From Chloroflexota bacterium (GTDB taxonomy: Bacteria > Chloroflexota > Anaerolineae > Anaerolineales > Villigracilaceae), in contig JAKAKJ010000080.1 in the NCBI GenBank assembly GCA_021824575.1, forward strand, positions 1-64,000: a stretch of DNA of 64,000 bases, read 5' to 3'. The notes below the pieces were generated by a model that was given only the letters and a program-made list of their open reading frames with translations, was not told the DNA's origin and did not search any database. Both the position numbers and the translations under genes were made by a program. Shown here piece after piece: positions 1 to 64,000 of this stretch (within the stretch, counting starts at the first letter, position 1; each line of letters starts with the position of its first letter).

Positions 1-244
1 AATGCCAGCGATACCCATCCCAGTAGCCGCACGGGTTGGGAGGCGGGCAGTCATTGGCCTGCGCCACTCCCGGCCCAAATGGATAAGTCACGAGCCGGTC
101 GGGAACCCGGGAAGGAGGCAGCCACTCCGGTCCCGCAAACGAAACCATCAGAACGAGAAAGACAATGCCCAGAAAAAACCAATGCGGCAGAAAATGTTCA
201 AAACGTTTTGGCTGACTTGGGATTCTCCTTTGGGTGCGATGCAT
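1..244 (-). CDS. Secreted or membrane-anchored protein, N-terminal fragment
   Basis: The minus-strand frame stays open from an ATG at 244 to the window edge, about 81 codons, so the 3' part is missing. The start follows a good ribosome binding site (AAGGAAGGGAG, a few bases upstream). A basic N-terminus (MHRTQRRIPSQPKRF) precedes one hydrophobic segment at about residues 24-40 (FFLGIVFLVLMVSFAG), then a Pro/Cys-rich extracytoplasmic part containing CPPPNPCGYWDG. This looks like a signal anchor with an exported domain. No family is recognised from the fragment. Start and frame are fairly sure, the function is unknown. Confidence 0.6.
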   Translation of the reverse strand, partial: MHRTQRRIPSQPKRFEHFLPHWFFLGIVFLVLMVSFAGPEWLPPSRVPDRLVTYPFGPGVAQANDCPPPNPCGYWDGYRWH

Positions 245-282
245 TCTCCCTTCCTTTTGCAGCAGCGAGTTGATTGGACAAC

Positions 283-288
283 ATTATA
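283..288 (-). promoter_or_regulatory. Candidate -10 box (TATAAT)
   Basis: On the minus strand a perfect TATAAT lies about 38 bases before the ATG of the edge-truncated secreted protein. No convincing -35 hexamer is visible at the expected spacing. The rest of 245-397 shows no gene. Confidence 0.4.
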
Positions 289-397
289 GCTCCGCCCATT
301 TTCGCTTTGCTTTGCAGGTTTGTTAGCCCCCCTATGCACCATCCCTTTATAAGCTCATCATAAGCACTTGGTAAGCAGGTCAAATGCATGCACCTCG

Positions 398-1507
398 TCA
401 CCCATAATTCCACACCTTGCTCACAAACCTCACCAATTGTTCCATTCCTTTTTCCGCGGGCGCGGTCTCAATGTATTCATGCACGGTATGCGAACCGCTC
501 CCCACTGTGACTCCCAACACAACCGCAGGAATTCCGCGGCTCAAAGGAATATTCGCATCCGTCGAACCGGCGGTCAATTCCGCCTTCCATCCCTGCTCAC
601 GCAAACATTCCTCGCCCAGTTTGACAAGCGGATGATCCGAAGGTATCTCCCCCGCCGGACGCTGGCCGATGATTTCAGATTCAATTGTCACACCGGCGCG
701 GCTTGCGGCACGAGCCAAATCTTCAACCTGCTCGGCCAGGCTGTTCAGCGTGCCAATACTTTCGGAGCGCAAGTCCAATTCGAACGTCGCTTCGGAGGCC
801 AGCACATTGACGCCGGTGCCGCCGGAAATTCTGCCGATGTTCAACGATGTACGCGGCGATGCCGGAACCGGCAACGAAGTAACTTGCGTCACAAGCCGCG
901 TCAATTCGTGGATGGCGGACGGCCGGCCAAAATCCGCCCACGAGTGCCCGCCCGCCGTCCGCGCGGTGATGCGATAACGGCGCACGCCAATGGCGCGGTG
1001 ATACACGTGTCCAACCGACGCGCCTTCGATGGCGAGATAGGCTATTACGTCCGCACCGAAACGATCCACAACAGCTTTCATACCGCGCAAGTCGCCAAGT
1101 CCCTCTTCGCATGCATTTGCCACAAACCAGACATCGCCCGGCAATTCGATTCTCCGTTCGCGCAATAACCACAATAATCCAAACAATGCCGCGACGCCCA
1201 TCGAATTATCGCCGATGCCCGGGCCATAAATACGATCCGATTCGCGCGTCGCATGAAGATTCGTATTGGCCGGGAAAACAGTATCGAGATGCGCCGAGAT
1301 GATCAGCGGCTTCCTCGTTTCATCTTTTATTGATGCGGGCAGCCGCGCGAGGACATTGCTCACTGAGTCAATCGAAACATCCTGCAATTTCTCACCGATA
1401 AATAAATCAAGTGCGAATTCCGCGCGTCTTTTTTCCTCGAACGTCGGCGCCGGGATTTGCTGGATTTGGATCGTAAGCTCGAGAAGGCGGTCAATGAAAT
1501 TCGTCAT
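398..1507 (-). CDS. M20-family metallopeptidase (ArgE/DapE/PepT-like)
   Basis: Predicted cytoplasmic dizinc amidohydrolase or peptidase of 369 residues, a normal M20 length. Visible landmarks are the first metal motif SAHLDTVF (H73, D75), the bridging Asp in GIGDNSMG (D100), the catalytic/metal Glu pair in NACEEGLGD (E134-E135), a further metal-ligand candidate near IEG (E161), and the C-terminal His in HTVHEYIE (about H343). The dimerisation-domain signature GGHSWADFG lies in the middle. These fit family M20; substrate (acyl-amino acid, di- or tripeptide) cannot be read. It lies 90 bases downstream of the PfkB gene in the same direction and may be cotranscribed with it. Confidence 0.88.
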   Translation of the reverse strand: MTNFIDRLLELTIQIQQIPAPTFEEKRRAEFALDLFIGEKLQDVSIDSVSNVLARLPASIKDETRKPLIISAHLDTVFPANTNLHATRESDRIYGPGIGDNSMGVAALFGLLWLLRERRIELPGDVWFVANACEEGLGDLRGMKAVVDRFGADVIAYLAIEGASVGHVYHRAIGVRRYRITARTAGGHSWADFGRPSAIHELTRLVTQVTSLPVPASPRTSLNIGRISGGTGVNVLASEATFELDLRSESIGTLNSLAEQVEDLARAASRAGVTIESEIIGQRPAGEIPSDHPLVKLGEECLREQGWKAELTAGSTDANIPLSRGIPAVVLGVTVGSGSHTVHEYIETAPAEKGMEQLVRFVSKVWNYG

Positions 1508-1597
1508 GGCAACCCTTCACCTTTTACCTTCCACTCATCACTTTTCTCTTCCTGCTTTTTGCGCCTGCTTTTGCGTTTTGCTTATTGCGTTTTGTCA

Positions 1598-2602
1598 TCA
1601 AACTTCCCTCACCAAATCCTTCAATGCGTTCAAACGCGCTTCCGCCAAACCGGGCAGCACATCTAACGGATAGAACGCGCCGCAGCCTTCCACTTTCAAC
1701 GACGCCGAAACATTTCCATATAACGCGGCTTGCAGCGGATCATACGTCTTTTTATAACCTGCGAGGAAGCCGCCGCAAAATGCATCGCCTGCGCCGGTCA
1801 AATCGGCCAGCCGCGCGGGATACGCCGGGATCTCCCATTTGTGTTTGCCGGCCACATCATACACCGATTGTCCAAGTGCGCCGCGCTTCACCACCACGAT
1901 TTCACATCCGTATTCGCCCAATGCCGCGGCCATCTCCCACAAATCATAGGTCTCGCCCCAGAAGAGTCCGCGCAGTTCTTCTTCGGATGGAAGAAAAGCT
2001 GTCAGCCCCGCGATGATCACACGCAGGTCACGGAAAAACGGCGGTGACATGTAACCCGGCGACGGGTCGAGCGTGAATGTGTTTGCTGATCCCGCTTTGA
2101 ATGCGACGATCAATTGATTGTGGCTTATAAAATCCAGCGGACAAAAATGGATGGCTTGCGCCTCGCGATATTCGATTGGAATTTCGATTGGAATCGGCGC
2201 GAGAAAATCGGGCTTTCTCGCGTCCTTCTGGACTTCGGGCGGACTCTGGTATCCAAGCAGTTCCTTCGGGAAAGTCAGCTCGCGCCGCGCAAATTGCGAG
2301 ACCGGTGTGCCGCGCGTGATCTCAAACTTTTCGTTGTATGCATGGAAGGAACGCAGATCAAGACTCTGCTCAAGGATTTTGATTCCTCGGATATCCAAGC
2401 CGCGCGATTCGATCTCCTTCAGCCATGCCCGCGGATAATCTTCTCCAACGCGCGCCAGCAAACCGGTTCCCTTTTCCCATGCCGTCAATCCGCCAGCCGC
2501 GTAAAGTGCGCTTCCGCCGGGCGCATCGAGCAATGGCTTCCCAACGGGAGGCAGAATATATTCGCGCGTCATGCGCCCAGCGATAACAAAAGTTGGCTTC
2601 AT
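1598..2602 (-). CDS. PfkB-family carbohydrate kinase
   Basis: Predicted ribokinase-fold sugar or nucleoside kinase of 334 residues. The C-terminal PfkB signature DLTGAGDAFCGGF is at about residues 267-279, with D273 as catalytic base, and the N-terminal GG motif (DAPGGSALYAAGG) is at about 27-39. Substrate is not identifiable. The start is taken as the ATG at 2602 rather than the TTG one codon earlier; no strong ribosome binding site is visible. It follows the histidine kinase gene by 59 bases on the same strand, so a short operon kinase - PfkB - M20 peptidase is possible. Confidence 0.85.
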   Translation of the reverse strand: MKPTFVIAGRMTREYILPPVGKPLLDAPGGSALYAAGGLTAWEKGTGLLARVGEDYPRAWLKEIESRGLDIRGIKILEQSLDLRSFHAYNEKFEITRGTPVSQFARRELTFPKELLGYQSPPEVQKDARKPDFLAPIPIEIPIEYREAQAIHFCPLDFISHNQLIVAFKAGSANTFTLDPSPGYMSPPFFRDLRVIIAGLTAFLPSEEELRGLFWGETYDLWEMAAALGEYGCEIVVVKRGALGQSVYDVAGKHKWEIPAYPARLADLTGAGDAFCGGFLAGYKKTYDPLQAALYGNVSASLKVEGCGAFYPLDVLPGLAEARLNALKDLVREV

Positions 2603-2661
2603 CAATTATTTTGCGGGTCGCGTTTGCGAAGTCCTCGAAGAGGGAAACGTGGTTGCATGCG

Positions 2662-3954
2662 TCACGGTAAAAACACATTCGACGCAGCTTCGACCTGCGT
2701 AACGTTGACCGGAAGCAGGAATGAAAAATTGCTTCCTTTTCCTTCGGCGCTCTCGGCCCAGATGCGCCCGCCGTGCATTTCGATCATCACCTTCGCGACC
2801 GAAAGCCCGAGGCCCATGCCGCCGTGACGCCGCGTGAGGTGCGACTCAACCTGATAGAAACGCTCAAAGATGCGCGGCAAATCTTTTGGGGGAATGCCGA
2901 TGCCATCATCAATCACCGAGACTTTGACATAGCCTGGCACTGATTCGCCTGACACAAAAATGTGTCCGCCATCGTCGGTGAACACAATGGCATTCTTCAC
3001 CAAATTGCTGAGGGCAATGGAAATCTTTCCGGCGTCCGCTTCGATGAACAGATCATCGCGGCCAAGCTCGGCCTTCAGCGTAATATTCCGTTTTGAAGCC
3101 ATATCTGAAAAAGAAGCTACCACTTCTTCGATGATGCGCGCCATCGAAACAGCCCGCTGCCGGACCCGCGCGCCGCCGGTTTCGTAGTTATCCACGTTGG
3201 ACAGGCTTTCGATGATCTCCTTCAATTTGGACGCATTCCTGATGATGATGTCCAATTGTTCGCGATAATCCTGTCCCAGCAATTCGCGCAGGAAGGTTGC
3301 ATGACCCAGAATCAATCCAAGTGGAGTGCGAAGCTCGTGGGAGGTGATGGCAATAAAATCATTCTTGAGGCGATCCAGTTCCGCAAGCTCGATCATACTG
3401 GCTTCGACGCGCCGCTGGAGGCTGGAATTGTGGATTGCCAGCGCGGTTGTCGTTGCAAGTGTCTCTAGGATTGTAGCGTCATCCTCGGTATAATCAGCGC
3501 TGGTTTTATTGACTGCTTCCAGCACGCCCAGCGGTTTTCCACCCACGATCAACGGAACAGCCAGAAGAGAGCGCGTCTCGAAAGCCAGAGCGAAATCCAC
3601 TTCACTGAAATGACGGGCATCCGCTTTGACGTCCGGGATGCGAAGCGGCTTTAGCTCGCGATACACCCAGCCCGCCGCGCTTTTGTCCAACGGAACCTGA
3701 ATGCCGCGCAGCGGTTCAAACTGATGCCAGGGAGCCGCCAAAAAACGAAGCGTGTTGGACTGCTCGTCGAATTCCAGGATGGAGGCCGCTTCGCTGTCAG
3801 TTAGCTCACCTGCCGCCGAGATCACGTTCTGAAGAAACGGTTCAAGTTCATGCGCATTATCGAGCGAGCGCACCAGTTCTGAAAGTCGCTCCAGGCGGAG
3901 CAGGCGTTCATTGGTCAGGCTGCTTTTTGCATTCGATTCTGAACTTGATTTCAT
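2662..3954 (-). CDS. GAF-domain sensor histidine kinase
   Basis: Soluble two-component sensor of 430 residues with no membrane segment. A GAF domain occupies about 25-180, then a dimerisation/phosphoacceptor helix with SHELRTPLG (H206), then a HATPase domain with N-box NLVKNAIVF (N321), G1 box DDGIGIP and G2 box GGMGLGLS. The last residues after 420 look like a short tail. The GAF and catalytic parts resemble those of the kinase at 58198-59403, so the two are probably paralogues. No response regulator is adjacent, making it an orphan kinase locally. It is divergent from the inositol-phosphate synthase gene, and its start codon touches a 14-bp palindrome. Confidence 0.92.
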   Translation of the reverse strand: MKSSSESNAKSSLTNERLLRLERLSELVRSLDNAHELEPFLQNVISAAGELTDSEAASILEFDEQSNTLRFLAAPWHQFEPLRGIQVPLDKSAAGWVYRELKPLRIPDVKADARHFSEVDFALAFETRSLLAVPLIVGGKPLGVLEAVNKTSADYTEDDATILETLATTTALAIHNSSLQRRVEASMIELAELDRLKNDFIAITSHELRTPLGLILGHATFLRELLGQDYREQLDIIIRNASKLKEIIESLSNVDNYETGGARVRQRAVSMARIIEEVVASFSDMASKRNITLKAELGRDDLFIEADAGKISIALSNLVKNAIVFTDDGGHIFVSGESVPGYVKVSVIDDGIGIPPKDLPRIFERFYQVESHLTRRHGGMGLGLSVAKVMIEMHGGRIWAESAEGKGSNFSFLLPVNVTQVEAASNVFLP

Positions 3955-3967
3955 GGTCTTAAGACCA
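3954..3967. promoter_or_regulatory. 14-bp perfect palindrome, possible operator
   Basis: TGGTCTTAAGACCA sits in the divergent spacer between the histidine kinase (its ATG begins at 3954 on the minus strand) and inositol-phosphate synthase. A perfect even palindrome of this size in a divergent promoter region could bind a dimeric regulator. This is inference only. Confidence 0.35.
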
Positions 3968-4034
3968 CCTTGTGCGGCAGGATAAATTCGTCAGTTGAGT
4001 TCGTTCTTTGGACAGTGCGTTGCAGCAACAAAAT

Positions 4035-4061
4035 TATACTCGTTTGAAGGAGGCCATACAC
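4035..4061 (+). promoter_or_regulatory. Likely -10 box and ribosome binding site of the inositol-phosphate synthase gene
   Basis: TATACT at 4035-4040 is followed by GAAGGAGG and an ATG at 4062. The GGAGG core, about eight bases before this ATG, is why the start is set here and not at the upstream in-frame TTG/ATG candidates. A TTGGAC at 4008-4013 is a poor -35 because the spacer is about 21 bases. Confidence 0.5.
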
Positions 4062-5147
4062 ATGGCAAATAAGAAAGTTCGTGTCGCGATCATCGGGGTT
4101 GGCAACTGCGCCTCGTCGCTGGTGCAGGGCGTTCATTTTTACAGGGACACTCCCGATGATGCGAAAGTGCCGGGACTGATGCACGTCAATCTCGGCGGTT
4201 ATCATGTTCGTGATATTGAATTCACACTGGGGATTGATATCAACCAGACGAAGGTGGAAGAAGACCTAGCGGATGCAATTTTCGCCGAGCCGAACAACAC
4301 TTACAAGTTCTGCGATGTGCCAAAGCTCAACGTGCCGGTGGTGCGCGGCATGACGCACGATGGGCTTGGCAAATATCTATCGGGTGTCATCAAGAAAGCG
4401 CCCGGACCGACGGCAGACATTGTAAGTTTGCTCAAGGAAACCAAGACGGATGTTGTCGTTTCGTATTTGCCGGTCGGGTCTGAAATGGCGACCAAATGGT
4501 ATGTCGAACAAATCCTCGAAGCGGGCTGTGCGTTCGTCAATTGCATCCCGGTATTCATCGCCTCGCAGGATTATTGGGGCAAGCGTTTCCGAGAAGCCAA
4601 CCTTCCGGTGCTGGGCGATGACATCAAGTCGCAGGTTGGCGCGACGATTTTGCACCGCGCGCTGGCCAGCCTGTTCGTGGATCGCGGCGTCCGCATTGAT
4701 CGCACCTACCAGCTCAACTTCGGCGGAAACACCGATTTTCTTAACATGCTCGAACGTGAGCGTCTCGAGAGCAAGAAGATTTCCAAGACCGGCGCGGTGA
4801 CCAGCATGATTCCGTACGACCTCGGCGCGGATAATGTTCACGTTGGCCCATCCGATTATGTGCCGTGGTTGAGCGACCGCAAGTGGTGCTACATCCGCAT
4901 GGAAGGCACGACCTTTGGTGATGTGCCGCTGAATCTGGAAACCAAACTCGAAGTGTGGGACAGTCCCAACTCGGCGGGTGTCGTTATTGACGCCGTGCGC
5001 TGCGCCAAGATCGCGTTGGATCGCGGCCTCAGCGGACCAATCGTCGGTCCGTCTTCCTATTTCTTCAAGACGCCGCCCAAACAATTCCGCGATAGCGTCT
5101 GCCGCGAAATGACAGAAGCCTACATCAAGGGCGAAAGCAACGACTGA
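4062..5147 (+). CDS. ino1: myo-inositol-1-phosphate synthase (L-myo-inositol-3-phosphate synthase)
   Basis: NAD-dependent cytosolic enzyme converting glucose 6-phosphate to inositol phosphate, the first step towards inositol lipids or thiols. At 361 residues it matches the short bacterial/archaeal form rather than the about 530-residue eukaryotic one. The Rossmann motif GVGNCASS is at about residues 12-19. Conserved stretches typical of the family follow, such as the [22 protein letters not shown] and SKTGAVTS regions that bind NAD and substrate, and an Asn/Lys-rich active-site segment [10 protein letters not shown]. It stands alone, with its own ribosome binding site and a following terminator. 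No inositol monophosphatase or phosphatidylinositol synthase is in the window. Confidence 0.95.
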
Positions 5148-5169
5148 AAGACAAGAAGAAAAAGAGGAG

Positions 5170-5196
5170 AAGGCGCGTTTTGATGACGCGCCTTTT
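5170..5196 (+). terminator. Intrinsic terminator after ino1
   Basis: A 9-bp stem (AAGGCGCGT / ACGCGCCTT) with a seven-base loop is followed by TTTTCT, 20 bases after the synthase stop codon. An in-frame ATG at 5180 for the next gene lies inside this hairpin and was rejected. Confidence 0.8.
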
Positions 5197-5227
5197 CTGT
5201 TATTATTGTGCGAACCAAGATGATGAT

Positions 5228-6406
5228 ATGAACCAACAAAACTGCTTACTTCGTTCTCCTCGTTTCTTACTTCTGACCCTGCTCGCCGTTTTATTGACCT
5301 CCTGCCAGTCTGCGACTCCCACCGCGGACCCGAACGTCATCATGACTCAGGCTGTGCAAACGGCCTTCGCCGCGCTTCAGCAGAATCACGCCACCGCGAC
5401 GCCAGTCCCGACCAACACGACGGCGGCCACAGCTACGCCCGCATCGCTCACGCCGCCCGCGCTGCCGCCAACATTTACGACCAACGCGTTATCGCCGGGG
5501 GTCACTCCGCACACATATATTTCGGATTCCTGCCAATATATCAAAGACCAATGGACATCAACGAATGCTGCTCCGGGGACAATCGTCTTTGCAATCATGT
5601 TCCACAGCATCGAGAAAGGAACGGCGCAGGTCTCGGACCCGAAGAACGTCAGCGACAAAGATTTCCAAACCATGATGAACAGCCTGCACGATCAGGGATT
5701 TACGGCGATCAACACACAGCAGTTATCGGATTTTCTCTACCACAACGCCAACATCCCAGCGCGGTCTGTGATCTTGATTCAGGATGATCGTCATCAGGCA
5801 CAAAACTTTACGGATCATTTCCTGCCTTATTACAAAAAATGGGGCTGGCCCGTAGTCACTGGCTGGATCAGCGCGTTTGGCGGAAGCGATCCATTTTTGC
5901 AGGAAAACGTGGCCTTATCCAATCAAGGCTGGGTGGATTATCAAGCGCACGGCGTTGTCCATAATATTCCCATGAGCGACAGTTCCACGGATGAATATAT
6001 AACCGGCGAACTGCAGGGTTCGATTACGAACATCCAAAAATATTTCAACAAGACGCCCATTGCCATCATCTGGCCAGGCGGCGGATTTGGAGTCCGCCCC
6101 GTTCAATTTGCGCGCAAGTTTGGCTACCAGCTCGGATTCACGATCAATCCGCGCGGACCGATGATGTTCAACTGGATTCCGCTGGCAGACAAGATTGACC
6201 CCCAAAATCCGCTCTACATTCCCGAAGGTCCGGTCAACGATCCTTTGATGACTCTGCCGCGCTACTGGCCGTCGCAGGTTATGCCGGCCCTGGATGGCAT
6301 CCGTCAAATGGGCAACGCAGCGGCCGCGTACGCCCAACAAAATAAAGCCGCCGAACTGCAATATTACAACATCGTATGCGCGGCCAAAGATGGGCCAATC
6401 CAATAG
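5228..6406 (+). CDS. Lipoprotein with polysaccharide-deacetylase-like domain
   Basis: A 392-residue exported lipoprotein. The signal peptide ends in the lipobox LTSC (Cys about 24), followed by an Ala/Thr/Pro-rich linker to about residue 95. The folded part has NodB-like features: a first strand IVFAIMFHSIEKG, then a metal-type Asp pair LIQDDRHQ, and the GYQLGFTINPRG segment typical of the last strands of deacetylases. The usual complete His-x3-His metal motif is not obvious, so activity is uncertain. It probably acts on cell-surface polysaccharide. The ATG at 5228 is preferred because it gives a clean signal peptide and avoids the upstream terminator. No strong ribosome binding site is seen. 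Confidence 0.75.
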   Translation: MNQQNCLLRSPRFLLLTLLAVLLTSCQSATPTADPNVIMTQAVQTAFAALQQNHATATPVPTNTTAATATPASLTPPALPPTFTTNALSPGVTPHTYISDSCQYIKDQWTSTNAAPGTIVFAIMFHSIEKGTAQVSDPKNVSDKDFQTMMNSLHDQGFTAINTQQLSDFLYHNANIPARSVILIQDDRHQAQNFTDHFLPYYKKWGWPVVTGWISAFGGSDPFLQENVALSNQGWVDYQAHGVVHNIPMSDSSTDEYITGELQGSITNIQKYFNKTPIAIIWPGGGFGVRPVQFARKFGYQLGFTINPRGPMMFNWIPLADKIDPQNPLYIPEGPVNDPLMTLPRYWPSQVMPALDGIRQMGNAAAAYAQQNKAAELQYYNIVCAAKDGPIQ

Positions 6407-6479
6407 AAGGAAGAACGGTCGAAACGACCCGTCCTACCTGATCTATCTTTATTCCCGTTTCTCGAGGTTCAAATCAAAG

Positions 6480-6827
6480 ATGACCGCTTCCTGTATGTTT
6501 TGCAAAATCGCCAACAACGAATCCAAAGCAGAGATTGTGTACCGCGATGAAGAAGTAACTGCGTTCCGCGACATCCACCCTGTCGCGCCGATACATATTC
6601 TCATCATCCCGAACAGGCATATCGAATCTGCCAATGAAATAAAGTCCGAAGACCAATTGCTCGTCGGACACATGATCTTCACTGCGAGACAACTCGCCGC
6701 GCGGGAAGGCATTGATAAAGATGGCTATCGTTTGATTATGAACACTGGTCCGCGCGGCGGGCAGACGGTCTTTCACATGCATGTGCATTTGATCGGCCAG
6801 CGGCAAATGCATTGGCCGCCGGGATAA
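6480..6827 (+). CDS. HIT-family (Hint-like) nucleotide hydrolase
   Basis: A 115-residue histidine-triad protein, full length for the Hint branch. It starts with the typical SCMFCKIANNE and has the nucleotide-binding RDIHPVAPIHILIIPNRHI stretch and the catalytic triad HMHVHLIG near the C-terminus (about residues 100-107). Hint proteins hydrolyse AMP-lysine or other nucleoside phosphoramidates. The start at 6480 is chosen by family length; the second Met at 6495 is also possible and the ribosome binding site is weak. It is followed by a strong terminator shared with the convergent LysM gene. Confidence 0.92.
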   Translation: MTASCMFCKIANNESKAEIVYRDEEVTAFRDIHPVAPIHILIIPNRHIESANEIKSEDQLLVGHMIFTARQLAAREGIDKDGYRLIMNTGPRGGQTVFHMHVHLIGQRQMHWPPG

Positions 6828-6866
6828 TGATTCCAGTTAATTCCTCGATGAGCATCAAAAAATAAA

Positions 6867-6903
6867 ACACCCGACTTTCCAAAAAGTCGGGTGTCCTTTT
6901 TTT
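6867..6903 (+). terminator. Strong intrinsic terminator between convergent genes
   Basis: A perfect 12-bp stem (ACACCCGACTTT / AAAGTCGGGTGT) with a CCAA loop is followed by a run of Ts. On the opposite strand the stem is followed by a short T-run as well, so it may serve both the HIT gene and the LysM gene. Confidence 0.88.
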
Positions 6904-6973
6904 CTGTGATTGGGATGTTGTGACTGAAGAATGGTTCGCAGCTGATTTTCGCTATTACCCATCTTACAGCGAA

Positions 6974-7828
6974 TCATCGCCTCAACAATCCGCTTTGCTT
7001 AAGTTTGCTCTGCGGCCTCCGCAAACGGAGCGCGTACCAGCCGAGTCCAACCCCACCGAGAAGCATGAGTCCGCCAAAAATCCCGAGCAGAGGCGATGGG
7101 CCCCCGCCGCTGTCGCCGGGCGCGGTCTGGGCCGCCGTCGTGCCCTTGGATTGCGCACCGAAATCCACCTCCGAATTGTCGCCGGCTTTAAGATCGAGCG
7201 TGGAAGTCAGGCTCGTCGTCGGATTATAGTTATCGGGGATGGCTGCCGCGATACTGTAATGGCCTTCGGGAATATTCGTAAAACAAATGCCTTGATAGGC
7301 GTTGGGATCGGGATTGATCACGGTTGGCAAGGTCTTGGAGTATTTGCCGTTCGTCTCTGTCACGCTGATCGCGCCGCCTGCAATGGCCGATTCGTTTGGA
7401 TCGCGAAATCCATTGCCATTGATATCATCGAATAATAGAACACAGATTTGTGTTGTTCCCGCGGGCGGCGTGGGCGTGATGGTCGGCGGCAGAGGCGTGG
7501 GCGAAGGGCCGGGCGTCGCGGTTGGGACAATCGGGCCGCCCGTGCCAACGAGGACCTTTTGCCCAATTTGCAGATTTGAGCAATCGGTATTGATGGTTTC
7601 ATTCAATTGACGCAGCTGCGCGTCGGTGATGCCATATAGATATTCAATTTTGGTGCATGTATCGTTTTGTTGGACAATGTAATAAATGTTGCCGTTCGGT
7701 AGGGGCGTGTTGGTGGCGAACTGGATACCTTGAGCCGGAGGCGCGGCATGTGCCGGGAGGAAAAGTCCAAAGAGCACAATGGCCGAGACAACAAAACTTA
7801 TGATAACCAGCGGACGAATTTTCATCAT
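6974..7828 (-). CDS. Secreted LysM-domain protein with C-terminal membrane anchor
   Basis: A 284-residue envelope protein. A signal peptide ends near AHA (about residue 28). A LysM domain follows (YYIVQQNDTCTKIEYLYGIT to LQIGQKVLV, about 48-93), then a Thr/Pro-rich linker, then a beta domain with DINGNGFRDPNESAIAG, a calcium-type SdrD/Cna-B repeat signature, and finally a hydrophobic segment (about 245-265) and a basic tail. LysM binds peptidoglycan or chitin-like glycans; the Cna-B-like domain is structural. The start is the first of two tandem ATGs after a TTG. It is transcribed convergently with the HIT gene. Confidence 0.82.
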   Translation of the reverse strand: MMKIRPLVIISFVVSAIVLFGLFLPAHAAPPAQGIQFATNTPLPNGNIYYIVQQNDTCTKIEYLYGITDAQLRQLNETINTDCSNLQIGQKVLVGTGGPIVPTATPGPSPTPLPPTITPTPPAGTTQICVLLFDDINGNGFRDPNESAIAGGAISVTETNGKYSKTLPTVINPDPNAYQGICFTNIPEGHYSIAAAIPDNYNPTTSLTSTLDLKAGDNSEVDFGAQSKGTTAAQTAPGDSGGGPSPLLGIFGGLMLLGGVGLGWYALRLRRPQSKLKQSGLLRR

Positions 7829-7881
7829 CAAAATTATATCAGGAATAAAATCGGTCGTCTGCTGTGACGACCGATTGTTTT

Positions 7882-8895
7882 TTATTTCCCGTAACGTTTT
7901 CGAATTTCGGGCAGGAAATATTGATCGAAAAACGCGTCTACATTGTAATCAGGTTTCCAGCTCCAGTCGTTTCGCGCCAGCGAATCGTTCACATCCTCCG
8001 GCCACGAATCGACAATGCCCTGCCGGCGCGGATTCGGCTCGAAGCGGATGTCGGCACCGGGAAACGCTTTGAGCGCGCGGTCGCGGAATTGTCCGGCAGT
8101 CAACGCAAACGCGGCGACGTTATAAACCACGTGACTCAAATTTTCGCGCGGCACATCGGTCAGCATCAACAACGATTTGATCGCGTCCGGCATCGCCATG
8201 AAAGAAATTTTTGTGTCCTCGCGGACAAAGCAGGAGTATGGTTTCCCCTGCGCGGCGGCATGCAATATCTCAGGACCGTAATCACTCGTCCCGCCGCTGG
8301 GCAAGGTAAAGGCTGAGATCAAGCCCGGGAAACGGAGCGCACGAAAATCCAGCATGACCGGCGGATTTGGGTCAAGATGTCGCTGTCCGTAATAACGACT
8401 GTAATACATTCCCAGTTTTTCGCAATAAAGTTTATTGCATCCGTACATTGTGTGCGGTGTGTTGTACTCATCCTCCTTCACACACCCTGCAGATTCTTTC
8501 ACTTCAAGGCTTGCCATTCCATACGCGGCAATGGAACTCGGAAACAAAAACTTGACCGGCTTTTTATATTTCTCCGAGCGATAAGCCGCCAGCATCAGCA
8601 ACTGCATCGTGCCTTCGACATTGATGCGATGCGCTTCCTCTGTCGCAACTTCAGCCTTCGATGAAAGCGACGCCGCCAGGTGAAAAATGATGTCGAAATC
8701 GTAATCGTAAAAGGTCTTGATCTTGTAAACCAAATCCCCCTGCACATGCTCTGCCACCAAATCTTTGATCGTATCCGGCAGCGGCGCAATGTCTGCCGTT
8801 ACCACTCGATGCCCTCCCCGCTTCGATAATTCCTGCACCAGCGCCTGACCAATTTCCCCGCACGCGCCCGTCACCAGCACAGTTTTATCCGTCAT
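7882..8895 (-). CDS. SDR-type NAD-dependent epimerase/dehydratase, probable L-threonine 3-dehydrogenase
   Basis: Extended short-chain dehydrogenase of 337 residues. The cofactor motif TGACGEIGQ (G10, G13, G16) is at the N-terminus and the active-site YxxxK is in YGCNK. The C-terminal half carries features I associate with SDR-type threonine dehydrogenases: ALRFPGLIS, a GGTSDYGPEI block, SFMAMPDAIKS, and RRQGIVDSWPEDVNDSLARNDWSW. These favour oxidation of threonine to 2-amino-3-ketobutyrate over nucleotide-sugar epimerisation. A Kbl homologue at 32083-33261 would complete the pathway. The start at 8895 has AGGAGC eight bases upstream; longer upstream frames overlap the divergent lipoprotein and were rejected. 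Confidence 0.8.
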   Translation of the reverse strand: MTDKTVLVTGACGEIGQALVQELSKRGGHRVVTADIAPLPDTIKDLVAEHVQGDLVYKIKTFYDYDFDIIFHLAASLSSKAEVATEEAHRINVEGTMQLLMLAAYRSEKYKKPVKFLFPSSIAAYGMASLEVKESAGCVKEDEYNTPHTMYGCNKLYCEKLGMYYSRYYGQRHLDPNPPVMLDFRALRFPGLISAFTLPSGGTSDYGPEILHAAAQGKPYSCFVREDTKISFMAMPDAIKSLLMLTDVPRENLSHVVYNVAAFALTAGQFRDRALKAFPGADIRFEPNPRRQGIVDSWPEDVNDSLARNDWSWKPDYNVDAFFDQYFLPEIRKRYGK

Positions 8896-8958
8896 TAGAT
8901 GCTCCTGATATGCTAGAATGGGAATGCCGTTGTATTTTACAACACCTTTGAAATTTAT

Positions 8959-9765
8959 ATGCTTCACAGCAATCATTCTTTTCGGTTGACATTCATCCTC
9001 GCCATTGCGCTGACCATCGGCTTGACCGGCTGTACAGGTTTGGAGGACACTTCGATTCTGACGCCTCCACCGGGGACGCCAACACCGCTTCCTTCGCCGA
9101 CAATCATCTGGTTCCCGCCAACGGCCACGCCTACGCCGAGGGTTTTTCCCACCCAAGCGCCCACGCCTGAACAAAAACCTGGCGTTGGAAGCATTGCTTT
9201 GACTGACAATTTTTCTTCGTCTCTGGTTTGGAACACTGCCGCATCAGATCAGGCAAGCATTAACGTCAGCAACAACCAACTGACCATTGCAGTGCAGCCC
9301 GGTGTCTTTGCCGATAGCTTCCGCACGGACGTGATCCTGAGCGACTTTTATGCGGAGATCACGGCCAGTCCAAGCCTTTGCAAAGGCCAGGATGAATATG
9401 GATTTTTGTTTCGCGCGCCGAACTCCGTCGCATTTTACACATACGCGCTTTCCTGTGATGGCCATGTGCGCGTAGAACGCACAAGCGTGAACACGCACTT
9501 GCCGCTCCAGCCGCCGACCCTGAGCGGCGATGTTCCGACCGGCGCGCCGAGTCAAACGCGCCTCGGCGTGTGGGCCGTCGGCTCGGACTTGCGATTCTTT
9601 TTGAATGGCCGTTATCAATTCAGCGCGAACGACAGAAGTTATGCGTCCGGCGGGATTGGCGTATTCGCGCATTCAGTGGGCGACACCCCGGTGACAGTCA
9701 TCTTTTCCAATCTGGTGGTGCATGATGTGACGTACACGCCGCCGACCAGGACACCCAAGCCATAA
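8959..9765 (+). CDS. Lipoprotein with concanavalin-like (LamG/DUF1080-type) domain
   Basis: A 268-residue exported lipoprotein. The signal peptide ends in LTGC (Cys about 25), then a Pro/Thr-rich linker (about 33-78), then a beta-sandwich-like domain. The pattern of an initial DNFSSSLVWN, a central EYGFLFRAPNSVAFYTYALSCDG and a late DLRFFLNGRYQF resembles the concanavalin-like domains that bind glycans. The protein at 54946-55698 has the same architecture and matching motifs (EFNGSLPYW, GVVCRYSEKNGWYEFNI, FINGVRMRQW), so the two are probable paralogues. It is divergent from the dehydrogenase gene. The function is unknown beyond a surface location. Confidence 0.78.
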   Translation: MLHSNHSFRLTFILAIALTIGLTGCTGLEDTSILTPPPGTPTPLPSPTIIWFPPTATPTPRVFPTQAPTPEQKPGVGSIALTDNFSSSLVWNTAASDQASINVSNNQLTIAVQPGVFADSFRTDVILSDFYAEITASPSLCKGQDEYGFLFRAPNSVAFYTYALSCDGHVRVERTSVNTHLPLQPPTLSGDVPTGAPSQTRLGVWAVGSDLRFFLNGRYQFSANDRSYASGGIGVFAHSVGDTPVTVIFSNLVVHDVTYTPPTRTPKP

Positions 9766-9798
9766 CACAGCAGGGAAATTTATCTGAGCGAGATATTC

Positions 9799-10608
9799 AT
9801 GCCAAACAATAAACTCAACGATCTCGATTCAAAAACCTGGCTTAAATTCCAGAAGTCATGGTTCATCCATAATCCGCCGCCGCGCCAAAAGGGTGTGCTT
9901 GTGCATCCGGCAAAATTCCCGGAGACGATGGCGCAGGAATTCATCGAGTTCTTCACCAAGAAAGGTCAGGCCGTTTTGGATCCAATGGCGGGAACCGGGT
10001 CAACGTTGGTTGCGGCTTTGCGCGCCGGGCGCAATTCGTACGGCATCGAATTGAATCCGAAATATGCAAAGATTGCGAAACAAATCGTCGAGGATGAACG
10101 CGCGGCTTTGGGACAGACAATCAAGAATCTGAAATCTGAAATTATAAAAGGTGACGCAGCAAATGCTCTCAACTACCAACTGCCGACCATCAACTACGTG
10201 CTGACCTCGCCTCCATATTGGGACATGCTTCACGCCAAAGGCGCCGAGACGCAAAAGAAACGCCGCTCATCATCCGACCTCGATGTTTTTTATTCTGACG
10301 ATCCAAAAGATGTCGGCAACATCCACGATTATGAATCCTTCCTTGAAAAGCTGGTCAAAATCTACGCCGGGTTGAAACCGTTGTTGCACGAAAAAGCGTA
10401 TCTCACCATCATCGTCAAGAACGTGAAGAAAGGCGGAAAGATTTATCCGCTGGCGTGGGACTTGGCGCGTGAACTCGGCAAAGTTTATACGTTGAAGGAC
10501 GAAAAAATCTGGCTGCAGGATAATCAACGCCTCGCGCCGTTTGGATTGGGTTCCGCATGGGTGAGCAATACGTTCCATCATTATTGTTTGCAATTCAGGA
10601 ATGATTAG
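9799..10608 (+). CDS. DNA methyltransferase, N4-cytosine type
   Basis: SAM-dependent amino-methyltransferase of 269 residues. Motif X is around HPAKFPETMAQEFI (36-49), the SAM-binding motif I is DPMAGTGST (61-69), the acidic motif II is GIELN (82-86), and the catalytic motif IV is TSPPYWD (136-142). SPPY rather than DPPY is usual for N4-cytosine enzymes. There is no long target-recognition domain between I and IV, so recognition is probably in the C-terminal half. It lies 33 bases after the lipoprotein gene and 43 bases before a putative nuclease, suggesting a restriction-modification pair. Recognition sequence cannot be read from the protein. Confidence 0.9.
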   Translation: MPNNKLNDLDSKTWLKFQKSWFIHNPPPRQKGVLVHPAKFPETMAQEFIEFFTKKGQAVLDPMAGTGSTLVAALRAGRNSYGIELNPKYAKIAKQIVEDERAALGQTIKNLKSEIIKGDAANALNYQLPTINYVLTSPPYWDMLHAKGAETQKKRRSSSDLDVFYSDDPKDVGNIHDYESFLEKLVKIYAGLKPLLHEKAYLTIIVKNVKKGGKIYPLAWDLARELGKVYTLKDEKIWLQDNQRLAPFGLGSAWVSNTFHHYCLQFRND

Positions 10609-10651
10609 AACATGGTTGCGCTGCTAATTCATTTTCCAATATTCATTGACC

Positions 10652-11644
10652 ATGCTTAATTCTGCCGACATCATTCGCCTGCCTTACACACCCGATCTCA
10701 CCGAGGGCGGCATTGCTTACGCGTGTCGTTCGCTACCGCACACGTATGATCGCATGGGCGGTTCGCCATTTGATCGTATGCGGCGCATCGTAGCCGGTGT
10801 GGCCGTCGAACTTGCATTCCGGCGTTATCTTGCACAGCAAAATATTCCGTTTGATGTTAAAGGCGCAACACCGTTTACCGATCCGGATCGTTATGACGTT
10901 TCGCTCGGCGGACACCGCTGTGACATCAAATCTTTTTTGATCTCGCACCGGACACAAATCACTTCGCTTCACGCGGACCCGGCACTGATTCTCCAGGCCC
11001 CGGCTTTGGTGCCGCTCGATCAATATTCCGCCGACGGCCACTCCGAGAATGATATTTATCTCTTCGCTTTTCTTACAGGGTTAATTGCCGCGTCGCCGGA
11101 CGATATGCAAAAAGCTTCCGGCGCGGGGCAGCCCGTTTATTTGATTCATGCCATGCCGAAAACATGGACTCGTCCGCGCACGTGGGCTCCGCTTGGGACG
11201 CTAGCACTGAAATCCGAATCGGATGAAAGGCTGATGCTCGAAATCGGCGGCCAGGATTCGGGTCGAGATTTCGTGACGCGTCCGGTGGAACTCCTGCCGC
11301 ATACGCGCTGCGAAGTCAACGCAGGCTTTTACTCGCTGGCGTATGTTCACGTCCAATCAAGGCCGGGCGCACGGCTTGGAATCCATTCTCCTCCGCGTAA
11401 GGAAACATACATCATTGAGTCCATCGAATGGAGCAACATCTGGGTGTACGGCATGGACATTTATTTTGCAGGCTGGATCACGCGCGATGAATTCCGCCGC
11501 CGCGCCAGTCTGATCCGCGAAGGAAGCCGCGTATTTCAATATAACCAGACGCGGACGAAAAATCTGGCCGTGCCAATATCAGGCTTGAGGCCGCTGAGCG
11601 AATTGTTCGAACGCGTGCGCCAATGGGAAATGGGCGGATTGTAA
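10652..11644 (+). CDS. Unrecognised protein with PD-(D/E)XK-like motif, candidate restriction endonuclease
   Basis: 330 residues, no signal peptide or membrane segment. I do not recognise the family. In the N-terminal third, E53 in a predicted helix (VAVELAFRRYL) is followed by a two-strand pattern DRYDVSLGGHRCDIKSF in which D82 and D91-x-K93 sit as in the PD-(D/E)XK nuclease core. The C-terminal part (from about 220) has ETYIIESIEWSNIWVYG and a basic tail. Position directly after a DNA methyltransferase supports a restriction enzyme, as does the short spacing. The start is the ATG at 10652; a TTG two codons earlier is possible. A terminator follows. Confidence is high for the gene, moderate for the function. 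Confidence 0.65.
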   Translation: MLNSADIIRLPYTPDLTEGGIAYACRSLPHTYDRMGGSPFDRMRRIVAGVAVELAFRRYLAQQNIPFDVKGATPFTDPDRYDVSLGGHRCDIKSFLISHRTQITSLHADPALILQAPALVPLDQYSADGHSENDIYLFAFLTGLIAASPDDMQKASGAGQPVYLIHAMPKTWTRPRTWAPLGTLALKSESDERLMLEIGGQDSGRDFVTRPVELLPHTRCEVNAGFYSLAYVHVQSRPGARLGIHSPPRKETYIIESIEWSNIWVYGMDIYFAGWITRDEFRRRASLIREGSRVFQYNQTRTKNLAVPISGLRPLSELFERVRQWEMGGL

Positions 11645-11675
11645 GAGTCATCATGGTTTCTGCCCAGACTCGACC

Positions 11676-11708
11676 ATGCTGCTGCTTCACAGCAGCATTT
11701 TTTGTTTA
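11676..11708 (+). terminator. Intrinsic terminator after the methyltransferase/nuclease genes
   Basis: A perfect 9-bp stem (ATGCTGCTG / CAGCAGCAT) with a five-base loop is followed by a T-rich run (TTTTTTTGTTT). It closes the presumed methyltransferase-nuclease transcription unit. Confidence 0.85.
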
Positions 11709-11744
11709 AGAAACTGCTCATTGAATTCTGGTACACTTTTCGAT

Positions 11745-13013
11745 ATGCTCAAGCAAATTAGAACGATACTCTTTGGCGTTGCCGGAATTTTTGTGCTGGG
11801 ATTTTTGCTTTATCAGGTGCCGGCAATACAGTCGCGGGTATTGTGGCACTTCGAAGTCTTTACTACTTATATGCAAAACACCATCCATCCCATTGGGAAA
11901 ATGCCGACTCCCGTTATTCCTTCGACGCCCGAAGCCGTATTATCTCCCACTCAACCTCCTACTGTGCCTCCGCCAACATCCTTAGCCACTGCGACAGCCA
12001 CACCAACTCCCGTGCCTTTGCCCGCGCAGGTTTCACTCCCCTCTCCCAAATATGAATTACAGGGCATAAATAATTGCGGCCCAGCCACGCTGACAATGTA
12101 TCTTCGCATGTATGGTTGGGGAGGAAACCAGAATGATATTGCCCAGGTCATCAAACCTGTTCCGCAGGATCGCAACGTCAATCCGGATGAACTGGTTTAT
12201 TTTGTCCGCAACAAAGCGGGGTGGTTGAGCGCCGACTTTCGCGTCGGCGGCGATCTCACTTTGCTAAAGAGTCTTCTGGCCGCTCAATTTCCCGTGATGA
12301 TAGAAGAGGCATCGAAGCTTAATCCGCAGGACGCGATGGGGCCTAACGACGATCTATGGGATGGGCACTATCTTTTGATCACGGGCTATGACGATACAAC
12401 AGGCATATTCACAGCCCAGGATCCTTTGCGCGGCCCGGACCAGAAAATTCCGTACGATAAATTGATGACCGATTGGAAATCATTTAACTATGTATACATT
12501 TTAGTTTATCCGCCGGATCAGCAGGCGCAAATCCAATCCATTCTAGGCTCGAACTGGGACCCGGATCAAAATCGGAAAAATGCCCTGGCGGCTGCCCAAG
12601 CAGCCGCTGCGGCGAATCCATCCGATGCCTTTGCCTGGTTCAACGTCGGCAGCAACCTCGTTTATTTCGAGCGCTATACCGAGGCCGCCCAGGCTTTCGA
12701 TAAGGCCTTTGAAATCGGTTTGCCCCAGCGGATGACGCGTTACCAATTCAGTCCATTCTTTGCCTATTATTATGCTGGCCGAATAGATTATTTGATCCAG
12801 TTAACGGAATTCACCTACAAGCCGATACCGGGCTACTACTCTGAAGAAGCTCTGCTCTGGCATGGCTACGCCTTATATAAACAAGGAAACATCGCAGGCG
12901 CAAAAGCGGATTGGAATAAAGCGCTTTCGGTTCACCCAAACTATTGCGACGCCGAATACGCCATCAACAATTACATCCAAGCAACATATAACCTATCAAC
13001 TTGTGTTCCATAA
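11745..13013 (+). CDS. Membrane-anchored C39-like cysteine peptidase with C-terminal TPR region
   Basis: 422 residues. One N-terminal membrane segment (about 8-25), a Pro/Thr-rich linker, then a C39_2-type papain-fold domain with catalytic Cys in INNCGPATLTMYL and catalytic His in DGHYLLITGYDD, followed by a DP motif (TAQDPLRG). The last 120 residues contain tetratricopeptide-like helices (DAFAWFNVGSNLVYFERYTEAAQAFDKAFEIG, in part, and EALLWHGYALYKQGN). It probably acts outside the membrane on peptides or wall crosslinks. The same architecture occurs at 50585-51919. The ATG at 11745 is chosen because it starts the anchor; TACACT lies seven bases upstream, so it could be leaderless. Confidence 0.85.
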   Translation: MLKQIRTILFGVAGIFVLGFLLYQVPAIQSRVLWHFEVFTTYMQNTIHPIGKMPTPVIPSTPEAVLSPTQPPTVPPPTSLATATATPTPVPLPAQVSLPSPKYELQGINNCGPATLTMYLRMYGWGGNQNDIAQVIKPVPQDRNVNPDELVYFVRNKAGWLSADFRVGGDLTLLKSLLAAQFPVMIEEASKLNPQDAMGPNDDLWDGHYLLITGYDDTTGIFTAQDPLRGPDQKIPYDKLMTDWKSFNYVYILVYPPDQQAQIQSILGSNWDPDQNRKNALAAAQAAAAANPSDAFAWFNVGSNLVYFERYTEAAQAFDKAFEIGLPQRMTRYQFSPFFAYYYAGRIDYLIQLTEFTYKPIPGYYSEEALLWHGYALYKQGNIAGAKADWNKALSVHPNYCDAEYAINNYIQATYNLSTCVP

Positions 13014-13044
13014 AATAAGCCGCCGAATAAATCGGCAGCTTATT
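13014..13044. terminator. Bidirectional terminator between convergent genes
   Basis: A 13-bp stem with one mismatch (AATAAGC plus CGCCGA paired with TCGGCA plus GCTTATT) and a five-base loop. T-rich sequence follows on the plus strand (TATTTC), and AT-rich sequence on the minus strand. It separates the C39-like peptidase from the response regulator. Confidence 0.7.
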
Positions 13045-13748
13045 TATTTCTCCTGGAAACTATATCCGCCAGGAAAGGTTTGAATCAAATACGAGGGTTT
13101 TCCCGAATCAAGGTCAAGCTTTTTCCGAAGCCGATACACAACATTCTTCAAAACAGCGGTATCAACCGATGCGCTCCAAACCATTTGCATGATCTCATCG
13201 TTCTTGAATACATAACCGGGACGGCTCATCAACAAATGCAACAGACGGAATTCCAGATTCGTCAGTTTGATCTCCTCGCCGCCCGGTTCCACCGCGGAGC
13301 GGCGGGCCGGGTCCAGTTTCAATTTGCCGGCGCGCACCGGACTCATCGGGACCGTCCAACTTCTCCGCGCCCATGCTGTGATCTTCGCCAAAAAAACGGC
13401 CGGGCTGATCGGCTTGATGACGCATTCATCCACGCCGGCCTGGTAAGCCTCCAGAATCTCAGTTTCATTATTGGTCGGGAGAAATAACAGAATTGGACTG
13501 GCGCTCAAGGAGCGGAATCTCCTGCACAACTCGATACGCTGGGCGTGAGGAGCATTTACGTCAATCACAATGAGATCAGGAATCTCTTCCATGGAACGTT
13601 CCATGGCCTTTTGCACCGACGTCTCAAGGATCGCCACCAGTCCTTTCTCTCGAATAATATAGCCCCAGATCGGCGCGGTCGCATCCTGGTCACAAACCAC
13701 AAACACTCGGTGCGAAACATCAGAATTAAAACCGGGCAATACTGTCAT
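13044..13748 (-). CDS. OmpR-type response regulator (receiver plus winged helix)
   Basis: 234 residues. The receiver domain covers about 12-130, with the likely phosphoacceptor Asp in LIVIDVNAP and the conserved Lys in CVIKPISP. The first acidic pair is CDQD, slightly unusual. The C-terminal winged-helix DNA-binding domain covers about 140-232, with IKLTNLEFRLLHLLMSRPG, VVYRLRKKLD and the terminal wing PGGYSF. It should be a transcription factor. No cognate kinase is adjacent. The ATG at 13748 has GGAG upstream, and a minus-strand TATAAT near 13780 may be its promoter. Confidence 0.9.
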   Translation of the reverse strand: MTVLPGFNSDVSHRVFVVCDQDATAPIWGYIIREKGLVAILETSVQKAMERSMEEIPDLIVIDVNAPHAQRIELCRRFRSLSASPILLFLPTNNETEILEAYQAGVDECVIKPISPAVFLAKITAWARRSWTVPMSPVRAGKLKLDPARRSAVEPGGEEIKLTNLEFRLLHLLMSRPGYVFKNDEIMQMVWSASVDTAVLKNVVYRLRKKLDLDSGKPSYLIQTFPGGYSFQEK

Positions 13749-13895
13749 TTATGCAAACTCCGCTTGCTTTCAGTTGAAATTATAATGTATAATTGGTAAC
13801 AGAGAGTAATAAAAACTTCCACTCTTACGACCCATGCGAACAGGAATTTCCCTGTCCATATTTGCGGTCAGCTATCGTAGCAAAGGAGGCTTACG

Positions 13896-14831
<936 letters not shown>

Positions 14832-14856
14832 TCAATTGCATTAAACGTCAGAGCCA

Positions 14857-14889
14857 ATGCGGCGCGGCGACATGGTCGCCGCGCCGCAT
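14857..14889. terminator. 15-bp perfect GC-rich hairpin, terminator-like
   Basis: A perfect 15-bp stem (ATGCGGCGCGGCGAC and its complement) with a three-base loop lies between the convergent FGE-like and metalloprotease genes. A T-run is absent on both sides, so it could be a terminator working with a factor, an mRNA 3' end stabiliser, or a repeat element. Confidence 0.5.
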
Positions 14890-14933
14890 TCTATTCCAGT
14901 TGCCAATAGTACCCGCCCAATGCACTCCCAACA

Positions 14934-16961
14934 TCATTTGATCCCAAGCGTGAAACCTGCAAGCTGGCGCGTGAAGCGCTGCGTGCCGGTCACGACCAGC
15001 ACGGCGTTCTCGCCCTGTTTCAAGGAAAGCGGGATATCTACCGACTGATCCGCACCGAGCGCGATATTTTGGACAGTAGTTTGATTGCTGCCCTGAAGGA
15101 TAAGCGCGAGACGGAACGTTTGCGGCAGCGTATTCTCGATGCGCACAAAACCGTTTGCTTGCCATCCGCCGTCATCCGCTTCGAAATCGGACGAATAGTT
15201 GATCGCCGGCAAGGAAACATCGTCCAGCAAAAAGCCTTCCCCGTTAACTTCCGCGTCGGTGACATATTCGAATCGCAACTGGATTTTTTTGCCATCATAC
15301 TGCGAAAGGTCAACGCTTTCGTTGATCCATTGCGCACTGTTCCCGCCGCCGCTCATTGCCGTATAGCCGCAGCCATATGCGTTGCCGGATGTGTCGTTGC
15401 TGGAGCAACTCGGCGTTTTGATGATCTGCCAGCTTTGCCCGTCCGTGGACGCTTCGAGATACACATAATCGTAACCTTTCTCGATGTCATACCACGTCCA
15501 GTAAGAGAATTGAGCCGGGCCGGTGACGTTGGTCAAGTCGAACTCGCGGGTCAAGGTCATATCTGACGAGTCGCCTTTGTTCGACCAAAATGCATAATTG
15601 CCCGAATGCGGATCGGTTGGCAGAAGTTTAGCCAGCGTAGAGCCTTGAAAGGAAAGCGTATAGTTCCCGGTGCAATTGATCTCGATATATTCCGCACCAT
15701 ATTGATTGACCGATTTATTGAATGGTGATTGCGGGCAATGATCAATGATCTGTGTCGCCGACGCCTTCGGCGCGTTGGGATAATTATGATAGACATAGCG
15801 CCCATCGCCGACTTTGCCATCCTGCAAATACATTGTGACCATCCAGTCCATCACAACATCATCGGCAGTAATTAGTTTTCCAGTCTGTGGATCGGTGATG
15901 TTCAGATTCCTGAGCGTATCGTCCACGCTCGGTAGTCCATTCTCCTGATCCTTTACAAGAGCCTGCGTGGCCTTGTCACCGAAGCGGTCGAGGAAATAAT
16001 CGAGGAAGAGAAAAGACTCTCCATAATGGGGGCCGTTCGCGCCGGGGTCCGGAAGCCAGTCCGTCAGATTGAGGTCCGGATGAGTAATATAGGCATAATC
16101 GAAATAAGGCGAATATCCATTCAAAAATTCAGCCAGCACCGAGAAACCTTCGTTCATCCATGAGGTTTCATTGCGGTCGAGATTCCAATGGATCATGTGC
16201 TGGAACTCATGCGCCAGCACGCTATATGTTTCTGTTGACCCGAGGTCCATGTTATCCGCGTTGAAGACGAACATCTCGTGCCCGTTGGAATACTTATGCA
16301 CCAGCGGATTGTATTCATCGGGCGTTGAAAAATATCCGGCATTCGACGCACCTGTGCCGCGCGCATAAACGATATAAATGTGCGGATCGTTGTCCACGCC
16401 CGGCGTCCATTCACTCCCAAAAAATTCACGGTCAGTTGGATAGATTTTGTTCTCGAAGGTATCCATCAGCGCCTTCATATCATTCCTGTTGACCAGCACG
16501 CCATTCTGCGCCCAAAAATACGTGTGAGGTGTAATGTAATCCAGCGTGGCTGTGACCTGAAAATTATCATTGGTGTCCACATTGCTGATCCAGAATTTCT
16601 GCTGGTCGCCAACCTGAAAAGGTTTCGTCGGCGCAGGCAATGTGTGCGGCACATTGCAGATATTTTCGAGGCGACATGCCAGATCATACAGGTCACTGTC
16701 GGGAACGACAACGTTCGTGAGTGTGGTCACCGTGTCGGTTGGAATCGATTCAACCGGCGGGCGCGTGACTATTACAGGCGGCGTTTCCGTGCTGCCGTTG
16801 GATGATGGGATGGGCAGCGTCGGCGAAGTGGACGTGTTGCTCATGTACAAGTAATAAGCAACTCCGCCAATGGCCAGCACCAGCATGCAAATGCAAAGCA
16901 GCACAATAACGATCGCGATGATCACACCGCGGTTGGATGATTTGGGCGTCGTTTGAGCCAT
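14934..16961 (-). CDS. Membrane-anchored M6-like (immune inhibitor A-type) metalloprotease
   Basis: 675 residues. One N-terminal membrane segment (about 14-38) and a Ser/Thr/Pro linker lead to an extracellular zinc protease domain with HEFQHMIHW (HExxH) and the downstream third-ligand Glu region WMNEGFSVLAE. Several Asp/Asn-rich loops may bind calcium. The C-terminal half has M6-type beta modules (FSYWTWYDIEKGYDYVYLEA, GFLLDDVSLP) seen after immune inhibitor A catalytic domains. It likely degrades proteins outside the cell. The start has AGGAGA a few bases before the ATG. It is convergent with the FGE-like gene and downstream of the clpC terminator in the same direction. Confidence 0.87.
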   Translation of the reverse strand: MAQTTPKSSNRGVIIAIVIVLLCICMLVLAIGGVAYYLYMSNTSTSPTLPIPSSNGSTETPPVIVTRPPVESIPTDTVTTLTNVVVPDSDLYDLACRLENICNVPHTLPAPTKPFQVGDQQKFWISNVDTNDNFQVTATLDYITPHTYFWAQNGVLVNRNDMKALMDTFENKIYPTDREFFGSEWTPGVDNDPHIYIVYARGTGASNAGYFSTPDEYNPLVHKYSNGHEMFVFNADNMDLGSTETYSVLAHEFQHMIHWNLDRNETSWMNEGFSVLAEFLNGYSPYFDYAYITHPDLNLTDWLPDPGANGPHYGESFLFLDYFLDRFGDKATQALVKDQENGLPSVDDTLRNLNITDPQTGKLITADDVVMDWMVTMYLQDGKVGDGRYVYHNYPNAPKASATQIIDHCPQSPFNKSVNQYGAEYIEINCTGNYTLSFQGSTLAKLLPTDPHSGNYAFWSNKGDSSDMTLTREFDLTNVTGPAQFSYWTWYDIEKGYDYVYLEASTDGQSWQIIKTPSCSSNDTSGNAYGCGYTAMSGGGNSAQWINESVDLSQYDGKKIQLRFEYVTDAEVNGEGFLLDDVSLPAINYSSDFEADDGGWQANGFVRIENTLPQTFRLALILQGSNQTTVQNIALGADQSVDIPLSLKQGENAVLVVTGTQRFTRQLAGFTLGIK

Positions 16962-17055
16962 GAGAGGTTCTCCTATGTCAAATTTCCCGATGTTAATCGA
17001 ATTTCACTAAATGCACATTAAGAACCCGGCTGCGAATAACGCAAATTTGAGGAGC

Positions 17056-17093
17056 GATAAAAAAGCGCCCAACTGTAATGAGTCGGGCGCTTT
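17056..17093 (-). terminator. Intrinsic terminator of clpC
   Basis: On the minus strand the stem AAAGCGCCC / GGGCGCTTT, extended by three more pairs after one mismatch, is followed by a run of Ts. It lies just past the clpC stop codon. Confidence 0.82.
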
Positions 17094-17119
17094 CATTCGA
17101 ATGTGAAATCCGCGCAAAT

Positions 17120-19594
17120 CTATGCGGCGTTTGCGGGCTGCCTGGTTTTACGAACGGCCTGAGCCGTATGGAAAGTGATCTTATCGATCTGCTCGTCCAC
17201 ATCCACCAGAACCGTTGCACCATTCTTGAATTTCCCGCCGAGCAGTTCCACCGAAAGCGGACTCTCGACAAATTTTTGGATGGCACGCCGCAGAGGCCGC
17301 GCACCAAACGCCGGATCGTAGCCTTCCTTGGCAAGCCATTTGCGCGCCGCCTCGGTCAATTCGACCTTGATGCCGTATTCGTTTAATCGGTCTTGCACTT
17401 CCTTGATTTGCAAGTCAACGATGCGTTCCATCTCTTCGAGCGAGAGCGGCGAGAACATGATGATCTCGTCAATACGGTTGAGAAATTCGGGGCGGAATGT
17501 GCCCTTGAGCGCTTTCTCGATCTTATCGTGCGACTCGCGTTCCTCATCGTCCGCTTTTTGCTGGAGGAAGCCAAGGCTGCCGCTCTTTCGCACATATTCC
17601 GTGCCGAGGTTCGAAGTCATGATCAGAATCGTGTTGCGGAAATCCACAACATTTCCCTGACCATCCGTCATGCGGCCATCGTCAAGGATTTGCAAAAGCG
17701 CGTTCCAGACTTCGGGATGGGCTTTCTCGATTTCGTCGAACAACACGACTCGATACGGGCGACGGCGGACGGCTTCCGTCAATTGACCGCCTTCTTCATA
17801 ACCGACATAACCCGGAGGCGCACCGAACAAACGCGAGACGGTATGTTGCTCGCGATATTCAGACATATCCACGCGCACCAACGCGTCTTCGTCATCGAAC
17901 ATGAACCAGGCCAATGCTTTTGCCAGTTCGGTTTTACCAACGCCGGATGGACCAATGAAAATGAACGAGCCGATTGGACGTGATGGGTCTTTCAAACCGG
18001 AGCGAGCGCGGCGAATGGCATCCGAAATGGCATGGATGGCTTCATTTTGTCCAATGATACGTTCGTGCAGGCGATCCTCCATCTGCAGGAGTTTCTGTGA
18101 CTCGCTTTCCATCATCTGGCTGACAGGAATGCCCCTCCATTGATGAACGACTTCAGCAATATCGTTAACGTCAACTACTTCATCGAGCTGATGTTCCGAT
18201 TCCCATTTATCGCGCTTGGCATGATATTCATCATCCTTGCGTAAACGTTCCACTTTGATCTCAGCCGCGCGTTGATAATCGCGAGAATTCGAAGCCGCAT
18301 CCTCTTCCGCCTGCAAGCGGTCAAGCTCGGCTTTCATTTCTTTCAAATCCTGCGGCATGGAATAAAGCGCCACGCGCAATTTGGCTGCAGCTTCGTCCAT
18401 CAAGTCAATGGCCTTATCGGGCAGACGACGGTCGGTGACGTAGCGATCAGAAAGCCGCGCCGCGGCAACCAACGCTTCATCCGCAAAGCGGACTTTGTGA
18501 TGAGCCTCGTAACGGTCGCGCAAACCCTGAAGCATCTTGATCGTGTCATCCACGCTCGGCTCCTCAACATAAATAGGAGCAAAGCGTCGTTCGAGGGCAG
18601 TGTCCTTCTCGATGTATTTGTGATATTCATCCAGTGTCGTTGCGCCAATGGTTTGCAGTTCACCGCGCGCCAATGCAGGCTTGAGCATCGTGCTGGCATC
18701 CATGGCGCCCTGCGCCGCCCCCGCGCCGACCACCGTATGCAGTTCGTCAATCATCATGATGATCTCGCCCTGGGCGCGCTGGATTTCTTCGATCACCGCT
18801 TTTAATCGCTCTTCGAATTCACCGCGGAAGCGCGAACCGGCAATCATCGCGCCGAGGTCGAGCGCAACCACTTTCTTGCCCGACAGAATTTCGGGAACAT
18901 CGTTGGTCGCAATCTTTTGAGCCAGTCCTTCGACAATGGCTGTCTTTCCGACGCCAGCCTCACCAATCAGCACCGGGTTGTTTTTCGTGCGGCGCGAAAG
19001 GATTTGGATCAGGCGCAGGATTTCATTGTCGCGTCCGATGACGGGATCAAGCTTGCCCTCGCGCGCGAGCTGCGTTAAGTCGCGCGAATATTTTTCGAGA
19101 GTGCGATAACGCGTCTCGGCTTGCGGATCAGTGACGCGCTGTCCGCCGCGCAAATCCTGGATCGCATCGTAAACCCGGTCGCGCGTCAAACCAGCGGATT
19201 CGAGAATGCGTGCCGCGGGCGTGTTGCGTTCGGTCAAAATCGCGAGGAAAATATGTTCGGTCGAAATATATTCGTCCTTGAGCCGGTTGGCTTCTTCGTT
19301 CGCCAAGTCAATGATTCGCTTGACGCGCGGCGTGATAAAAATCTGTCCCGCGCCGCCGCCGAAGATATTTGCCTTCGGGCTGGCGCGCAGCGTCGCGTCG
19401 AGGCGCTCGACTAAAGCGTCGGGACTCACGTTCAATTTTTCGAGAATTTGGGGGATAACGCCGCCCGGTTGTTCGATCAGCGCCAGCAAAATATGTTCGG
19501 TATCAATCTGGTTATGTCCGTAGCGCTGGATAATTTCCGCGGCGCGTTGCGCCGCCTCCTGGGCGCGTTCCGTAAATCGGTCAAATCGCATCAT
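17120..19594 (-). CDS. clpC: ClpC-type AAA+ unfoldase (Clp protease ATP-binding subunit)
   Basis: 824 residues, usual length for ClpC. Two Clp-N repeats cover about 1-145. The first AAA module has Walker [11 protein letters not shown] and Walker [10 protein letters not shown]. The middle domain has the UVR-like [15 protein letters not shown]. The second AAA module has [15 protein letters not shown], and a likely ClpP-contacting loop SLGF follows in [15 protein letters not shown]. It unfolds proteins for ClpP, which is not in the window. The first of two adjacent ATGs (19594) is chosen because GGAGG stands eight bases upstream; the longer upstream frame lacks support. A minus-strand TATAAT lies at 19650-19655. 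Confidence 0.95.
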
Positions 19595-19649
19595 AGTTAA
19601 AATCCTCCGCAAGGGTGTTTTTTCACCCCTGCCAATAGAGACAAGTCGC

Positions 19650-19655
19650 ATTATA
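19650..19655 (-). promoter_or_regulatory. Candidate -10 box of clpC
   Basis: TATAAT on the minus strand about 55 bases before the clpC start. The leader between them holds a short hairpin (GGGTG / CACCC around an A6 loop) just before the ribosome binding site. No CIRCE or clear -35 is visible. Confidence 0.45.
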
Positions 19656-19759
19656 ACAAAGTCGTGTCGGCGAATTATCTAAAGGGCATTAGAGTTCTGT
19701 AAAATCTTATCGGGATCGAACTTCCCGGCCAAATTTGTGCTCTGGACAACAATCAGGGC

Positions 19760-19765
19760 TATAAT
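19760..19765 (+). promoter_or_regulatory. Candidate -10 box of a leaderless gene
   Basis: TATAAT ends seven bases before the ATG at 19773, and there is no ribosome binding site between them, which fits a transcript starting at or next to the start codon. A TTGTGC at 19735-19740 gives a long 19-base spacer. Confidence 0.5.
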
Positions 19766-19772
19766 ACACGCA

Positions 19773-20759
19773 ATGGCTTCCGTAAGCGTTCAAGTGCATA
19801 CCTCGCCAAGCGGCCCGGTGCGGCCGATGAATGTCTTGCGCGACCTGCCGCAGGTGGCAGATTTGATCGAGCTGTGCTTTTCGTCCACAATGGACGAGGA
19901 TGGTCAATCCTTTTTGCAGGAGATGCGCCGAGCCAGCCGGGATAACAATTTTCTACGCTGGGCAGGCCAGGTAATGGACAGCGCCTCTTTGCCGATGACT
20001 GGCTTTGTGTGGGAGGAAAACGGCCGGATCGTTGGAAATGCCAGCGTCGTCCCGCAAAACTTCAAAGGCAGAAAAATATCCATGATTGCCAACGTCGCGA
20101 CACACCCGGATTTTCGGCGGCGCGGCATTGGGCGCGCATTGACCGAGCGCGCTTTGCAGCATGCGCGACAAAAAGGCGCAAAGGAAATCTGGCTCCACGT
20201 TCGCGATGACAACCCGACTGCCATCAAGATTTACGAAGATTTGGGATTCGTCGAACGCACCCGGCGGACCACTTATTATTCTGCGCCAGATGCGCTGCTT
20301 CCAACGGTTCAAGACGCGACAGCGAAACCGGTGACCGTTTCCAAGCCGAATCCACGCGATTGGTCGCTCCAGCGCGAGTGGCTGAGGCGCGCACATCCCG
20401 ACGAGTTGAACTGGTACTCGCGCTGGGATTGGGATGAGCTTGGCCCGGGACTGTGGAATTTTCTGCGCCGTTCGATGGTTGAATTCGATGTGCGGCAATG
20501 GGCCGCGATGCAGGATGGCAAATTGCTGGCAACCGTCAGTTGGATGCCATCCATGCGCGCCTCGAATGCGTTATGGATTGCCGCCAAGCCTGATGGTGAC
20601 GCGTCCGGCTTACGGTCCGCGTTGGAGGCGGCGCGGCGCGAACTGACCCATTATCGCAAACTAGCGGTTGAATATCCCACAGGTGAAATGGTCGGGACCA
20701 TTCAATCGGCAGGTTTCACACCGTTCCGCACATTGATCTGGATGCGCGCAACTTCGTGA
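19773..20759 (+). CDS. GNAT-family N-acetyltransferase with long C-terminal extension
   Basis: 328 residues. The GNAT core lies at about 20-170, with the acetyl-CoA-binding VATHPDFRRRGIGRALTERAL (motif A, R/Q-x-x-G-x-G/A form) and NPTAIKIYEDLGFVE (motif B). The C-terminal half (about 185-328) has a second GNAT-like fold pattern without the CoA motif. Substrate unknown. The start is the ATG at 19773 immediately downstream of a TATAAT box, which suggests a leaderless mRNA; an upstream TTG/ATG frame would precede that promoter. Confidence 0.85.
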   Translation: MASVSVQVHTSPSGPVRPMNVLRDLPQVADLIELCFSSTMDEDGQSFLQEMRRASRDNNFLRWAGQVMDSASLPMTGFVWEENGRIVGNASVVPQNFKGRKISMIANVATHPDFRRRGIGRALTERALQHARQKGAKEIWLHVRDDNPTAIKIYEDLGFVERTRRTTYYSAPDALLPTVQDATAKPVTVSKPNPRDWSLQREWLRRAHPDELNWYSRWDWDELGPGLWNFLRRSMVEFDVRQWAAMQDGKLLATVSWMPSMRASNALWIAAKPDGDASGLRSALEAARRELTHYRKLAVEYPTGEMVGTIQSAGFTPFRTLIWMRATS

Positions 20760-20797
20760 TTCATTATGCGTATTGACTCTCGAAAGGAGAACGCACA

Positions 20798-21175
20798 ATG
20801 ACTCGATTTATTCTTCGCTGGATCATCAACGCGGTGGCAATCTTTCTCGCCATCCGCTTTGTGCCCGGCATTTCGTTTGAAAGCGGTTTGTTGGGCATCA
20901 TCTGGCTGTCTTTGATCTTCGGATTGGTGAATGCGTTCGTGCGGCCTTTGCTGAAGATCATGACCTGCCCGCTGATCATTCTCACGCTCGGCTTGTTCAC
21001 ACTGCTCATCAACACATTCCTGTTCTGGCTGACCGGGCAGATTGGTCAATCATTCGGAATCATGATTACAATCAACGGCTTCTGGCCGGCGTTTTTAGGT
21101 GCGCTGGTTGTGAGCATCGTCAGCGTGATCTTGACACTGGTCCTGAAAGATGAACTAAAAGGTTCGCGCCGTTAA
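20798..21175 (+). CDS. Phage-holin-IV superfamily (YvlD-like) membrane protein
   Basis: 125 residues made of four hydrophobic segments (about 5-22, 28-50, 55-78, 88-115). The start MTRFILRWIINAVAIFLAIRF-type N-terminus and the LIFGLVNAFVRPLLKIMTCPLIILTLGLFTLLIN-type core, in part, are characteristic of the YvlD/holin-IV family. In spite of its name the family is chromosomal in most bacteria and its function is not settled. A strong AAAGGAG sits upstream of the ATG. It lies 38 bases after the GNAT gene. No prophage genes are near. Confidence 0.88.
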   Translation: MTRFILRWIINAVAIFLAIRFVPGISFESGLLGIIWLSLIFGLVNAFVRPLLKIMTCPLIILTLGLFTLLINTFLFWLTGQIGQSFGIMITINGFWPAFLGALVVSIVSVILTLVLKDELKGSRR

Positions 21176-21197
21176 AAATAAATTTCCCCAAACAAAT

Positions 21198-21230
21198 GGA
21201 GCGGGTTGCAAATCCGCTCCTATGTTTTTA
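21198..21230. terminator. Probable bidirectional terminator
   Basis: A ten-pair stem (GGAGCGG... / ...CCGCTCC, including one G-T pair) lies between the holin-like gene and the convergent P1 peptidase, with T-rich tails on both strands (TATGTTTTTA on plus, ATTTGTTTGG on minus). The peptidase stop codon touches its right edge. Confidence 0.6.
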
Positions 21231-22221
21231 ATCCTGGTAAACCTCCAGCCGATGCCGACATTTTCACTGCCCGCAAAATGGCCTGCATCATCACTTCTGC
21301 TGCAAATGTGCCAATGGTGGTCACGTCCGATTTTTTATTTCCGGTAGATAATGCAAAAATCGTATCGCCATCGAGCATCGTGTGCGCGGGACGAATCGCG
21401 CGGGCCAATCCATCGTGCGCCATCTGTGCGACCTTTGTCGCTTCGACTTTCGTGAGCTTTGCATTGGTTGCCACCGCGCCGATGACAGTGTTTGTTTTGG
21501 TCGCAAATTGCATCACGTTACGCCCCGCGAAAGTTTGCATCATCTTCAACGTGTCTGCAAAGTGCAGCGGACCTTCGGCAAAATTTTCTTTGCCGCCGAC
21601 ACGAATTGGCCCGATTTTTCCAGACCTTAATCCCGCAATGATCTTTCCATCTTCAACGACATCGCCAAACGCGTTGACTGCGACGATTGCGCCGACAATG
21701 ATTCCGTTCCCAATATGGATGCTTGCGCTTCCCAACCCGGACTTCATGGCGAGCGCGTTGCCAAATAATTTTCCTATGCTCGCGCCGGCTCCCGCGCCGA
21801 CATTGCCCTCCGCAGGCGCAGCCTTCGACGCGGTGAGACAAGCCTGATATCCCATCTCCGCATCTGGGTGGACAGTTTTATCGCCAAGATTCAAATCAAA
21901 AAGTATCGCCGCAGGAACAATGGGGACTTTGGCAATGCCGGTATTGAATCCAATTTTGCGCTCATCGAGATAACGCATCACGCCACTGGCCGCGTCGAGT
22001 CCAAAAGCGGAGCCGCCAGCCAATAAAATGGCATGAACTTTTTGAACAAGATTGATGGGGTCGAGCAGATCCGTCTCGCGCGTGCCGGGTGCGCTGCCGC
22101 GCACATCCACACCGGAAACCGCGCCTTTGCGGCACAAAATAACGGTGCATCCCGTCAGAGCCGCGTCGTTCTGTGCCTGGCCAACTTCAATGCCAGAAAC
22201 ATCAGTGATCGTGCCGTTCAT
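21220..22221 (-). CDS. P1-family (S58, DmpA-like) aminopeptidase
   Basis: 333 residues. The family is self-processing N-terminal-nucleophile peptidases acting on amino-terminal residues. Seen here: the N-terminal ITDVSGIEVGQAQ, the AGGSAFGLDAASGVMRYLDE block, the glycine-rich NVGAGAGASIGK and the SGLGSAS segment near the expected autocleavage site. These match S58 peptidases, including a normal length. Cytoplasmic; the physiological substrate is unknown. A 60-residue protein gene lies six bases upstream, likely cotranscribed. The annotated start gives the standard family N-terminus. Confidence 0.9.
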   Translation of the reverse strand: MNGTITDVSGIEVGQAQNDAALTGCTVILCRKGAVSGVDVRGSAPGTRETDLLDPINLVQKVHAILLAGGSAFGLDAASGVMRYLDERKIGFNTGIAKVPIVPAAILFDLNLGDKTVHPDAEMGYQACLTASKAAPAEGNVGAGAGASIGKLFGNALAMKSGLGSASIHIGNGIIVGAIVAVNAFGDVVEDGKIIAGLRSGKIGPIRVGGKENFAEGPLHFADTLKMMQTFAGRNVMQFATKTNTVIGAVATNAKLTKVEATKVAQMAHDGLARAIRPAHTMLDGDTIFALSTGNKKSDVTTIGTFAAEVMMQAILRAVKMSASAGGLPGLKT

Positions 22222-22227
22222 AATTTA

Positions 22228-22410
22228 TTATTTGAGAGTGCGCGCCAATTCAATAAATTCTTCCCATTCTTCCTGAAAGAAATGAACGGTGACATTGTTG
22301 AGTTCAACATGATACGTGGTTTCGCCGTCGGGTTCTTCGGCTTTCCAGATCATGTAGTTCTCGGTCTCAGCCAATGTTTCGGTGCGGGGTTCGCTATTAT
22401 TGTTAGACAT
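22228..22410 (-). CDS. Small acidic conserved-type protein
   Basis: A 60-residue soluble protein, rich in Glu, with no motif I can name. The C-terminal part YHVELNNVTVHFFQEEWEEFIELARTL looks like a strand-helix fold. The ribosome binding site AAGGAG six bases before the ATG and a gap of only six bases to the P1 peptidase argue for a real gene cotranscribed with it. Function unknown. Confidence 0.75.
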   Translation of the reverse strand: MSNNNSEPRTETLAETENYMIWKAEEPDGETTYHVELNNVTVHFFQEEWEEFIELARTLK

Positions 22411-22453
22411 GCGATTCTCCTTAAAAAATCAACAACTGGTACAGCAGCGTGGA

Positions 22454-23665
22454 TCAATTGGGTTTAACGGTGTGCGCTCGAAGTCCCTGCCAGATGCGGC
22501 GGATTTGGGACAACAAACGCGATGCCATCGGAGGCGCGGGCGGAGTCTCCGGTTCGGGCCACGGATTCAAGTCCAGCATTTTCCGCATGGTATATCGCCA
22601 TAAAAGCATCGCGGTGGCAAGGATCGGCGCGGCAACCACCACGCCCAGCAGGCCAAGATAATTGGCTGCAATGATGGCGGCCACCAGCACCGCGGCCGGG
22701 TGGACGCGCAATGCCTGTGCGATAATGCGCGGCGTGACGAAGTTATCATACGTTTGATCAATGATGATCGCCAGCGCAACACACAGGATCATGTAGTAAA
22801 GCGGCGACATGCCAAACGGCCTCGCAGGCTGGAAATAGGTCACGAGGCCAAGCGTCGTCCACGTAACGAACGCGCCGACATACGGAACGAACTTGGAAAG
22901 CCCGGCCAGGAACGCAATGGCGATGGCATATCTCACGCCCAGCACGCCAAAGACAATTGTATACGTGAGAGCGGTCAAAAAGAACACGATAACCTGCCCG
23001 CGCAGGAAGGCATTCCAGATCAGCGCCAGTTCATGACCAAGACGATGGAGATCTTCCGCATAACCCGGAATATCCAGCGAAACGATACGATTAACCGGTC
23101 CGCCGCTTTCAGTCAACACAAAATAAGAAACAAGCAGAACAAACAATGTCCAGCCAAGAAATTGCGCCGCGCCGCCAGCAATGGCGCTGAGCACATCGCC
23201 GGTGCGTCCGAGCAGAGGCTGAATCTGGCCGAGCAGTTGATTGCTCAGTTGGTGCAGGTCGAGCGTGCGGAAGTCAATTGGGAACGGGCCAATGTAATAA
23301 ACCTGCCCTGACATTTTCTGGATGAAATCAGGCAGGGAGGTCAGGTAATCCTGAACAATGATGATCAAACTTTGGATTTGCTGGATCAATCCCACGCCGC
23401 CGAGAGTCAGCATGCTAAAAAAGAAGAGCAGGAGCAGCAGGTAAATCAACGATACAACGATTTGCCATGATATGTGTGTAACACGCTGGAGGAAGCTGGC
23501 AATCGGATGGAACAGGTAAGCCAGCACAAAAGCCATCAACAGCGGGCCGATGATCCCATGGAATTGAATGAACAAACCGGCCACGATGGCGACGATGGTC
23601 AGCGCCACAACCAGTTTGGTCATCGCGCCCCATGATGGAGAGGAAGGGGTCGGGGATTCGTTCAT
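22454..23665 (-). CDS. AI-2E-family (TqsA/PerM-like) transporter
   Basis: 403-residue polytopic protein with about eight membrane segments. Typical family features are the paired N-terminal helices (about 16-60), a periplasmic-type helical region before VLLVSYFVLTES, and the signature VRYAIAIAFLAGLSKFVPYVGAF near 240-265, followed by PRIIAQALRVHPAAVLVAAIIA. AI-2E proteins export small molecules or ions such as sodium or lithium; the substrate here cannot be told. The C-terminal tail is cytoplasmic and Pro-rich. The FHA-gene terminator lies upstream, so it should have its own promoter. Confidence 0.88.
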   Translation of the reverse strand: MNESPTPSSPSWGAMTKLVVALTIVAIVAGLFIQFHGIIGPLLMAFVLAYLFHPIASFLQRVTHISWQIVVSLIYLLLLLFFFSMLTLGGVGLIQQIQSLIIIVQDYLTSLPDFIQKMSGQVYYIGPFPIDFRTLDLHQLSNQLLGQIQPLLGRTGDVLSAIAGGAAQFLGWTLFVLLVSYFVLTESGGPVNRIVSLDIPGYAEDLHRLGHELALIWNAFLRGQVIVFFLTALTYTIVFGVLGVRYAIAIAFLAGLSKFVPYVGAFVTWTTLGLVTYFQPARPFGMSPLYYMILCVALAIIIDQTYDNFVTPRIIAQALRVHPAAVLVAAIIAANYLGLLGVVVAAPILATAMLLWRYTMRKMLDLNPWPEPETPPAPPMASRLLSQIRRIWQGLRAHTVKPN

Positions 23666-23722
23666 CAGCGCATTGCCTCTTATTCTCGATTGTAGTCAAT
23701 GCCCGATAAATTTACAACCATT

Positions 23723-23754
23723 AAAAAAATGCTCCCGCAAATTTGCGGGAGCAT
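23723..23754 (-). terminator. Intrinsic terminator of the FHA gene
   Basis: A 13-bp perfect inverted repeat (ATGCTCCCGCAAA and its complement) is followed on the minus strand by a run of seven Ts. Confidence 0.88.
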
Positions 23755-23767
23755 CGCAGATTATCTT

Positions 23768-24334
23768 CTACTGGCATCCGGTCAGGAATGGAAGGAAGGT
23801 ACACCATAAATAATTCTGGTCAATGTACCAAAGCGAAAAGGCACAGATGCAAATCAATACCAGGACCCCCGCACCGATAAAGATCGGCATCATATTGGTC
23901 TTTTTTGCAGGCGCGACGGACGGTGTGTAATATTGTTGAGGCGCTGGTGAGGGGGATGGAGCTGGCGCAGGAGCGGATACACCACCCGGGATGCTCTTGC
24001 GTGAGGCGGCCACTGTCGCTCCGGGGTCGAACGATAACGCCTCGAACATCAACACAATCTGCTCGCCAAGCGAAACCACGTCGCCGGATTTCAAAACGAT
24101 TGGACTGGCAAGCCGTTGACCATTCACAAAAGTGCCGTTCGTGGATCCTAAATCTTCGATCACATACTTTCCGCCCTGGAACGTCAGGCGGGCATGTTTG
24201 CGGGAGACCTCAGCATCATTGATGGCCACATTGCTCGAAGAGTCTCGGCCAATGATGAGCTGGTCACCTTCCAGGGAAAATGTAGCGCCCGGAGTCGGGC
24301 CGGAACGCATGACGAATTGAAATTGAGCAGCCAT
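23768..24334 (-). CDS. FHA-domain protein with C-terminal membrane anchor
   Basis: 188 residues. An N-terminal FHA domain (about 5-95) has the phosphothreonine-binding signature: GRDSSSNVAINDAEVSRKHARL and DLGSTNGTFVNG. A Pro/Ala linker leads to one C-terminal hydrophobic segment (about 145-168) and a short outer tail with two cysteines. It is therefore a C-tail-anchored cytoplasmic phospho-reader, implying Ser/Thr kinases elsewhere in the genome. The start has GGAGGAGAAGG upstream. Monocistronic by the following terminator. Confidence 0.9.
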   Translation of the reverse strand: MAAQFQFVMRSGPTPGATFSLEGDQLIIGRDSSSNVAINDAEVSRKHARLTFQGGKYVIEDLGSTNGTFVNGQRLASPIVLKSGDVVSLGEQIVLMFEALSFDPGATVAASRKSIPGGVSAPAPAPSPSPAPQQYYTPSVAPAKKTNMMPIFIGAGVLVLICICAFSLWYIDQNYLWCTFLPFLTGCQ

Positions 24335-24453
24335 ACCTTCTCCTCCAAAAATTCGCGTGCCAATGTTTTATTTAGTGTACAGGCGAGACGCCAAAAAGTC
24401 AATTGATTTTCAAACTCAGACCATCGCCCGTATGTACTGGTGCCTCATCGCCC

Positions 24454-25176
24454 TCAGACCGGTGCCATTTCATAATCGAACACTTCGCCAAACGCCCTGA
24501 CAATTTCCTGCTTCACCATCTGCATCTCCGGCGGCTGAGGCAATAAATCCGCCAGGCTGACCACCGGATAATCCGCCAGCCCGCAGGCAATGATGCCATC
24601 CCAATACGACATATCGGGATTGACATTCAACGCAAAGCCGTGATGAGATATTCCGCGCACATCCACTTTGACGCCGATGGCCGCGATCTTGGCCGGCTTC
24701 TCGCGATCTTCGGGACGGCAGCGCGGGCAGCGCGAATAGACATCCGCCTGCACCCACACGCCGGTCATCCCGGACTTTTGGCCGGCCGCGATCCCGAAAT
24801 GCGTCAATGCGACGATAAGTGTTTTCTCCAGCTTGCGAACATAACCGACATAATCGGCCTCGGGAAGCCTGCCTTCTTCATCGATTTTTCCCAGCGGCAG
24901 AAGCGGATATCCAACCAGTTGCCCCGGGCCGTGATACGTCACATCGCCGCCGCGGTCCACCCAATGAACAGCAATTTCCTTTTGTTTGAGTTGTTCCTCG
25001 CCCCATAAAAGATTCTCGGCATGACCTTTTCGCCCGAACGTGTAAACGTGCGGATGCTCAAGCAAAAGCAGCGTCGGAGGCCGCAAACCCGCCGCGATCT
25101 CCGACGCGTATTCATCCTGTAATTTCCAAGCGTGTTCGTATTCGATTAAGCCAAGGTCAAGGACATCACATTTCAT
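24454..25176 (-). CDS. lipB: Octanoyl-[ACP]:protein N-octanoyltransferase
   Basis: Lipoate biosynthesis enzyme of 240 residues that moves octanoyl from ACP to lipoyl domains. Signatures: PPTLLLLEHPHVYTFGRKG, RGGDVTYHGPGQLVGYPL (substrate site), and KIAAIGVKVDVRGISHHGFALNVN with the catalytic Lys in AAIGVKV and a catalytic Cys in IIACGL. Odd: before the catalytic Lys there is an insertion with SRCPRCRPEDREKP, giving a CxxC pair not usual in LipB. LipA is not in the window. An inverted repeat separates it from the oxidase gene downstream of it on the same strand-order. Confidence 0.93.
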   Translation of the reverse strand: MKCDVLDLGLIEYEHAWKLQDEYASEIAAGLRPPTLLLLEHPHVYTFGRKGHAENLLWGEEQLKQKEIAVHWVDRGGDVTYHGPGQLVGYPLLPLGKIDEEGRLPEADYVGYVRKLEKTLIVALTHFGIAAGQKSGMTGVWVQADVYSRCPRCRPEDREKPAKIAAIGVKVDVRGISHHGFALNVNPDMSYWDGIIACGLADYPVVSLADLLPQPPEMQMVKQEIVRAFGEVFDYEMAPV

Positions 25177-25191
25177 AACGATAATTCGATG

Positions 25192-25225
25192 TTCGATATT
25201 CGATCATCGAGGGTCGAATATCGAA
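25192..25225. repeat. 12-bp perfect inverted repeat between lipB and the oxidase gene
   Basis: TTCGATATTCGA and TCGAATATCGAA flank a ten-base loop and abut the oxidase stop codon. It could be an AT-rich terminator-like hairpin for the oxidase gene or an operator for lipB. The repeated TTCGATNTTCGA units recall short repetitive DNA. Confidence 0.45.
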
Positions 25226-26671
25226 TTACGATTCAAACACACGGCGATATAAATCCGATTCCAATAATCCGTTCGGATCACAACGCTTCTTCAACTTCTT
25301 GAATTTTGCAATCGTTTCATCGCCCAAAAAGGCGCAGGTCGTTTCGGCTGTTGTTTCGGAGTTTTTGGCAAAATAGAAACGGCCGCCAGCCTGCAAAACG
25401 ATCTTGTCAAATTCCTGTAACATCTCACTGAGTTTGACGCGGTTGCCATTCGTGACCTTGAAATCCAACGCCAGCGAAAAACCGTCGAGCGCATGGGTCA
25501 ACAAAAATTTGTCGGGGCGATGGCGTTTCGTCACGCCGAGATACGATGGCATTCCGCGTTTCAAAGAAATGGTCAACATCTCGCGCCACGCATCCTCAGC
25601 AGTTTCTTTGGGAAGAAAAGATTGATATTGGATCAATCCGCCGCGGCCGTAGGATAATTCCCAGTTTGGAACATAATCCAACAAGAAATGGAATGCTGCG
25701 TGCGACTGGCGGAACGTGTGTTCGCGCAGCGACGCAACATACTTCGCAACGTTGACTCCCCACCAGCCAATATTATTCGCGAACGGCTTCATGAATACAT
25801 ACAAAATGGATTTCGGGAAAACGCCAAAAATACGCGGCGGCAAGATCTGGTTCTCCAGCTTCATCGTCTTTTGCGGATTCGGGTCTTCGTCCCCGTGCAA
25901 ATAATTTGCAGCATGGATTTGTCCGCGGCCAAGACTCTTGCCGCCGTTCATCGTATCCATCCAGCCTACGGTGTAATCGAAGCTCGGCGCTTTTTCGAGC
26001 AGGAAAGCAAGATGTTCGCGAAGGTTATGCGCGGGCCAGGCATGGACTTCCAACAACCCGGATTCAATTTTCTTCATCTGCATCGTGATGGAAGTAAAGA
26101 TTCCGAGCATTCCAAGTCCGCTGATCATTGCGTAAAACAGGTCGGCATTTTTGTTCGGCGAGCAAGTCACTTCCGCACCGGTTGGCAGGATCGCGGTGAA
26201 TTCGATTACATGTTCGCCGATGGGTCCCATCCTGAAATTATTCTTTCCATGGATGTTCGCGCCGAGGCATCCGCCCAACGTTGTGAACATTGTGCCGGAC
26301 ACAACGGGCGGCCACCAGCCTTCCGGCTCGATGCTTTGCCAGAGTTGTTGCAGCGTGACGCCAGGCTCGGCGGTCACGCGACCCGTTACCGGGTCCCATT
26401 TAATGATGCGGTTCATACCCGATAGGTCGAGCACAATCCCGCCGCCGTTGAGCGATGCGTCGTTGTAGCTTCGTCCCGCGCCGCGCGCGGTGACCGTCAG
26501 GCCATTCTTTCTGGCAAGTTCAAAAGCCCCGACAATTTCCTCGGCGCGCTTCGGCTTAAAAACATACGATGGCGCGGTCAGGGAATGCCCAAAATTCTGG
26601 AGAGAAAAAAAGTTTCGTTCAAGTTTTGGAGTCGACATGTTGATACGTTGTGATTCGAGAGATAAGATCAT
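25226..26671 (-). CDS. FAD-linked oxidase, DprE1-like
   Basis: 481 residues, berberine/VAO-type FAD-binding oxidase. The FAD region has VTARGAGRSYNDASLNGGG and the segment VSGTMFTTLGGCLGANIHGKNN, followed by LFYAMISGLGMLGIF. These resemble DprE1 (decaprenylphosphoryl-ribose 2'-oxidase) and the related aldonolactone oxidases. The gene overlaps the SDR gene by one base (TAATG), so translation is probably coupled and the start is set at 26671; a Met 11 codons later is the alternative. With its partner it would epimerise a polyprenyl-phosphate pentose at C2. The lipid substrate is inferred, not seen. Confidence 0.8.
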   Translation of the reverse strand: MILSLESQRINMSTPKLERNFFSLQNFGHSLTAPSYVFKPKRAEEIVGAFELARKNGLTVTARGAGRSYNDASLNGGGIVLDLSGMNRIIKWDPVTGRVTAEPGVTLQQLWQSIEPEGWWPPVVSGTMFTTLGGCLGANIHGKNNFRMGPIGEHVIEFTAILPTGAEVTCSPNKNADLFYAMISGLGMLGIFTSITMQMKKIESGLLEVHAWPAHNLREHLAFLLEKAPSFDYTVGWMDTMNGGKSLGRGQIHAANYLHGDEDPNPQKTMKLENQILPPRIFGVFPKSILYVFMKPFANNIGWWGVNVAKYVASLREHTFRQSHAAFHFLLDYVPNWELSYGRGGLIQYQSFLPKETAEDAWREMLTISLKRGMPSYLGVTKRHRPDKFLLTHALDGFSLALDFKVTNGNRVKLSEMLQEFDKIVLQAGGRFYFAKNSETTAETTCAFLGDETIAKFKKLKKRCDPNGLLESDLYRRVFES

Positions 26672-27465
26672 TAGATATTCATCCGTCTGAAAATAAAAGA
26701 AGGAATATTGCGAATGACAAGCATGAGCCAAAACCAAACGCCGGATATATAAACCTGCTGTTTGCGTTTGCGAATTGCATTCCAAATTCCATCCGCCGCT
26801 TCTTCCGGTGTGACTGCAAACACAGGGCGCGGCGCATTCGGCAGGTTGAGCATTTCCGTCTTGACCATGCCTGGCTTGATCGTGATCACATTCACGCCAT
26901 GACGCGTCAGCCGGTTACGCAAGCCTTCGAGGTATGCTGTGAATCCCGCCTTCGATGTGTTGTAACCGGGATTACCCACGCGGCCGCGGTCTCCAGCAAC
27001 GGAGGACACACCAACAATCTGCCCGCTCTTCTTGCTCAAAAACAGCGGTGCGACCTGACTCATCCACGCCATCGCGCCGAGCAAATTGACTTCGACCATT
27101 TTCAAGTCTTCGCCAAAATTGTATTCGTCAATGGCGGGAAAATAGATGACGCCCGCGATGTAAATAAAAAGGTCAAGCCCGCCCAAGTCAGCGACGATGC
27201 GGCGCAAAGCATCCGGTGCAGAATCGTAATCCGTCACATCATTTAAATAAGGAACGACGCGCGTTTCTTCGTAGTCCTTGTTGATCTCATCGCATAATTG
27301 CTCGAGCGTCTGCTCATTTCGATCTACCAATGCCAATATGTAGCCAGCCCGCGCCAAGCGACGGCTAAGGGCAGCTCCAATGCCTCCCGACGCGCCAACA
27401 ATGACGCCGCGCAGTTTTGGATGAAGAGGGGATGCTGATGGAAAAGAAGGCTTCTTTACGGGCAC
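26671..27465 (-). CDS. Short-chain dehydrogenase, DprE2-like
   Basis: 264 residues, classical SDR. Cofactor motif GASGGIGAA, active-site SSVAGD and YNTSK, and the C-terminal tail VWFWLMLVIRNIPSFIFRRM, which closely parallels the end of mycobacterial DprE2 from my memory of that family. DprE2 reduces the keto intermediate made by DprE1, producing polyprenyl-phospho-arabinose. The tail may sit at the membrane. GTG start at 27465 with GGGAG about eight bases upstream. It overlaps the DprE1-like gene by one base. Confidence 0.8.
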   Translation of the reverse strand: MPVKKPSFPSASPLHPKLRGVIVGASGGIGAALSRRLARAGYILALVDRNEQTLEQLCDEINKDYEETRVVPYLNDVTDYDSAPDALRRIVADLGGLDLFIYIAGVIYFPAIDEYNFGEDLKMVEVNLLGAMAWMSQVAPLFLSKKSGQIVGVSSVAGDRGRVGNPGYNTSKAGFTAYLEGLRNRLTRHGVNVITIKPGMVKTEMLNLPNAPRPVFAVTPEEAADGIWNAIRKRKQQVYISGVWFWLMLVIRNIPSFIFRRMNI

Positions 27466-27602
27466 GATGAAACTCCCTACGAAATTATTAAGTGCATTCT
27501 AACACAGTCCCTTTTCCAGTATAATCAAATTGGTGCGATAAACTTGGGATTAGATTACATTCATCCAATCGTCCTTATGTAAACCGTCATAAAATCGGCC
27601 TG

Positions 27603-28862
27603 ATGGATAAGATTGATTTGCGAGTCGAAGTTTTGGAGCGGGCACGCCGCTCGTTGAGGGAAAAGAATCGCCTTTCCCGCGCAGAATCCGAAGAGCTTCT
27701 CAAACTCGTCAACATATTGATCGGACACGCGCAACAAAATTCCAGCGTTACAATGCCGGATGGTGAAACACGCGGGGAAGTCTCAGGCCCCGATTCATAC
27801 GCGGCTTTGCTGGCATCCCTGCAGCAGCAAGCTGACGAACTCGACGCGCTCAAAAAACTCAGCCTGAACCTGACTTCAAGCCTCGATCTTCATACCGTAT
27901 TGGAAGCTGTCGTTACGGAAGCAATGCGTTTAATGAAAAACGCCAGCCATGTTCATATCTTTCTTTATGCGAATGACAAGCTCGAATTCGGCGCATCTCT
28001 GAGTCATGACGGGACGCGAAATGTGCCGACAAGTATGCCTCGCGTTGGCGGTCTGACGTACAGCGTGGCTCGCAATGGACAGCAAATCGTGGTCAAGGAT
28101 ATGAGCAATCATCCACTGTATGCGGAAGCGCCTAAAAGCTGGACTGGTTCCATCGTCGGAATTCCATTGAAGACAAACAACCATGTTGTGGGAGTGATGA
28201 ATCTTTCACGCTCGATGCCCGGCGATTTCGCCCCTTCCGAATTGCGTCTGATGGGACTGTTGGCTGACCATGCCGCAGTGGCAATCTCAAACGCCAGCCT
28301 GCATCAACTGGTCAGCAAACAGGCATACAGCGATTCGGTCACCGGACTCCCGAATCGCCGCGCGTTGGATGAACGGCTGGAACGCGAAATTTCCCAGGCT
28401 AAACGTGCCGGGCATTCCTTTGCAATCGTTATGATGGATTTGGATGGATTCAAAAACGTGAATGACACATACGGGCACGCCGTCGGCGACCAAGTGCTGC
28501 GGGCGGTCTTTACCCACCTTGCAGCGGGCCTGCGTTCGACCGATTTCCTGGCCCGTTATGGCGGCGACGAACTTACCTTGATCCTGTGCCATACCGAGCC
28601 ATCTGCGGCGCGCGTTGTAGTTGAAAAGACCATCGAAAAGATCGGCAAATTTTATTTCGATGTTCCGGATGGAGGCCAGATTCGCCTTGGACTTTCCTGC
28701 GGGATCGCGGTTTATCCCACTCACGGCGCGACGGCCTCCGAGCTGCTGCGCGCCGCGGACGAAGCGCTGTACCGGGCCAAAAAACATCAACGCGGTTCTT
28801 TCACGGTCGCGCGCGGCTTTACCGGCGAATTGCGCCAGGGACTCGGCATCCAGGAATCATAG
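27603..28862 (+). CDS. GAF-GGDEF diguanylate cyclase
   Basis: 419 residues. An N-terminal coiled part, a GAF domain (about 80-240), then a GGDEF domain (about 255-415) with the active-site RYGGDELTL (GGDEL variant, still of active type) and the allosteric inhibitory-site RSTD five residues before it. It should make cyclic di-GMP from two GTP, under control of a small ligand bound by the GAF domain and with product inhibition. No EAL domain. The ATG at 27603 follows TAAAAT by seven bases, so it may be leaderless. It is divergent from the DprE2-like gene. Confidence 0.92.
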   Translation: MDKIDLRVEVLERARRSLREKNRLSRAESEELLKLVNILIGHAQQNSSVTMPDGETRGEVSGPDSYAALLASLQQQADELDALKKLSLNLTSSLDLHTVLEAVVTEAMRLMKNASHVHIFLYANDKLEFGASLSHDGTRNVPTSMPRVGGLTYSVARNGQQIVVKDMSNHPLYAEAPKSWTGSIVGIPLKTNNHVVGVMNLSRSMPGDFAPSELRLMGLLADHAAVAISNASLHQLVSKQAYSDSVTGLPNRRALDERLEREISQAKRAGHSFAIVMMDLDGFKNVNDTYGHAVGDQVLRAVFTHLAAGLRSTDFLARYGGDELTLILCHTEPSAARVVVEKTIEKIGKFYFDVPDGGQIRLGLSCGIAVYPTHGATASELLRAADEALYRAKKHQRGSFTVARGFTGELRQGLGIQES

Positions 28863-28932
28863 CCTCCTTTTCGATTTTCAAGGGTTATAAACTTCGCAAA
28901 CATAATAGACGTTATCGGAAACAGGAAAATCA

Positions 28933-28982
28933 TCCACGAAGGACGCAAATTTTTCACAAGAAAAGCGAAAGAAATTCGTGGA
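28933..28982. repeat. Interspersed inverted repeat (TCCACGAA ... TTCGTGGA)
   Basis: An 8-bp inverted pair spans 50 bases in the gap between the cyclase and the lipid kinase, with purine-rich filler. Similar ends recur in many bacterial repeat sequences. The rest of 28863-29063 holds no gene. Confidence 0.4.
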
Positions 28983-29063
28983 CAAAAAATCAATTCCGGT
29001 AAAGTCTCATGTCCCTCTGAGGACATTTTTTTATTTTGTTCATCTTTTCGCGGAGAAAAATCA

Positions 29064-29990
29064 ATGCCACGCAAAGTCAAGATCATTTTGAATCCAATGG
29101 CAGACATGGGCGACGCATGGAAAGTCGCCAACGACCTGCGTCCGATCATTAACGAGTATGGCGGCGCGGACTGGAGCGGCACGGTCTATCCAACCCACGC
29201 CACCGAACTGGCGCGGCAGGCTGGAGACCAAGGCTACGAGATGATCATCGCAATCGGCGGCGACGGAACAGTCCATGAAATCATCAATGGAATCATGCAA
29301 TTACCCGAAAACAAAAGGCCCGTGCTCGGCGTGGTCCCCGTTGGCTCCGGCAATGACTTTGCCCATGCGATTGGCGTTCCAAAAGAATCGGATCGTGCGC
29401 TGGCACATGCGCTCGAAGGCGTGGCATCTCCAATTGATCTTGGCTCGATGACGGACGAGCACGGCCATAAGGAATATTTCGACAACACGCTTGGCATTGG
29501 TTTCGACGCGGTGGTCACCATCCGCTCGCACAAACTTCCCATCGTGCGCGGCTTTCTCATGTACCTCACCGCCGTGATCCAAACCATTTTGCTCAACCAT
29601 GATCCAGCGCTTGTGCAATTTGAAACCGAGAAGGAAAAATGGGAAGATCGGATTCTAATGACCACACTTTGCAACGGCGGGCGCGAAGGCGGCGGCTTTA
29701 TGTTGTCCCCGGATTCAAAAATGGACGATGGCATCATGGAATACGTGATGGTGCGAAAAGTTTCGCGCGCCATGATGTTCCGTCTCGTGCCTGAATTCAT
29801 GAAAGGCACGCATCGCCGCTTTGCAAAACAAATCCGAATGGATGCCTGCAAAAAACTCAGCATGATCTCCGACCGTCCGCTTTACATCCACGCCGATGGC
29901 GAGATTTACACCAGCTTTGGCAGCAACCTTCGCAAAGTTACTTTCGAAATTCTGCCGAACGCGATCAAAGTGGTTAAAGGCCTGCCCTGA
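29064..29990 (+). CDS. Diacylglycerol/sphingosine-kinase-family lipid kinase
   Basis: 308 residues, YegS/BmrU/DagK fold. Signatures: KIILNPMADMG near the N-terminus, the nucleotide motif IAIGGDGTVHEIINGI, VVPVGSGNDFAHAIG and the C-terminal ADGE. It should phosphorylate a membrane lipid such as diacylglycerol. The ATG at 29064 has a GGAG-type site upstream. The stop codon falls in a short sequence (CCCTGAGTTTGCCGAAGG at 29985-30002) of a kind seen as interspersed repeats elsewhere. Confidence 0.92.
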   Translation: MPRKVKIILNPMADMGDAWKVANDLRPIINEYGGADWSGTVYPTHATELARQAGDQGYEMIIAIGGDGTVHEIINGIMQLPENKRPVLGVVPVGSGNDFAHAIGVPKESDRALAHALEGVASPIDLGSMTDEHGHKEYFDNTLGIGFDAVVTIRSHKLPIVRGFLMYLTAVIQTILLNHDPALVQFETEKEKWEDRILMTTLCNGGREGGGFMLSPDSKMDDGIMEYVMVRKVSRAMMFRLVPEFMKGTHRRFAKQIRMDACKKLSMISDRPLYIHADGEIYTSFGSNLRKVTFEILPNAIKVVKGLP

Positions 29991-30063
29991 GTTTGCCGAA
30001 GGATCGAGAAGTTGCAGGTTGAAGGTTGGAAGGTTACAATACTTGCAGCCTTTAACCATCGAA

Positions 30064-31746
30064 ATGCCGGACCTTCTCCATTCCATCCTCAAACAAGATA
30101 TCGGACATCTTCGCATCGTTGCGGGATTATGGGGCATCGAACTCGATTCGAATGATGAAGATTCTGCGCGCGAAGAATTATCCGCTTCACTCCTCGACCC
30201 GGAACTGGTCGCTGAATTAATTGACTCGTTCACGCCTCAAGCGCGTGAAGCCCTCACCATGCTGACAAATGCCGAGGGCCGAATCCCGTGGGCAACTTTT
30301 GTCCGTCAATTTGGCGACATCCGCGAAATGGGCGCAGGCAAACGCGACCGCGAACGTCCGCACCTGCGTCCCGCATCCACGTCTGAATATTTGTTTTACC
30401 GCGCCCTGATCGCCCGGGCATTCTTCGACACTGATAAAGGTCCGCAGGAATTTGCATACATCCCCGATGATCTGTTTTCAATGATTCAATCCGGCAGGGG
30501 CGGATCGCGATCCGCCCCTACAAAAGATGAACCTTTGGGCCGCGGTGCAACGCCCGGCGAAAAGAATCACATCCTTCCCGCTGACGATCATATCCTCGAC
30601 GATGCCACAACTCTTTTGGCCGCGCTTCGTCTCGGAAAAGAAATTTCTCCTGATCCGAAATTATTATCTCTTTTACAAACCGCCGGATTGTTGAAGAAGA
30701 ATACTCCACAAGCCGAGGCCGTACGAAAATTTCTCGAAGCGTCCCGCGCGGACGCTTTGCAAATGTTGATTAACGCCTGGCAAAAATCCGAATCATTCAA
30801 CGAGCTTCGCTTAATTCCCAGCCTCATCTGCGAAGGCGAATGGAAAAATCAGCCGCAGGTCACGCGCGAATTTTTGTTGAATTTGCTCGATGCGATTCCT
30901 GCTGATAAATGGTGGAGTTTGATTCCGTTTGTGCGCGACATCAAACAAAAATTCCCGGATTTCCAGCGTCCAGCCGGAGATTATGATTCGTGGTTCATCA
31001 AACGCGAAACGGACGGCCAATACTTGCGCGGCTTTGCGCATTGGGATGAAGTGGATGGCGCGTTGATTCGATACTTCACCGATATTTTGCATTGGCTGGG
31101 AATGGTCGAACTGGCAAGTCCAGATGAAGGAAAAGATGTCACCGCTTTTCGATTGTTGAATATTAAAAATTTAAAGCCGAAAGTTGAAGATGCCAAATTA
31201 CATGTGACTTCACAGGGAAAAATCGTCGCGCCGAGGTTTGTGCCGCGGGCAGTGCGTTATCAAGTGGCGAGATTTTGCGAATGGGAAGATGATGGTCGAG
31301 TAGGCGGCGGGTCTCGATACGTTCACTCGCCTCGGTCGGAACTACTCGACCAGCGCCGCCATATCGAGACCAAACCTGATGAATATAAATATCACATCAC
31401 GCCGCATTCATTGACCAAAGCCACAGAACAAGGTTTGAAAGTCGAACAACTTTTAGCATTGCTGGCAAAACATGCCGATGCTGGAATTCCTCCGGTGCTG
31501 GTCAAAGCCCTCAAGCGCTGGGAGGTTAACGGAACCGAAGCGCGGGCTGAGACTCAAGTCGTTTTAAAGGTCAGCCGCCCCGAAGTCCTGGAAGAGCTGC
31601 GGAAATCGAAAGCGGCGAGATTCCTCGGCGAGCCGCTTGGTCCAACATCGGTCATCATCAAAGCAGGAGCGCAATCCAAGGTGATGGACGCGCTCGCAGA
31701 AATGGGTTTATTGGCAGAAGGAGATGTGAATGAACCGCCGTTATAA
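30064..31746 (+). CDS. Helicase-associated (Helicase_C_3/XPB N-terminal-like) domain protein with in-frame repeat insertions
   Basis: 560 residues, soluble. The C-terminal third (about 375-560: KLHVTSQGKIVAPRFVPRAVRYQVARF, in part, then HITPHSLTKATEQGLKVEQLLALLAKHA and KVMDALAEMGLLAE) matches the helicase-associated domain found N-terminal to XPB-type helicases. No ATPase motif is present, nor a helicase gene next to it. Two repeat elements are inserted without breaking the frame: a 24-bp palindrome at 30496-30519 (encoding GRGGSRSAPT) and a 78-bp element at 31294-31371. The ATG at 30064 is preferred; longer frames run into the lipid kinase gene. DNA binding is inferred. Confidence 0.75.
   Translation: MPDLLHSILKQDIGHLRIVAGLWGIELDSNDEDSAREELSASLLDPELVAELIDSFTPQAREALTMLTNAEGRIPWATFVRQFGDIREMGAGKRDRERPHLRPASTSEYLFYRALIARAFFDTDKGPQEFAYIPDDLFSMIQSGRGGSRSAPTKDEPLGRGATPGEKNHILPADDHILDDATTLLAALRLGKEISPDPKLLSLLQTAGLLKKNTPQAEAVRKFLEASRADALQMLINAWQKSESFNELRLIPSLICEGEWKNQPQVTREFLLNLLDAIPADKWWSLIPFVRDIKQKFPDFQRPAGDYDSWFIKRETDGQYLRGFAHWDEVDGALIRYFTDILHWLGMVELASPDEGKDVTAFRLLNIKNLKPKVEDAKLHVTSQGKIVAPRFVPRAVRYQVARFCEWEDDGRVGGGSRYVHSPRSELLDQRRHIETKPDEYKYHITPHSLTKATEQGLKVEQLLALLAKHADAGIPPVLVKALKRWEVNGTEARAETQVVLKVSRPEVLEELRKSKAARFLGEPLGPTSVIIKAGAQSKVMDALAEMGLLAEGDVNEPPL
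30496..30519. repeat. 24-bp AGGGGCG palindrome inside a coding region
   Basis: AGGGGCGGATCG is followed directly by its reverse complement. It shares its core with the elements at 36082-36110 and 38132-38159. It lies in frame in the helicase-associated gene, in a Gly/Ser/Arg-rich stretch that looks like a surface loop. Confidence 0.8.
31294..31371. repeat. REP-like element with GGTCTCGATA/CTACTCGACC ends, nested, inside a coding region
   Basis: The order is GGTCGAGTAG, GCGGCG, GGTCTCGATA, a 22-base middle, CTACTCGACC, CGCCGC, TATCGAGACC. Each of the three left blocks has its complement on the right. Thus one unit bounded by GGTCTCGATA and CTACTCGACC sits inside an oppositely oriented one. 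The 78 bases (26 codons) keep the helicase-associated gene open. Related units are at 45999-46072 and 62736-62772. Confidence 0.8.
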
Positions 31747-31978
31747 AATTATCTTGATCGTTTTGATTGCAATGTTGCTGATCCTCGCGATCCCGGTACG
31801 GGTCGAGTGCGGCGTCATCGGTTATGCCTGCGCCACCGGGCCAGACCCAAGCGGAACGTATTACACGTACTACGAAATCAAACCACTGGGAATCACAGCG
31901 ATTGAAACGATCATTCATCAGGATTTGGGTCTGTACTATTCGTCAGGGAATCAAGCGCATTCCGTTCAACAGCCATAA
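31730..31978 (+). CDS. Small exported or membrane-anchored protein
   Basis: 82 residues. A basic start (MNRRYK) and one hydrophobic segment (about 6-24) look like a signal anchor, followed by a short Tyr-rich outer part with two cysteines (CGVIGYAC). No known family. It overlaps the end of the helicase-associated gene by 17 bases and has AGAAGGAG just before its ATG, so it is probably cotranscribed. A terminator begins at its stop codon. Confidence 0.7.
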   Translation: MNRRYKIILIVLIAMLLILAIPVRVECGVIGYACATGPDPSGTYYTYYEIKPLGITAIETIIHQDLGLYYSSGNQAHSVQQP

Positions 31979-32003
31979 GCCGTCGTTCGAATGACGGCTT
32001 TTT
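31978..32003 (+). terminator. Intrinsic terminator
   Basis: AGCCGTC / GACGGCT stem with an eight-base loop followed by TTTTTG, directly after the small exported protein gene. Confidence 0.82.
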
Positions 32004-32044
32004 GTCACCATCGAATCGTGACCGCTGGGCTAGAAGCGAAGTCG

Positions 32045-32076
32045 TATAATAATTTTACGATTCCCTTCAACTGGAG
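32045..32076 (+). promoter_or_regulatory. Candidate -10 box and ribosome binding site of kbl
   Basis: TATAAT at 32045-32050 and CTGGAG at 32071-32076, six bases before the ATG at 32083. The ATG at 32077 is too close to this site, which decides the start. The -35 region is not clear. Confidence 0.5.
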
Positions 32077-32082
32077 ATGAAC

Positions 32083-33261
32083 ATGTCCAAACTCGATTGG
32101 CTCACGCAAGAAATTGACGGCTTGAAAGATCAGGGCCTGTATAACCGTATCCGCACGATTGGCTCGGCGCAGGGCGCGCGCTTGATCGTGGACGGAAAAG
32201 ATGTTTTGAATTTTTGCTCCAACAATTATCTCGGGCTTGCGAATCATCCCAAGCTCATCGAAGCCGCGAAGGATGCCACGAAAAAATATGGCGTGGGTCC
32301 GGCGGCAGTGCGGACGATCGCGGGCACGACCAATTTGCATGTCGAACTTGAAAAGCGTCTCGCAAAATTCAAAGGCGCGGAAGATGTCATCACGTTCCAA
32401 TCGGGCTTCACCGCAAATCTCGGAACGATCTCGGCGCTCATCACAAAAGAAGATGTGATTTTCTCTGACCGACTGAACCACGCTTCAATCATTGACGGTT
32501 GCCGACTCTCCGGCGGACGAATCATTCCGTATGACCACAACGATCCGACTGCGCTCGAAGCGGCCATCAAGGAAAATGCCGGGACCTACCGCCGGGCTTT
32601 GATCGTCACGGACGGCGTCTTCAGCATGGACGGCGACATTGCGCCGCTGCCAGCCTTGTATGAAGTCGCGAAGAAATACGACATCCTATTCATGGTTGAC
32701 GACGCGCACGGCGAAGGCGTCTTAGGCAAAGGCGGACGCGGCATCGTGGATCATTTCGATTTGCACGGCAAAGTGGATATCGAAGTCGGCACGATGTCGA
32801 AAGCGTTCGGCGTCGTCGGCGGAATGGTGGCGGGAAACAGAGTCATCATCGAGTGGCTGCGTCAGCGCGGACGCCCATTCCTTTTCTCATCGGCAGTCAC
32901 CGCGCCGGATGCCGCGGCATGTTTGGCGGCAGTTGATCTGTTGGAAGAATCAACCGCGCTGGTTGACAAACTTTGGGACAACGCCAAATATTTCAAAGCC
33001 GAAATGAAGAAACTCGGCTTCGATACCGGCGTCAGTGAAACGCCCATCACGCCCATCATGCTCGGCGAAGCGCCGCTCGCGCAGCAATTCAGCCGCGAAC
33101 TGTTTGAGAACGGAGTGTTCGCCATGTCCATCGGTTTCCCGACCGTGGCAAAAGGCAAAGCCCGCATCCGCGTGATGATCTCGGCATCACATGAGAAGAA
33201 TGACTTGGATAAAGGTTTGGAAGCGTTCGCGAAAGTTGGGAAGAAGTTGGGAGTGATTTAG
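32083..33261 (+). CDS. kbl: Glycine C-acetyltransferase (2-amino-3-ketobutyrate CoA ligase)
   Basis: 392-residue PLP enzyme of the alpha-oxoamine synthase family. Seen: [14 protein letters not shown] near the start, [23 protein letters not shown], the PLP-contacting [12 protein letters not shown], the Schiff-base Lys in GTMSKAFG, and [10 protein letters not shown]. It cleaves 2-amino-3-ketobutyrate with CoA to glycine and acetyl-CoA. The SDR-type threonine dehydrogenase candidate at 7882-8895 would supply the substrate. Related 8-amino-7-oxononanoate synthases share the fold; absence of biotin genes and the close match to Kbl favour Kbl. Own promoter and terminator. Confidence 0.9.
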
Positions 33262-33287
33262 TTTGGTAGTTCAATAGCCACATCGTT

Positions 33288-33315
33288 GGGCGGATGTGAT
33301 GCATCCGCCCTTTTG
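33288..33315 (+). terminator. Intrinsic terminator of kbl
   Basis: Perfect 9-bp stem GGGCGGATG / CATCCGCCC with a five-base loop followed by TTTT. Confidence 0.85.
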
Positions 33316-33442
33316 ATTTGCACCCAAACCGGATTTGCGTTATCATTCCGCCAATCGGCGCCAGAATATCAAAGTCGTATTCCCCCAAATCGTTCAATTA
33401 AATTTACGACAGGCGACCTCATTCTTACACATTGAGGAAATC

Positions 33443-34348
33443 ATGTCGCATACCCAGGCACAAAAAGATAAAACGACCGCCGCGCTTAGTTCGGTCCTTG
33501 CCGCGGTCGGATTAACCTCCTTCAAGATCATTGTCGGTATCCTAACGAACTCGCTTGGCATTTTGGCTGAAGCCGCGCATTCTGCGCTCGATCTGGTCGC
33601 GGCGCTCATGACGCTCTTCGCCGTCCGCATGGCAGATAAGCCCGCAGACAAGGAACACAACTTCGGTCACGGAAAGATCGAAAACCTGTCCGCGTTGTTC
33701 GAGACGGTTTTACTGCTCGCCACATCAGCGTGGATCATTTACGAAGCCGTGAATCGTCTGTTCTTCAAAAAGGCGGAAGTCGAAATCTCGGTCTGGTCGT
33801 TCATCGTGATGGGCACTTCGATTGCGATTGACTACACCCGCTCGCGGATCCTTTACCGCGCCGCGAAAAAATATAACTCGCAGGCGCTCGAAGCGGATGC
33901 GCTCCATTTCTCGACCGACATCTGGTCCTCGACCGTGGTCATCCTCGGCCTCATCGGCTTGACGCTCGCCCGCTACATACCGGGACTCAATTGGATGTCC
34001 GAAGCGGACGCGATCGCGGCGCTGGTCGTCGCGTTGATCGTCATCTACGTCAGCGGCGAATTGGGCTGGCGGACCATCAGTGCCTTGCTCGATACCGCGC
34101 CGGACGGCATGACCGAAAAGATCATCGCCAAGGTCAGACGGATGAAAGGCGTCCATGATTGCCACGCGGTCCGCATCCGGCCGTCGGGCGCGCGCTGGTT
34201 TGTGGATTTACACGTCACGATGGACGGCGCGCGCACGCTCAATGAAACGCACGCCATCACCGAGCGGATCGAGAAGAGGGTGCATGAGCTTCTCCCCAAC
34301 TCGGACGTGACGGTTCACGTCGAGCCGTTGGAAATGGCAGAGACGTAA
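33443..34348 (+). CDS. Cation diffusion facilitator (zinc/iron/manganese efflux)
   Basis: 301 residues with six predicted membrane helices and a cytoplasmic C-terminal domain. Metal-site residues are visible: HSALD in helix 2 and DALHFSTDIWSS in helix 5, plus the conserved HNFGHGKIENLSALFE loop. The C-terminal ferredoxin-like domain has HDCHAVRIR and VDLHVTMDG. CDF proteins export divalent metals by proton antiport; the HxxxD...DxxxH/D pattern is compatible with Zn or Fe but does not settle it. The start at 33443 has TGAGGA upstream; an earlier frame start lacks support. Confidence 0.9.
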   Translation: MSHTQAQKDKTTAALSSVLAAVGLTSFKIIVGILTNSLGILAEAAHSALDLVAALMTLFAVRMADKPADKEHNFGHGKIENLSALFETVLLLATSAWIIYEAVNRLFFKKAEVEISVWSFIVMGTSIAIDYTRSRILYRAAKKYNSQALEADALHFSTDIWSSTVVILGLIGLTLARYIPGLNWMSEADAIAALVVALIVIYVSGELGWRTISALLDTAPDGMTEKIIAKVRRMKGVHDCHAVRIRPSGARWFVDLHVTMDGARTLNETHAITERIEKRVHELLPNSDVTVHVEPLEMAET

Positions 34349-34622
34349 ATAACGCGAGTTCGGGTTAGCGAATCGGGACGCAGAAGAACGCTGATTCGCG
34401 CTGACAAGGAAAGGAAAAATCTGCGTTTTCAGCGTTTATCAGCGTCCAAAATCTGAGACCACCCCTTATCCCGAACTGACGTTAAAAACCTATATCATGT
34501 CAACGCCCTGCGCCCTTTCAGGGTTGCGAGCCACGTAGGGGCAAAGGAATCCCGTGTTTTCGTGCAATTGATCGTTTGGAGGGTAAAGGGGATTGCTTCG
34601 CGAAAAACGCTCGCAACGACAT
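34349..34622. repeat. Composite of interspersed repeats in a gene-free stretch
   Basis: No coding region is supported between the CDF gene and the cyclase-fold gene. From left to right: an outer inverted pair AACGNNAGTTCGGG (about 34351-34364) and CCCGAACTNNCGTT (about 34470-34483), enclosing CTGATTCGCG, ATCTGCGTTTTCAGCGTTTATCAGCGTC-type repeat text; then CCCTTTCAGGG with GTAGGGGCA; and finally GGATTGCTTCGCG...CTCGCAACGACAT at 34590-34622, a half copy of the element type at 52802-52895 and 62666-62792. Confidence 0.6.
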
Positions 34623-34653
34623 TTGCAATTTGTATTTTGAAAAACCCTTTTAA

Positions 34654-35673
34654 TCAACCAACCGCCTTCAACACCTTCATCGCCCGCAGCGTGACCCATT
34701 TATTTGGCAGTTTCTTTTCGCCAAAGTTGCCCCAGGTTTTTCCGCTGTAATCGAACTCCATCAACCATTGACCGTGTTCATTTTGTTTTTCACGAATAAT
34801 ATCAAGTGTATTGGATAATCGTTTGTCATCCCCATAATCCAAACCGACCATGGCTTCGGCAAGCTGCAGCAAGTCGGTGATATAGAACACGGGGAAGCCG
34901 AACTTCCACCAGTTGCCGCTGGGTTTGTCGGCATATCCGGTTGGATATTGCGCCGTAGCGGGGTCAATCTTGAAAAAGAAATCCACGCCTTGCTGAATGG
35001 CCTTCCTGATCAACGGAGTCCGTTCATCCTCCGATAATTTGCTGAACGCCATCATCACTTTGACTCCGCCCCACGCACAGGGCAATTTGTTGTTGGCTCC
35101 GCACGCAAAGTCCGGGCCACACTTCCCCGCATAATAACGGATGGACGCATCTTTATTTTTCATCGGCGCGACGCCATCACCCGTGACCGTGCGCGCCATC
35201 CATTCGTATGCCTGTTTCATGCGCGGGTCATCGTAGCCCAACTCCATCAACGACCAGAGCATGTTTCCTTGCAGGCAATCAATGGTCCCCGAAGGAGAAT
35301 TGTTGGTCATGGCAGAGATTTGCCCGCCCGGGTTCAAGGCGTTATCGAGATAATATCGGCACGCCTGCTTGATGCGCTTGTCTTCCTTCACGGAAGCGCC
35401 TAATTGCGCCAGCAGGATCAGCGCCCACACGGTGGACTTATACTTCGGGCCATATCCCGTCCCCGGCCTTTTCCAATAACCTTCCGCATCCATCTTGGAC
35501 AGAATATGTGCAATCGGCCCGTCTTTGTGAGCGGACTTGCGCGCAGATTTTAGTTTTGGATCATTGGGTGAAAGATCGAGCAGATCGCGCATCGCAAGAT
35601 AACGAACGCCGGGATTATCGGACTCCAGCAGCCACGGCAGAGAGTCGCTTCGGAGTTGGTTCTTCCAAGACAT
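34654..35673 (-). CDS. Alpha/alpha-toroid protein (prenyltransferase/squalene-cyclase-like)
   Basis: 339 residues, soluble. The sequence shows repeated helical units with QW/GxW-like cores (GYWKRPGTGYGPKYKSTVWALILLAQLG, in part, then CLQGNMLWSLMELG, GNWWKFGFPVFYITDLLQLAEAM, NEHGQWLMEF), as in terpenoid-cyclase toroids. The DxDD motif of true squalene cyclases is not seen, so enzyme activity is uncertain. Several cysteines (CGPDFACGANNKLPC) could bind metal. Databases sometimes give such proteins a nitrogen-fixation name; nothing here supports that. Ribosome binding site GAAAGGAGG before the ATG. Confidence 0.75.
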   Translation of the reverse strand: MSWKNQLRSDSLPWLLESDNPGVRYLAMRDLLDLSPNDPKLKSARKSAHKDGPIAHILSKMDAEGYWKRPGTGYGPKYKSTVWALILLAQLGASVKEDKRIKQACRYYLDNALNPGGQISAMTNNSPSGTIDCLQGNMLWSLMELGYDDPRMKQAYEWMARTVTGDGVAPMKNKDASIRYYAGKCGPDFACGANNKLPCAWGGVKVMMAFSKLSEDERTPLIRKAIQQGVDFFFKIDPATAQYPTGYADKPSGNWWKFGFPVFYITDLLQLAEAMVGLDYGDDKRLSNTLDIIREKQNEHGQWLMEFDYSGKTWGNFGEKKLPNKWVTLRAMKVLKAVG

Positions 35674-35782
35674 GTGTGCCTCCTTTCGGAACCGGATATC
35701 CCCATGTTTAAAACCAGTATAGCACTTTACAAACGGGACGACTTATTTGAAAAACAAAGAAAATCCAACAAGTATGGCGAAG

Positions 35783-35819
35783 AAAATTTTGAAGGCTGGG
35801 AATTTTCTCAGCCTTCAAA
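35783..35819 (-). terminator. Intrinsic terminator of the ABC-F gene
   Basis: On the minus strand a 10-bp stem TTGAAGGCTG / CAGCCTTCAA is followed by AAATTTTC, past the ABC-F stop codon. Confidence 0.7.
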
Positions 35820-35849
35820 TACTGACCATCCGATTTTGCTTCTGGCGTA

Positions 35850-37841
35850 TTAACCTTGCATTCCCTCCCACTCCGCCAGCTTCTCATCCATCTCTTTTTG
35901 CACGCGTTCGTATTCTCTTCCAATCACCGCAACTTCATTCGGATTCACAAACAGACTTTCCAATTGCGCGCCTAAATTCGCCAATTCCGCTTCGAGCGCG
36001 GCGATGGTATTTTCGAGTTCCTGCATCTGCGCGATCTTTCGTCTTTCCTCTTTACTTGAAGAAGATATGCGTTGTTTTGGCGTAGGGGTGGAGCGACGCT
36101 CCGCCCCTACTGCATTACGCGCCGCTTCCTTCTCGCGTTCCTCTTTCATCTGTGAATACGTGCCTTTGAAAACCATCAGACGATTCTCATCGGCATTGAC
36201 TTCCCAGATTTGCATCGCCAGCGCGTCGACAAGATAACGATCATGCGTGACCAGCAAGATCGTGCCTTTATACGAATCCAGCACGGACTGCAAAACTTCC
36301 TGTGCGGGGATATCCAAATGATTCGTCGGCTCATCGAGCAGCAACAAATTCGTATCTTCCAACGCCAGCTTGGCTAATGCCAATCGTCCGCGTTCGCCGC
36401 CAGAGATCATGGAAACTTTCTTGAACACATCGTCGCCGGAGAAAAGGTATTTGCCAAGATAATCGCGTCCCTGATAGGGCAGCATGCCGGGCGAGGCGGT
36501 CAGGATTTCATCCAATACTGTTTTATCGGGATCGAGTCCCTCGTGCGCCTGCGCGAAATATCCGATGCGCAGACTCGCTCCCAGAATCACCTCGCCCGCC
36601 AACGGTTCGATCTGACCGAGAATCGTTTTGAGAAACGTTGTCTTGCCCGCGCCGTTCGGACCGATCAAGGCCGCGCACTCGGTGCGTCGCAATTCGATAT
36701 CCGGCACGCGGAAAAGCATCCTGCCCGGATAACCAATTTCAAGATCACGCGTGCGAATCACCAAGTCGCCGGAGCGGGCCGTCGAACGCAGATGCAGATG
36801 AAGGTCCGGTGTGACGCGCAGCGGCGGACGCAATGCGCGCACACGCCGCTCAGCTTCCTCCACGCTGAACGGGCTGATTGTTGTGTCCACATCCAACTGC
36901 GACCAATTCGTGCTGACCACCGCGTCCATGCCGACTTGTTCAATTGCCTGCACCACGCGCGTCAGCCGTCGCAGTTTGCCTTTGGCCTGCTGAATGTTCT
37001 GCCCTGAAATATTTTTCTTGATATATTCCACATCCTTCAACAACTTCTCGCGCTCCGATTCGAAAACTTCGGTGCGATGATTCCAGCGATTCTCACGCTC
37101 CTGCAAATAGGTGCTGTAATTGCCGCGGTAAAGTTCCGATCCGCTCACGGACATTTCGAGCAGCACATTGCAGGTATGATCGAGAAAATAACGATCATGG
37201 GAGACGATAAGCGCCGCGCCGTCCCACTGACTCAAATAACCTTCGAGCCATTCGATGGCTTCGATGTCGAGATGATTGGTCGGCTCATCGAGCAGTAACA
37301 AATCGGGATTCGAAAGAAGCAGCTTCGCGAGGAACGCGCGCGTGCGTTGTCCACCCGAAAGATGATCGAGCGGCATTTGAAAATCAGATTCATCGAAGCC
37401 GAGGCCCGTGAGAACCTGTTTGATTCGGACCTGATAGACATAACCGCCGCGCCGCTCGAAGTCTTCCTGCATCGGGCCATACCGGACCAAAGCCGGTTCC
37501 CGTTTAATTGGGTCGGACATTTCGGCTTCGAGCTTTTCCAGCTCGCGTTGACGCCGAATCAAATCGGCGAACTCCGACAGGCATGCATCCCAAATCGTTC
37601 CGTCGAGTTGGAAGTCTGCTTCCTGAGACAGATATCCGACGCGAAGATTCTTCGCGCGCGTAACCTTTCCCGCTGACGGTTCCTCCAAGCCGACAAGGAT
37701 TCGCAGCAATGTAGTCTTGCCAATTCCGTTCGGTCCGACGAGTGCAAAGCGCGCGCCTTTGACAATCGAAAACGAAACATCGCGGAAGATGTCTTCCGCG
37801 CCGAAGGATTTGGTGAGGGAATGTGCAGTGATGAGGGACAT
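35850..37841 (-). CDS. ABC-F family ATPase (Uup/EttA-like ribosome-associated)
   Basis: 663 residues, two ABC domains and no membrane part. Walker A GPNGIGKTT and GPNGAGKTT, signature LSGGQ and ISGGE, and two DEPTNHLD Walker B motifs; the inter-domain linker at about 245-310 is basic and helical as in the P-site tRNA-contacting segment. The tail (about 555-663) forms a coiled coil, as in Uup. ABC-F proteins act on ribosomes or give antibiotic resistance. Odd: a 29-bp palindrome at 36082-36110 lies in frame in the linker before the coiled coil (AVGAERRSTPT). The start at 37841 gives the normal family N-terminus. Confidence 0.9.
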   Translation of the reverse strand: MSLITAHSLTKSFGAEDIFRDVSFSIVKGARFALVGPNGIGKTTLLRILVGLEEPSAGKVTRAKNLRVGYLSQEADFQLDGTIWDACLSEFADLIRRQRELEKLEAEMSDPIKREPALVRYGPMQEDFERRGGYVYQVRIKQVLTGLGFDESDFQMPLDHLSGGQRTRAFLAKLLLSNPDLLLLDEPTNHLDIEAIEWLEGYLSQWDGAALIVSHDRYFLDHTCNVLLEMSVSGSELYRGNYSTYLQERENRWNHRTEVFESEREKLLKDVEYIKKNISGQNIQQAKGKLRRLTRVVQAIEQVGMDAVVSTNWSQLDVDTTISPFSVEEAERRVRALRPPLRVTPDLHLHLRSTARSGDLVIRTRDLEIGYPGRMLFRVPDIELRRTECAALIGPNGAGKTTFLKTILGQIEPLAGEVILGASLRIGYFAQAHEGLDPDKTVLDEILTASPGMLPYQGRDYLGKYLFSGDDVFKKVSMISGGERGRLALAKLALEDTNLLLLDEPTNHLDIPAQEVLQSVLDSYKGTILLVTHDRYLVDALAMQIWEVNADENRLMVFKGTYSQMKEEREKEAARNAVGAERRSTPTPKQRISSSSKEERRKIAQMQELENTIAALEAELANLGAQLESLFVNPNEVAVIGREYERVQKEMDEKLAEWEGMQG
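36082..36110. repeat. 29-bp AGGGGCG-family palindrome inside the ABC-F gene
   Basis: A 14-base arm, GTAGGGGTGGAGCG, one central A, and its complementary arm CGCTCCGCCCCTAC (one G-T pair). It sits in frame in a linker. Read in the gene direction it encodes AVGAERRSTPT, in the same phase as the AGAQHAAPLP encoded by the 38132-38159 copy. Confidence 0.8.
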
Positions 37842-37910
37842 GATAATTGCATGGCAAGGGCACAGCAAGACGAGCAAGCGTCAAAGGATTTTTGATTCTC
37901 CGCTGTGCCC

Positions 37911-38438
37911 TTACGAAAGATTTTCTTTATCCTCCGCCCAATGAGACGGGTTGGATTCGATGTACCGATGGATTCTATCCCATTCTTTTTCGTTTCGAAT
38001 CACGCGTTCGTAATAATTTCTTTGCCAGATATTTTTCGCGTTCAATTCACATCCAATGCGCCGCGTAACCGCGGATCTGTACGACCGAATAATGGCGCCC
38101 AATGAACCCGGTTTCACATTTGGTGGGGATGGCAGGGGCGCAGCATGCTGCGCCCCTGCGGTTGATAACGATTCGTTCTCATGAATCACAATAATCCCAT
38201 GCACATGATTCGGCATGACAATATATGCGCCCAATTCCGCATTTGGAAAATGTTCGGGGATGACATGCCAACATTCAGCCGCGATTCTGCCAAATTCATT
38301 CAACAACATTTCACCATTCGTGATTTCGCCAAACAAACATTTGCGTCGCTGCGCCACCATCGTGACGAAATACGCGCCCACGCAATAGTCGTATTCTTTC
38401 AAACGAATCGAACGGCGATGGAACTTCGTCTGAATCAA
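37911..38438 (-). CDS. REP-associated tyrosine transposase (RAYT, Y1/IS200-like)
   Basis: 175 residues of the HUH Y1 transposase family. Seen: the N-terminal YFVTMVAQRRKCLFG, the metal-binding HUH motif MPNHVHGIIVI, and the C-terminal block NIWQRNYYERVIRNEKEWDRIHRYIE-type region, in part, with the candidate catalytic Tyr, ending in NPSHW. RAYTs nick and may spread REP palindromes. The frame begins at a TTG that overlaps the proC stop (TTGA), so translation may be coupled. A 28-bp palindrome of the AGGGGCG family lies in frame within it (AGAQHAAPLP), between the HUH motif and the Tyr region, which might be a harmless loop. Confidence 0.9.
   Translation of the reverse strand: MIQTKFHRRSIRLKEYDYCVGAYFVTMVAQRRKCLFGEITNGEMLLNEFGRIAAECWHVIPEHFPNAELGAYIVMPNHVHGIIVIHENESLSTAGAQHAAPLPSPPNVKPGSLGAIIRSYRSAVTRRIGCELNAKNIWQRNYYERVIRNEKEWDRIHRYIESNPSHWAEDKENLS
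38132..38159. repeat. 28-bp perfect AGGGGCG palindrome inside the transposase gene
   Basis: GCAGGGGCGCAGCA followed directly by its reverse complement. Same family as the copies at 30496 and 36082. It is in frame and lies in the presumed loop between transposase motifs. Confidence 0.85.
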
Positions 38439-39286
38439 ATTTCATCGTCCTCATGCGCGTCTGCAATATGCGCAGGCTTTTCCTTTCCCAATTCCACTGA
38501 ACGCTGATACGCGGCCCAAACGGCGCGCGAGATCGCCGTGCGGAAACCAGCCTTCTCCAAATAATACAGCGCCTCAGCGGACGTCCCACCCGGCGACGTG
38601 ACCTGATTCCGCAGCGCGGCCGGATGTTTCTCGGCCTGCTCGTAAAAATCCGCGGAACCTTTAATCGTCTGTAAAACCAATTGCTCGGCAATCCGTCGCG
38701 GGAATCCCATGTGCACGCCTGCGTCAATCAATGCCTCGGTAAAAAGAAAAACATACGCAGGACCGGTGCCGGATAACGCCGTCGCCATGTCGAGATAACT
38801 CTCGTCTTCGACAAAGACTTCTGCACCCAACGCGCCCAAAATTTTCCTCGCCGTCTCGCGCTGTTCCTCGGACGTTTCATGCGAGGCCGTCCAAACTGTG
38901 ATGCCTTCGCCAATCTGTCCCGGCGTATTCGGCATCGAACGGACAACGGCTTTGTGTTTCAATCCCGCGCCAAGCTTCTTGATCGAAGCGCCAGCGACAA
39001 TCGAAAGCACCAAAGCGTCCGCACGGATGCTTTTGATCCCCTTCATCACATCACTCAGTCTTTGCGGTTTGACAGATAAAACAACGACGTCCGCCTCGTG
39101 AACTGCGGCAGCGTTATCTGTTGTTGATTGAATGCCGTACTTCCTATGCAATTCCTCGCCGCGTTCCGCGCGCGGCCCCGAAGCGATCAGGTTCGCGGGC
39201 TTTGCCAATTTCTGTCGGAGCAATCCGGCAATCATCGCTTCAGCCATAACTCCTGGTCCAATAAAAACGACTCGTTTATTAAGCAT
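38435..39286 (-). CDS. proC: Pyrroline-5-carboxylate reductase
   Basis: 283 residues; last step of proline synthesis, NAD(P)H-dependent. Seen: the N-terminal Rossmann motif FIGPGVMAEAMIAGL, VVLSVKPQ, the VRSMPNTPGQIGEGITVW region, and the C-terminal signature block ALSGTGPAYVFLFTEALIDAGVH-type, in part, with VTSPGGTSAEAL. Cytosolic, expected to form a decamer or dimer. Ribosome binding site GGAGGC and a minus-strand TATAAT at 39305-39310 give a clear start. The transposase gene overlaps its stop codon. Confidence 0.95.
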   Translation of the reverse strand: MLNKRVVFIGPGVMAEAMIAGLLRQKLAKPANLIASGPRAERGEELHRKYGIQSTTDNAAAVHEADVVVLSVKPQRLSDVMKGIKSIRADALVLSIVAGASIKKLGAGLKHKAVVRSMPNTPGQIGEGITVWTASHETSEEQRETARKILGALGAEVFVEDESYLDMATALSGTGPAYVFLFTEALIDAGVHMGFPRRIAEQLVLQTIKGSADFYEQAEKHPAALRNQVTSPGGTSAEALYYLEKAGFRTAISRAVWAAYQRSVELGKEKPAHIADAHEDDEI

Positions 39287-39304
39287 CTCTGCCTCCTTGC
39301 ACGG

Positions 39305-39310
39305 ATTATA
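39305..39310 (-). promoter_or_regulatory. Candidate -10 box of proC
   Basis: TATAAT on the minus strand about 20 bases before the proC ATG, with AAGGAGGC between. Confidence 0.5.
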
Positions 39311-39401
39311 AAGGCAGGCCGCTGAAAAGCTAACTGCAATTTCATGAAAATTTCATGTGCGACTCACTCGCGGAAAGTAACATCCCGCCAAATTACAGAT
39401 G

Positions 39402-39430
39402 GCCCGTGCCAAATGATGACACGGGCTTTC
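39402..39430 (+). promoter_or_regulatory. Terminator-like hairpin just upstream of a gene
   Basis: GCCCGTG / CACGGGC stem, 11-base loop, then TTTCATTG, located about 22 bases before the ATG at 39453. No plus-strand gene ends upstream, so it may be a leader attenuator of the phosphodiester-glycosidase-like gene. Confidence 0.45.
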
Positions 39431-39452
39431 ATTGTCTCAGAAGGAATTATTC

Positions 39453-40730
39453 ATGGCTCGCTTGCAAACTCTTTCATCTTATGGCGGGAAACAAAAACAA
39501 CAACGGTCACGGAACGGTTGGAAAATCGTTCTGCTTTCCGGTACGTTGACAATCTTGTTTGCGCTTTTGTTTTTGCTGGCAATTGTCCCGGTAATTTCGC
39601 CGTCAACGGGCGCGGATGTTGCAGACTTACTGCGCTCCATCGTCGGACCTGCGCCGGTCGCGGCGCTGGAGAGCACATCGTACCATTTTCAAGATGTATT
39701 CAATCAGGTACGTTCACAACTCAGCGGCGGGCAGTCCGAGATTCAATGGTCAAGCCAGCCGCAAAGCAACACGGGCACGACCGCGATTCCTTCCACCGCA
39801 ACACCCACAGCGATTCCAAAAACTCCGCCGCCAGCTGCAGAGGTTCCGTTAATACAAAACATTCCAACTGCCGCGCCAACCGCCGCACCCGCGCCGGTTA
39901 ACAATGTCGTCGCTGATTCGCCTCAGATTGGCTGGCAGGCTTACGGCCCGGAAATGAACGGGCAGCCCATTATGGCGCGCGCCATGCAAATGTTGGATCC
40001 AACACGCTCATATACCGGCGTCGCGCTCGTCCGCATTGATCTTTCCAGACTTCAACTTCACATGATGCCGGGAAACATCGAGCCGTCTCATCCGTCGGGA
40101 ATCAATCAAGCCATCCCTGATCTTGGAATGATCCCTCCTGCCGATCAAAGCAGTTTGATCGCGGCCTTCAACGGCGGCTTCAAGGGCGTCCACGGCCGTT
40201 TTGGAATGATGGTCAATGACTTTACTTTGCTCCCGCCGATTGACGGGCTTGGAACGGCGGCAATTTATCAGGATGGTCACGTTGCGATTGGGACATGGGG
40301 AACGGATCTCACGCAGACACCCGACATGATCGCGTTTCGACAGAATTGTCCGCCGCTGATAGATGCGGGTCAGATCAACCCGGGGCTGTATCTCGACAAC
40401 CGCAAGGCATGGGGCTACACCGGCAATTCCGATGTTACGTGGCGTACCGGCTTGGGCATCACACAGGATGGCCGCTATTTGATTTACGCCGTCGGCAACG
40501 GGACATCCGCGGCGACGCTGGCTGAAGCGCTGCAAAACGCGGGCGCGTACAACGCCATGCAATTGGATATCAATCAATACTACGCGCACTTTTATACCTA
40601 CACACCAGCCAGCGATCCATCACAAGAATTCTCGATGACCGGCGAGCCGCTGCTGGCAGAGATGATCTACAACCCGCATTTGTATCTGACGCCCAACGTG
40701 CGCGATTTCTTTTATTTGACGTTGAAATAA
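39453..40730 (+). CDS. Membrane-anchored phosphodiester-glycosidase-like (NAGPA/DUF2233) protein, copy 1
   Basis: 425 residues. A basic N-terminus and one membrane segment (about 25-48), a short helical part, a Pro/Thr/Ala-rich linker (about 100-150), then a NAGPA-type domain: ALVRIDLSRLQLH, SLIAAFNGGFKGVHGRFGMM, WRTGLGITQDGRYLIYAVG, NAGAYNAMQLDIN. The bovine/human relative removes GlcNAc from a phosphodiester; the bacterial role is probably in wall glycopolymer metabolism, outside the cell. A tandem paralogue follows at 40863. The ATG at 39453 has AGAAGGAAT upstream; the TTG seven codons before is less likely. Confidence 0.85.
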   Translation: MARLQTLSSYGGKQKQQRSRNGWKIVLLSGTLTILFALLFLLAIVPVISPSTGADVADLLRSIVGPAPVAALESTSYHFQDVFNQVRSQLSGGQSEIQWSSQPQSNTGTTAIPSTATPTAIPKTPPPAAEVPLIQNIPTAAPTAAPAPVNNVVADSPQIGWQAYGPEMNGQPIMARAMQMLDPTRSYTGVALVRIDLSRLQLHMMPGNIEPSHPSGINQAIPDLGMIPPADQSSLIAAFNGGFKGVHGRFGMMVNDFTLLPPIDGLGTAAIYQDGHVAIGTWGTDLTQTPDMIAFRQNCPPLIDAGQINPGLYLDNRKAWGYTGNSDVTWRTGLGITQDGRYLIYAVGNGTSAATLAEALQNAGAYNAMQLDINQYYAHFYTYTPASDPSQEFSMTGEPLLAEMIYNPHLYLTPNVRDFFYLTLK

Positions 40731-40751
40731 TTGGCTTTTGGGTTGCGACAT

Positions 40752-40778
40752 CAACAGATTTTTATTGTTCATCTGTTG
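40752..40778 (+). terminator. Weak hairpin between the tandem glycosidase-like genes
   Basis: CAACAGAT / ATCTGTTG stem with an 11-base T-rich loop and no good T-run. It could be a weak terminator. Confidence 0.35.
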
Positions 40779-40862
40779 TTCATGCAGGACAGGTAAGATG
40801 CGTTCATGCGCCCTTTGATGGAGAGCAGAGGGCTGATAAACAAGCGAAAAAGGAATTCATTC

Positions 40863-42095
40863 ATGAATCGACTCAGAGGTAAGACAAAGACACGTTCAAA
40901 CCGCGGGTGGGTATACGCGGGCATCTTTTCAATTTTTTCGTTTGCATCGTTGATCGGGGTCCTTGCCATCGTTCCGGCGGTTTCGCCATCCACAGGCGCG
41001 CAAGTCGCGGACATGATCCGGTCGGCAGCCGGGCCGCAGGTGACAGCAAACATCGAAAGCGTATCATTTTGGATTCAGGACAACATCAATCAATTGGCAT
41101 ATCAGGCCGACGGACAGAAACCCGGCATTACACTTGATAAACAACCTGTCGCGCAGCCGACTGTTCAAAGTACGCCTGTGTCACAACCCACACCGCAACC
41201 AACACAAACAACAAATCAATCAACTGTAGTCGCACAAAAACCCGTGTTCCAACGCGTCGCTCCCGCGCCAAGTACAAATGTAGTCACCGCGGATCCACAG
41301 ATTGGCTGGCAGGCTTACGGTCCAAACGTGAACGGGCAGCCAGCCATGGCACAGGCGTTATTGAACCTCGATCCAACGCGGCCTTATGCAGGTGTTGCGC
41401 TCGTACGCATTGATCTTTCGATGCTTCAGTTACACACGGAACCGGGGTTCCTGGAGCCATCACATGCGACGAATGTTGTTAATGCAATCCCGAATTTGGG
41501 AACCATTCCGCCCGCGGATATGAGTCACCTCATTGCCGCGTTCAACGGCGGGTTCAAAGCGGTTAACGGAAAATATGGAATGGTCGTTGACGGAACCACA
41601 CTTCTCACGCCTTGGCCGGGAATTGCAACGGTCGCAATCTATAAGGACGGACACGTTCAGATCGGCACGTGGGGACAGGATTTATTCCCTGGCGACCCGA
41701 ACATGGTTGCGCTGCGACAGAATTGTCCGCCCATTTTGGAAGCAGGACAAATTGATCCGCGCGTCTATGTTGATGATGCGTCCCTTTGGGGGAACACCAT
41801 CGGCAACCAGTCCATCACGTGGCGAACCGGACTGGGCATTACACAGGATGGCCGCTATTTGATCTACGCGGTGGGCAATGCCACATCCGTTTCCACTCTG
41901 GCTCAAGCATTGCAAGATGCGGGCGCCTATAATGCGATGCAGCTTGATATCAACAAGCATTATGCCCATTTCGTGACATACAAACCTTCTGGCAATCATC
42001 TAACAGCCGTCCAGCTTTTGGATCAAATGGAAAACGATCCGACGCTTTATCTTGTCGCACATTCAAGAGATTTCTTTTATTTGACAACGCGTTAG
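40863..42095 (+). CDS. Membrane-anchored phosphodiester-glycosidase-like (NAGPA/DUF2233) protein, copy 2
   Basis: 410 residues, the same layout as the gene before it: basic start, one membrane segment (about 17-40), Gln/Pro/Thr-rich linker, then the NAGPA-type domain with DPTRPYAGVALVRIDLS, LIAAFNGGFKAVNGKYGM, RTGLGITQDGRYLIYAVG and YNAMQLDIN. Even the membrane helix region (LAIVPAVSPSTGAQVADM against LAIVPVISPSTGADVADL) is alike, so it is a recent tandem duplication with a diverged linker. The start at 40863 follows AAAAAGGAATTC. A strong terminator ends the pair. Confidence 0.85.
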   Translation: MNRLRGKTKTRSNRGWVYAGIFSIFSFASLIGVLAIVPAVSPSTGAQVADMIRSAAGPQVTANIESVSFWIQDNINQLAYQADGQKPGITLDKQPVAQPTVQSTPVSQPTPQPTQTTNQSTVVAQKPVFQRVAPAPSTNVVTADPQIGWQAYGPNVNGQPAMAQALLNLDPTRPYAGVALVRIDLSMLQLHTEPGFLEPSHATNVVNAIPNLGTIPPADMSHLIAAFNGGFKAVNGKYGMVVDGTTLLTPWPGIATVAIYKDGHVQIGTWGQDLFPGDPNMVALRQNCPPILEAGQIDPRVYVDDASLWGNTIGNQSITWRTGLGITQDGRYLIYAVGNATSVSTLAQALQDAGAYNAMQLDINKHYAHFVTYKPSGNHLTAVQLLDQMENDPTLYLVAHSRDFFYLTTR

Positions 42096-42112
42096 GAACG
42101 CTTCAATAAAAC

Positions 42113-42144
42113 AAAACGAGCGGAATTTCATCCGCTCGTTTTTG
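42113..42144. terminator. Bidirectional terminator
   Basis: Stem AACGAGCGGA / TCCGCTCGTT, extended by A-T pairs, with a T-run on plus and an A-run giving Ts on minus. It serves the glycosidase-like gene and the convergent ruvA. Confidence 0.88.
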
Positions 42145-42161
42145 ATTCAACAAGAATGGAT

Positions 42162-42743
42162 CTATTTTCCCGTGAAATATTGCAGCGCCAATCGCAACCG
42201 CTCCTCCACATCCTCCGGCGCGTCTTTTGGCAGGGACTGGATGGCGGTTTGCGCCTCGACAACGGAATAGCCCAGCGCGGTCAGCGCGGCCAGAACCTCG
42301 CTGTCCTTATCTGATAGCGCGGCGACTTTGGCCAACGCGTCAGCGGGTTTGAGTCGGTCATGCAAATAAAGCACGATTTTCTGAGCAGTCTTTTTTCCAA
42401 CGCCGGGCACGCGGCTGAGAATTTCACTTTCTTCGTTGAACACCGCGCGTTGGACGGTATCCAGCGTGAGCGTTGACAACACCGAAAGCGCAACCTTCGG
42501 GCCAACGCCGTCCACGCCCAACAACATATTGAACAGATCGCGGTCGGATTGGGATTCAAATCCGTAAAGCGTCAGAGCGTCTTCGCGGACAACGAGATGC
42601 GTATAAAGCAAAACAACTTCGCCGACCTTGAGCCGTCCGCGCAGCGGCGCAGGGACAAACACACGCAGTCCCACGCCGCCAATCTCGACAACGAGGGCAT
42701 TATCTTCGATTTGAGTTACTTCACCGCGCAAGGTTGCGATCAT
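42162..42743 (-). CDS. ruvA: Holliday junction branch migration protein RuvA
   Basis: 193 residues. N-terminal OB domain (MIATLRGEVTQIEDNALVVEIGGVG), two helix-hairpin-helix motifs (LLGVDGVGPKVALSVLS and LSRVPGVGKKTAQKIVL), and the C-terminal RuvB-binding domain (LTALGYSVVEAQTAI). It binds four-way junctions as tetramers and loads RuvB, which is not in the window. The start at 42743 gives the standard N-terminus; the longer frame adds ten residues with no parallel. Downstream of ruvC and a small membrane protein gene in the same direction. Confidence 0.95.
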   Translation of the reverse strand: MIATLRGEVTQIEDNALVVEIGGVGLRVFVPAPLRGRLKVGEVVLLYTHLVVREDALTLYGFESQSDRDLFNMLLGVDGVGPKVALSVLSTLTLDTVQRAVFNEESEILSRVPGVGKKTAQKIVLYLHDRLKPADALAKVAALSDKDSEVLAALTALGYSVVEAQTAIQSLPKDAPEDVEERLRLALQYFTGK

Positions 42744-42766
42744 GGGTCTATTTAACCACAGATAAC

Positions 42767-43108
42767 TCAAATTGTCTTTTCATTCTTTGGTAATTTGGAA
42801 AGTGAGAAGTAAAGGATCAAAAGGCCTGCAATGAAAATCAACTCTAATATTAATGGGGCAAATCCCAAGCCGACAAGCAGAATGGAACCAATCGCCATGA
42901 CAACAAGCAACTTACGAATCGGGCCAAGTGACAGAATCAATCCGAACAAGGGAAGCAAAGATAAACAAAGAAGAAAACACGCGTAAATCAAAATGCCTTG
43001 CCAGTAAATTATTGAATTTGGAAATCGGAAAGGCAACGTTACAAAAACCATAACAACCGTGATAAGAATTAATGCAGAAATGACAGCAATGATTTTCAAG
43101 ATTTTCAA
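42767..43108 (-). CDS. Small polytopic membrane protein between ruvC and ruvA
   Basis: 113 residues with four hydrophobic segments (about 4-24, 33-56, 62-80, 84-104) and a basic, Asn-containing C-terminus. No known family. A perfect AAGGAGG followed by a TTG at 43108 sets the start; longer frames read through the ruvC 3' end. The gap to ruvA is 23 bases, and ruvC lies 52 bases upstream, so it is likely in the same operon. The function is unknown. Confidence 0.7.
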   Translation of the reverse strand: MKILKIIAVISALILITVVMVFVTLPFRFPNSIIYWQGILIYACFLLCLSLLPLFGLILSLGPIRKLLVVMAIGSILLVGLGFAPLILELIFIAGLLILYFSLSKLPKNEKTI

Positions 43109-43160
43109 TTCTTCCTCCTTACAAAATCGAAAAAATCCATCTGCGTTTATCTGTGATGAA

Positions 43161-43640
43161 TCAATATCTCTTCGTATGCAAATGCGTGATGGCAATTGCC
43201 AGCGCGTCGGCGGCATCATCGGGCTTGGGAATCTCGGGCAGGAGCAAAAGTGTCCGCACCATTTCCTGAACCTGGCGTTTATCGGCTGATCCATAACCGG
43301 CCACGGCCTGCTTGACTTCGTTTGGTGTGTATTCGAACACTTCAAGCCCCGCTTGTTGAAGCGATAACAAAACCACGCCGCGCGCTTGTCCCACCGCGAT
43401 GGCTGTGGTGATGTTACGCTGGAAAAATAATTTCTCGACCGCGGCGGTATCAGGATGATTTTGTTTTAGAAGATCATTCAATTGGGAATAGAGCATCTCC
43501 AGCCGTGCGGAGGCGGTGGACTCTTTTGGAGTGGTGATGACGCCAAATTTAACGGCATCCAGACTTCCATCCCGCGCGATGCGGACGAATCCGTAGCCCG
43601 TGGTTGCTGTTCCTGGATCAATCCCAAGCGCAAGCGTCAT
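43161..43640 (-). CDS. ruvC: Crossover junction endodeoxyribonuclease RuvC
   Basis: 159 residues, full length. RNase H-fold resolvase of Holliday junctions. Acidic active site: D7 in LGIDPGTATTGYG, the Glu in AAVEKLFFQRN, and the Asp pair in KPDDAADALAIAI. Also the GQARGVVLL helix and KQAVAGYGSADKRQVQ loop typical of RuvC. It lies between yebC and ruvA, an arrangement common in bacteria. The ATG at 43640 is conserved in the family. Confidence 0.96.
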   Translation of the reverse strand: MTLALGIDPGTATTGYGFVRIARDGSLDAVKFGVITTPKESTASARLEMLYSQLNDLLKQNHPDTAAVEKLFFQRNITTAIAVGQARGVVLLSLQQAGLEVFEYTPNEVKQAVAGYGSADKRQVQEMVRTLLLLPEIPKPDDAADALAIAITHLHTKRY

Positions 43641-43658
43641 GATGTCCGATTAAATACG

Positions 43659-43727
43659 AACCGCGAAGAACACAAAGACCGCAAAGAAATTTTAAAAATC
43701 TTCGCGCTCTTGGTGAGCTTCGCGGTT
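43659..43727. repeat. Interspersed inverted repeat between yebC and ruvC
   Basis: AACCGCGAAG and CTTCGCGGTT border 69 bases, with an inner CTTCGCG and AAGACCGCAAAG text. It fills almost the whole yebC-ruvC gap. The ends are perfect complements, so the transcript would fold. Confidence 0.6.
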
Positions 43728-43730
43728 ATA

Positions 43731-44486
43731 TTATGCGGCTTCCATCGCGGCGATGGCTTCGTCGGTGATCTTGACGTTGTGGTACACGTCCTGCACATCA
43801 TCCAACTCTTCGATGCTCTCGACCACCTTCATCACCTGAAGCGTAGCATCGGTATCCAATTCAAGCTCCTGTTTGGGAATCATACGCAGGCCCGCTTCGT
43901 CGGGCGTGACGTGCGCCTGATGTAATGCGTCGGCAATCGTCTTGAACGACTCCACCGGGCCGAAGATTTCCACTGAGTCACCGGAATCAATTGCATCATC
44001 CGCGCCAGCCACAACTGCAAGATCAAATGCCCTTTCAAAGGACATCTGGCTGGATGGGAAGGAAAAATATGCTTTGCGGTCAAACTGCCAGGCCACCGCG
44101 CCAGCTTCGGCCATGTTGCCGCCCACGCGCGTGAACGTGTGGCGAAGATCGGCAACCGTGCGATTACGATTATCGGTCACGCACGAAACCAAAATGGCCG
44201 AACCATGTGGGCCGTAACCTTCGAGCATAAGCTCTTCAAACACCGCGCCATCTTTATCTTCACCGCTGCCGCGTTTGATGGCGCGCTCGATATTGTCTTT
44301 TGGCATGTTCTCGGCACGCGCTTTATCCACCGCCAGCCGCAAGCGGAAATTGGATTCGGGATCACCACCGCCATCGCGTGCGGCCATGACGATTTCACGC
44401 GTCAGCCGCGTAAAGACCGCGCCGCGCTTGGCATCCGCCGCGCCCTTTTTGCGTTTGATGGTTGACCATTTGGAATGACCTGACAT
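43731..44486 (-). CDS. YebC/PmpR-family DNA- or ribosome-associated regulator
   Basis: 251 residues with the conserved start MSGHSKWSTIKRKKGAADAKRG and FTRLTREIVMAARDGGGDPE, followed by KDNIERAIKRGSG and YGPHGSAILVSCVTDNRNRT. Members act as transcription regulators of ruv and quorum genes or as translation factors for polyproline; which applies here is not readable. First gene of the yebC-ruvC-orf-ruvA string. GGAGC precedes the ATG. Confidence 0.94.
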   Translation of the reverse strand: MSGHSKWSTIKRKKGAADAKRGAVFTRLTREIVMAARDGGGDPESNFRLRLAVDKARAENMPKDNIERAIKRGSGEDKDGAVFEELMLEGYGPHGSAILVSCVTDNRNRTVADLRHTFTRVGGNMAEAGAVAWQFDRKAYFSFPSSQMSFERAFDLAVVAGADDAIDSGDSVEIFGPVESFKTIADALHQAHVTPDEAGLRMIPKQELELDTDATLQVMKVVESIEELDDVQDVYHNVKITDEAIAAMEAA

Positions 44487-44549
44487 ACAAGCTCCTTACT
44501 TGTAACCACGATCGTGGAAATTTGCGCGTTAAGCGGCGAAATTATACCA

Positions 44550-45386
44550 TCAGATAAAGAAGCCGACCGCCAGTGCGCCTGGCCCAGCATGAGTCACAAT
44601 AGCTGGAGGCAATTCATAAATTGGGATTTCAGCGCATCCCACCTCGGACTTGAGACTGGTCGCCAATTCGCAGGCTTCCTCCTCGGCATCGGCCTGCATC
44701 ACGCATAGATACGCGTCATCTGATTTTGGGCATTGTTCCTTGACGATTTCGATCAAGCGCGCGACTGCGCGTTTCTTTGTCCGCTGCTGCTCGAACGGCT
44801 CGACTTGTCCATTGCAAATCGAAAGGATTGGTTTAACCTGCAGCAACTCGCCCACCAACGCCTTCGCACCGCCGATGCGTCCGCCTTTTTGAAGATATTC
44901 CAACGTGGCAACGAGGAAATAAGTCCGCTCGCACGGGATCATTTCGTTGACGCGTCTGACAATCGTATCCGCGTCTGCGCCTTCCTTTGCCCATTGATCC
45001 GCCATCAACACGAGCGAACCGAGGTTGCCTGCAATCGTCAACGTGTCAATGATGCGAATATCGGCTTGAGGAAAATCCTGCGCGGCGATTTCCGCCGAAC
45101 GCAAAGTTCCGCTGGCTTTGGATGTCGGCGCAATGACAATCACTGATTCGCCTTTTTCCTGCGCTTGTTGGAAGATCGGATAATAAAGCGTCGGTTCTGG
45201 CGCGGCAGTTTTTGGCAACGCGGTGGAAGCCTTCAGCTTTTGCAAAAACGCGGCAGTGTCCAATTCGTTATCGTCGTGATAACTTTGGTCCCCAAACATC
45301 ACGACTTGTGGGATAAGCGGAATGCCGCGCTGCTTCAATAACTCGCGGGGCAAGCCGCAGGTGGTATCAGCTACAATGATGGTCAT
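44550..45386 (-). CDS. DegV-family fatty-acid-binding protein
   Basis: 278 residues. DegV/FakB fold: MTIIVADTTCGLPRELL at the start, VMFGDQSYHDD, the fatty acid contact region TSKASGTLRSAEIAA (S/T-x-SGT) and LEYLQKGGRIGGAKALVG. Such proteins present fatty acids to FakA kinase for phosphorylation. No FakA is nearby. The ATG at 45386 has GGAGG upstream; the longer frame is not supported. Confidence 0.92.
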   Translation of the reverse strand: MTIIVADTTCGLPRELLKQRGIPLIPQVVMFGDQSYHDDNELDTAAFLQKLKASTALPKTAAPEPTLYYPIFQQAQEKGESVIVIAPTSKASGTLRSAEIAAQDFPQADIRIIDTLTIAGNLGSLVLMADQWAKEGADADTIVRRVNEMIPCERTYFLVATLEYLQKGGRIGGAKALVGELLQVKPILSICNGQVEPFEQQRTKKRAVARLIEIVKEQCPKSDDAYLCVMQADAEEEACELATSLKSEVGCAEIPIYELPPAIVTHAGPGALAVGFFI

Positions 45387-45418
45387 AAGGACCTCCAATG
45401 ACCATCTTACGGGGCAAA

Positions 45419-45973
45419 TCAGGCGATGCCTAGTAACATTTTTCCGCTTAATAGTTCGCGTTCGTAATATGCTTCGAGCGCCATATTCGTGCCGCGCAGA
45501 CCAGCAACAACCTGCTCCGTCCACAACAAATATTCGCGGCGGCGCTCCAGCGGCCAATCCTTCGGCGGGGAGCCGACCATATCGCGCACATTACAGCTTT
45601 TATCCGCCAGCTTGATCAGTTTTGCGCCAACCGACTTATGCGGCGCGTTCTCGATTTGCAGACGTTTGCGCTCGGCTTTCGGCAGGCTTTTGTCGTCAGT
45701 TACTTCGAGAACAAGCGATAGAACTTCATCACCAAACAACTTGCGAATCTCATCGGGAGTTGTTTGCGTGTCTTCAATCGTGTCATGAAGCAGCGCCGCT
45801 AAAAGAACACTGACATCACGCACGCCGCCGACTTCCCAAAGAAGCTGAGAAACTTCGATTGGATGATTGATGTAAGGCGATTGTGCCTGATCCTTGCGGC
45901 GCTGGTAACGATGCTTGTCTGCCGAAAAACGTAATGCCCTGATTAGTAAACCCGTGTCTTCTGTAAAATCCAT
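45419..45973 (-). CDS. HD-domain small alarmone hydrolase (MESH1/SpoT-like)
   Basis: 184 residues consisting of only the hydrolase half of Rel/SpoT proteins. Motifs: YINHPIEVSQLLW, the HD box LLAALLHDTIEDT, the EVTDDKSLPKAERKRLQ segment, and KLIKLADKSCNVRDM. These metal- and nucleotide-binding stretches match (p)ppGpp 3'-pyrophosphohydrolases. There is no synthetase domain. It would break down alarmone or other nucleotides such as NADPH. GGAGC precedes the ATG. It lies 32 bases upstream of degV in the same direction. Confidence 0.85.
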   Translation of the reverse strand: MDFTEDTGLLIRALRFSADKHRYQRRKDQAQSPYINHPIEVSQLLWEVGGVRDVSVLLAALLHDTIEDTQTTPDEIRKLFGDEVLSLVLEVTDDKSLPKAERKRLQIENAPHKSVGAKLIKLADKSCNVRDMVGSPPKDWPLERRREYLLWTEQVVAGLRGTNMALEAYYERELLSGKMLLGIA

Positions 45974-45998
45974 TCTTGCTCCAATGTTGAAATCGCCC

Positions 45999-46072
45999 TG
46001 CTGCCTTGGTCTCGACCCTGAAAGGGTGCAGAGCGTTATACCCTTCGGGCTACTCGACCAACGGTGGCAGCA
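45999..46072. repeat. REP-like element (TTGGTC ... GACCAA) with inner hairpin
   Basis: Outer ends TGCTGCC-TTGGTC and GACCAA-CGG-TGGCAGCA are complementary except for a CGG bulge, with GGTCTCGA on the left and CTACTCGACC on the right as in the copies at 31294 and 62736. The interior has CCCTGAAAGGGT and ACCCTTCGGG. It fills the gap between the alarmone hydrolase and the GNAT-like gene. Confidence 0.75.
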
Positions 46073-46080
46073 ATGACAGA

Positions 46081-47202
46081 TTACAAATGGCGTTGATAGA
46101 CGCGATGCAGTTTATAAAAATCCACGCCGAAGTTCCGCATTTCGCGCTGCATGTCTTCGTTCTCCGTCCCAATTTGAACGATATCAATATGATGACAACG
46201 CGGATTTTCCGAAACCGATTTGAACATTTCACTGTAAAGTATCGCCGTTCCGCCGGAGCCGCGATATTCGGGCAAAAACCCCGCGCCGTTGATGTTGATC
46301 CAATCGGTGCGGCGCAGTTCGAGCAAAAGAGTCAGCCAGCCAAACGGGAAAAGTCGTCCGCGTGTCTTTTGCAGAGCGGCAGAGACATCGGGATAAGCAA
46401 ACATAAAGCCAACAGCTTTGTCATTCTTCATCACCAATTTGATTAAGCGCGGATCAGCCAGCCACAGAATTTGATTCGCCATGCTGTCCACTTCTTCATC
46501 TGTCAGCGGCGTATTGCCGGTTGTCCCCTCGATGGCTGCATTGTAGAGTTCTTTGATATGTGGAATCAATGCGCGCAATTCCCGACGCGTGTTGCATCGA
46601 GCAATTCGCAGCCCGCGGCGCCGTGCAAGTCGCCCGGCTAATTGATGGATACGTGGCGGGAACGGGATCTGCGGGTTGAGATAACCGGAGACAGCTTCAC
46701 TATGCGTTTTGAATCCCTGCGCTTCGATAAGCGGGACATAATATTCGGGATTGTAGGGCAGTCCAAAGGCGGGACGATGTTCGAAGCCTTTGACCAACAA
46801 TCCCAACCCATCGAGCGGAGTGAAACCTTTTGGCCCAATGATTTCATTCAAGCCGCGCGAGCGCGCCCAATCAAACGCGGCGCTGAATAAATCTGTTGCC
46901 GCCCGGAAATTATTTTCGCATTCAAACAGATAAAAGAAGGCAGTGTTGGTTTTGTTGAATTCGTTGTAGCGATGATTATCAAGAGCCGCGAGGCGACCAA
47001 CAGGACGCGTCCCGTCGTGGGCGAGAAAGAACGCAGCCTGGGAATGCTTGTAGAACGGATTCCGCTTCGGGTCCAGTTTGAGGCGTTCGTCCATCTGCAA
47101 AGGCGGGACCCATTGTGGGATATCCCGATAAATGCGAAATGGCAGGTCCAAAAAGTCTTTGACCAGATGGGGATTCGAAAGATCGAGCTGAACGATATTC
47201 AT
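46081..47202 (-). CDS. GNAT-like protein of unknown substrate
   Basis: 373 residues. It resembles the large two-part GNAT-like group with the N-terminal FLDLPFRIYRDIPQWVPPLQ and FFLAHDGTRPVGRLAALDNHRYNEF stretches, and a conserved GPKGFTPLDGLGLLVKGF. The C-terminal half has the pattern AGFLPEYRGSGGTAILYSEMF, close to the acyl-CoA loop of GNATs. Substrate unknown. The start is the ATG at 47202, right after the MFS terminator; the next upstream ATG lies within that hairpin. Confidence 0.7.
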   Translation of the reverse strand: MNIVQLDLSNPHLVKDFLDLPFRIYRDIPQWVPPLQMDERLKLDPKRNPFYKHSQAAFFLAHDGTRPVGRLAALDNHRYNEFNKTNTAFFYLFECENNFRAATDLFSAAFDWARSRGLNEIIGPKGFTPLDGLGLLVKGFEHRPAFGLPYNPEYYVPLIEAQGFKTHSEAVSGYLNPQIPFPPRIHQLAGRLARRRGLRIARCNTRRELRALIPHIKELYNAAIEGTTGNTPLTDEEVDSMANQILWLADPRLIKLVMKNDKAVGFMFAYPDVSAALQKTRGRLFPFGWLTLLLELRRTDWININGAGFLPEYRGSGGTAILYSEMFKSVSENPRCHHIDIVQIGTENEDMQREMRNFGVDFYKLHRVYQRHL

Positions 47203-47204
47203 GG

Positions 47205-47242
47205 ATAAAAAATCATGCGGCGGAGTTTTCCGCCGCATGATT
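47205..47242 (-). terminator. Intrinsic terminator of the MFS gene
   Basis: A perfect 14-bp stem (AATCATGCGGCGGA and its complement) with a GTTT loop is followed on the minus strand by a run of Ts that touches the start of the GNAT-like gene. Confidence 0.85.
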
Positions 47243-47244
47243 GA

Positions 47245-48558
47245 TCACCGCACTTTTTTAATTTGCTTAACGAAGACTGTGCCAAAGATAAAGTAGACAA
47301 CAGCGACGAGGAAGATCACGGTATAGCCCAGATTCGGGATGTTTTGCACCTTGCCAACGCGCTGAAAGTTATCGAGCAGAAAACCGGCAATCGGCGTGGC
47401 AATGACCTGCGGCAAAACCATTGCGACATGCCATACGCCCATGTCTTTGGCGTAATCGTCCATCGAAGGAAGCACATCGGAGGCGAGCGCCCAATCCACG
47501 CTTTCGTACGCGCCGTAACCGAGTCCGAAGACCACACCCATCAAAACAGCGAGCGTAAATGAATGGAAAAGAACGAACACGAGGCAGACGAATCCCATCA
47601 ACCCGCCGGAGACATACACCATCAGCTTGCGGCCATATTTATCGGAAAGTACACCAGCCACAAGCGTGGTGATGATCGCGCCCAAAAGAAGCGCGGGCAA
47701 AAAGAATGACACGGCTTCTTCCGCCGTACTTGCAACCTGACCAAAGCCCGCAAGCATATACGGCGAGCCGATCACGTCACCAAGATAATATTGAATAAAT
47801 TCCTGAACGGTAAAGATGCCCATCGTGACGAGAAGGCGAGTCAAAAAGACCCACGTGAAATCCGAATGTTTGAACGGATCGATCAGACCACGCATAAATT
47901 CGCCGAAATGGAAGGGCTGGATTTCGTACGGGACATCCAATTCGTTCACACCGAAAACGGTGACAATTGCGCCCAGCAGCATCACGCCTATCAAAATGAA
48001 GTAAACGGCGGGAATGCCCAACGAGTCAATGAAGAAACCCATCACGCCGCCGCCGAATGTTCCGAGCATGGTCATCAATCCGAGCCAGCCGGAAGCAGAG
48101 CCGCGCTGCTCGGCGGGAACCAAATCGGGAATCAACGCGCTGTATGGCGCGGTCGCAATATTATTGAATAATTCAACAAAGAGAAATACAACACTCCACC
48201 CAACCACTGATTCCGGATGTCCCGGCTGAATCAAATATGCGAGACCAACCAGGCCCAAAACGTTGCCAATCGTTCCGATGACGATCCACGGTTTGCGCCG
48301 CCCGCCCGGCAAGCGGATGCGGTCGGAGAGCGCGCCAAAAATCGGCGCGGCAAGCATCGAGATGAATGCACCCGCTCCGAGGGCGAGTCCGAGCGCGCTG
48401 CCTTTGGTCGCGTCGCCCACTGCGGCTTTGATCTGGCTCGGCATCGTAATAATCAAAATCGCCGACCACATCATGTTGGTCGAGAACCAGAAAAAACTCA
48501 ACAGAATTTGTCGAAATGTTGACATGGGAGGGCGAACGAAATTTTTCTGTTGTGTCAT
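47245..48558 (-). CDS. Major facilitator superfamily transporter (sugar-type)
   Basis: 437 residues with 12 predicted membrane helices. The family-typical loop GALSDRIRLPGGRRKPWIVIG lies between helices 2 and 3, as in the GPH/SLC45-like MFS groups. The substrate is not identifiable. The start at 48558 gives a short N-terminal extension before helix 1. The gene has its own downstream terminator. Confidence 0.88.
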   Translation of the reverse strand: MTQQKNFVRPPMSTFRQILLSFFWFSTNMMWSAILIITMPSQIKAAVGDATKGSALGLALGAGAFISMLAAPIFGALSDRIRLPGGRRKPWIVIGTIGNVLGLVGLAYLIQPGHPESVVGWSVVFLFVELFNNIATAPYSALIPDLVPAEQRGSASGWLGLMTMLGTFGGGVMGFFIDSLGIPAVYFILIGVMLLGAIVTVFGVNELDVPYEIQPFHFGEFMRGLIDPFKHSDFTWVFLTRLLVTMGIFTVQEFIQYYLGDVIGSPYMLAGFGQVASTAEEAVSFFLPALLLGAIITTLVAGVLSDKYGRKLMVYVSGGLMGFVCLVFVLFHSFTLAVLMGVVFGLGYGAYESVDWALASDVLPSMDDYAKDMGVWHVAMVLPQVIATPIAGFLLDNFQRVGKVQNIPNLGYTVIFLVAVVYFIFGTVFVKQIKKVR

Positions 48559-48632
48559 ACCGAAGTCCCTTTCCGTTCAGTCGAAGATGCGTGAAGTTTA
48601 CAGAAGGAGAAACACCGCGTCAAATAGAAAGG

Positions 48633-48660
48633 TACAGCCTCCCAAAAATGGGAGGCTGTA
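48633..48660 (-). terminator. Hairpin after the 50-residue membrane protein
   Basis: A perfect 12-bp stem TACAGCCTCCCA / TGGGAGGCTGTA with an AAAA loop, downstream of the small minus-strand gene. The plus side has a TTTTG run and the minus side a poor T-run. Confidence 0.7.
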
Positions 48661-48672
48661 TTTTGTTGCGGC

Positions 48673-48825
48673 CTAGCGATTTATCAACAACAGGATGCCC
48701 GCGACCAGCGCACAGAGGGCGGCGATAATGGGCAGCAGGCTGAAAGTCAAACCCAGGCCTTCCAACCCGACCACGATCAGATAGACTGCCAGCAAGATCA
48801 TCGCAAGATTCTTATTGAGTCTCAT
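48673..48825 (-). CDS. 50-residue membrane protein
   Basis: A short ORF with AAAGGAG about eight bases before ATG at 48825 (TAG stop at 48673). It encodes two hydrophobic helices (about 7-20 and 26-48) separated by a short GLEGLGLT turn, the last of which ends LLLINR. It is probably an inner-membrane hairpin. Unknown family, and small proteins of this kind are often missed. It lies 42 bases after the sbcD 3' end in the same direction. Confidence 0.65.
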   Translation of the reverse strand: MRLNKNLAMILLAVYLIVVGLEGLGLTFSLLPIIAALCALVAGILLLINR

Positions 48826-48867
48826 ATTGCAATCTCCTTTTTATGAATTGGTCAAAACCTGCCTTAT

Positions 48868-50112
48868 TTATAACGCATCATCGGGATTTTCGTTATCGTC
48901 CGATAAAATTTCGCGGGCCAGTTTTTGCAAAGCATCTGCATCGGACGGGTCGGCATTCGCGGCGTGCCAGTATTGATCCAGCAAATCGAGCGGAGATAAA
49001 CTGTTGACAGTTTGATCCGCAGACAGGCGAATGCGCGCTTCGGTCTGCGGGCGTTTTACCAGATGAAACTCGAACGCGTTTTCCGCGTGTTTTCGCAGTG
49101 CGGCTTCATCAATCAATGAATCATATTCGCGCGGATATTCGACAGTCAGCTTGACGATGGCACCGTCCAAATCTTTTGACTTCGGCAGCGCGGCGATCAA
49201 AATCTCAGTCACGTTCTCGCCGGACCGGATAACGGCTCGCCGCTCAACGAATGGGCGCGCGCCCGTGAGCTTCCTCCACTCAACTTTTGTATTTCCTTTT
49301 TGCACATCCACAATGACAAAAAAACGATCATCGGCGGCTTCGCCAAAATCGACGCGTTCGATGGAGCCGGGATAAATCACAGGCGGATGCGCACCTTTGT
49401 TGACATCCTGCGGTTTATGGATGTGGCCGAGGGCAACGTAATCAAAACGATTATCTTTTACCAATGAAGCTGGCAAAACCAAATCCGCGCCCAGCATGAC
49501 CATCCGCTCCGAACCGAACATCGCACCCTGGACGGACGCGTGCGCGGTCAAAATGGTCGGCAGGCTCGAATCAATTTCTTTCAGCCACGCGTTGACCCAG
49601 CCCGATATTTGCAATTCGAGGTTCGAAAAAACTTCTTCCAACGGCGTGTCAGTTGTATCCATCGCGGCCATCAAACCGGAGCGCGAAATCCACGGCAAGG
49701 CAATGACTTGAACCGGCAAATCCCACAAATCTTTTGGACTTAGCAATTCAGGCTTTGCCAGCACTTTGACATAAGGCACTTGCAATGTATCAAATTCCTG
49801 GATCGCATGAGCGCGTCCGATCGCAGGCGAAAGGTCATGATTGCCGACCAAAAGTAACGTCGGAATCTTTGCTTGCGATAATTTAATAATCCGCTTTCCC
49901 CATTCGCGTTGAAACGTCGGCGCGGGCGAACGATCTTTGTACGCGTCGCCCGCAAAGATGACCATATCCACTTTTTCGGCGATGGCTGTATCCACAATCG
50001 TATCGAGCGACTTGAGAAAATCGAGCACACGCAGAGGCAATCCCGTTTCGGGATCGTGGCGGCCATAGTTGGCCATGTCAATGTGGGCATCGGCAAAGTG
50101 CAATAGTTTCAT
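48868..50112 (-). CDS. sbcD: SbcD/Mre11-like DNA exonuclease
   Basis: 414 residues. Calcineurin-like phosphoesterase motifs: LLHFADAHID (D-x-H), VIFAGDAYKD (GD), LLVGNHD (GNHD), LTAHASVQG and ALGHIHKPQ (GHxH). The C-terminal 110 residues form the capping part. It would act with an SbcC/Rad50 ATPase, which is not in the window. The start codon lies at the edge of an octamer array, but MKLLHFADAH is the normal SbcD start. Confidence 0.9.
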   Translation of the reverse strand: MKLLHFADAHIDMANYGRHDPETGLPLRVLDFLKSLDTIVDTAIAEKVDMVIFAGDAYKDRSPAPTFQREWGKRIIKLSQAKIPTLLLVGNHDLSPAIGRAHAIQEFDTLQVPYVKVLAKPELLSPKDLWDLPVQVIALPWISRSGLMAAMDTTDTPLEEVFSNLELQISGWVNAWLKEIDSSLPTILTAHASVQGAMFGSERMVMLGADLVLPASLVKDNRFDYVALGHIHKPQDVNKGAHPPVIYPGSIERVDFGEAADDRFFVIVDVQKGNTKVEWRKLTGARPFVERRAVIRSGENVTEILIAALPKSKDLDGAIVKLTVEYPREYDSLIDEAALRKHAENAFEFHLVKRPQTEARIRLSADQTVNSLSPLDLLDQYWHAANADPSDADALQKLAREILSDDNENPDDAL

Positions 50113-50143
50113 AGTTACATAGTTTAGTAGTTAAGTAGTTGAA
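50104..50143. repeat. Tandem octamer array TAGTTNNN, left side
   Basis: Five consecutive eight-base units on the plus strand: TAGTTTCA, TAGTTACA, TAGTTTAG, TAGTTAAG, TAGTTGAA. It overlaps the sbcD start and the S23-type gene's stop and last two codons. A matching array on the opposite strand is at 50540-50587. Confidence 0.7.
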
Positions 50144-50523
50144 CGATCAGGAGAATGTTTGGATTTTCGGAGATAAGTGATCATGCCATTGATAAGACGT
50201 TTGGTTTCGGTTGCTAGATTGTAAGCTGAATCAAGTTCATTTTGGTTGATGTAATTACGGTCGAGTGCTAAATAAAGTTCAGATTGAACTTCACTGGCAG
50301 AACGTCTTGCGATCTTGAGAAAGCGAATAAATTCGAGATTCGTTCCAGCATCGAAACCTTCAGCGATGTTGTGCATAACTGACCCGGCTGCGTCCTGAAT
50401 TTGACCGCGAAGATGAAAGTCTTTGGCAAATCTTTGACATTCAGTTAAGTCATAAATTGAATTCACGAGCTGTCGTGACTTTTGCCAACTCTGCAAATCT
50501 TCAAAACGTTCAATCTTAGTCAT
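50131..50523 (-). CDS. Four-helix bundle protein (23S rRNA-intervening-sequence type)
   Basis: 130 residues, soluble, entirely helical. The start IERFEDLQSWQKSRQLVNSIYDLT and the block RGQIQDAAGSVMHNIAEGF-type, in part, with FLKIARRSASEVQSELYLAL, are the standard marks of the S23 family. The family forms pentameric bundles, and was first found in rRNA intervening sequences, but here it stands alone between protein genes. Octamer arrays in opposite orientation lie at both ends, suggesting a movable cassette. Function unknown. Confidence 0.88.
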   Translation of the reverse strand: MTKIERFEDLQSWQKSRQLVNSIYDLTECQRFAKDFHLRGQIQDAAGSVMHNIAEGFDAGTNLEFIRFLKIARRSASEVQSELYLALDRNYINQNELDSAYNLATETKRLINGMITYLRKSKHSPDRSTT

Positions 50524-50539
50524 ACCCTCTCCTCCTCCA

Positions 50540-50587
50540 TCGAACCATCAAACTATCAAACTACGCAACTATCTAACTACCCAACTA
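50540..50587. repeat. Tandem octamer array TAGTTNNN, right side (minus strand)
   Basis: On the minus strand: TAGTTGGG, TAGTTAGA, TAGTTGCG, TAGTTTGA, TAGTTTGA, TGGTTCGA. The array begins at the stop codon of the C39-like gene and faces the array at 50104-50143. Confidence 0.7.
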
Positions 50588-51919
50588 CGGACTAACTCCC
50601 AAATCCTGCAATCCCTGCACCGCGGGCGAATAATTCGGATGCACAACCAGCGCGGCGCGGTAATCTTTGATCGCGGCTTGCGGATTGCCGGTGATGGCTT
50701 CGGCGCGTCCGCGCCAGTAGAGACTTTCTTCCAAAACCGGTTTGGTGATATTGTAGGTCAGCGTGATGTTCGCAAGGTTGATCACATCCTGATAACGGTT
50801 GGAATAAAAATATGCAAAGTATGGGCCGGTCTGATACCACATCATGCGCCACGGACGCGTTGCGTAATCGGCGGGAAGATTGGCGTAAAGTTGAAAAGCA
50901 TAATCGTATGCGGACGCAGCATCCGCATATTCCTGCAACTGAACATGACTCGTGCCAATATCGAACCACGCGAAAAACTGGTCAACGCCGGTGAGCGTTT
51001 GCGCGTCCGCAGTCGCAACTTGCAGAGCATGTTGCAGCGCCCATTTGTCATCCGCGTACGGCCCAAGCAAGGTCATTACTTCTGATTCGCGATCTGTCGG
51101 ATAAACCACGACAAAGATGTAATCGAAACTGCGCCAGTCGGTCATGAATTTTGTGTATGGCACTTTAAAGTTCGGGCCGTCCAAATAGGTATCTTGAATC
51201 AGAAGCGTTTGCGTAACATCATCGTAGCCGGTGATGAATTGATAATGTCCCATCCAACTGAGACTGCCAGTTGTGTCGCGCTGGTATTCGCCTTTTTCTG
51301 CAATCACCGGGAAACCGCCTGCAACCAATCGTCTGATCACACCAATGTCGCCGCCGTAGCGCAGCACAGAAGACATGTCCGGCACATTCGCCGAAATATA
51401 ATCCTGAAGTTCATACGGCATCACGTTCTTGTCCATGTTGGCGGGCAGGCCGTTCTTATCTGTATTGCCCGGCATGACGGCTTTGCCGATCACATCGCGG
51501 TTGCCGTTCCAGCCCCAGAATGTCAGCGCCATGGCGAAGTTCGCAGGACCGCAATAATTCCAGCGGTTGAACTGGTCTTCGTATTTGACTCCGCTCAATG
51601 AAACGGTAGCCGGTAACGGTTCCGGCGTGACCGTGGGCGTCGCGGTCGGACCCGGCAACGGAGTCGGCGTCAATGAAATCGCCTGCGCCGTCGAATACGC
51701 GTCCATCGTCGCGTGGACAATGGAATCAATTGCAACTTGTTGTGAGATTTCTGGCAGAAAGGCGGCTTGATCGGGCGGCCTGAAATAATAAATGATGCGC
51801 GTTCGAAAATCGTCGAGACGCCAGGCGAGGCGTTCATGCACCGGCGGAATGTAATACACGCCAACAGCAAGGACAACCAGCACAGGCACGGCAAGAATAC
51901 CGGTAAGGCGTTTGGACAT
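50585..51919 (-). CDS. Membrane-anchored C39-like cysteine peptidase with C-terminal TPR region, second copy
   Basis: 444 residues, the same architecture as 11745-13013: one N-terminal membrane helix (about 7-25), Pro/Thr linker, C39_2 domain with catalytic Cys in NYCGPANFAMALTFWGW and His in MGHYQFITGYDD, and a C-terminal tetratricopeptide-like part (QEYADAASAYDYAFQLYANLP, EESLYWRGRAEAITGN). The two proteins share motifs throughout, so they are paralogues, but lie 39 kb apart. TATAAT on the minus strand stands seven bases before the ATG, with no ribosome binding site, suggesting a leaderless mRNA. Confidence 0.87.
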   Translation of the reverse strand: MSKRLTGILAVPVLVVLAVGVYYIPPVHERLAWRLDDFRTRIIYYFRPPDQAAFLPEISQQVAIDSIVHATMDAYSTAQAISLTPTPLPGPTATPTVTPEPLPATVSLSGVKYEDQFNRWNYCGPANFAMALTFWGWNGNRDVIGKAVMPGNTDKNGLPANMDKNVMPYELQDYISANVPDMSSVLRYGGDIGVIRRLVAGGFPVIAEKGEYQRDTTGSLSWMGHYQFITGYDDVTQTLLIQDTYLDGPNFKVPYTKFMTDWRSFDYIFVVVYPTDRESEVMTLLGPYADDKWALQHALQVATADAQTLTGVDQFFAWFDIGTSHVQLQEYADAASAYDYAFQLYANLPADYATRPWRMMWYQTGPYFAYFYSNRYQDVINLANITLTYNITKPVLEESLYWRGRAEAITGNPQAAIKDYRAALVVHPNYSPAVQGLQDLGVSP

Positions 51920-51926
51920 GGAAAAG

Positions 51927-51932
51927 ATTATA
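51927..51932 (-). promoter_or_regulatory. Candidate -10 box of a leaderless gene
   Basis: TATAAT on the minus strand, seven bases from the ATG of the C39-like peptidase. No clear -35. Confidence 0.5.
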
Positions 51933-52044
51933 AAACAAAACGGGGACTATAATTTGAATATCGAGTAAGGGCGAAAAAAGATTGGCGCAATAACGAGAAT
52001 GTGTTGAACGGTCAGGCTATAAGATCAAGAAGTAGTCTGGAGGG

Positions 52045-52713
52045 ATGATGGCAATTACCTTGCTTTTCCTGGTTTCCGGTTCGGCGATCCTGGACTGGAT
52101 CGCAACCTTCAAAGAATGGAGAAAGGCGGAGATGTTCGCCAAACCAACAGTCATGATCCTCTTGTTTGCATGGCTTTATGCAGGGACAAGGCTTCATGGC
52201 GCTTTGCTCTGGTTTGGCATTGGGATACTTTTTTCTTTGATGGGCGATGTGTTCCTGCTTTCACCAGATCGTTTGTTTCTGCCGGGGCTTGTCGCATTCT
52301 TATTCGCTCACATCGCATATATCGCCGGCTTTAACAATGAAGCCGTTCCCTTTGACATTTGGGATGTTTTCCTCGCCGCGATGATATTTTTAAGCGCCAT
52401 TCGGATTTTGCAGAGATTGGTTCTTGCTTTGCGATCCAAGGGAATGAATGGGCTGATCCTGCCCGTCGAGGTATATGGATTGACCATCAGCACGATGCTG
52501 TTCTTCGCCATGCGGACCCTCGTTCATTCGAATTGGCAGGCGGGTGCAGCGGCTTTGGTGAGCGTTGGCGCATTTCTGTTTTATATTTCAGATATTATTC
52601 TGGCATGGAACCGGTTTGCATCCCCAATTCAGAATGGACGGTTGTTGAATATTATTGCTTATCATCTCGGGCAAATTGCGCTGATCGTTGGCGCGGCAAT
52701 GCACTTTGGGTGA
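52045..52713 (+). CDS. Lysoplasmalogenase-type membrane protein (YhhN/TMEM86)
   Basis: 222 residues with about seven membrane helices. The YhhN-family core is seen in ALLWFGIGILFSLMGDVFLL (Gly-Asp) and the late SDIILAWNRF (Ser-Asp). Members hydrolyse the vinyl-ether bond of lysoplasmalogens, or simply belong to the same membrane hydrolase group. Two tandem ATGs occur; GGAGGG ends exactly at the first, so the second (52048) may be the true start. Confidence 0.85.
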   Translation: MMAITLLFLVSGSAILDWIATFKEWRKAEMFAKPTVMILLFAWLYAGTRLHGALLWFGIGILFSLMGDVFLLSPDRLFLPGLVAFLFAHIAYIAGFNNEAVPFDIWDVFLAAMIFLSAIRILQRLVLALRSKGMNGLILPVEVYGLTISTMLFFAMRTLVHSNWQAGAAALVSVGAFLFYISDIILAWNRFASPIQNGRLLNIIAYHLGQIALIVGAAMHFG

Positions 52714-52755
52714 ACATAGATTGGGCATATAAAACCAAAACAGATAATCGAAAAG

Positions 52756-52791
52756 CAAACAGGCGACCATCTTTCAACGGTCGCCTGTTTG
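52756..52791 (+). terminator. Hairpin after the lysoplasmalogenase gene
   Basis: A perfect 13-bp stem CAAACAGGCGACC / GGTCGCCTGTTTG with a ten-base loop. Only weak T-richness follows. Confidence 0.7.
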
Positions 52792-52801
52792 AATTTAATA
52801 T

Positions 52802-52895
52802 GTCATTGCGGGGCCGAGCGAAGCGGGTGCCGTGGCAATCCCAAGTAGGCATCAAATATACGAGATTGCTTTGTCACTCCGTTCCTCGCAATGAC
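52802..52895. repeat. Interspersed repeat with GTCATTGCG ... CGCAATGAC ends
   Basis: Perfect 9-bp inverted ends enclose about 94 bases with GGCAATCCC on the left and GAGATTGCTTTGTC on the right. This terminal sequence is common in mobile palindromes of several phyla, Chloroflexota among them. Copies or parts are at 34590-34622 and 62666-62792. It lies between the convergent lysoplasmalogenase and dnaK genes. Confidence 0.75.
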
Positions 52896-52904
52896 GCTAA
52901 AGCG

Positions 52905-54800
52905 TCACTCTTTCACTTCGCCATCAATCACATCGCCATCGTTTGGCGGAGTGGACGGTCCGCCGCCTTGCGGTTGTCCTTGCGCCTGTGGCTGGCCTTG
53001 AGCATACAACTGCTGGCTCAGCGCGTGGAAGGCGTTCTGCGCATCGTCCGTGGCCTTCTTGATGCGATTGACATCGTCTGTCTGCGCGGCCTGCTTGAGA
53101 TCGTTGATCTTGGCCTCGATGTTCGAGCGTTCGTTCGACGGAACTTTATCGCCCAGCTCACGCAGAGTCTTTTCGAGTTGATACGCCATGTTATCGGCGT
53201 TGTTCTTCGCCTCGATCAACTCGCGGCGCTGCTTGTCTTCCGCTTCGTGCTGGCGACCTTCCTGCACCATGCGATCAATATCGTTCTTGTTCAAGTTCGT
53301 CGAAGCCGTGATGGTTACCTTTTGCTCTTTGCCAGAGGCCTTATCTTTCGCGGTCACATGCAAAATACCGTTGGCATCAATATCGAACGTCACTTCAACT
53401 TGTGGGATGCCGCGCGGCGCAGGCGGAATGCCATCGAGTCTGAATCGTCCAAGCGACATGTTATCCGCCGCCATCGGGCGCTCGCCTTGCAAAACATGAA
53501 TGTCCACAGCGGTTTGATTATCCGCCGCCGTTGAATATGTCTCGGTCTTGCGGATCGGAATCGTCGTGTTGCGTTCGATCATCTTGGTCATCACGCCGCC
53601 CAGCGTCTCAACACCGAGCGAAAGCGGAGTTACATCCAGCAGCAAAATATCCTTAACTTCGCCGCCGAGCACGCCGCCTTGAATCGCTGCGCCGACCGCG
53701 ACGACTTCATCGGGATTGACTCCCTTGTTCGGCTCTTTGCCGTTTGTCAATTTGCGGACCAAGTCCTGGGCCATCGGCATGCGGCTCGAACCGCCGACCA
53801 GGACGACTTCATCCAAATCGGACGCCTTCAACCCCGCGTCGCTCAACGCCGCCTCAAATGGTTTGCGGCATCGGTTGATCAAATCTTCGGTCATCTGCTC
53901 GAACTTGGCGCGGCTCAGCTTCAATTGCATGTGCTTCGGCCCGGACGCATCCGCCGTGATGTACGGCAGGTTGAGCTCTGTTTCCATGACCGATGACAAT
54001 TCGATCTTGGCTTTCTCCGCAGCCTCGCGCAGACGCTGTAATGCCTGGCGATCATTGCGAATATCAATGCCTTGTTCGCGTTTGAATTCGTCCGCGGCCC
54101 AATTGACAATGCGCTGATCCCAGTCATCGCCGCCGAGATGTGTATCGCCGTTCGTGGCTTTGACTTCGATCACACCTTCCCCAACTTCAAGTACCGACAC
54201 ATCGAACGTGCCGCCGCCGAGGTCGAAGACCAGAATCTTTTCATTCTTCTTTTTGTCGAGGCCATAAGCAAGTGCGGACGCGGTCGGCTCGTTGATGATA
54301 CGCATCACTTCGAGACCGGCAATGCGGCCCGCATCCTTCGTGGCCTGGCGCTGGCTGTCGTTGAAATACGCGGGTACCGTGATGACAGCTTGAGTTACCG
54401 ACCCGCCAAGATATGCCTCGGCGTCCGCTTTGAGTTTCGCCAGGATCATGGCGCTGATCTCCTGCGGGCTGTATTCGCGGCCCGTGACCGGGATCTTCAC
54501 CTTTACATCGTCCGCCGATCCCTTGACCACTTCGAATGGAACCATCTTGCGTTCCACTTCAGTCTCTTCGTAGTGGCGGCCCATGAAACGCTTGATGGAA
54601 TAGATTGTGTTCTCTGAATTTACAACAGCCTGCCGCTTCGCGGTCTGACCGACGAGGCGCTCCCCATTTTTATTGAACGCCACGACAGACGGGCATAAGC
54701 GTCCGCCTTCCGCAGTCGAGATAACAGTCGGTGTGCCGCCCTCCATGACGGCTACCACGCTGTTGGTCGTTCCCAAGTCAATACCAATGATTTTTCCCAT
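52905..54800 (-). CDS. dnaK: Hsp70 chaperone DnaK
   Basis: 631 residues. Nucleotide-binding domain with [46 protein letters not shown]-type, in part, [10 protein letters not shown] and VGGSSRMP; substrate-binding domain with the linker [17 protein letters not shown]-terminal lid and Gln/Gly/Pro-rich tail ending [12 protein letters not shown]-dependent folding of proteins. GrpE and DnaJ are not next to it. The start at 54800 has AGGAG before the ATG; the longer frame adds 18 residues with no parallel. No CIRCE element is seen upstream. Confidence 0.97.
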
Positions 54801-54911
54801 AGCTTCAACTCCTCGTTCTTTAGTAATCTGCCATAGCATACACGAGGGATGCAAGAAAAACGTTAACGCAGTGTAGAAATTACATTAGCTGCCCACCCGT
54901 CACTCCGTGAC

Positions 54912-54946
54912 ACCCTCCCCAAATTCAAAAAGAATTTGGGGAGGGT
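54912..54946. repeat. 15-bp perfect inverted repeat
   Basis: ACCCTCCCCAAATTC and its complement around an AAAAA loop, overlapping the stop codon of the lipoprotein gene by one base. It could end lipoprotein transcripts or be a short mobile palindrome. No T-run follows on either strand. Confidence 0.6.
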
Positions 54947-55698
54947 TAGGGGGCACTCACCTTCACCCAATCAAACGCGGCGATAAAAGGAACATTTTGA
55001 AATGACGAAGCAGAGACTCCAATCTTGCCTTGTTGCAGGCCATACTTCTTCTCCTGCCATTGTCTCATCCGAACGCCGTTGATGAAAGGCGTCAGCACAT
55101 TGCCCTGACAAAGCAAACCGATTTCATTCGAACCGCTCTTGATTTTCTCCGAACTGCTTTTGAAAACTGGCATGTAGCGCGCCACACCTTGAGCCAGCCA
55201 TTGGCCGAAAAGCAATGTGTAGGTTTGATCGGCATAAATATTGAATTCATACCAGCCATTCTTTTCGCTATAACGGCAGACAACGCCAACCGCGCCGTCA
55301 TCGCCAGACCGGAGTTCGACCTGCGCGTCCACGCGGACATCGGCATAGTCCGGGCCGCCGTATAAAGCATATGCCCATTGGTCAGGCGCGGGCAAATCGA
55401 AAACCAAATATCCCGCCTCCACACTCGGACCCGGAAACGGATTCCCGTTATCAACTTGCGTAAATGCCCAATAAGGCAGACTTCCGTTAAACTCTTCGGT
55501 GAAGTCGCGCGGCGCGGGAGCGAAGGTCGCTGTCGGTGCGGGAGTTGACGGAACAACACTTGGCGTGAGAGAAAGCTCAATTGTCGGCGTGCCGCTTGAA
55601 GTCGGAGTCTGCTGCAAAAGTGTCGGCGTCGCGGTTGTTGGCGCGCAAGCCGCGGTCGTCAAGATCAAAAATAGAAATGCAATGCGTTTTCGAATCAT
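54946..55698 (-). CDS. Lipoprotein with concanavalin-like (LamG/DUF1080-type) domain, second copy
   Basis: 250 residues. The signal peptide has lipobox TTAAC (Cys about 18), then a Thr/Pro/Ser linker to about 68, then a beta-sandwich-type domain with EFNGSLPYWAF, VGVVCRYSEKNGWYEFNIYADQTYTLLF-type, in part, and TPFINGVRMRQWQEKKYGLQQGKIGV. The pattern fits the lipoprotein at 8959-9765. Surface-located; ligand unknown. The start is the ATG at 55698, which gives a proper signal peptide. The tmRNA terminator is just upstream. Confidence 0.8.
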   Translation of the reverse strand: MIRKRIAFLFLILTTAACAPTTATPTLLQQTPTSSGTPTIELSLTPSVVPSTPAPTATFAPAPRDFTEEFNGSLPYWAFTQVDNGNPFPGPSVEAGYLVFDLPAPDQWAYALYGGPDYADVRVDAQVELRSGDDGAVGVVCRYSEKNGWYEFNIYADQTYTLLFGQWLAQGVARYMPVFKSSSEKIKSGSNEIGLLCQGNVLTPFINGVRMRQWQEKKYGLQQGKIGVSASSFQNVPFIAAFDWVKVSAP

Positions 55699-55712
55699 AA
55701 TGCCCAATGATA

Positions 55713-55744
55713 ACAAAAACGTACGACCATCAGATCGTACGTTC
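55713..55744 (-). terminator. Intrinsic terminator of tmRNA
   Basis: On the minus strand AACGTACGA / TCGTACGTT forms the stem and TTTTTG follows. It lies four bases beyond the tmRNA 3' end. Confidence 0.85.
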
Positions 55745-55747
55745 GAG

Positions 55748-56128
55748 TGGAGATGGCGGGAATCGAACCCGCGTCCGAAAGAATCGACCCTCGGAAATCT
55801 ACGAGCGTAGCCTGCCGAAGTTAGTCACCGCAGGGATCTCGGCGGGCCAGTAACCCTGCAGCCATCCGCTGATCTTAGGCGCACGTAGCGGAGTTGTGCG
55901 CGGCACTCCACCATTGTTTCGCCCAATCCGTCACCGGGTGGAGCACGAGGACGGTGGACGCAGTCTCATCAAAGGAGACTGGCTGTTACACAGATCGCTT
56001 ATGCAGCGAGGGGCATAGCAGCATAGGAAGTGTTATTGGCACTTGATGTTTTGCGCTGATTTTACGAGTTCGGCGCCGCTCGGCTCGCATTCCGGGACCA
56101 GCCTCTCCCGTCGAAGCCTGTCATCCCC
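55748..56128 (-). ncRNA. ssrA: Transfer-messenger RNA (tmRNA)
   Basis: About 381 nt. The 5' end is GGGGATGACAGGCTTCGACG and the 3' end has GGTTCGATTCCCGCC then CATCTCC, so that the ends pair as an alanyl acceptor stem (GGGGAUG with CAUCUCC). The 3' CCA is not fully encoded (ACT follows), so CCA would be added later. The tag reading frame begins at GCC (56040) and gives ANNTSYAAMPLAA before TAA (55999). Pseudoknot-like helices fill the remainder. One-piece tmRNA, not permuted. It rescues stalled ribosomes with SmpB, which is not in the window. Confidence 0.97.
55999..56040 (-). other. tmRNA tag-peptide reading frame
   Basis: Thirteen codons and TAA inside ssrA: ANNTSYAAMPLAA. The resume codon is GCC (Ala). 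The C-terminal LAA is the usual ClpXP/ClpAP degron-like end. Confidence 0.92.
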
Positions 56129-56158
56129 TGGACGGAAAAACTTCCCGTTGCGAGGAGG

Positions 56159-56164
56159 ATTATA
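56159..56164 (-). promoter_or_regulatory. Candidate -10 box of ssrA
   Basis: TATAAT on the minus strand about 30 bases before the mature tmRNA 5' end, which allows for a short 5' leader removed by RNase P. Confidence 0.55.
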
Positions 56165-56268
56165 GCACCTGCGCGTCAGAAAAACATTAATTAGGAGGTA
56201 CAATTCATTGGATAGCTTGCCTGAACATTCCCTTTATGCTAGACTTCAAAAGTAGGATGTGAGGAGAA

Positions 56269-57432
56269 ATGTCAGAAAAAATTCTGATTGTTGACGATGA
56301 CATTGATACCCTGCGGCTGGTTGGATTGCTGCTGCAAAAACAAGGCTATGAGATCAGCGCGGCAACAAGCGGCGAACAAGGACTCTCCAAGGCTCTCAAC
56401 GAGAAGCCGGATATCATCCTGCTCGATGTAATGATGCCCGACATGGATGGTTACGAGGTCGCGCGCCGGCTCCGCAAAAACCCCACCACCAAATCAACGC
56501 CTGTTTTGATGTTCACTGCCAAATCTCAACTGGATGATAAAGTTACCGGCTTCGAAGCTGGCGCGGATGATTACCTGACCAAGCCCACACATCCGGCTGA
56601 ATTGCAGGCTCACGTCCGGGCGCTGCTGGCGCGCGTCGGCGCCAGGAACGTGGATGAAGTGGAAACAAGCCAGCACGAACATCACGGACGCGTCATCGGC
56701 GTGTTGTCTGCGCGCGGCGGGCTGGGTGTTTCCACCTTTGCGTCCAATCTGGCAGGTGCGCTCTTCACGCGGGTACAGTCAGATGTCGTCCTCGCCGAAT
56801 TGACTCCCGGCCAGGGAACGCTTGGCATGGATTTGGGAACCCCGCGGCAAAATGGATTGAATGAACTCCTCAGCGGCACACCCGCAGAGATCACGCGCGA
56901 AAAAGTGAGTTCGATGCTTGTGCCGCATAACTCGGGGTTGAAATTATTGCTGGCGTCCGAAAACCCACGCGATATACAGTTGACCAGCCAGACCGATCAT
57001 TACGAGATTTTAGTCACGCGCCTTGCAATGCTGGCGCGCTTCGTTGTTCTCGACCTTGGATCGGGTCTGCCGCCTTTCGTGCAAAAAATTCTTCCGCTTT
57101 GCACAGATCGAATCGTCGTGGTGGAAGGTTTGCCGAACACCATTACACACACAAAAATGCTGCTTGATGAAATAGCCGACCTCGGCATTGACCGCATGAG
57201 CATCAGCGTGATTTTGAATAACCGCGTCCGCTCAGAGACGCAGATGCCGTGGACCGAAGTCCAAAAGAATTTGGGCCATTCGATTGCTGCCACGTTGACT
57301 CCCGCGCCTGAAATGTTCATGGCCGCCACGCGCGTCAACATGCCGGCCATTTTCTCTCAACCCACAAACATCACTTCACAGCAAATCCTGAAAATCGCCG
57401 ATCAAATCATCGAGCGAGAAAAAGCTAAATGA
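56269..57432 (+). CDS. Receiver domain fused to a MinD/CpaE-like ATPase
   Basis: 387 residues. An N-terminal receiver (about 1-125) with DDD near the start, the phosphoacceptor in ILLDVMMPDMDG and Lys in YLTKPTHP. Then a MinD/ParA-type domain from about 142: GVLSARGGLGVSTFASNLAGAL, a deviant Walker A where GGLGVST replaces GGxGKT, and VVLDLGSGLPPF as switch region. This fits the CpaE group that positions pilus or secretion machinery; the altered P-loop suggests weak or no ATPase. The start follows GAGGAG. It overlaps the Sir2 gene by four bases. Confidence 0.88.
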   Translation: MSEKILIVDDDIDTLRLVGLLLQKQGYEISAATSGEQGLSKALNEKPDIILLDVMMPDMDGYEVARRLRKNPTTKSTPVLMFTAKSQLDDKVTGFEAGADDYLTKPTHPAELQAHVRALLARVGARNVDEVETSQHEHHGRVIGVLSARGGLGVSTFASNLAGALFTRVQSDVVLAELTPGQGTLGMDLGTPRQNGLNELLSGTPAEITREKVSSMLVPHNSGLKLLLASENPRDIQLTSQTDHYEILVTRLAMLARFVVLDLGSGLPPFVQKILPLCTDRIVVVEGLPNTITHTKMLLDEIADLGIDRMSISVILNNRVRSETQMPWTEVQKNLGHSIAATLTPAPEMFMAATRVNMPAIFSQPTNITSQQILKIADQIIEREKAK

Positions 57433-58205
57433 AGTCGTTTCCGGCATCAATCAAGGATGGGATTGAGTTTGCTGCCGAATTGTTTAGCAAAGCAAAGCGC
57501 GCGGTCGTCCTGACCGGGGCCGGGATTTCCACCCCGTCGGGCATCCCCGATTTCCGTTCAGAGGGAACCGGCTTATGGTCCCGCGATGAACCGATGGAAG
57601 TCGCCTCGCTGAACACCTTCCGCACGAATCCGGAAAAATTCTATGCATGGTTCCATCCGCTGGCGAATCAAATTTTCGAAGCGAAGCCCAACGGTGCGCA
57701 TCTGGCGCTGGCTGAACTCGAGAGCCGCGGGCACATCCGCTCGATTGCCACGCAAAATATTGACCTGCTCCATCAAAAAGCCGGATCGAAAAATGTAATC
57801 GAATTGCACGGTTCATTAGCGACTCTATCGTGCACTCAGTGTTTTCAACAAGTGGAGTCGACTCCTTATTTAAAACCGTTTGTTGAAAAAGGCGAAATCC
57901 CGCATTGCCCGCATTGCGGTGCGGTGCTCAAGCCGGACGTGATCCTGTTCGGCGAGCAATTGCCGCAAAAAGCCTGGTTCAACGCGCAGCGCGCCAGCCG
58001 CGAATGTGACTTGATGGTAGTCGCCGGTTCTTCGCTGGAGGTGCTGCCGGTCGCGGGTCTGCCGATGCAGGCATTGGATCGAGGAGCACATTTGGTCATC
58101 ATCAACAATTCCCCCACGTATCTCGATGTGCGCGCAGACTCCGTCCTTCAGGGAGATGTGGCCGATATTATTCCCGCGATTGCGGAGCTGGTAGGAAATG
58201 GCTGA
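57429..58205 (+). CDS. cobB: Sir2-family NAD-dependent protein deacylase
   Basis: 258 residues. Sirtuin core: VVLTGAGISTPSGIPDFRSEGTGLW (NAD site), ATQNIDLLHQKAG, catalytic His in VIELHGSL, a Zn-type Cys set in LSCTQC and HCPHCG, DVILFGEQLP and the NAD pocket VAGSSLEVLPVAGLP. It removes acyl groups from lysines, producing nicotinamide. The ATGA overlap with the receiver/MinD gene and an eight-base overlap with the kinase gene mean the three are one operon. The context suggests lysine acylation may act on the signalling system, but that is inference. Confidence 0.94.
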   Translation: MKSFPASIKDGIEFAAELFSKAKRAVVLTGAGISTPSGIPDFRSEGTGLWSRDEPMEVASLNTFRTNPEKFYAWFHPLANQIFEAKPNGAHLALAELESRGHIRSIATQNIDLLHQKAGSKNVIELHGSLATLSCTQCFQQVESTPYLKPFVEKGEIPHCPHCGAVLKPDVILFGEQLPQKAWFNAQRASRECDLMVVAGSSLEVLPVAGLPMQALDRGAHLVIINNSPTYLDVRADSVLQGDVADIIPAIAELVGNG

Positions 58206-59403
58206 AATCAAAACTCAACGTTTGGACGGCTATCGCCGCCTGATCGAGATTGCCCGCGATCTCGCCTCCACCCTCGACCTGGACATTTTGCTCGAACGGA
58301 TCGTGCGCGCCGCGGCTGAAGTCAGCGGCTCGGAAGCGGCCTCGATTTTGCTCTACGACAACCTGACGCGGCAGTTGTATTTCCAGGTTGCGACCAACCT
58401 CGACGAACCGACCATGCGCGGCCTGGTCGTGCCGCTCGAAGGGAGCATCGCGGGCTGGATCGTGATCAACCGCAAATCAGTGCGGATCGTCAACGCACAG
58501 GAAGATCCGCGTTTCTTTGGCACCGTGGATCAGTTGACAGGCCGCCCGACACAATCGCTGCTGGGCGTGCCGTTGATCACAAAGAATAAAGTCGTTGGCG
58601 TGCTGGAAGCGTTAAACAAGGAACACGGGAAATTCACGGAAGGCGACGAATCGATGCTGTCGGTTCTGGGCGCGCAGGCGGCGGTCGCCATCGAGAATGC
58701 GCGCCTGTTCCAGCAATCGGACTTGATCTCGGAATTCGTTCACGAACTCCGCACGCCGCTGGCATCATTGAGCACCGCAACCTATCTTTTGCTGCGGCCG
58801 GAAATGTCGCGCGAACAACAGGAGCAAATCATTCACAATATTTACAATGAGACGCTGCGGCTCAACTCTTTGGCATCATCGTTCCTCGATTTGGCCCGAC
58901 TCGAATCGGGACGCGTGCAATTCCACAAGGCCAGTTTCAACGTCGCGGATTTGCTCTTCGAATGCAAGGACATTATGAACTCCAAAGCCGAGGAAGAAAA
59001 GATACAAATCCACATTGAAGCTCCCGATGGATTGCCCGCCTTCGAAGCCGACCGCGACAAAATCAAACAGGTCGTTTTGAATTTATTGAGCAACGCAATT
59101 AAATATAATCGTCCTAATGGATCGGTCACGCTGGCGGCGGAAGCAGGGGAAAACGAGTTTTGCATTTCCGTTCAGGATACCGGCGTGGGCATCCCGGAGG
59201 ATGCCATGTCCCACTTGTTCGAGAAATTCTATCGCGTGCGCGAGACGGAAGGCAAAGCCATCGGCACCGGGCTTGGACTTTCCATCTGCAAACAAATTGT
59301 GCAGGGACATGGCGGTCGCATGGAAGTCAAAAGCAAGATGGGTGTGGGGACATCGTTCTGTGTGTATTTGCCGAGGTCAGGAAAGACCATGCCAAGGCTA
59401 TAA
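58198..59403 (+). CDS. GAF-domain sensor histidine kinase
   Basis: 401 residues, soluble. A GAF domain (about 15-180) with SGSEAASILLYDN and LLGVPLITKNKVVGVLEALNK, then SEFVHELRTPLASLS (phosphoacceptor His about 182), then HATPase boxes NLLSNAIKYNRPNG, DTGVGIPEDA and GTGLGLSICKQIV. Related to the orphan kinase at 2662-3954. It overlaps the Sir2 gene by eight bases, and its likely target is the receiver of the first gene in this operon. It is complete, ending before an AT-richer gene on the other strand. Confidence 0.93.
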   Translation: MAEIKTQRLDGYRRLIEIARDLASTLDLDILLERIVRAAAEVSGSEAASILLYDNLTRQLYFQVATNLDEPTMRGLVVPLEGSIAGWIVINRKSVRIVNAQEDPRFFGTVDQLTGRPTQSLLGVPLITKNKVVGVLEALNKEHGKFTEGDESMLSVLGAQAAVAIENARLFQQSDLISEFVHELRTPLASLSTATYLLLRPEMSREQQEQIIHNIYNETLRLNSLASSFLDLARLESGRVQFHKASFNVADLLFECKDIMNSKAEEEKIQIHIEAPDGLPAFEADRDKIKQVVLNLLSNAIKYNRPNGSVTLAAEAGENEFCISVQDTGVGIPEDAMSHLFEKFYRVRETEGKAIGTGLGLSICKQIVQGHGGRMEVKSKMGVGTSFCVYLPRSGKTMPRL

Positions 59404-59424
59404 ACTTGGATTCTAAAGCAAATA

Positions 59425-60780
59425 TCAGGACGCAGCAAAACGTCTTTTAAGGTTTTTCGAGAATTCCTGCAACTTTGAGATAAGCAAAGGAATACAGTAA
59501 TCCACAGAGAAAAACACCAATAGCCAAAGCCCCAACCGCCACTGGACATTTAGATGCAAAGCGTGCCTCAAAATATCGTTCGGATCAGTATTCCATATGA
59601 ATATAATTTGAGGGTATGCGAGTAGAATCATTAGTAGAGGAAACAACCATATTGCCTTTCTCTGTTGGAAAGCAAAAGCAATGATAAAAGCCGCATACAT
59701 ATTTGCCAGCCAAAACAAGATAACTCCAAAGCGCATTGGGTACAACAGCTCACTCAAGCGCGTTCCTTCCAAGATCGGCGTAAAACCCGTGGCAGAATAA
59801 TAGTACAAGTTGGGGGCCAATACAGATACCGGATTATTTAAAGGTTTTTGGATGGCATCCGCCTTGTAATGCCAAAGGAATTTAACAAGGGCAATGGTTC
59901 CATGCTCCTTTACCCAACCTCTAAATGTGTCCAGGCGTGGATCTTTAAGCATGGCTAGGCCATCCCAGAAGCTTGCTGTTCCTGTGCGCTCCAATAAAGC
60001 ACTGGAGACTGGCATGCCTTGCTGTTCAAAATACGCGAGATATTCCTGATTGGGTAGTATGCGCATACCGATAATATTTAGTAGTGGAGTATAAGAGTGT
60101 CCTCCAGCAGATGACATTGCATATGAAACGATAAAAATAGCAATAAAAGCGCCACCAATTAATAACAGTCTGAGTCGGTATTGGGTGAATACCATCAAAA
60201 CCAACAAGATCACACCTGCCATTAAGAGCATATATGCGTTAGGATCACGAACAAAGGCTAGCAGCGCAGCCAGGAGGATAAACAAAACAACCTGGAATTT
60301 TCCCCATTTCTTGACCAGCCAAAACCCGGAGGAATAAAACAAGGCTGCAATGGAGAAATGAAGTGATTCGCTCAATAGAAGGGAATCCCACAAGACAATT
60401 TCCTGGCTAAGACTGAATCCGAGGATAGTAGCAAAAGCAACAAACTTTAATGGGTAGGAACGGATTACAGACGCGCATGCAACTGCCAAAATTCCCCAGC
60501 AAAAGATTGAGAGATACAACTGAACCATAAATATTACATTGGGATTGCCGCCGAGAACCTTGAAAAACAAAGGAATAAGAAATGGCTTGTCTGACAACCA
60601 GAAATTGGGTGACAAAAGCGATTGCGAAGCAATAAGTAAATAATCACGAGTATCGCCAAAAGAAATACGCGGTGCATGAATAGACTGAGAATCTAATGCC
60701 CGCAAGCGAAGATATAAGATAAACAGAAGCAACTCAAAGATTGAAAGAGCAACTTGCTTCAATTGCTGATTTTTCTTCAT
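59425..60780 (-). CDS. Polytopic membrane protein, glycosyltransferase-C-like
   Basis: 451 residues with about 10-12 membrane helices. The general plan, with a first loop containing SFGDTRDYLLIASQSLLSPNFW, a conserved-looking LWDSLLLSESLHFS and LVKKWGKF, looks like GT-C or unnamed dolichol-type membrane proteins; no defined family. The base composition is visibly poorer in G and C than its neighbours and its spelling is unlike them, compatible with recent gain. Start at 60780 with CGGAGAATTACTAT upstream. It is 20 bases from the convergent kinase gene, without a clear terminator. Confidence 0.65.
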   Translation of the reverse strand: MKKNQQLKQVALSIFELLLFILYLRLRALDSQSIHAPRISFGDTRDYLLIASQSLLSPNFWLSDKPFLIPLFFKVLGGNPNVIFMVQLYLSIFCWGILAVACASVIRSYPLKFVAFATILGFSLSQEIVLWDSLLLSESLHFSIAALFYSSGFWLVKKWGKFQVVLFILLAALLAFVRDPNAYMLLMAGVILLVLMVFTQYRLRLLLIGGAFIAIFIVSYAMSSAGGHSYTPLLNIIGMRILPNQEYLAYFEQQGMPVSSALLERTGTASFWDGLAMLKDPRLDTFRGWVKEHGTIALVKFLWHYKADAIQKPLNNPVSVLAPNLYYYSATGFTPILEGTRLSELLYPMRFGVILFWLANMYAAFIIAFAFQQRKAIWLFPLLMILLAYPQIIFIWNTDPNDILRHALHLNVQWRLGLWLLVFFSVDYCIPLLISKLQEFSKNLKRRFAAS

Positions 60781-60902
60781 ATAGTAATTCTCCGAACAGG
60801 GATAAAAGCCATATCGACAAAACCTTTTATCATATGATATGAACGCCAATAACGGTAGGTGCCAACTCTTTTCACATAAAATCTATTTTATTAAGTGACA
60901 GA

Positions 60903-62642
60903 CTACCTCGCCCCTCTTCTCCCGAACTGACGCTCCAACATATCCACGGACAAATGAATCATCGTCGGCCTGCCATGCGGACAGGTGCGCGGCGAGTCGC
61001 AATTCTCCAAATCGGTCAGCAAAGCGCGCTGTTCATCGGGCAATAACGTCTGCCCGCCTTTGACCGCCATCCGCTTGCAGACGCGCGCCGCCAGTTTCTT
61101 TTCTATTTCATTTTGTAACGGCGCTTCATCTTCTTCAAAGTCTTCGACGATGGCGCGCAGCGCGGCGGATGGATCGCTGCCCGCGAATAAATTCGGCACG
61201 GCGCGCACGCGGAAAGAATTCGAGCCGAAGTCCTCCACGTCAAAGCCGAAATGTGTCAGAACGGCTAATTGCTCGTTCAATAATTTTGCACTTGCAGGAG
61301 GCAATTGCACAACAGCCGGAGTTAATAAAGATTGCGATGGAATTTTCCGCATGTCATGCTGCGCCATCAATTTCTCGAACAAAATTCGCTCATGCGCGGC
61401 GTGTTGGTCAATCAAATAGAGTCCATCCGGGCCTTCGGCTACAAGATACGTCGCACCGATTTGGCCGATGAGTCGAAGCAAAGGAACGCGATTGGAAATC
61501 GGGAGTCGGGAGTCGGAAGTCGGAAGCGGTTGACTCTCGTCTCCCGTCTCTCGACTCTCGACTGCTTCATCATGAGCTATCGTCCAATCAATCCCAACCT
61601 GCTGTGACGATTCCGCGCGCGTGCCCCACAATGATGGTGCAACCGCCGGAACCGGCGCGTACGCTAAAAGTCCGCGGCGAACCGCACGTTGGACAAATCC
61701 AAAGATGCGGTCTTGATTCCGGAATCGAACTTCGGCTTTCGCCGGATGAACGTTCACATCCACTTCCTCCGGCGCAATCTCGATGAACACCGCGCCCATC
61801 GGATAACGCCCGACCATCAGCAGTGTGTGATACGCCTGAATGAATGCGGTGGTCAGCGGCGTATCCTGCACCCAGCGGCCATTGACGAAGAATGTGATGT
61901 CCTTGCGATTCGATCGCGTCAGCGCGGTGGGACTGACATAACCCGACAACTTGATTCCTTCTTCGTCAGAATTGATTTCCAACAATTGCTTCGCGACCTC
62001 AACGCCATACAACGCGGCCAAAATCGCGCGGCGGTCGCCATCGCCTGATGTTTGCAGTGTGACATTTGTGTCTTCAGATAATTTGAATCGAACATCTGGA
62101 TACGCCAGTGCGTAACGCGTCAACAATGAATCAATGGCGCGGCGCTCAGTGACATCCGTTTTCAAAAATTTCAAACGCGCCGGGACGTTGTAAAACAGAT
62201 CTTCGACGCGCACGACGGTTCCGGCTGGCGCGCCAATCGCTTCGACTTTTCCTTCGCGTCCGCCCTCAACTTTGATGCGCGCGCCCGCCTTCGACTTTGC
62301 AATTTTCGATGTGACGACCATGCGCGAGACCGAACCCATCGAAGCCAGCGCCTCGCCGCGAAATCCAAGTGTGGAGATGTGAAAAAGATCATCCGCTTTC
62401 GACAACTTCGATGTGGCATGACGCGAAATCGCCAGCGCCAGTTCATCTGATGCAATGCCGCTGCCATCATCTGCGACTTCAATGAGTTTGCGTCCGGCCT
62501 CGGCAATCGAAACGGTGATGCTTTTTGCACCGGCATCCAACGCGTTCTCGACGAGTTCTTTCACCACCGAGGCGGGCCGTTCGATCACCTCACCCGCGGC
62601 GATCTGCGATGCAACTTCGGATGACAAAAGTCGAATGGGCAT
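60903..62642 (-). CDS. mutL: DNA mismatch repair endonuclease MutL
   Basis: 579 residues. N-terminal GHKL ATPase with IAAGEVIERPASVVKELVENALDAGA, DDGSGI, STLGFRGEALASM; the C-terminal endonuclease motif DQHAAHERILFE and CPHGRP zinc region. So it is a nicking MutL as in most bacteria lacking MutH. An unusual linker at about 360-390, from 61490-61564, is made of heptamer repeats. TATAAT stands six bases before the ATG at 62642 with no ribosome binding site, a leaderless arrangement. No MutS in the window. Confidence 0.96.
   Translation of the reverse strand: MPIRLLSSEVASQIAAGEVIERPASVVKELVENALDAGAKSITVSIAEAGRKLIEVADDGSGIASDELALAISRHATSKLSKADDLFHISTLGFRGEALASMGSVSRMVVTSKIAKSKAGARIKVEGGREGKVEAIGAPAGTVVRVEDLFYNVPARLKFLKTDVTERRAIDSLLTRYALAYPDVRFKLSEDTNVTLQTSGDGDRRAILAALYGVEVAKQLLEINSDEEGIKLSGYVSPTALTRSNRKDITFFVNGRWVQDTPLTTAFIQAYHTLLMVGRYPMGAVFIEIAPEEVDVNVHPAKAEVRFRNQDRIFGFVQRAVRRGLLAYAPVPAVAPSLWGTRAESSQQVGIDWTIAHDEAVESRETGDESQPLPTSDSRLPISNRVPLLRLIGQIGATYLVAEGPDGLYLIDQHAAHERILFEKLMAQHDMRKIPSQSLLTPAVVQLPPASAKLLNEQLAVLTHFGFDVEDFGSNSFRVRAVPNLFAGSDPSAALRAIVEDFEEDEAPLQNEIEKKLAARVCKRMAVKGGQTLLPDEQRALLTDLENCDSPRTCPHGRPTMIHLSVDMLERQFGRRGAR
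61490..61564. repeat. Heptamer-repeat element inside mutL linker
   Basis: On the plus strand four GGGAGTC/GGAAGTC-type heptamers are followed by complementary-looking GACTCTC/GTCTCCC-type heptamers, a loose inverted repeat of 75 bases. It stays in frame, encoding a Ser/Asp/Glu-rich piece between the two MutL domains. Confidence 0.65.
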
Positions 62643-62648
62643 GGCTCG

Positions 62649-62654
62649 ATTATA
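62649..62654 (-). promoter_or_regulatory. Candidate -10 box of leaderless mutL
   Basis: TATAAT on the minus strand, six bases before the mutL ATG. No ribosome binding site. The composite repeat at 62666-62792 starts directly upstream. Confidence 0.55.
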
Positions 62655-62665
62655 GCGGGAATAAT

Positions 62666-62792
62666 GTCATTGCGAGTCGCGTTTTTTGCGGCGAAGCAAT
62701 CTCCTGTTCTGCGCGAAGATTGCCACGTCAGCCTTGGTCTCGATACACCAGAAGAACATTGGCTACTCGACCACCGGCCTCCTCGCAACGAC
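62666..62792. repeat. Composite nested repeat between divergent mutL and HAD genes
   Basis: Outer ends GTCATTGCGAG and CTCGCAACGAC (one mismatch) match the element at 52802-52895, with GCGAAGCAATCTCC inside. Within it, GGTCTCGATAC (62736) to CTACTCGACC (62772) is a unit of the family at 31294 and 45999. So one repeat seems inserted in another. It fills nearly the whole intergenic region. Confidence 0.8.
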
Positions 62793-62798
62793 ATGACT

Positions 62799-62804
62799 TA
62801 TAAT
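62799..62804 (+). promoter_or_regulatory. Candidate -10 box of leaderless HAD gene
   Basis: TATAAT ends six bases before the ATG at 62811, just outside the composite repeat. No ribosome binding site lies between. Confidence 0.55.
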
Positions 62805-62810
62805 AACCAA

Positions 62811-63476
62811 ATGCGTTTTACAACCATCTTTTTCGATCTCGACGATACACTCTATCCTGCGTCCTGCGGTTTGTGGCCCACGCTCAAGGAGCGCATGAGC
62901 CGCTACATGATCGAGCGCATGAACATCCCCGCCGCGGACGTGCCGCGTCTGCGTGAAAAATTTTTCCTTGAATACGGCACGACGCTGCGCGGACTTCAGG
63001 CTTCTTACAAAATGGATGTGCGGGATTATCTGGCGTATGTTCATAACGTGAATCTGGCAGATTACATTCATCCCGATCCGATTCAGCAATCGGTGCTCGC
63101 TTCGCTCCGGACCCGGAACCTGATCTTCACCAACGCGGATGTGCCCCACGCCCAACGCGTCCTCCGCCAACTGCAAATCGAAAAATATTTCGCGGACATC
63201 ATTGATGTCAACCGCATGGAGCCGTACTGCAAGCCCAGCCCCGAAGCGTTTACCATCGCCATGAAAGCCGCGGGCGAGGATGATCCGTCGAAGTGTGTGA
63301 TGATTGACGACTTGCCGCGCACAACACACGCCGCGAAAGATTTGGGCCTGTACTCGCTTCTATATGGTTTTGAAGTACCGAGTCGTTACGGTGAGTCCGC
63401 CCTGAGTCCGGATTTCGATGCGGCATTCAGCGATTGGCGCGAATTGCCAGGTTTGCTGAATGGGAGTCATCCATGA
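62811..63476 (+). CDS. HAD-superfamily pyrimidine-5'-nucleotidase-like hydrolase
   Basis: 221 residues. HAD motif I IFFDLDDTLY (nucleophile Asp, acid/base Asp), motif II NLIFTNAD, motif III Lys in CKPSPEAF, motif IV MIDDLPR. The N-terminal cap pattern (GLWPTLKERMSRYMIERMNI) matches the SDT1/pyrimidine 5'-nucleotidase branch that dephosphorylates UMP or related nucleotides. Cytosolic. The start at 62811 follows a TATAAT by six bases; the earlier frame start runs through a repeat and was rejected. Confidence 0.88.
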   Translation: MRFTTIFFDLDDTLYPASCGLWPTLKERMSRYMIERMNIPAADVPRLREKFFLEYGTTLRGLQASYKMDVRDYLAYVHNVNLADYIHPDPIQQSVLASLRTRNLIFTNADVPHAQRVLRQLQIEKYFADIIDVNRMEPYCKPSPEAFTIAMKAAGEDDPSKCVMIDDLPRTTHAAKDLGLYSLLYGFEVPSRYGESALSPDFDAAFSDWRELPGLLNGSHP

Positions 63477-63661
63477 ATTCAACGGCTGTTCTCATCATTG
63501 CGCTGATCCTGGTGATTGTCATCATCGCGGGCAACACCATGATCGCGGTGGCATTCTTACGCGGGCGAAAAGACAATTTCAAGAATCTGAACACGCGCGA
63601 TCAAGATGCCATGGACGAACTTCACCGCCGCGTCGAAGAGCTTTCGCACAAAAAAGACTAA
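63473..63661 (+). CDS. Small single-pass membrane protein
   Basis: 62 residues. A hydrophobic helix (about 4-30) is followed by a charged, helical cytoplasmic tail (FLRGRKDNFKNLNTRDQDAMDELHRRVEELSHKKD, in part), likely a coiled coil. It overlaps the HAD gene by four bases (ATGA), so translation is coupled. No family known. Function unknown. Confidence 0.7.
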   Translation: MNSTAVLIIALILVIVIIAGNTMIAVAFLRGRKDNFKNLNTRDQDAMDELHRRVEELSHKKD

Positions 63662-63810
63662 AGACTCATGAAGCAATGCGCTGGAGAGCGCATTCTGCCA
63701 CTGAGATAAATCCTACATAGTTTTTACAACTCTTATACACAGGTTTCATTGTCCTTTAATCCCGTAATGGTATTCTGACACAAGTTTTACAGTGATCCCA
63801 GGAGGCATCC

Positions 63811-64000
63811 GTGAATAAAATTTTAAAAGGCATTCTCTTTGGCCTGATTGGACTGGCGTTATTATTAGGCGGTTTCTCCGGCGGCTTTATTGTGGGTCAT
63901 GCGCTGCCCTTTAGCAATTTTAACTTCCTGCCAAACGCACAATTGCCGGGTAGTGTTCCGCCAACCACATCGCCAGAGACGCAGGCGGCCACACCGCAAA
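63811..64000 (+). CDS. N-terminal fragment of an exported, membrane-anchored protein
   Basis: Open to the window edge, 63 codons seen. A GTG start at 63811 follows AGGAGG. The N-terminus has one long hydrophobic segment (about 7-30, GILFGLIGLALLLGGFSGG), then a Pro/Thr/Ala-rich linker. Such N-termini occur in processing peptidases of family S41 in related bacteria, but the domain lies beyond the window, so the family is open. Confidence 0.6.
   Translation, partial: MNKILKGILFGLIGLALLLGGFSGGFIVGHALPFSNFNFLPNAQLPGSVPPTTSPETQAATPQ

Follow-up and report, generated by a model that had tools for sequence, protein, structure and literature searches.

How RAYT transposases recognise and spread REP palindromes is an open question, and a RAYT gene carrying such a palindrome inside its own coding sequence bears on it. 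In the stretch of Chloroflexota DNA analysed here (64,000 nucleotides, referred to as the window), three near-perfect palindromes were read, all within 8 kb and each in frame in an ORF, namely a helicase-like, an ABC-F and a transposase ORF (Table 1). The palindromes had been located there in an earlier, sequence-only reading of the window, and this was confirmed. The arms which it named, AGGGGCG...CGCCCCT, were found as well, except in the ABC-F copy, whose left arm is AGGGGTG and has one mismatch. The same reading took the transposase for a RAYT that could have spread the element into both neighbouring genes. If the embedded palindrome is indeed the substrate of the enzyme, each gene of this kind would supply a labelled test substrate, and a swap of the tip could then ask directly what the RAYT recognises.

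Table 1. Palindromes and genes at the studied locus, and further palindrome-bearing genes of the same genome (G000). Locations are positions in the window unless a contig is named.
Feature	Location	Strand	Remarks
Helicase-like ORF	29896-31746	+	Pfam Helicase_C_3; palindrome peptide GRGGSRSAPT in hypervariable linker
REP palindrome GCAGGGGCGGATCGCGATCCGCCCCTAC	30494-30521		14-bp arms, 1 mismatch; tip TCGCGA; inside helicase-like ORF
ABC-F ORF	35850-37877	-	NCBIfam ribo_prot_ABC_F; palindrome peptide VGAERRSTPT in hypervariable linker
REP palindrome GTAGGGGTGGAGCGACGCTCCGCCCCTAC	36082-36110		one mismatch; tip GCGACGC; inside ABC-F ORF
RAYT / TnpA_REP-type Y1 HUH transposase ORF	37914..38438	-	TTG start, 175 aa
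REP palindrome GCAGGGGCGCAGCATGCTGCGCCCCTGC	38132-38159		perfect; tip CATG; inside RAYT ORF
proC-like gene (P5CR)	38435..39286	-	directly upstream of RAYT
MoeA with in-frame REP palindrome	G000 C61:17629		Pfam
OMP decarboxylase (PyrF) with in-frame REP palindrome	G000 C89:19521		Pfam
GHMP kinase with in-frame REP palindrome	G000 C51:42102		Pfam
LUD/4Fe-4S protein with in-frame REP palindrome	G000 C56:48919		Pfam
MmgE/PrpD protein with in-frame REP palindrome	G000 C25:70888		Pfam

The transposase ORF matches the Pfam family Y1_Tnp and, partially and in two separate stretches, NCBIfam NF047646 (scoring 62 bits, where the cut-off is 80). Its HUH motif comprises H78 and H80, WQ is at 138-139, and Y159 is the predicted catalytic tyrosine; H78, H80, Q139 and Y159 are invariant across 38 relatives. 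The Foldseek search with the AF2 model of the protein (pLDDT 87) gave as the best match 4er8, the TnpA_REP of E. coli with a REP hairpin (E 6.6e-8, TM 0.60-0.64), which shares the HUH, WQ and tyrosine regions with the window protein, although the sequence identity is about 22%. Both the motifs and the predicted fold support the identification of the window enzyme as a RAYT (TnpA_REP), a Y1 HUH single-strand endonuclease, as the sequence-only reading had supposed.

This RAYT is probably of the kind known as subclass 2.4 or RAYT group 4, whose double-foot REPs are symmetrical. Quentin et al. (2018) reported in-frame REPs inside tnpA_REP genes, between HuH and Y, in this subclass (PMC6006769). 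The subclass, as described there, shares with our case an HUH-Y1 enzyme with the motifs NH[IFV]H (NHVH in the window RAYT) and WQ, palindromes in which a GTAG-like foot is mirrored by its complement on the opposite side, and a variable insertion between HUH and Y that holds the REP, here at residues 94-103. Meanwhile, the third motif is one position off, being YIESNP in the window RAYT and YIxNNP in the subclass, and the window RAYT comes from Chloroflexota, which are hardly sampled there. The association between tip and clade, and the occurrence of REPs in either open frame, both described below, are absent from the passages of that report consulted here.

The palindromes are members of a genome-wide family. 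The pattern GTAGGGGC-N{11,13}-GCCCCTAC had 38 exact copies in the own genome of the window (3.64 Mb, 98 contigs) against 0 for the reversed pattern, and the core pattern of the sequence-only reading had 22 matches against 2 for the control; on account of these differences, the family is far above chance. Using a covariance model with an open loop, at least about 70 places were found when the best 150 of 2635 candidates were scored. A map of the copies was drawn from the stretches around the matches, and 47 well-formed copies were placed on it, the majority being intergenic and about 10 lying in ORFs according to a crude call from codon usage. The ORFs are those of three RAYTs and of the helicase-like, ABC-F, MoeA, PyrF, LUD/4Fe-4S, MmgE/PrpD and GHMP kinase proteins, the last of which we read as a homoserine kinase; the host genes were confirmed by Pfam. 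This genome search, which the sequence-only reading had proposed as a check, bears out its view of the palindromes as RAYT-type repeats, i.e., a GTAG-foot family that is mostly intergenic and present in some gene loops. By our own estimate, about 0.2 triples of copies in 8 kb would be expected from about 47 copies in 3.6 Mb, and the clustering in the window is only mildly unusual; a further palindrome cluster is present on contig C89.

It should be noted that the search pattern itself prescribes the foot. The inner stem positions vary, yet they are 89-97% paired, and positions 9-13 are 94-97% paired (171 copies among the matches listed). Each REP can be pictured as one hairpin with the fixed foot GTAGGGGC...GCCCCTAC, a middle that varies freely yet is almost always paired, and a tip that would mark the subfamily. 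Selection, conversion between copies and hairpin-templated repair are candidate sources of the paired change in the mid-stem. The genomic family has the double-foot REP form GT[AG]G...C[TC]AC, and the copy embedded in the window RAYT itself reads GCAG...CTGC, its foot being GCAG and not GTAG.

This embedded palindrome encodes residues 94-103 (AGAQHAAPLP) and nearly coincides with a low-confidence loop of the structure model (96-103), flanked by the strand 78-85, which carries HUH, and the helix 113-132. A palindrome was found in the same loop (about 94 nt), which links the HUH strand to the tyrosine helix, in 66 of the 118 related RAYTs. The rest of the core (about 416 nt) contained a palindrome in 0 of 118 RAYTs, and codon-shuffled loops gave 0 palindromes. 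The self-containing copy had been regarded as the odd part of the locus; with 66 relatives having one, a copy unique to the window RAYT is ruled out. Since in-frame REPs of subclass 2.4 were reported in 2018 (PMC6006769), the arrangement of a gene with its own REP is already known and the window RAYT is one more case of it. In the loops of two RAYTs (L022 and L131), the palindrome-derived peptide is present in tandem repeats (GRSPLPGRSPLPGRSPLP; GRAPLPGRAPLP). The same loop has another foot, GTAGAGAC...GTCTCTAC, in a sister group of RAYTs (L105, L113, L117, L176, L177 and L178, some from Bacteroidota).

The copies inside host genes were compared with homologues. In the ABC-F and helicase-like proteins, the REP site is a linker of widely differing length and sequence, and the REP peptide is absent from most homologues (30 for each protein). 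The sequence-only reading had named the same peptide at the same place in homologues as the mark of an ancestral sequence; with the peptide missing from most of them, ancestry of the palindrome peptide in the host genes is ruled out. In MoeA, the same-genus relatives have a short loop where G000 has NTVGAERRSAPT, and in the sister species the loop reads NVVGSSRPGRQNVAPA, apparently a degenerate form of the palindrome. For three of the four host genes tested, a second genome has in the corresponding loop a palindrome that is independent of the one in G000, i.e., the helicase-like gene of G001 (peptide VGATHESPLQ, tip TCATGA), the ABC-F gene of G010 (RRGDVYVAPT, GTATAC) and the PyrF gene of G027 (VGAIHELPLR, TCATGA). 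For the helicase-like and ABC-F genes, the reading frame of the palindrome also differs from that in G000. The frame reading the TAG of GTAG is closed, and both other frames are used by in-gene REPs. Insertion polarity was seen in ABC-F, helicase, PyrF and MoeA.

As most homologues are without the copies and the sites are hypervariable, the host-gene copies are shown, at the level of sequence comparison, to be insertions in loops tolerating about 10 extra residues. The REP-bearing linkers of G000 are no longer than the linkers of G003 without a REP; simple addition of sequence is thus not supported, and the insertions would have to have been followed by deletion or replacement. The comparison between genomes likewise shows that REPs entered the same loops of conserved enzymes more than once, in different genomes, and such repeated independent entry seems to be new. 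The in-frame copies in several conserved genes agree with the earlier proposal that coding sequences are an accepted target, and they show that palindromic DNA has repeatedly been turned into protein sequence in loops of conserved enzymes. Intragenic REPs were described by Di Nocera et al. (2013) as GTAG-tagged palindromes in frame in coding genes (PMC3733652), but the RAYT genes of that work are described as flanked by REPs instead of containing them, and the host genes are others. The Rickettsia palindromic elements are also small palindromes in frame in unrelated proteins; however, they are CGTC-type or longer and have no known transposase (PMC3733652). The window palindromes are not members of that group, as their foot is of the GTAG type and one of them lies inside a RAYT gene.

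The tips of the palindromes were then set against the RAYT types. The embedded tips in G000 are CATG (window), GGCC (contig C15) and GCGnCGC (contig C68). GCGnCGC is also the commonest tip class in this genome and includes the ABC-F copy. The tip of the helicase copy, TCGCGA, is that of a RAYT in G040 and prevails among the copies of that genome, and identical TCGCGA copies are present in G003 and G040 (all among the matches listed). None of the three RAYTs found in G000 has this tip. On the RAYT tree, which was built without the loop and is rough, its bootstrap not being settled, there are 25 changes in the four central palindrome bases, where shuffling gives 38-48, and the base beside the dyad changes 8 times against a shuffled mean of 27, the fourth base from the dyad (mid-stem) 24 times against 29, and the sixth 9 times against 8.5. 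Among the matches listed for 12 genomes, on average 34% of the REPs outside RAYT genes have the tip of a resident RAYT, against 18% when permuted (p = 0.0005, in a test that ignores kinship among the 12 genomes); by a weaker test on the same matches, 9 of the 12 genomes have at least one tip match against 6.6 expected (p = 0.07).

By these counts, the tip of the embedded copy is shown to track the RAYT clade. A tip that follows both the RAYT phylogeny and the resident RAYT type, together with a mid-stem that turns over while its pairing is kept, seems to be new; the literature searched, which covered few subscription papers, yielded no description of group-4 tip specificity. These data suggest that the tip marks which RAYT each copy belongs to and that the two neighbouring copies belong to RAYTs other than that of the window.

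The explanation that we hold to be probable as a whole joins a group-4 RAYT, REPs read by foot and tip, insertion into genes and an embedded cognate copy. TnpA_REP binds REPs in their single-stranded form and cuts next to them, with GTAG as the guide (PMC8266576). The group-4 enzyme would bind the single-stranded hairpin, read its foot and tip, nick beside GTAG and move REPs through single-stranded DNA. Loop bases count in group 3 and not in group 2 (PMC8266576); the REPs of E. coli TnpA_REP differ from ours in having a bulge, and their loop bases were not selected in SELEX (PMC8266576). Group 4 would recognise the foot together with the tip; biochemical work on this group was not found in the literature searched. 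The embedded copy would be the cognate substrate of its RAYT, retained or gained afresh so that the gene and its substrate are passed on jointly. The C68 RAYT may have spread the ABC-F copy, and the helicase copy may be due to a TCGCGA-type RAYT, none such having been found in G000. More tentatively, and leaning slightly against it ourselves, we propose that the embedded REP of group 4 is a self-carried cognate substrate whose tip is a specificity code read by the enzyme and co-diverging with the protein, and that, owing to its place inside the ORF, a RAYT transferred to a new genome can found a REP family of its own there.

The embedded palindrome might instead be a single ancestral insertion inherited with the RAYT gene, the link between tip and clade then reflecting shared ancestry and not specificity. 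The right arm common to the G000 and G003 orthologues and the agreement of the tips with the RAYT tree would fit this, but on that tree the presence of the palindrome changes 24 times and its reading frame 6 times. Besides, the tree signal is unequal within one element, strong at the tip and barely seen in the mid-stem, and the tips of resident RAYTs recur in REPs outside the RAYT genes; we regard a single ancestral insertion as unlikely. Still less probable, in our judgement, is that the palindromes inside genes are retained for a role as mRNA hairpins or as autoregulatory sites, e.g., for RAYT self-repression, and not as a mobile substrate. REPs have been proposed as RNA elements (PMC3733652), and the palindrome arms are near perfect even in strongly diverged RAYTs; however, the same element is found in genes that are unrelated and, for the most part, between genes, and its frame varies among RAYTs. 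A regulatory role on top of a mobile one would be compatible with the location and frame data.

The spread of both neighbouring copies by the window RAYT itself, put forward in the sequence-only reading, is in line with their proximity within 8 kb and the common foot sequence. We now consider it very improbable, since the ABC-F tip is of the C68 class and the helicase tip is TCGCGA, both differing from CATG. The C68 RAYT matches the former, G040 has identical TCGCGA copies together with a RAYT of that tip (matches listed), G003 has such copies as well, and the clustering is only mild. We give the least credence of all to spread by a non-RAYT agent, as may hold for the Rickettsia elements: among the matches listed, some REP tips in G010, G011 and G006 match no embedded copy found in the same genome, but the GTAG foot, the RAYT-embedded copies and the tip association all indicate RAYTs.

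Regarding the age of the arrangement, the orthologue comparison places the RAYT palindrome before the split between G000 and G003, because the orthologue in the sister species G003 (C55:27202-27684) has the same place and the same right arm. This orthologue is a pseudogene, out of frame owing to a 58-bp deletion that ends at the palindrome dyad. Short TGC homology is seen at the ends of the deletion, and an intact REP lies just downstream. The RAYT probably arrived before G000 and G003 separated, as proC and the ABC-F gene are close together with no RAYT between them in G002, G004 and G005. The window RAYT may be decaying, since its ORF opens with TTG and the expected ATG, in overlap with the stop of proC, does not share the frame of the RAYT domain. 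GCAG, the foot of its embedded copy, is among the GTAG mutants that were assayed with the S. maltophilia enzyme (PMC8266576). Elsewhere in the window, two adjacent and clearly related ORFs of about 430 aa (PQIGWQAYGPEMNGQP type) lie in tandem at 39432-40730 and 40806-42095 and are probably a duplication.
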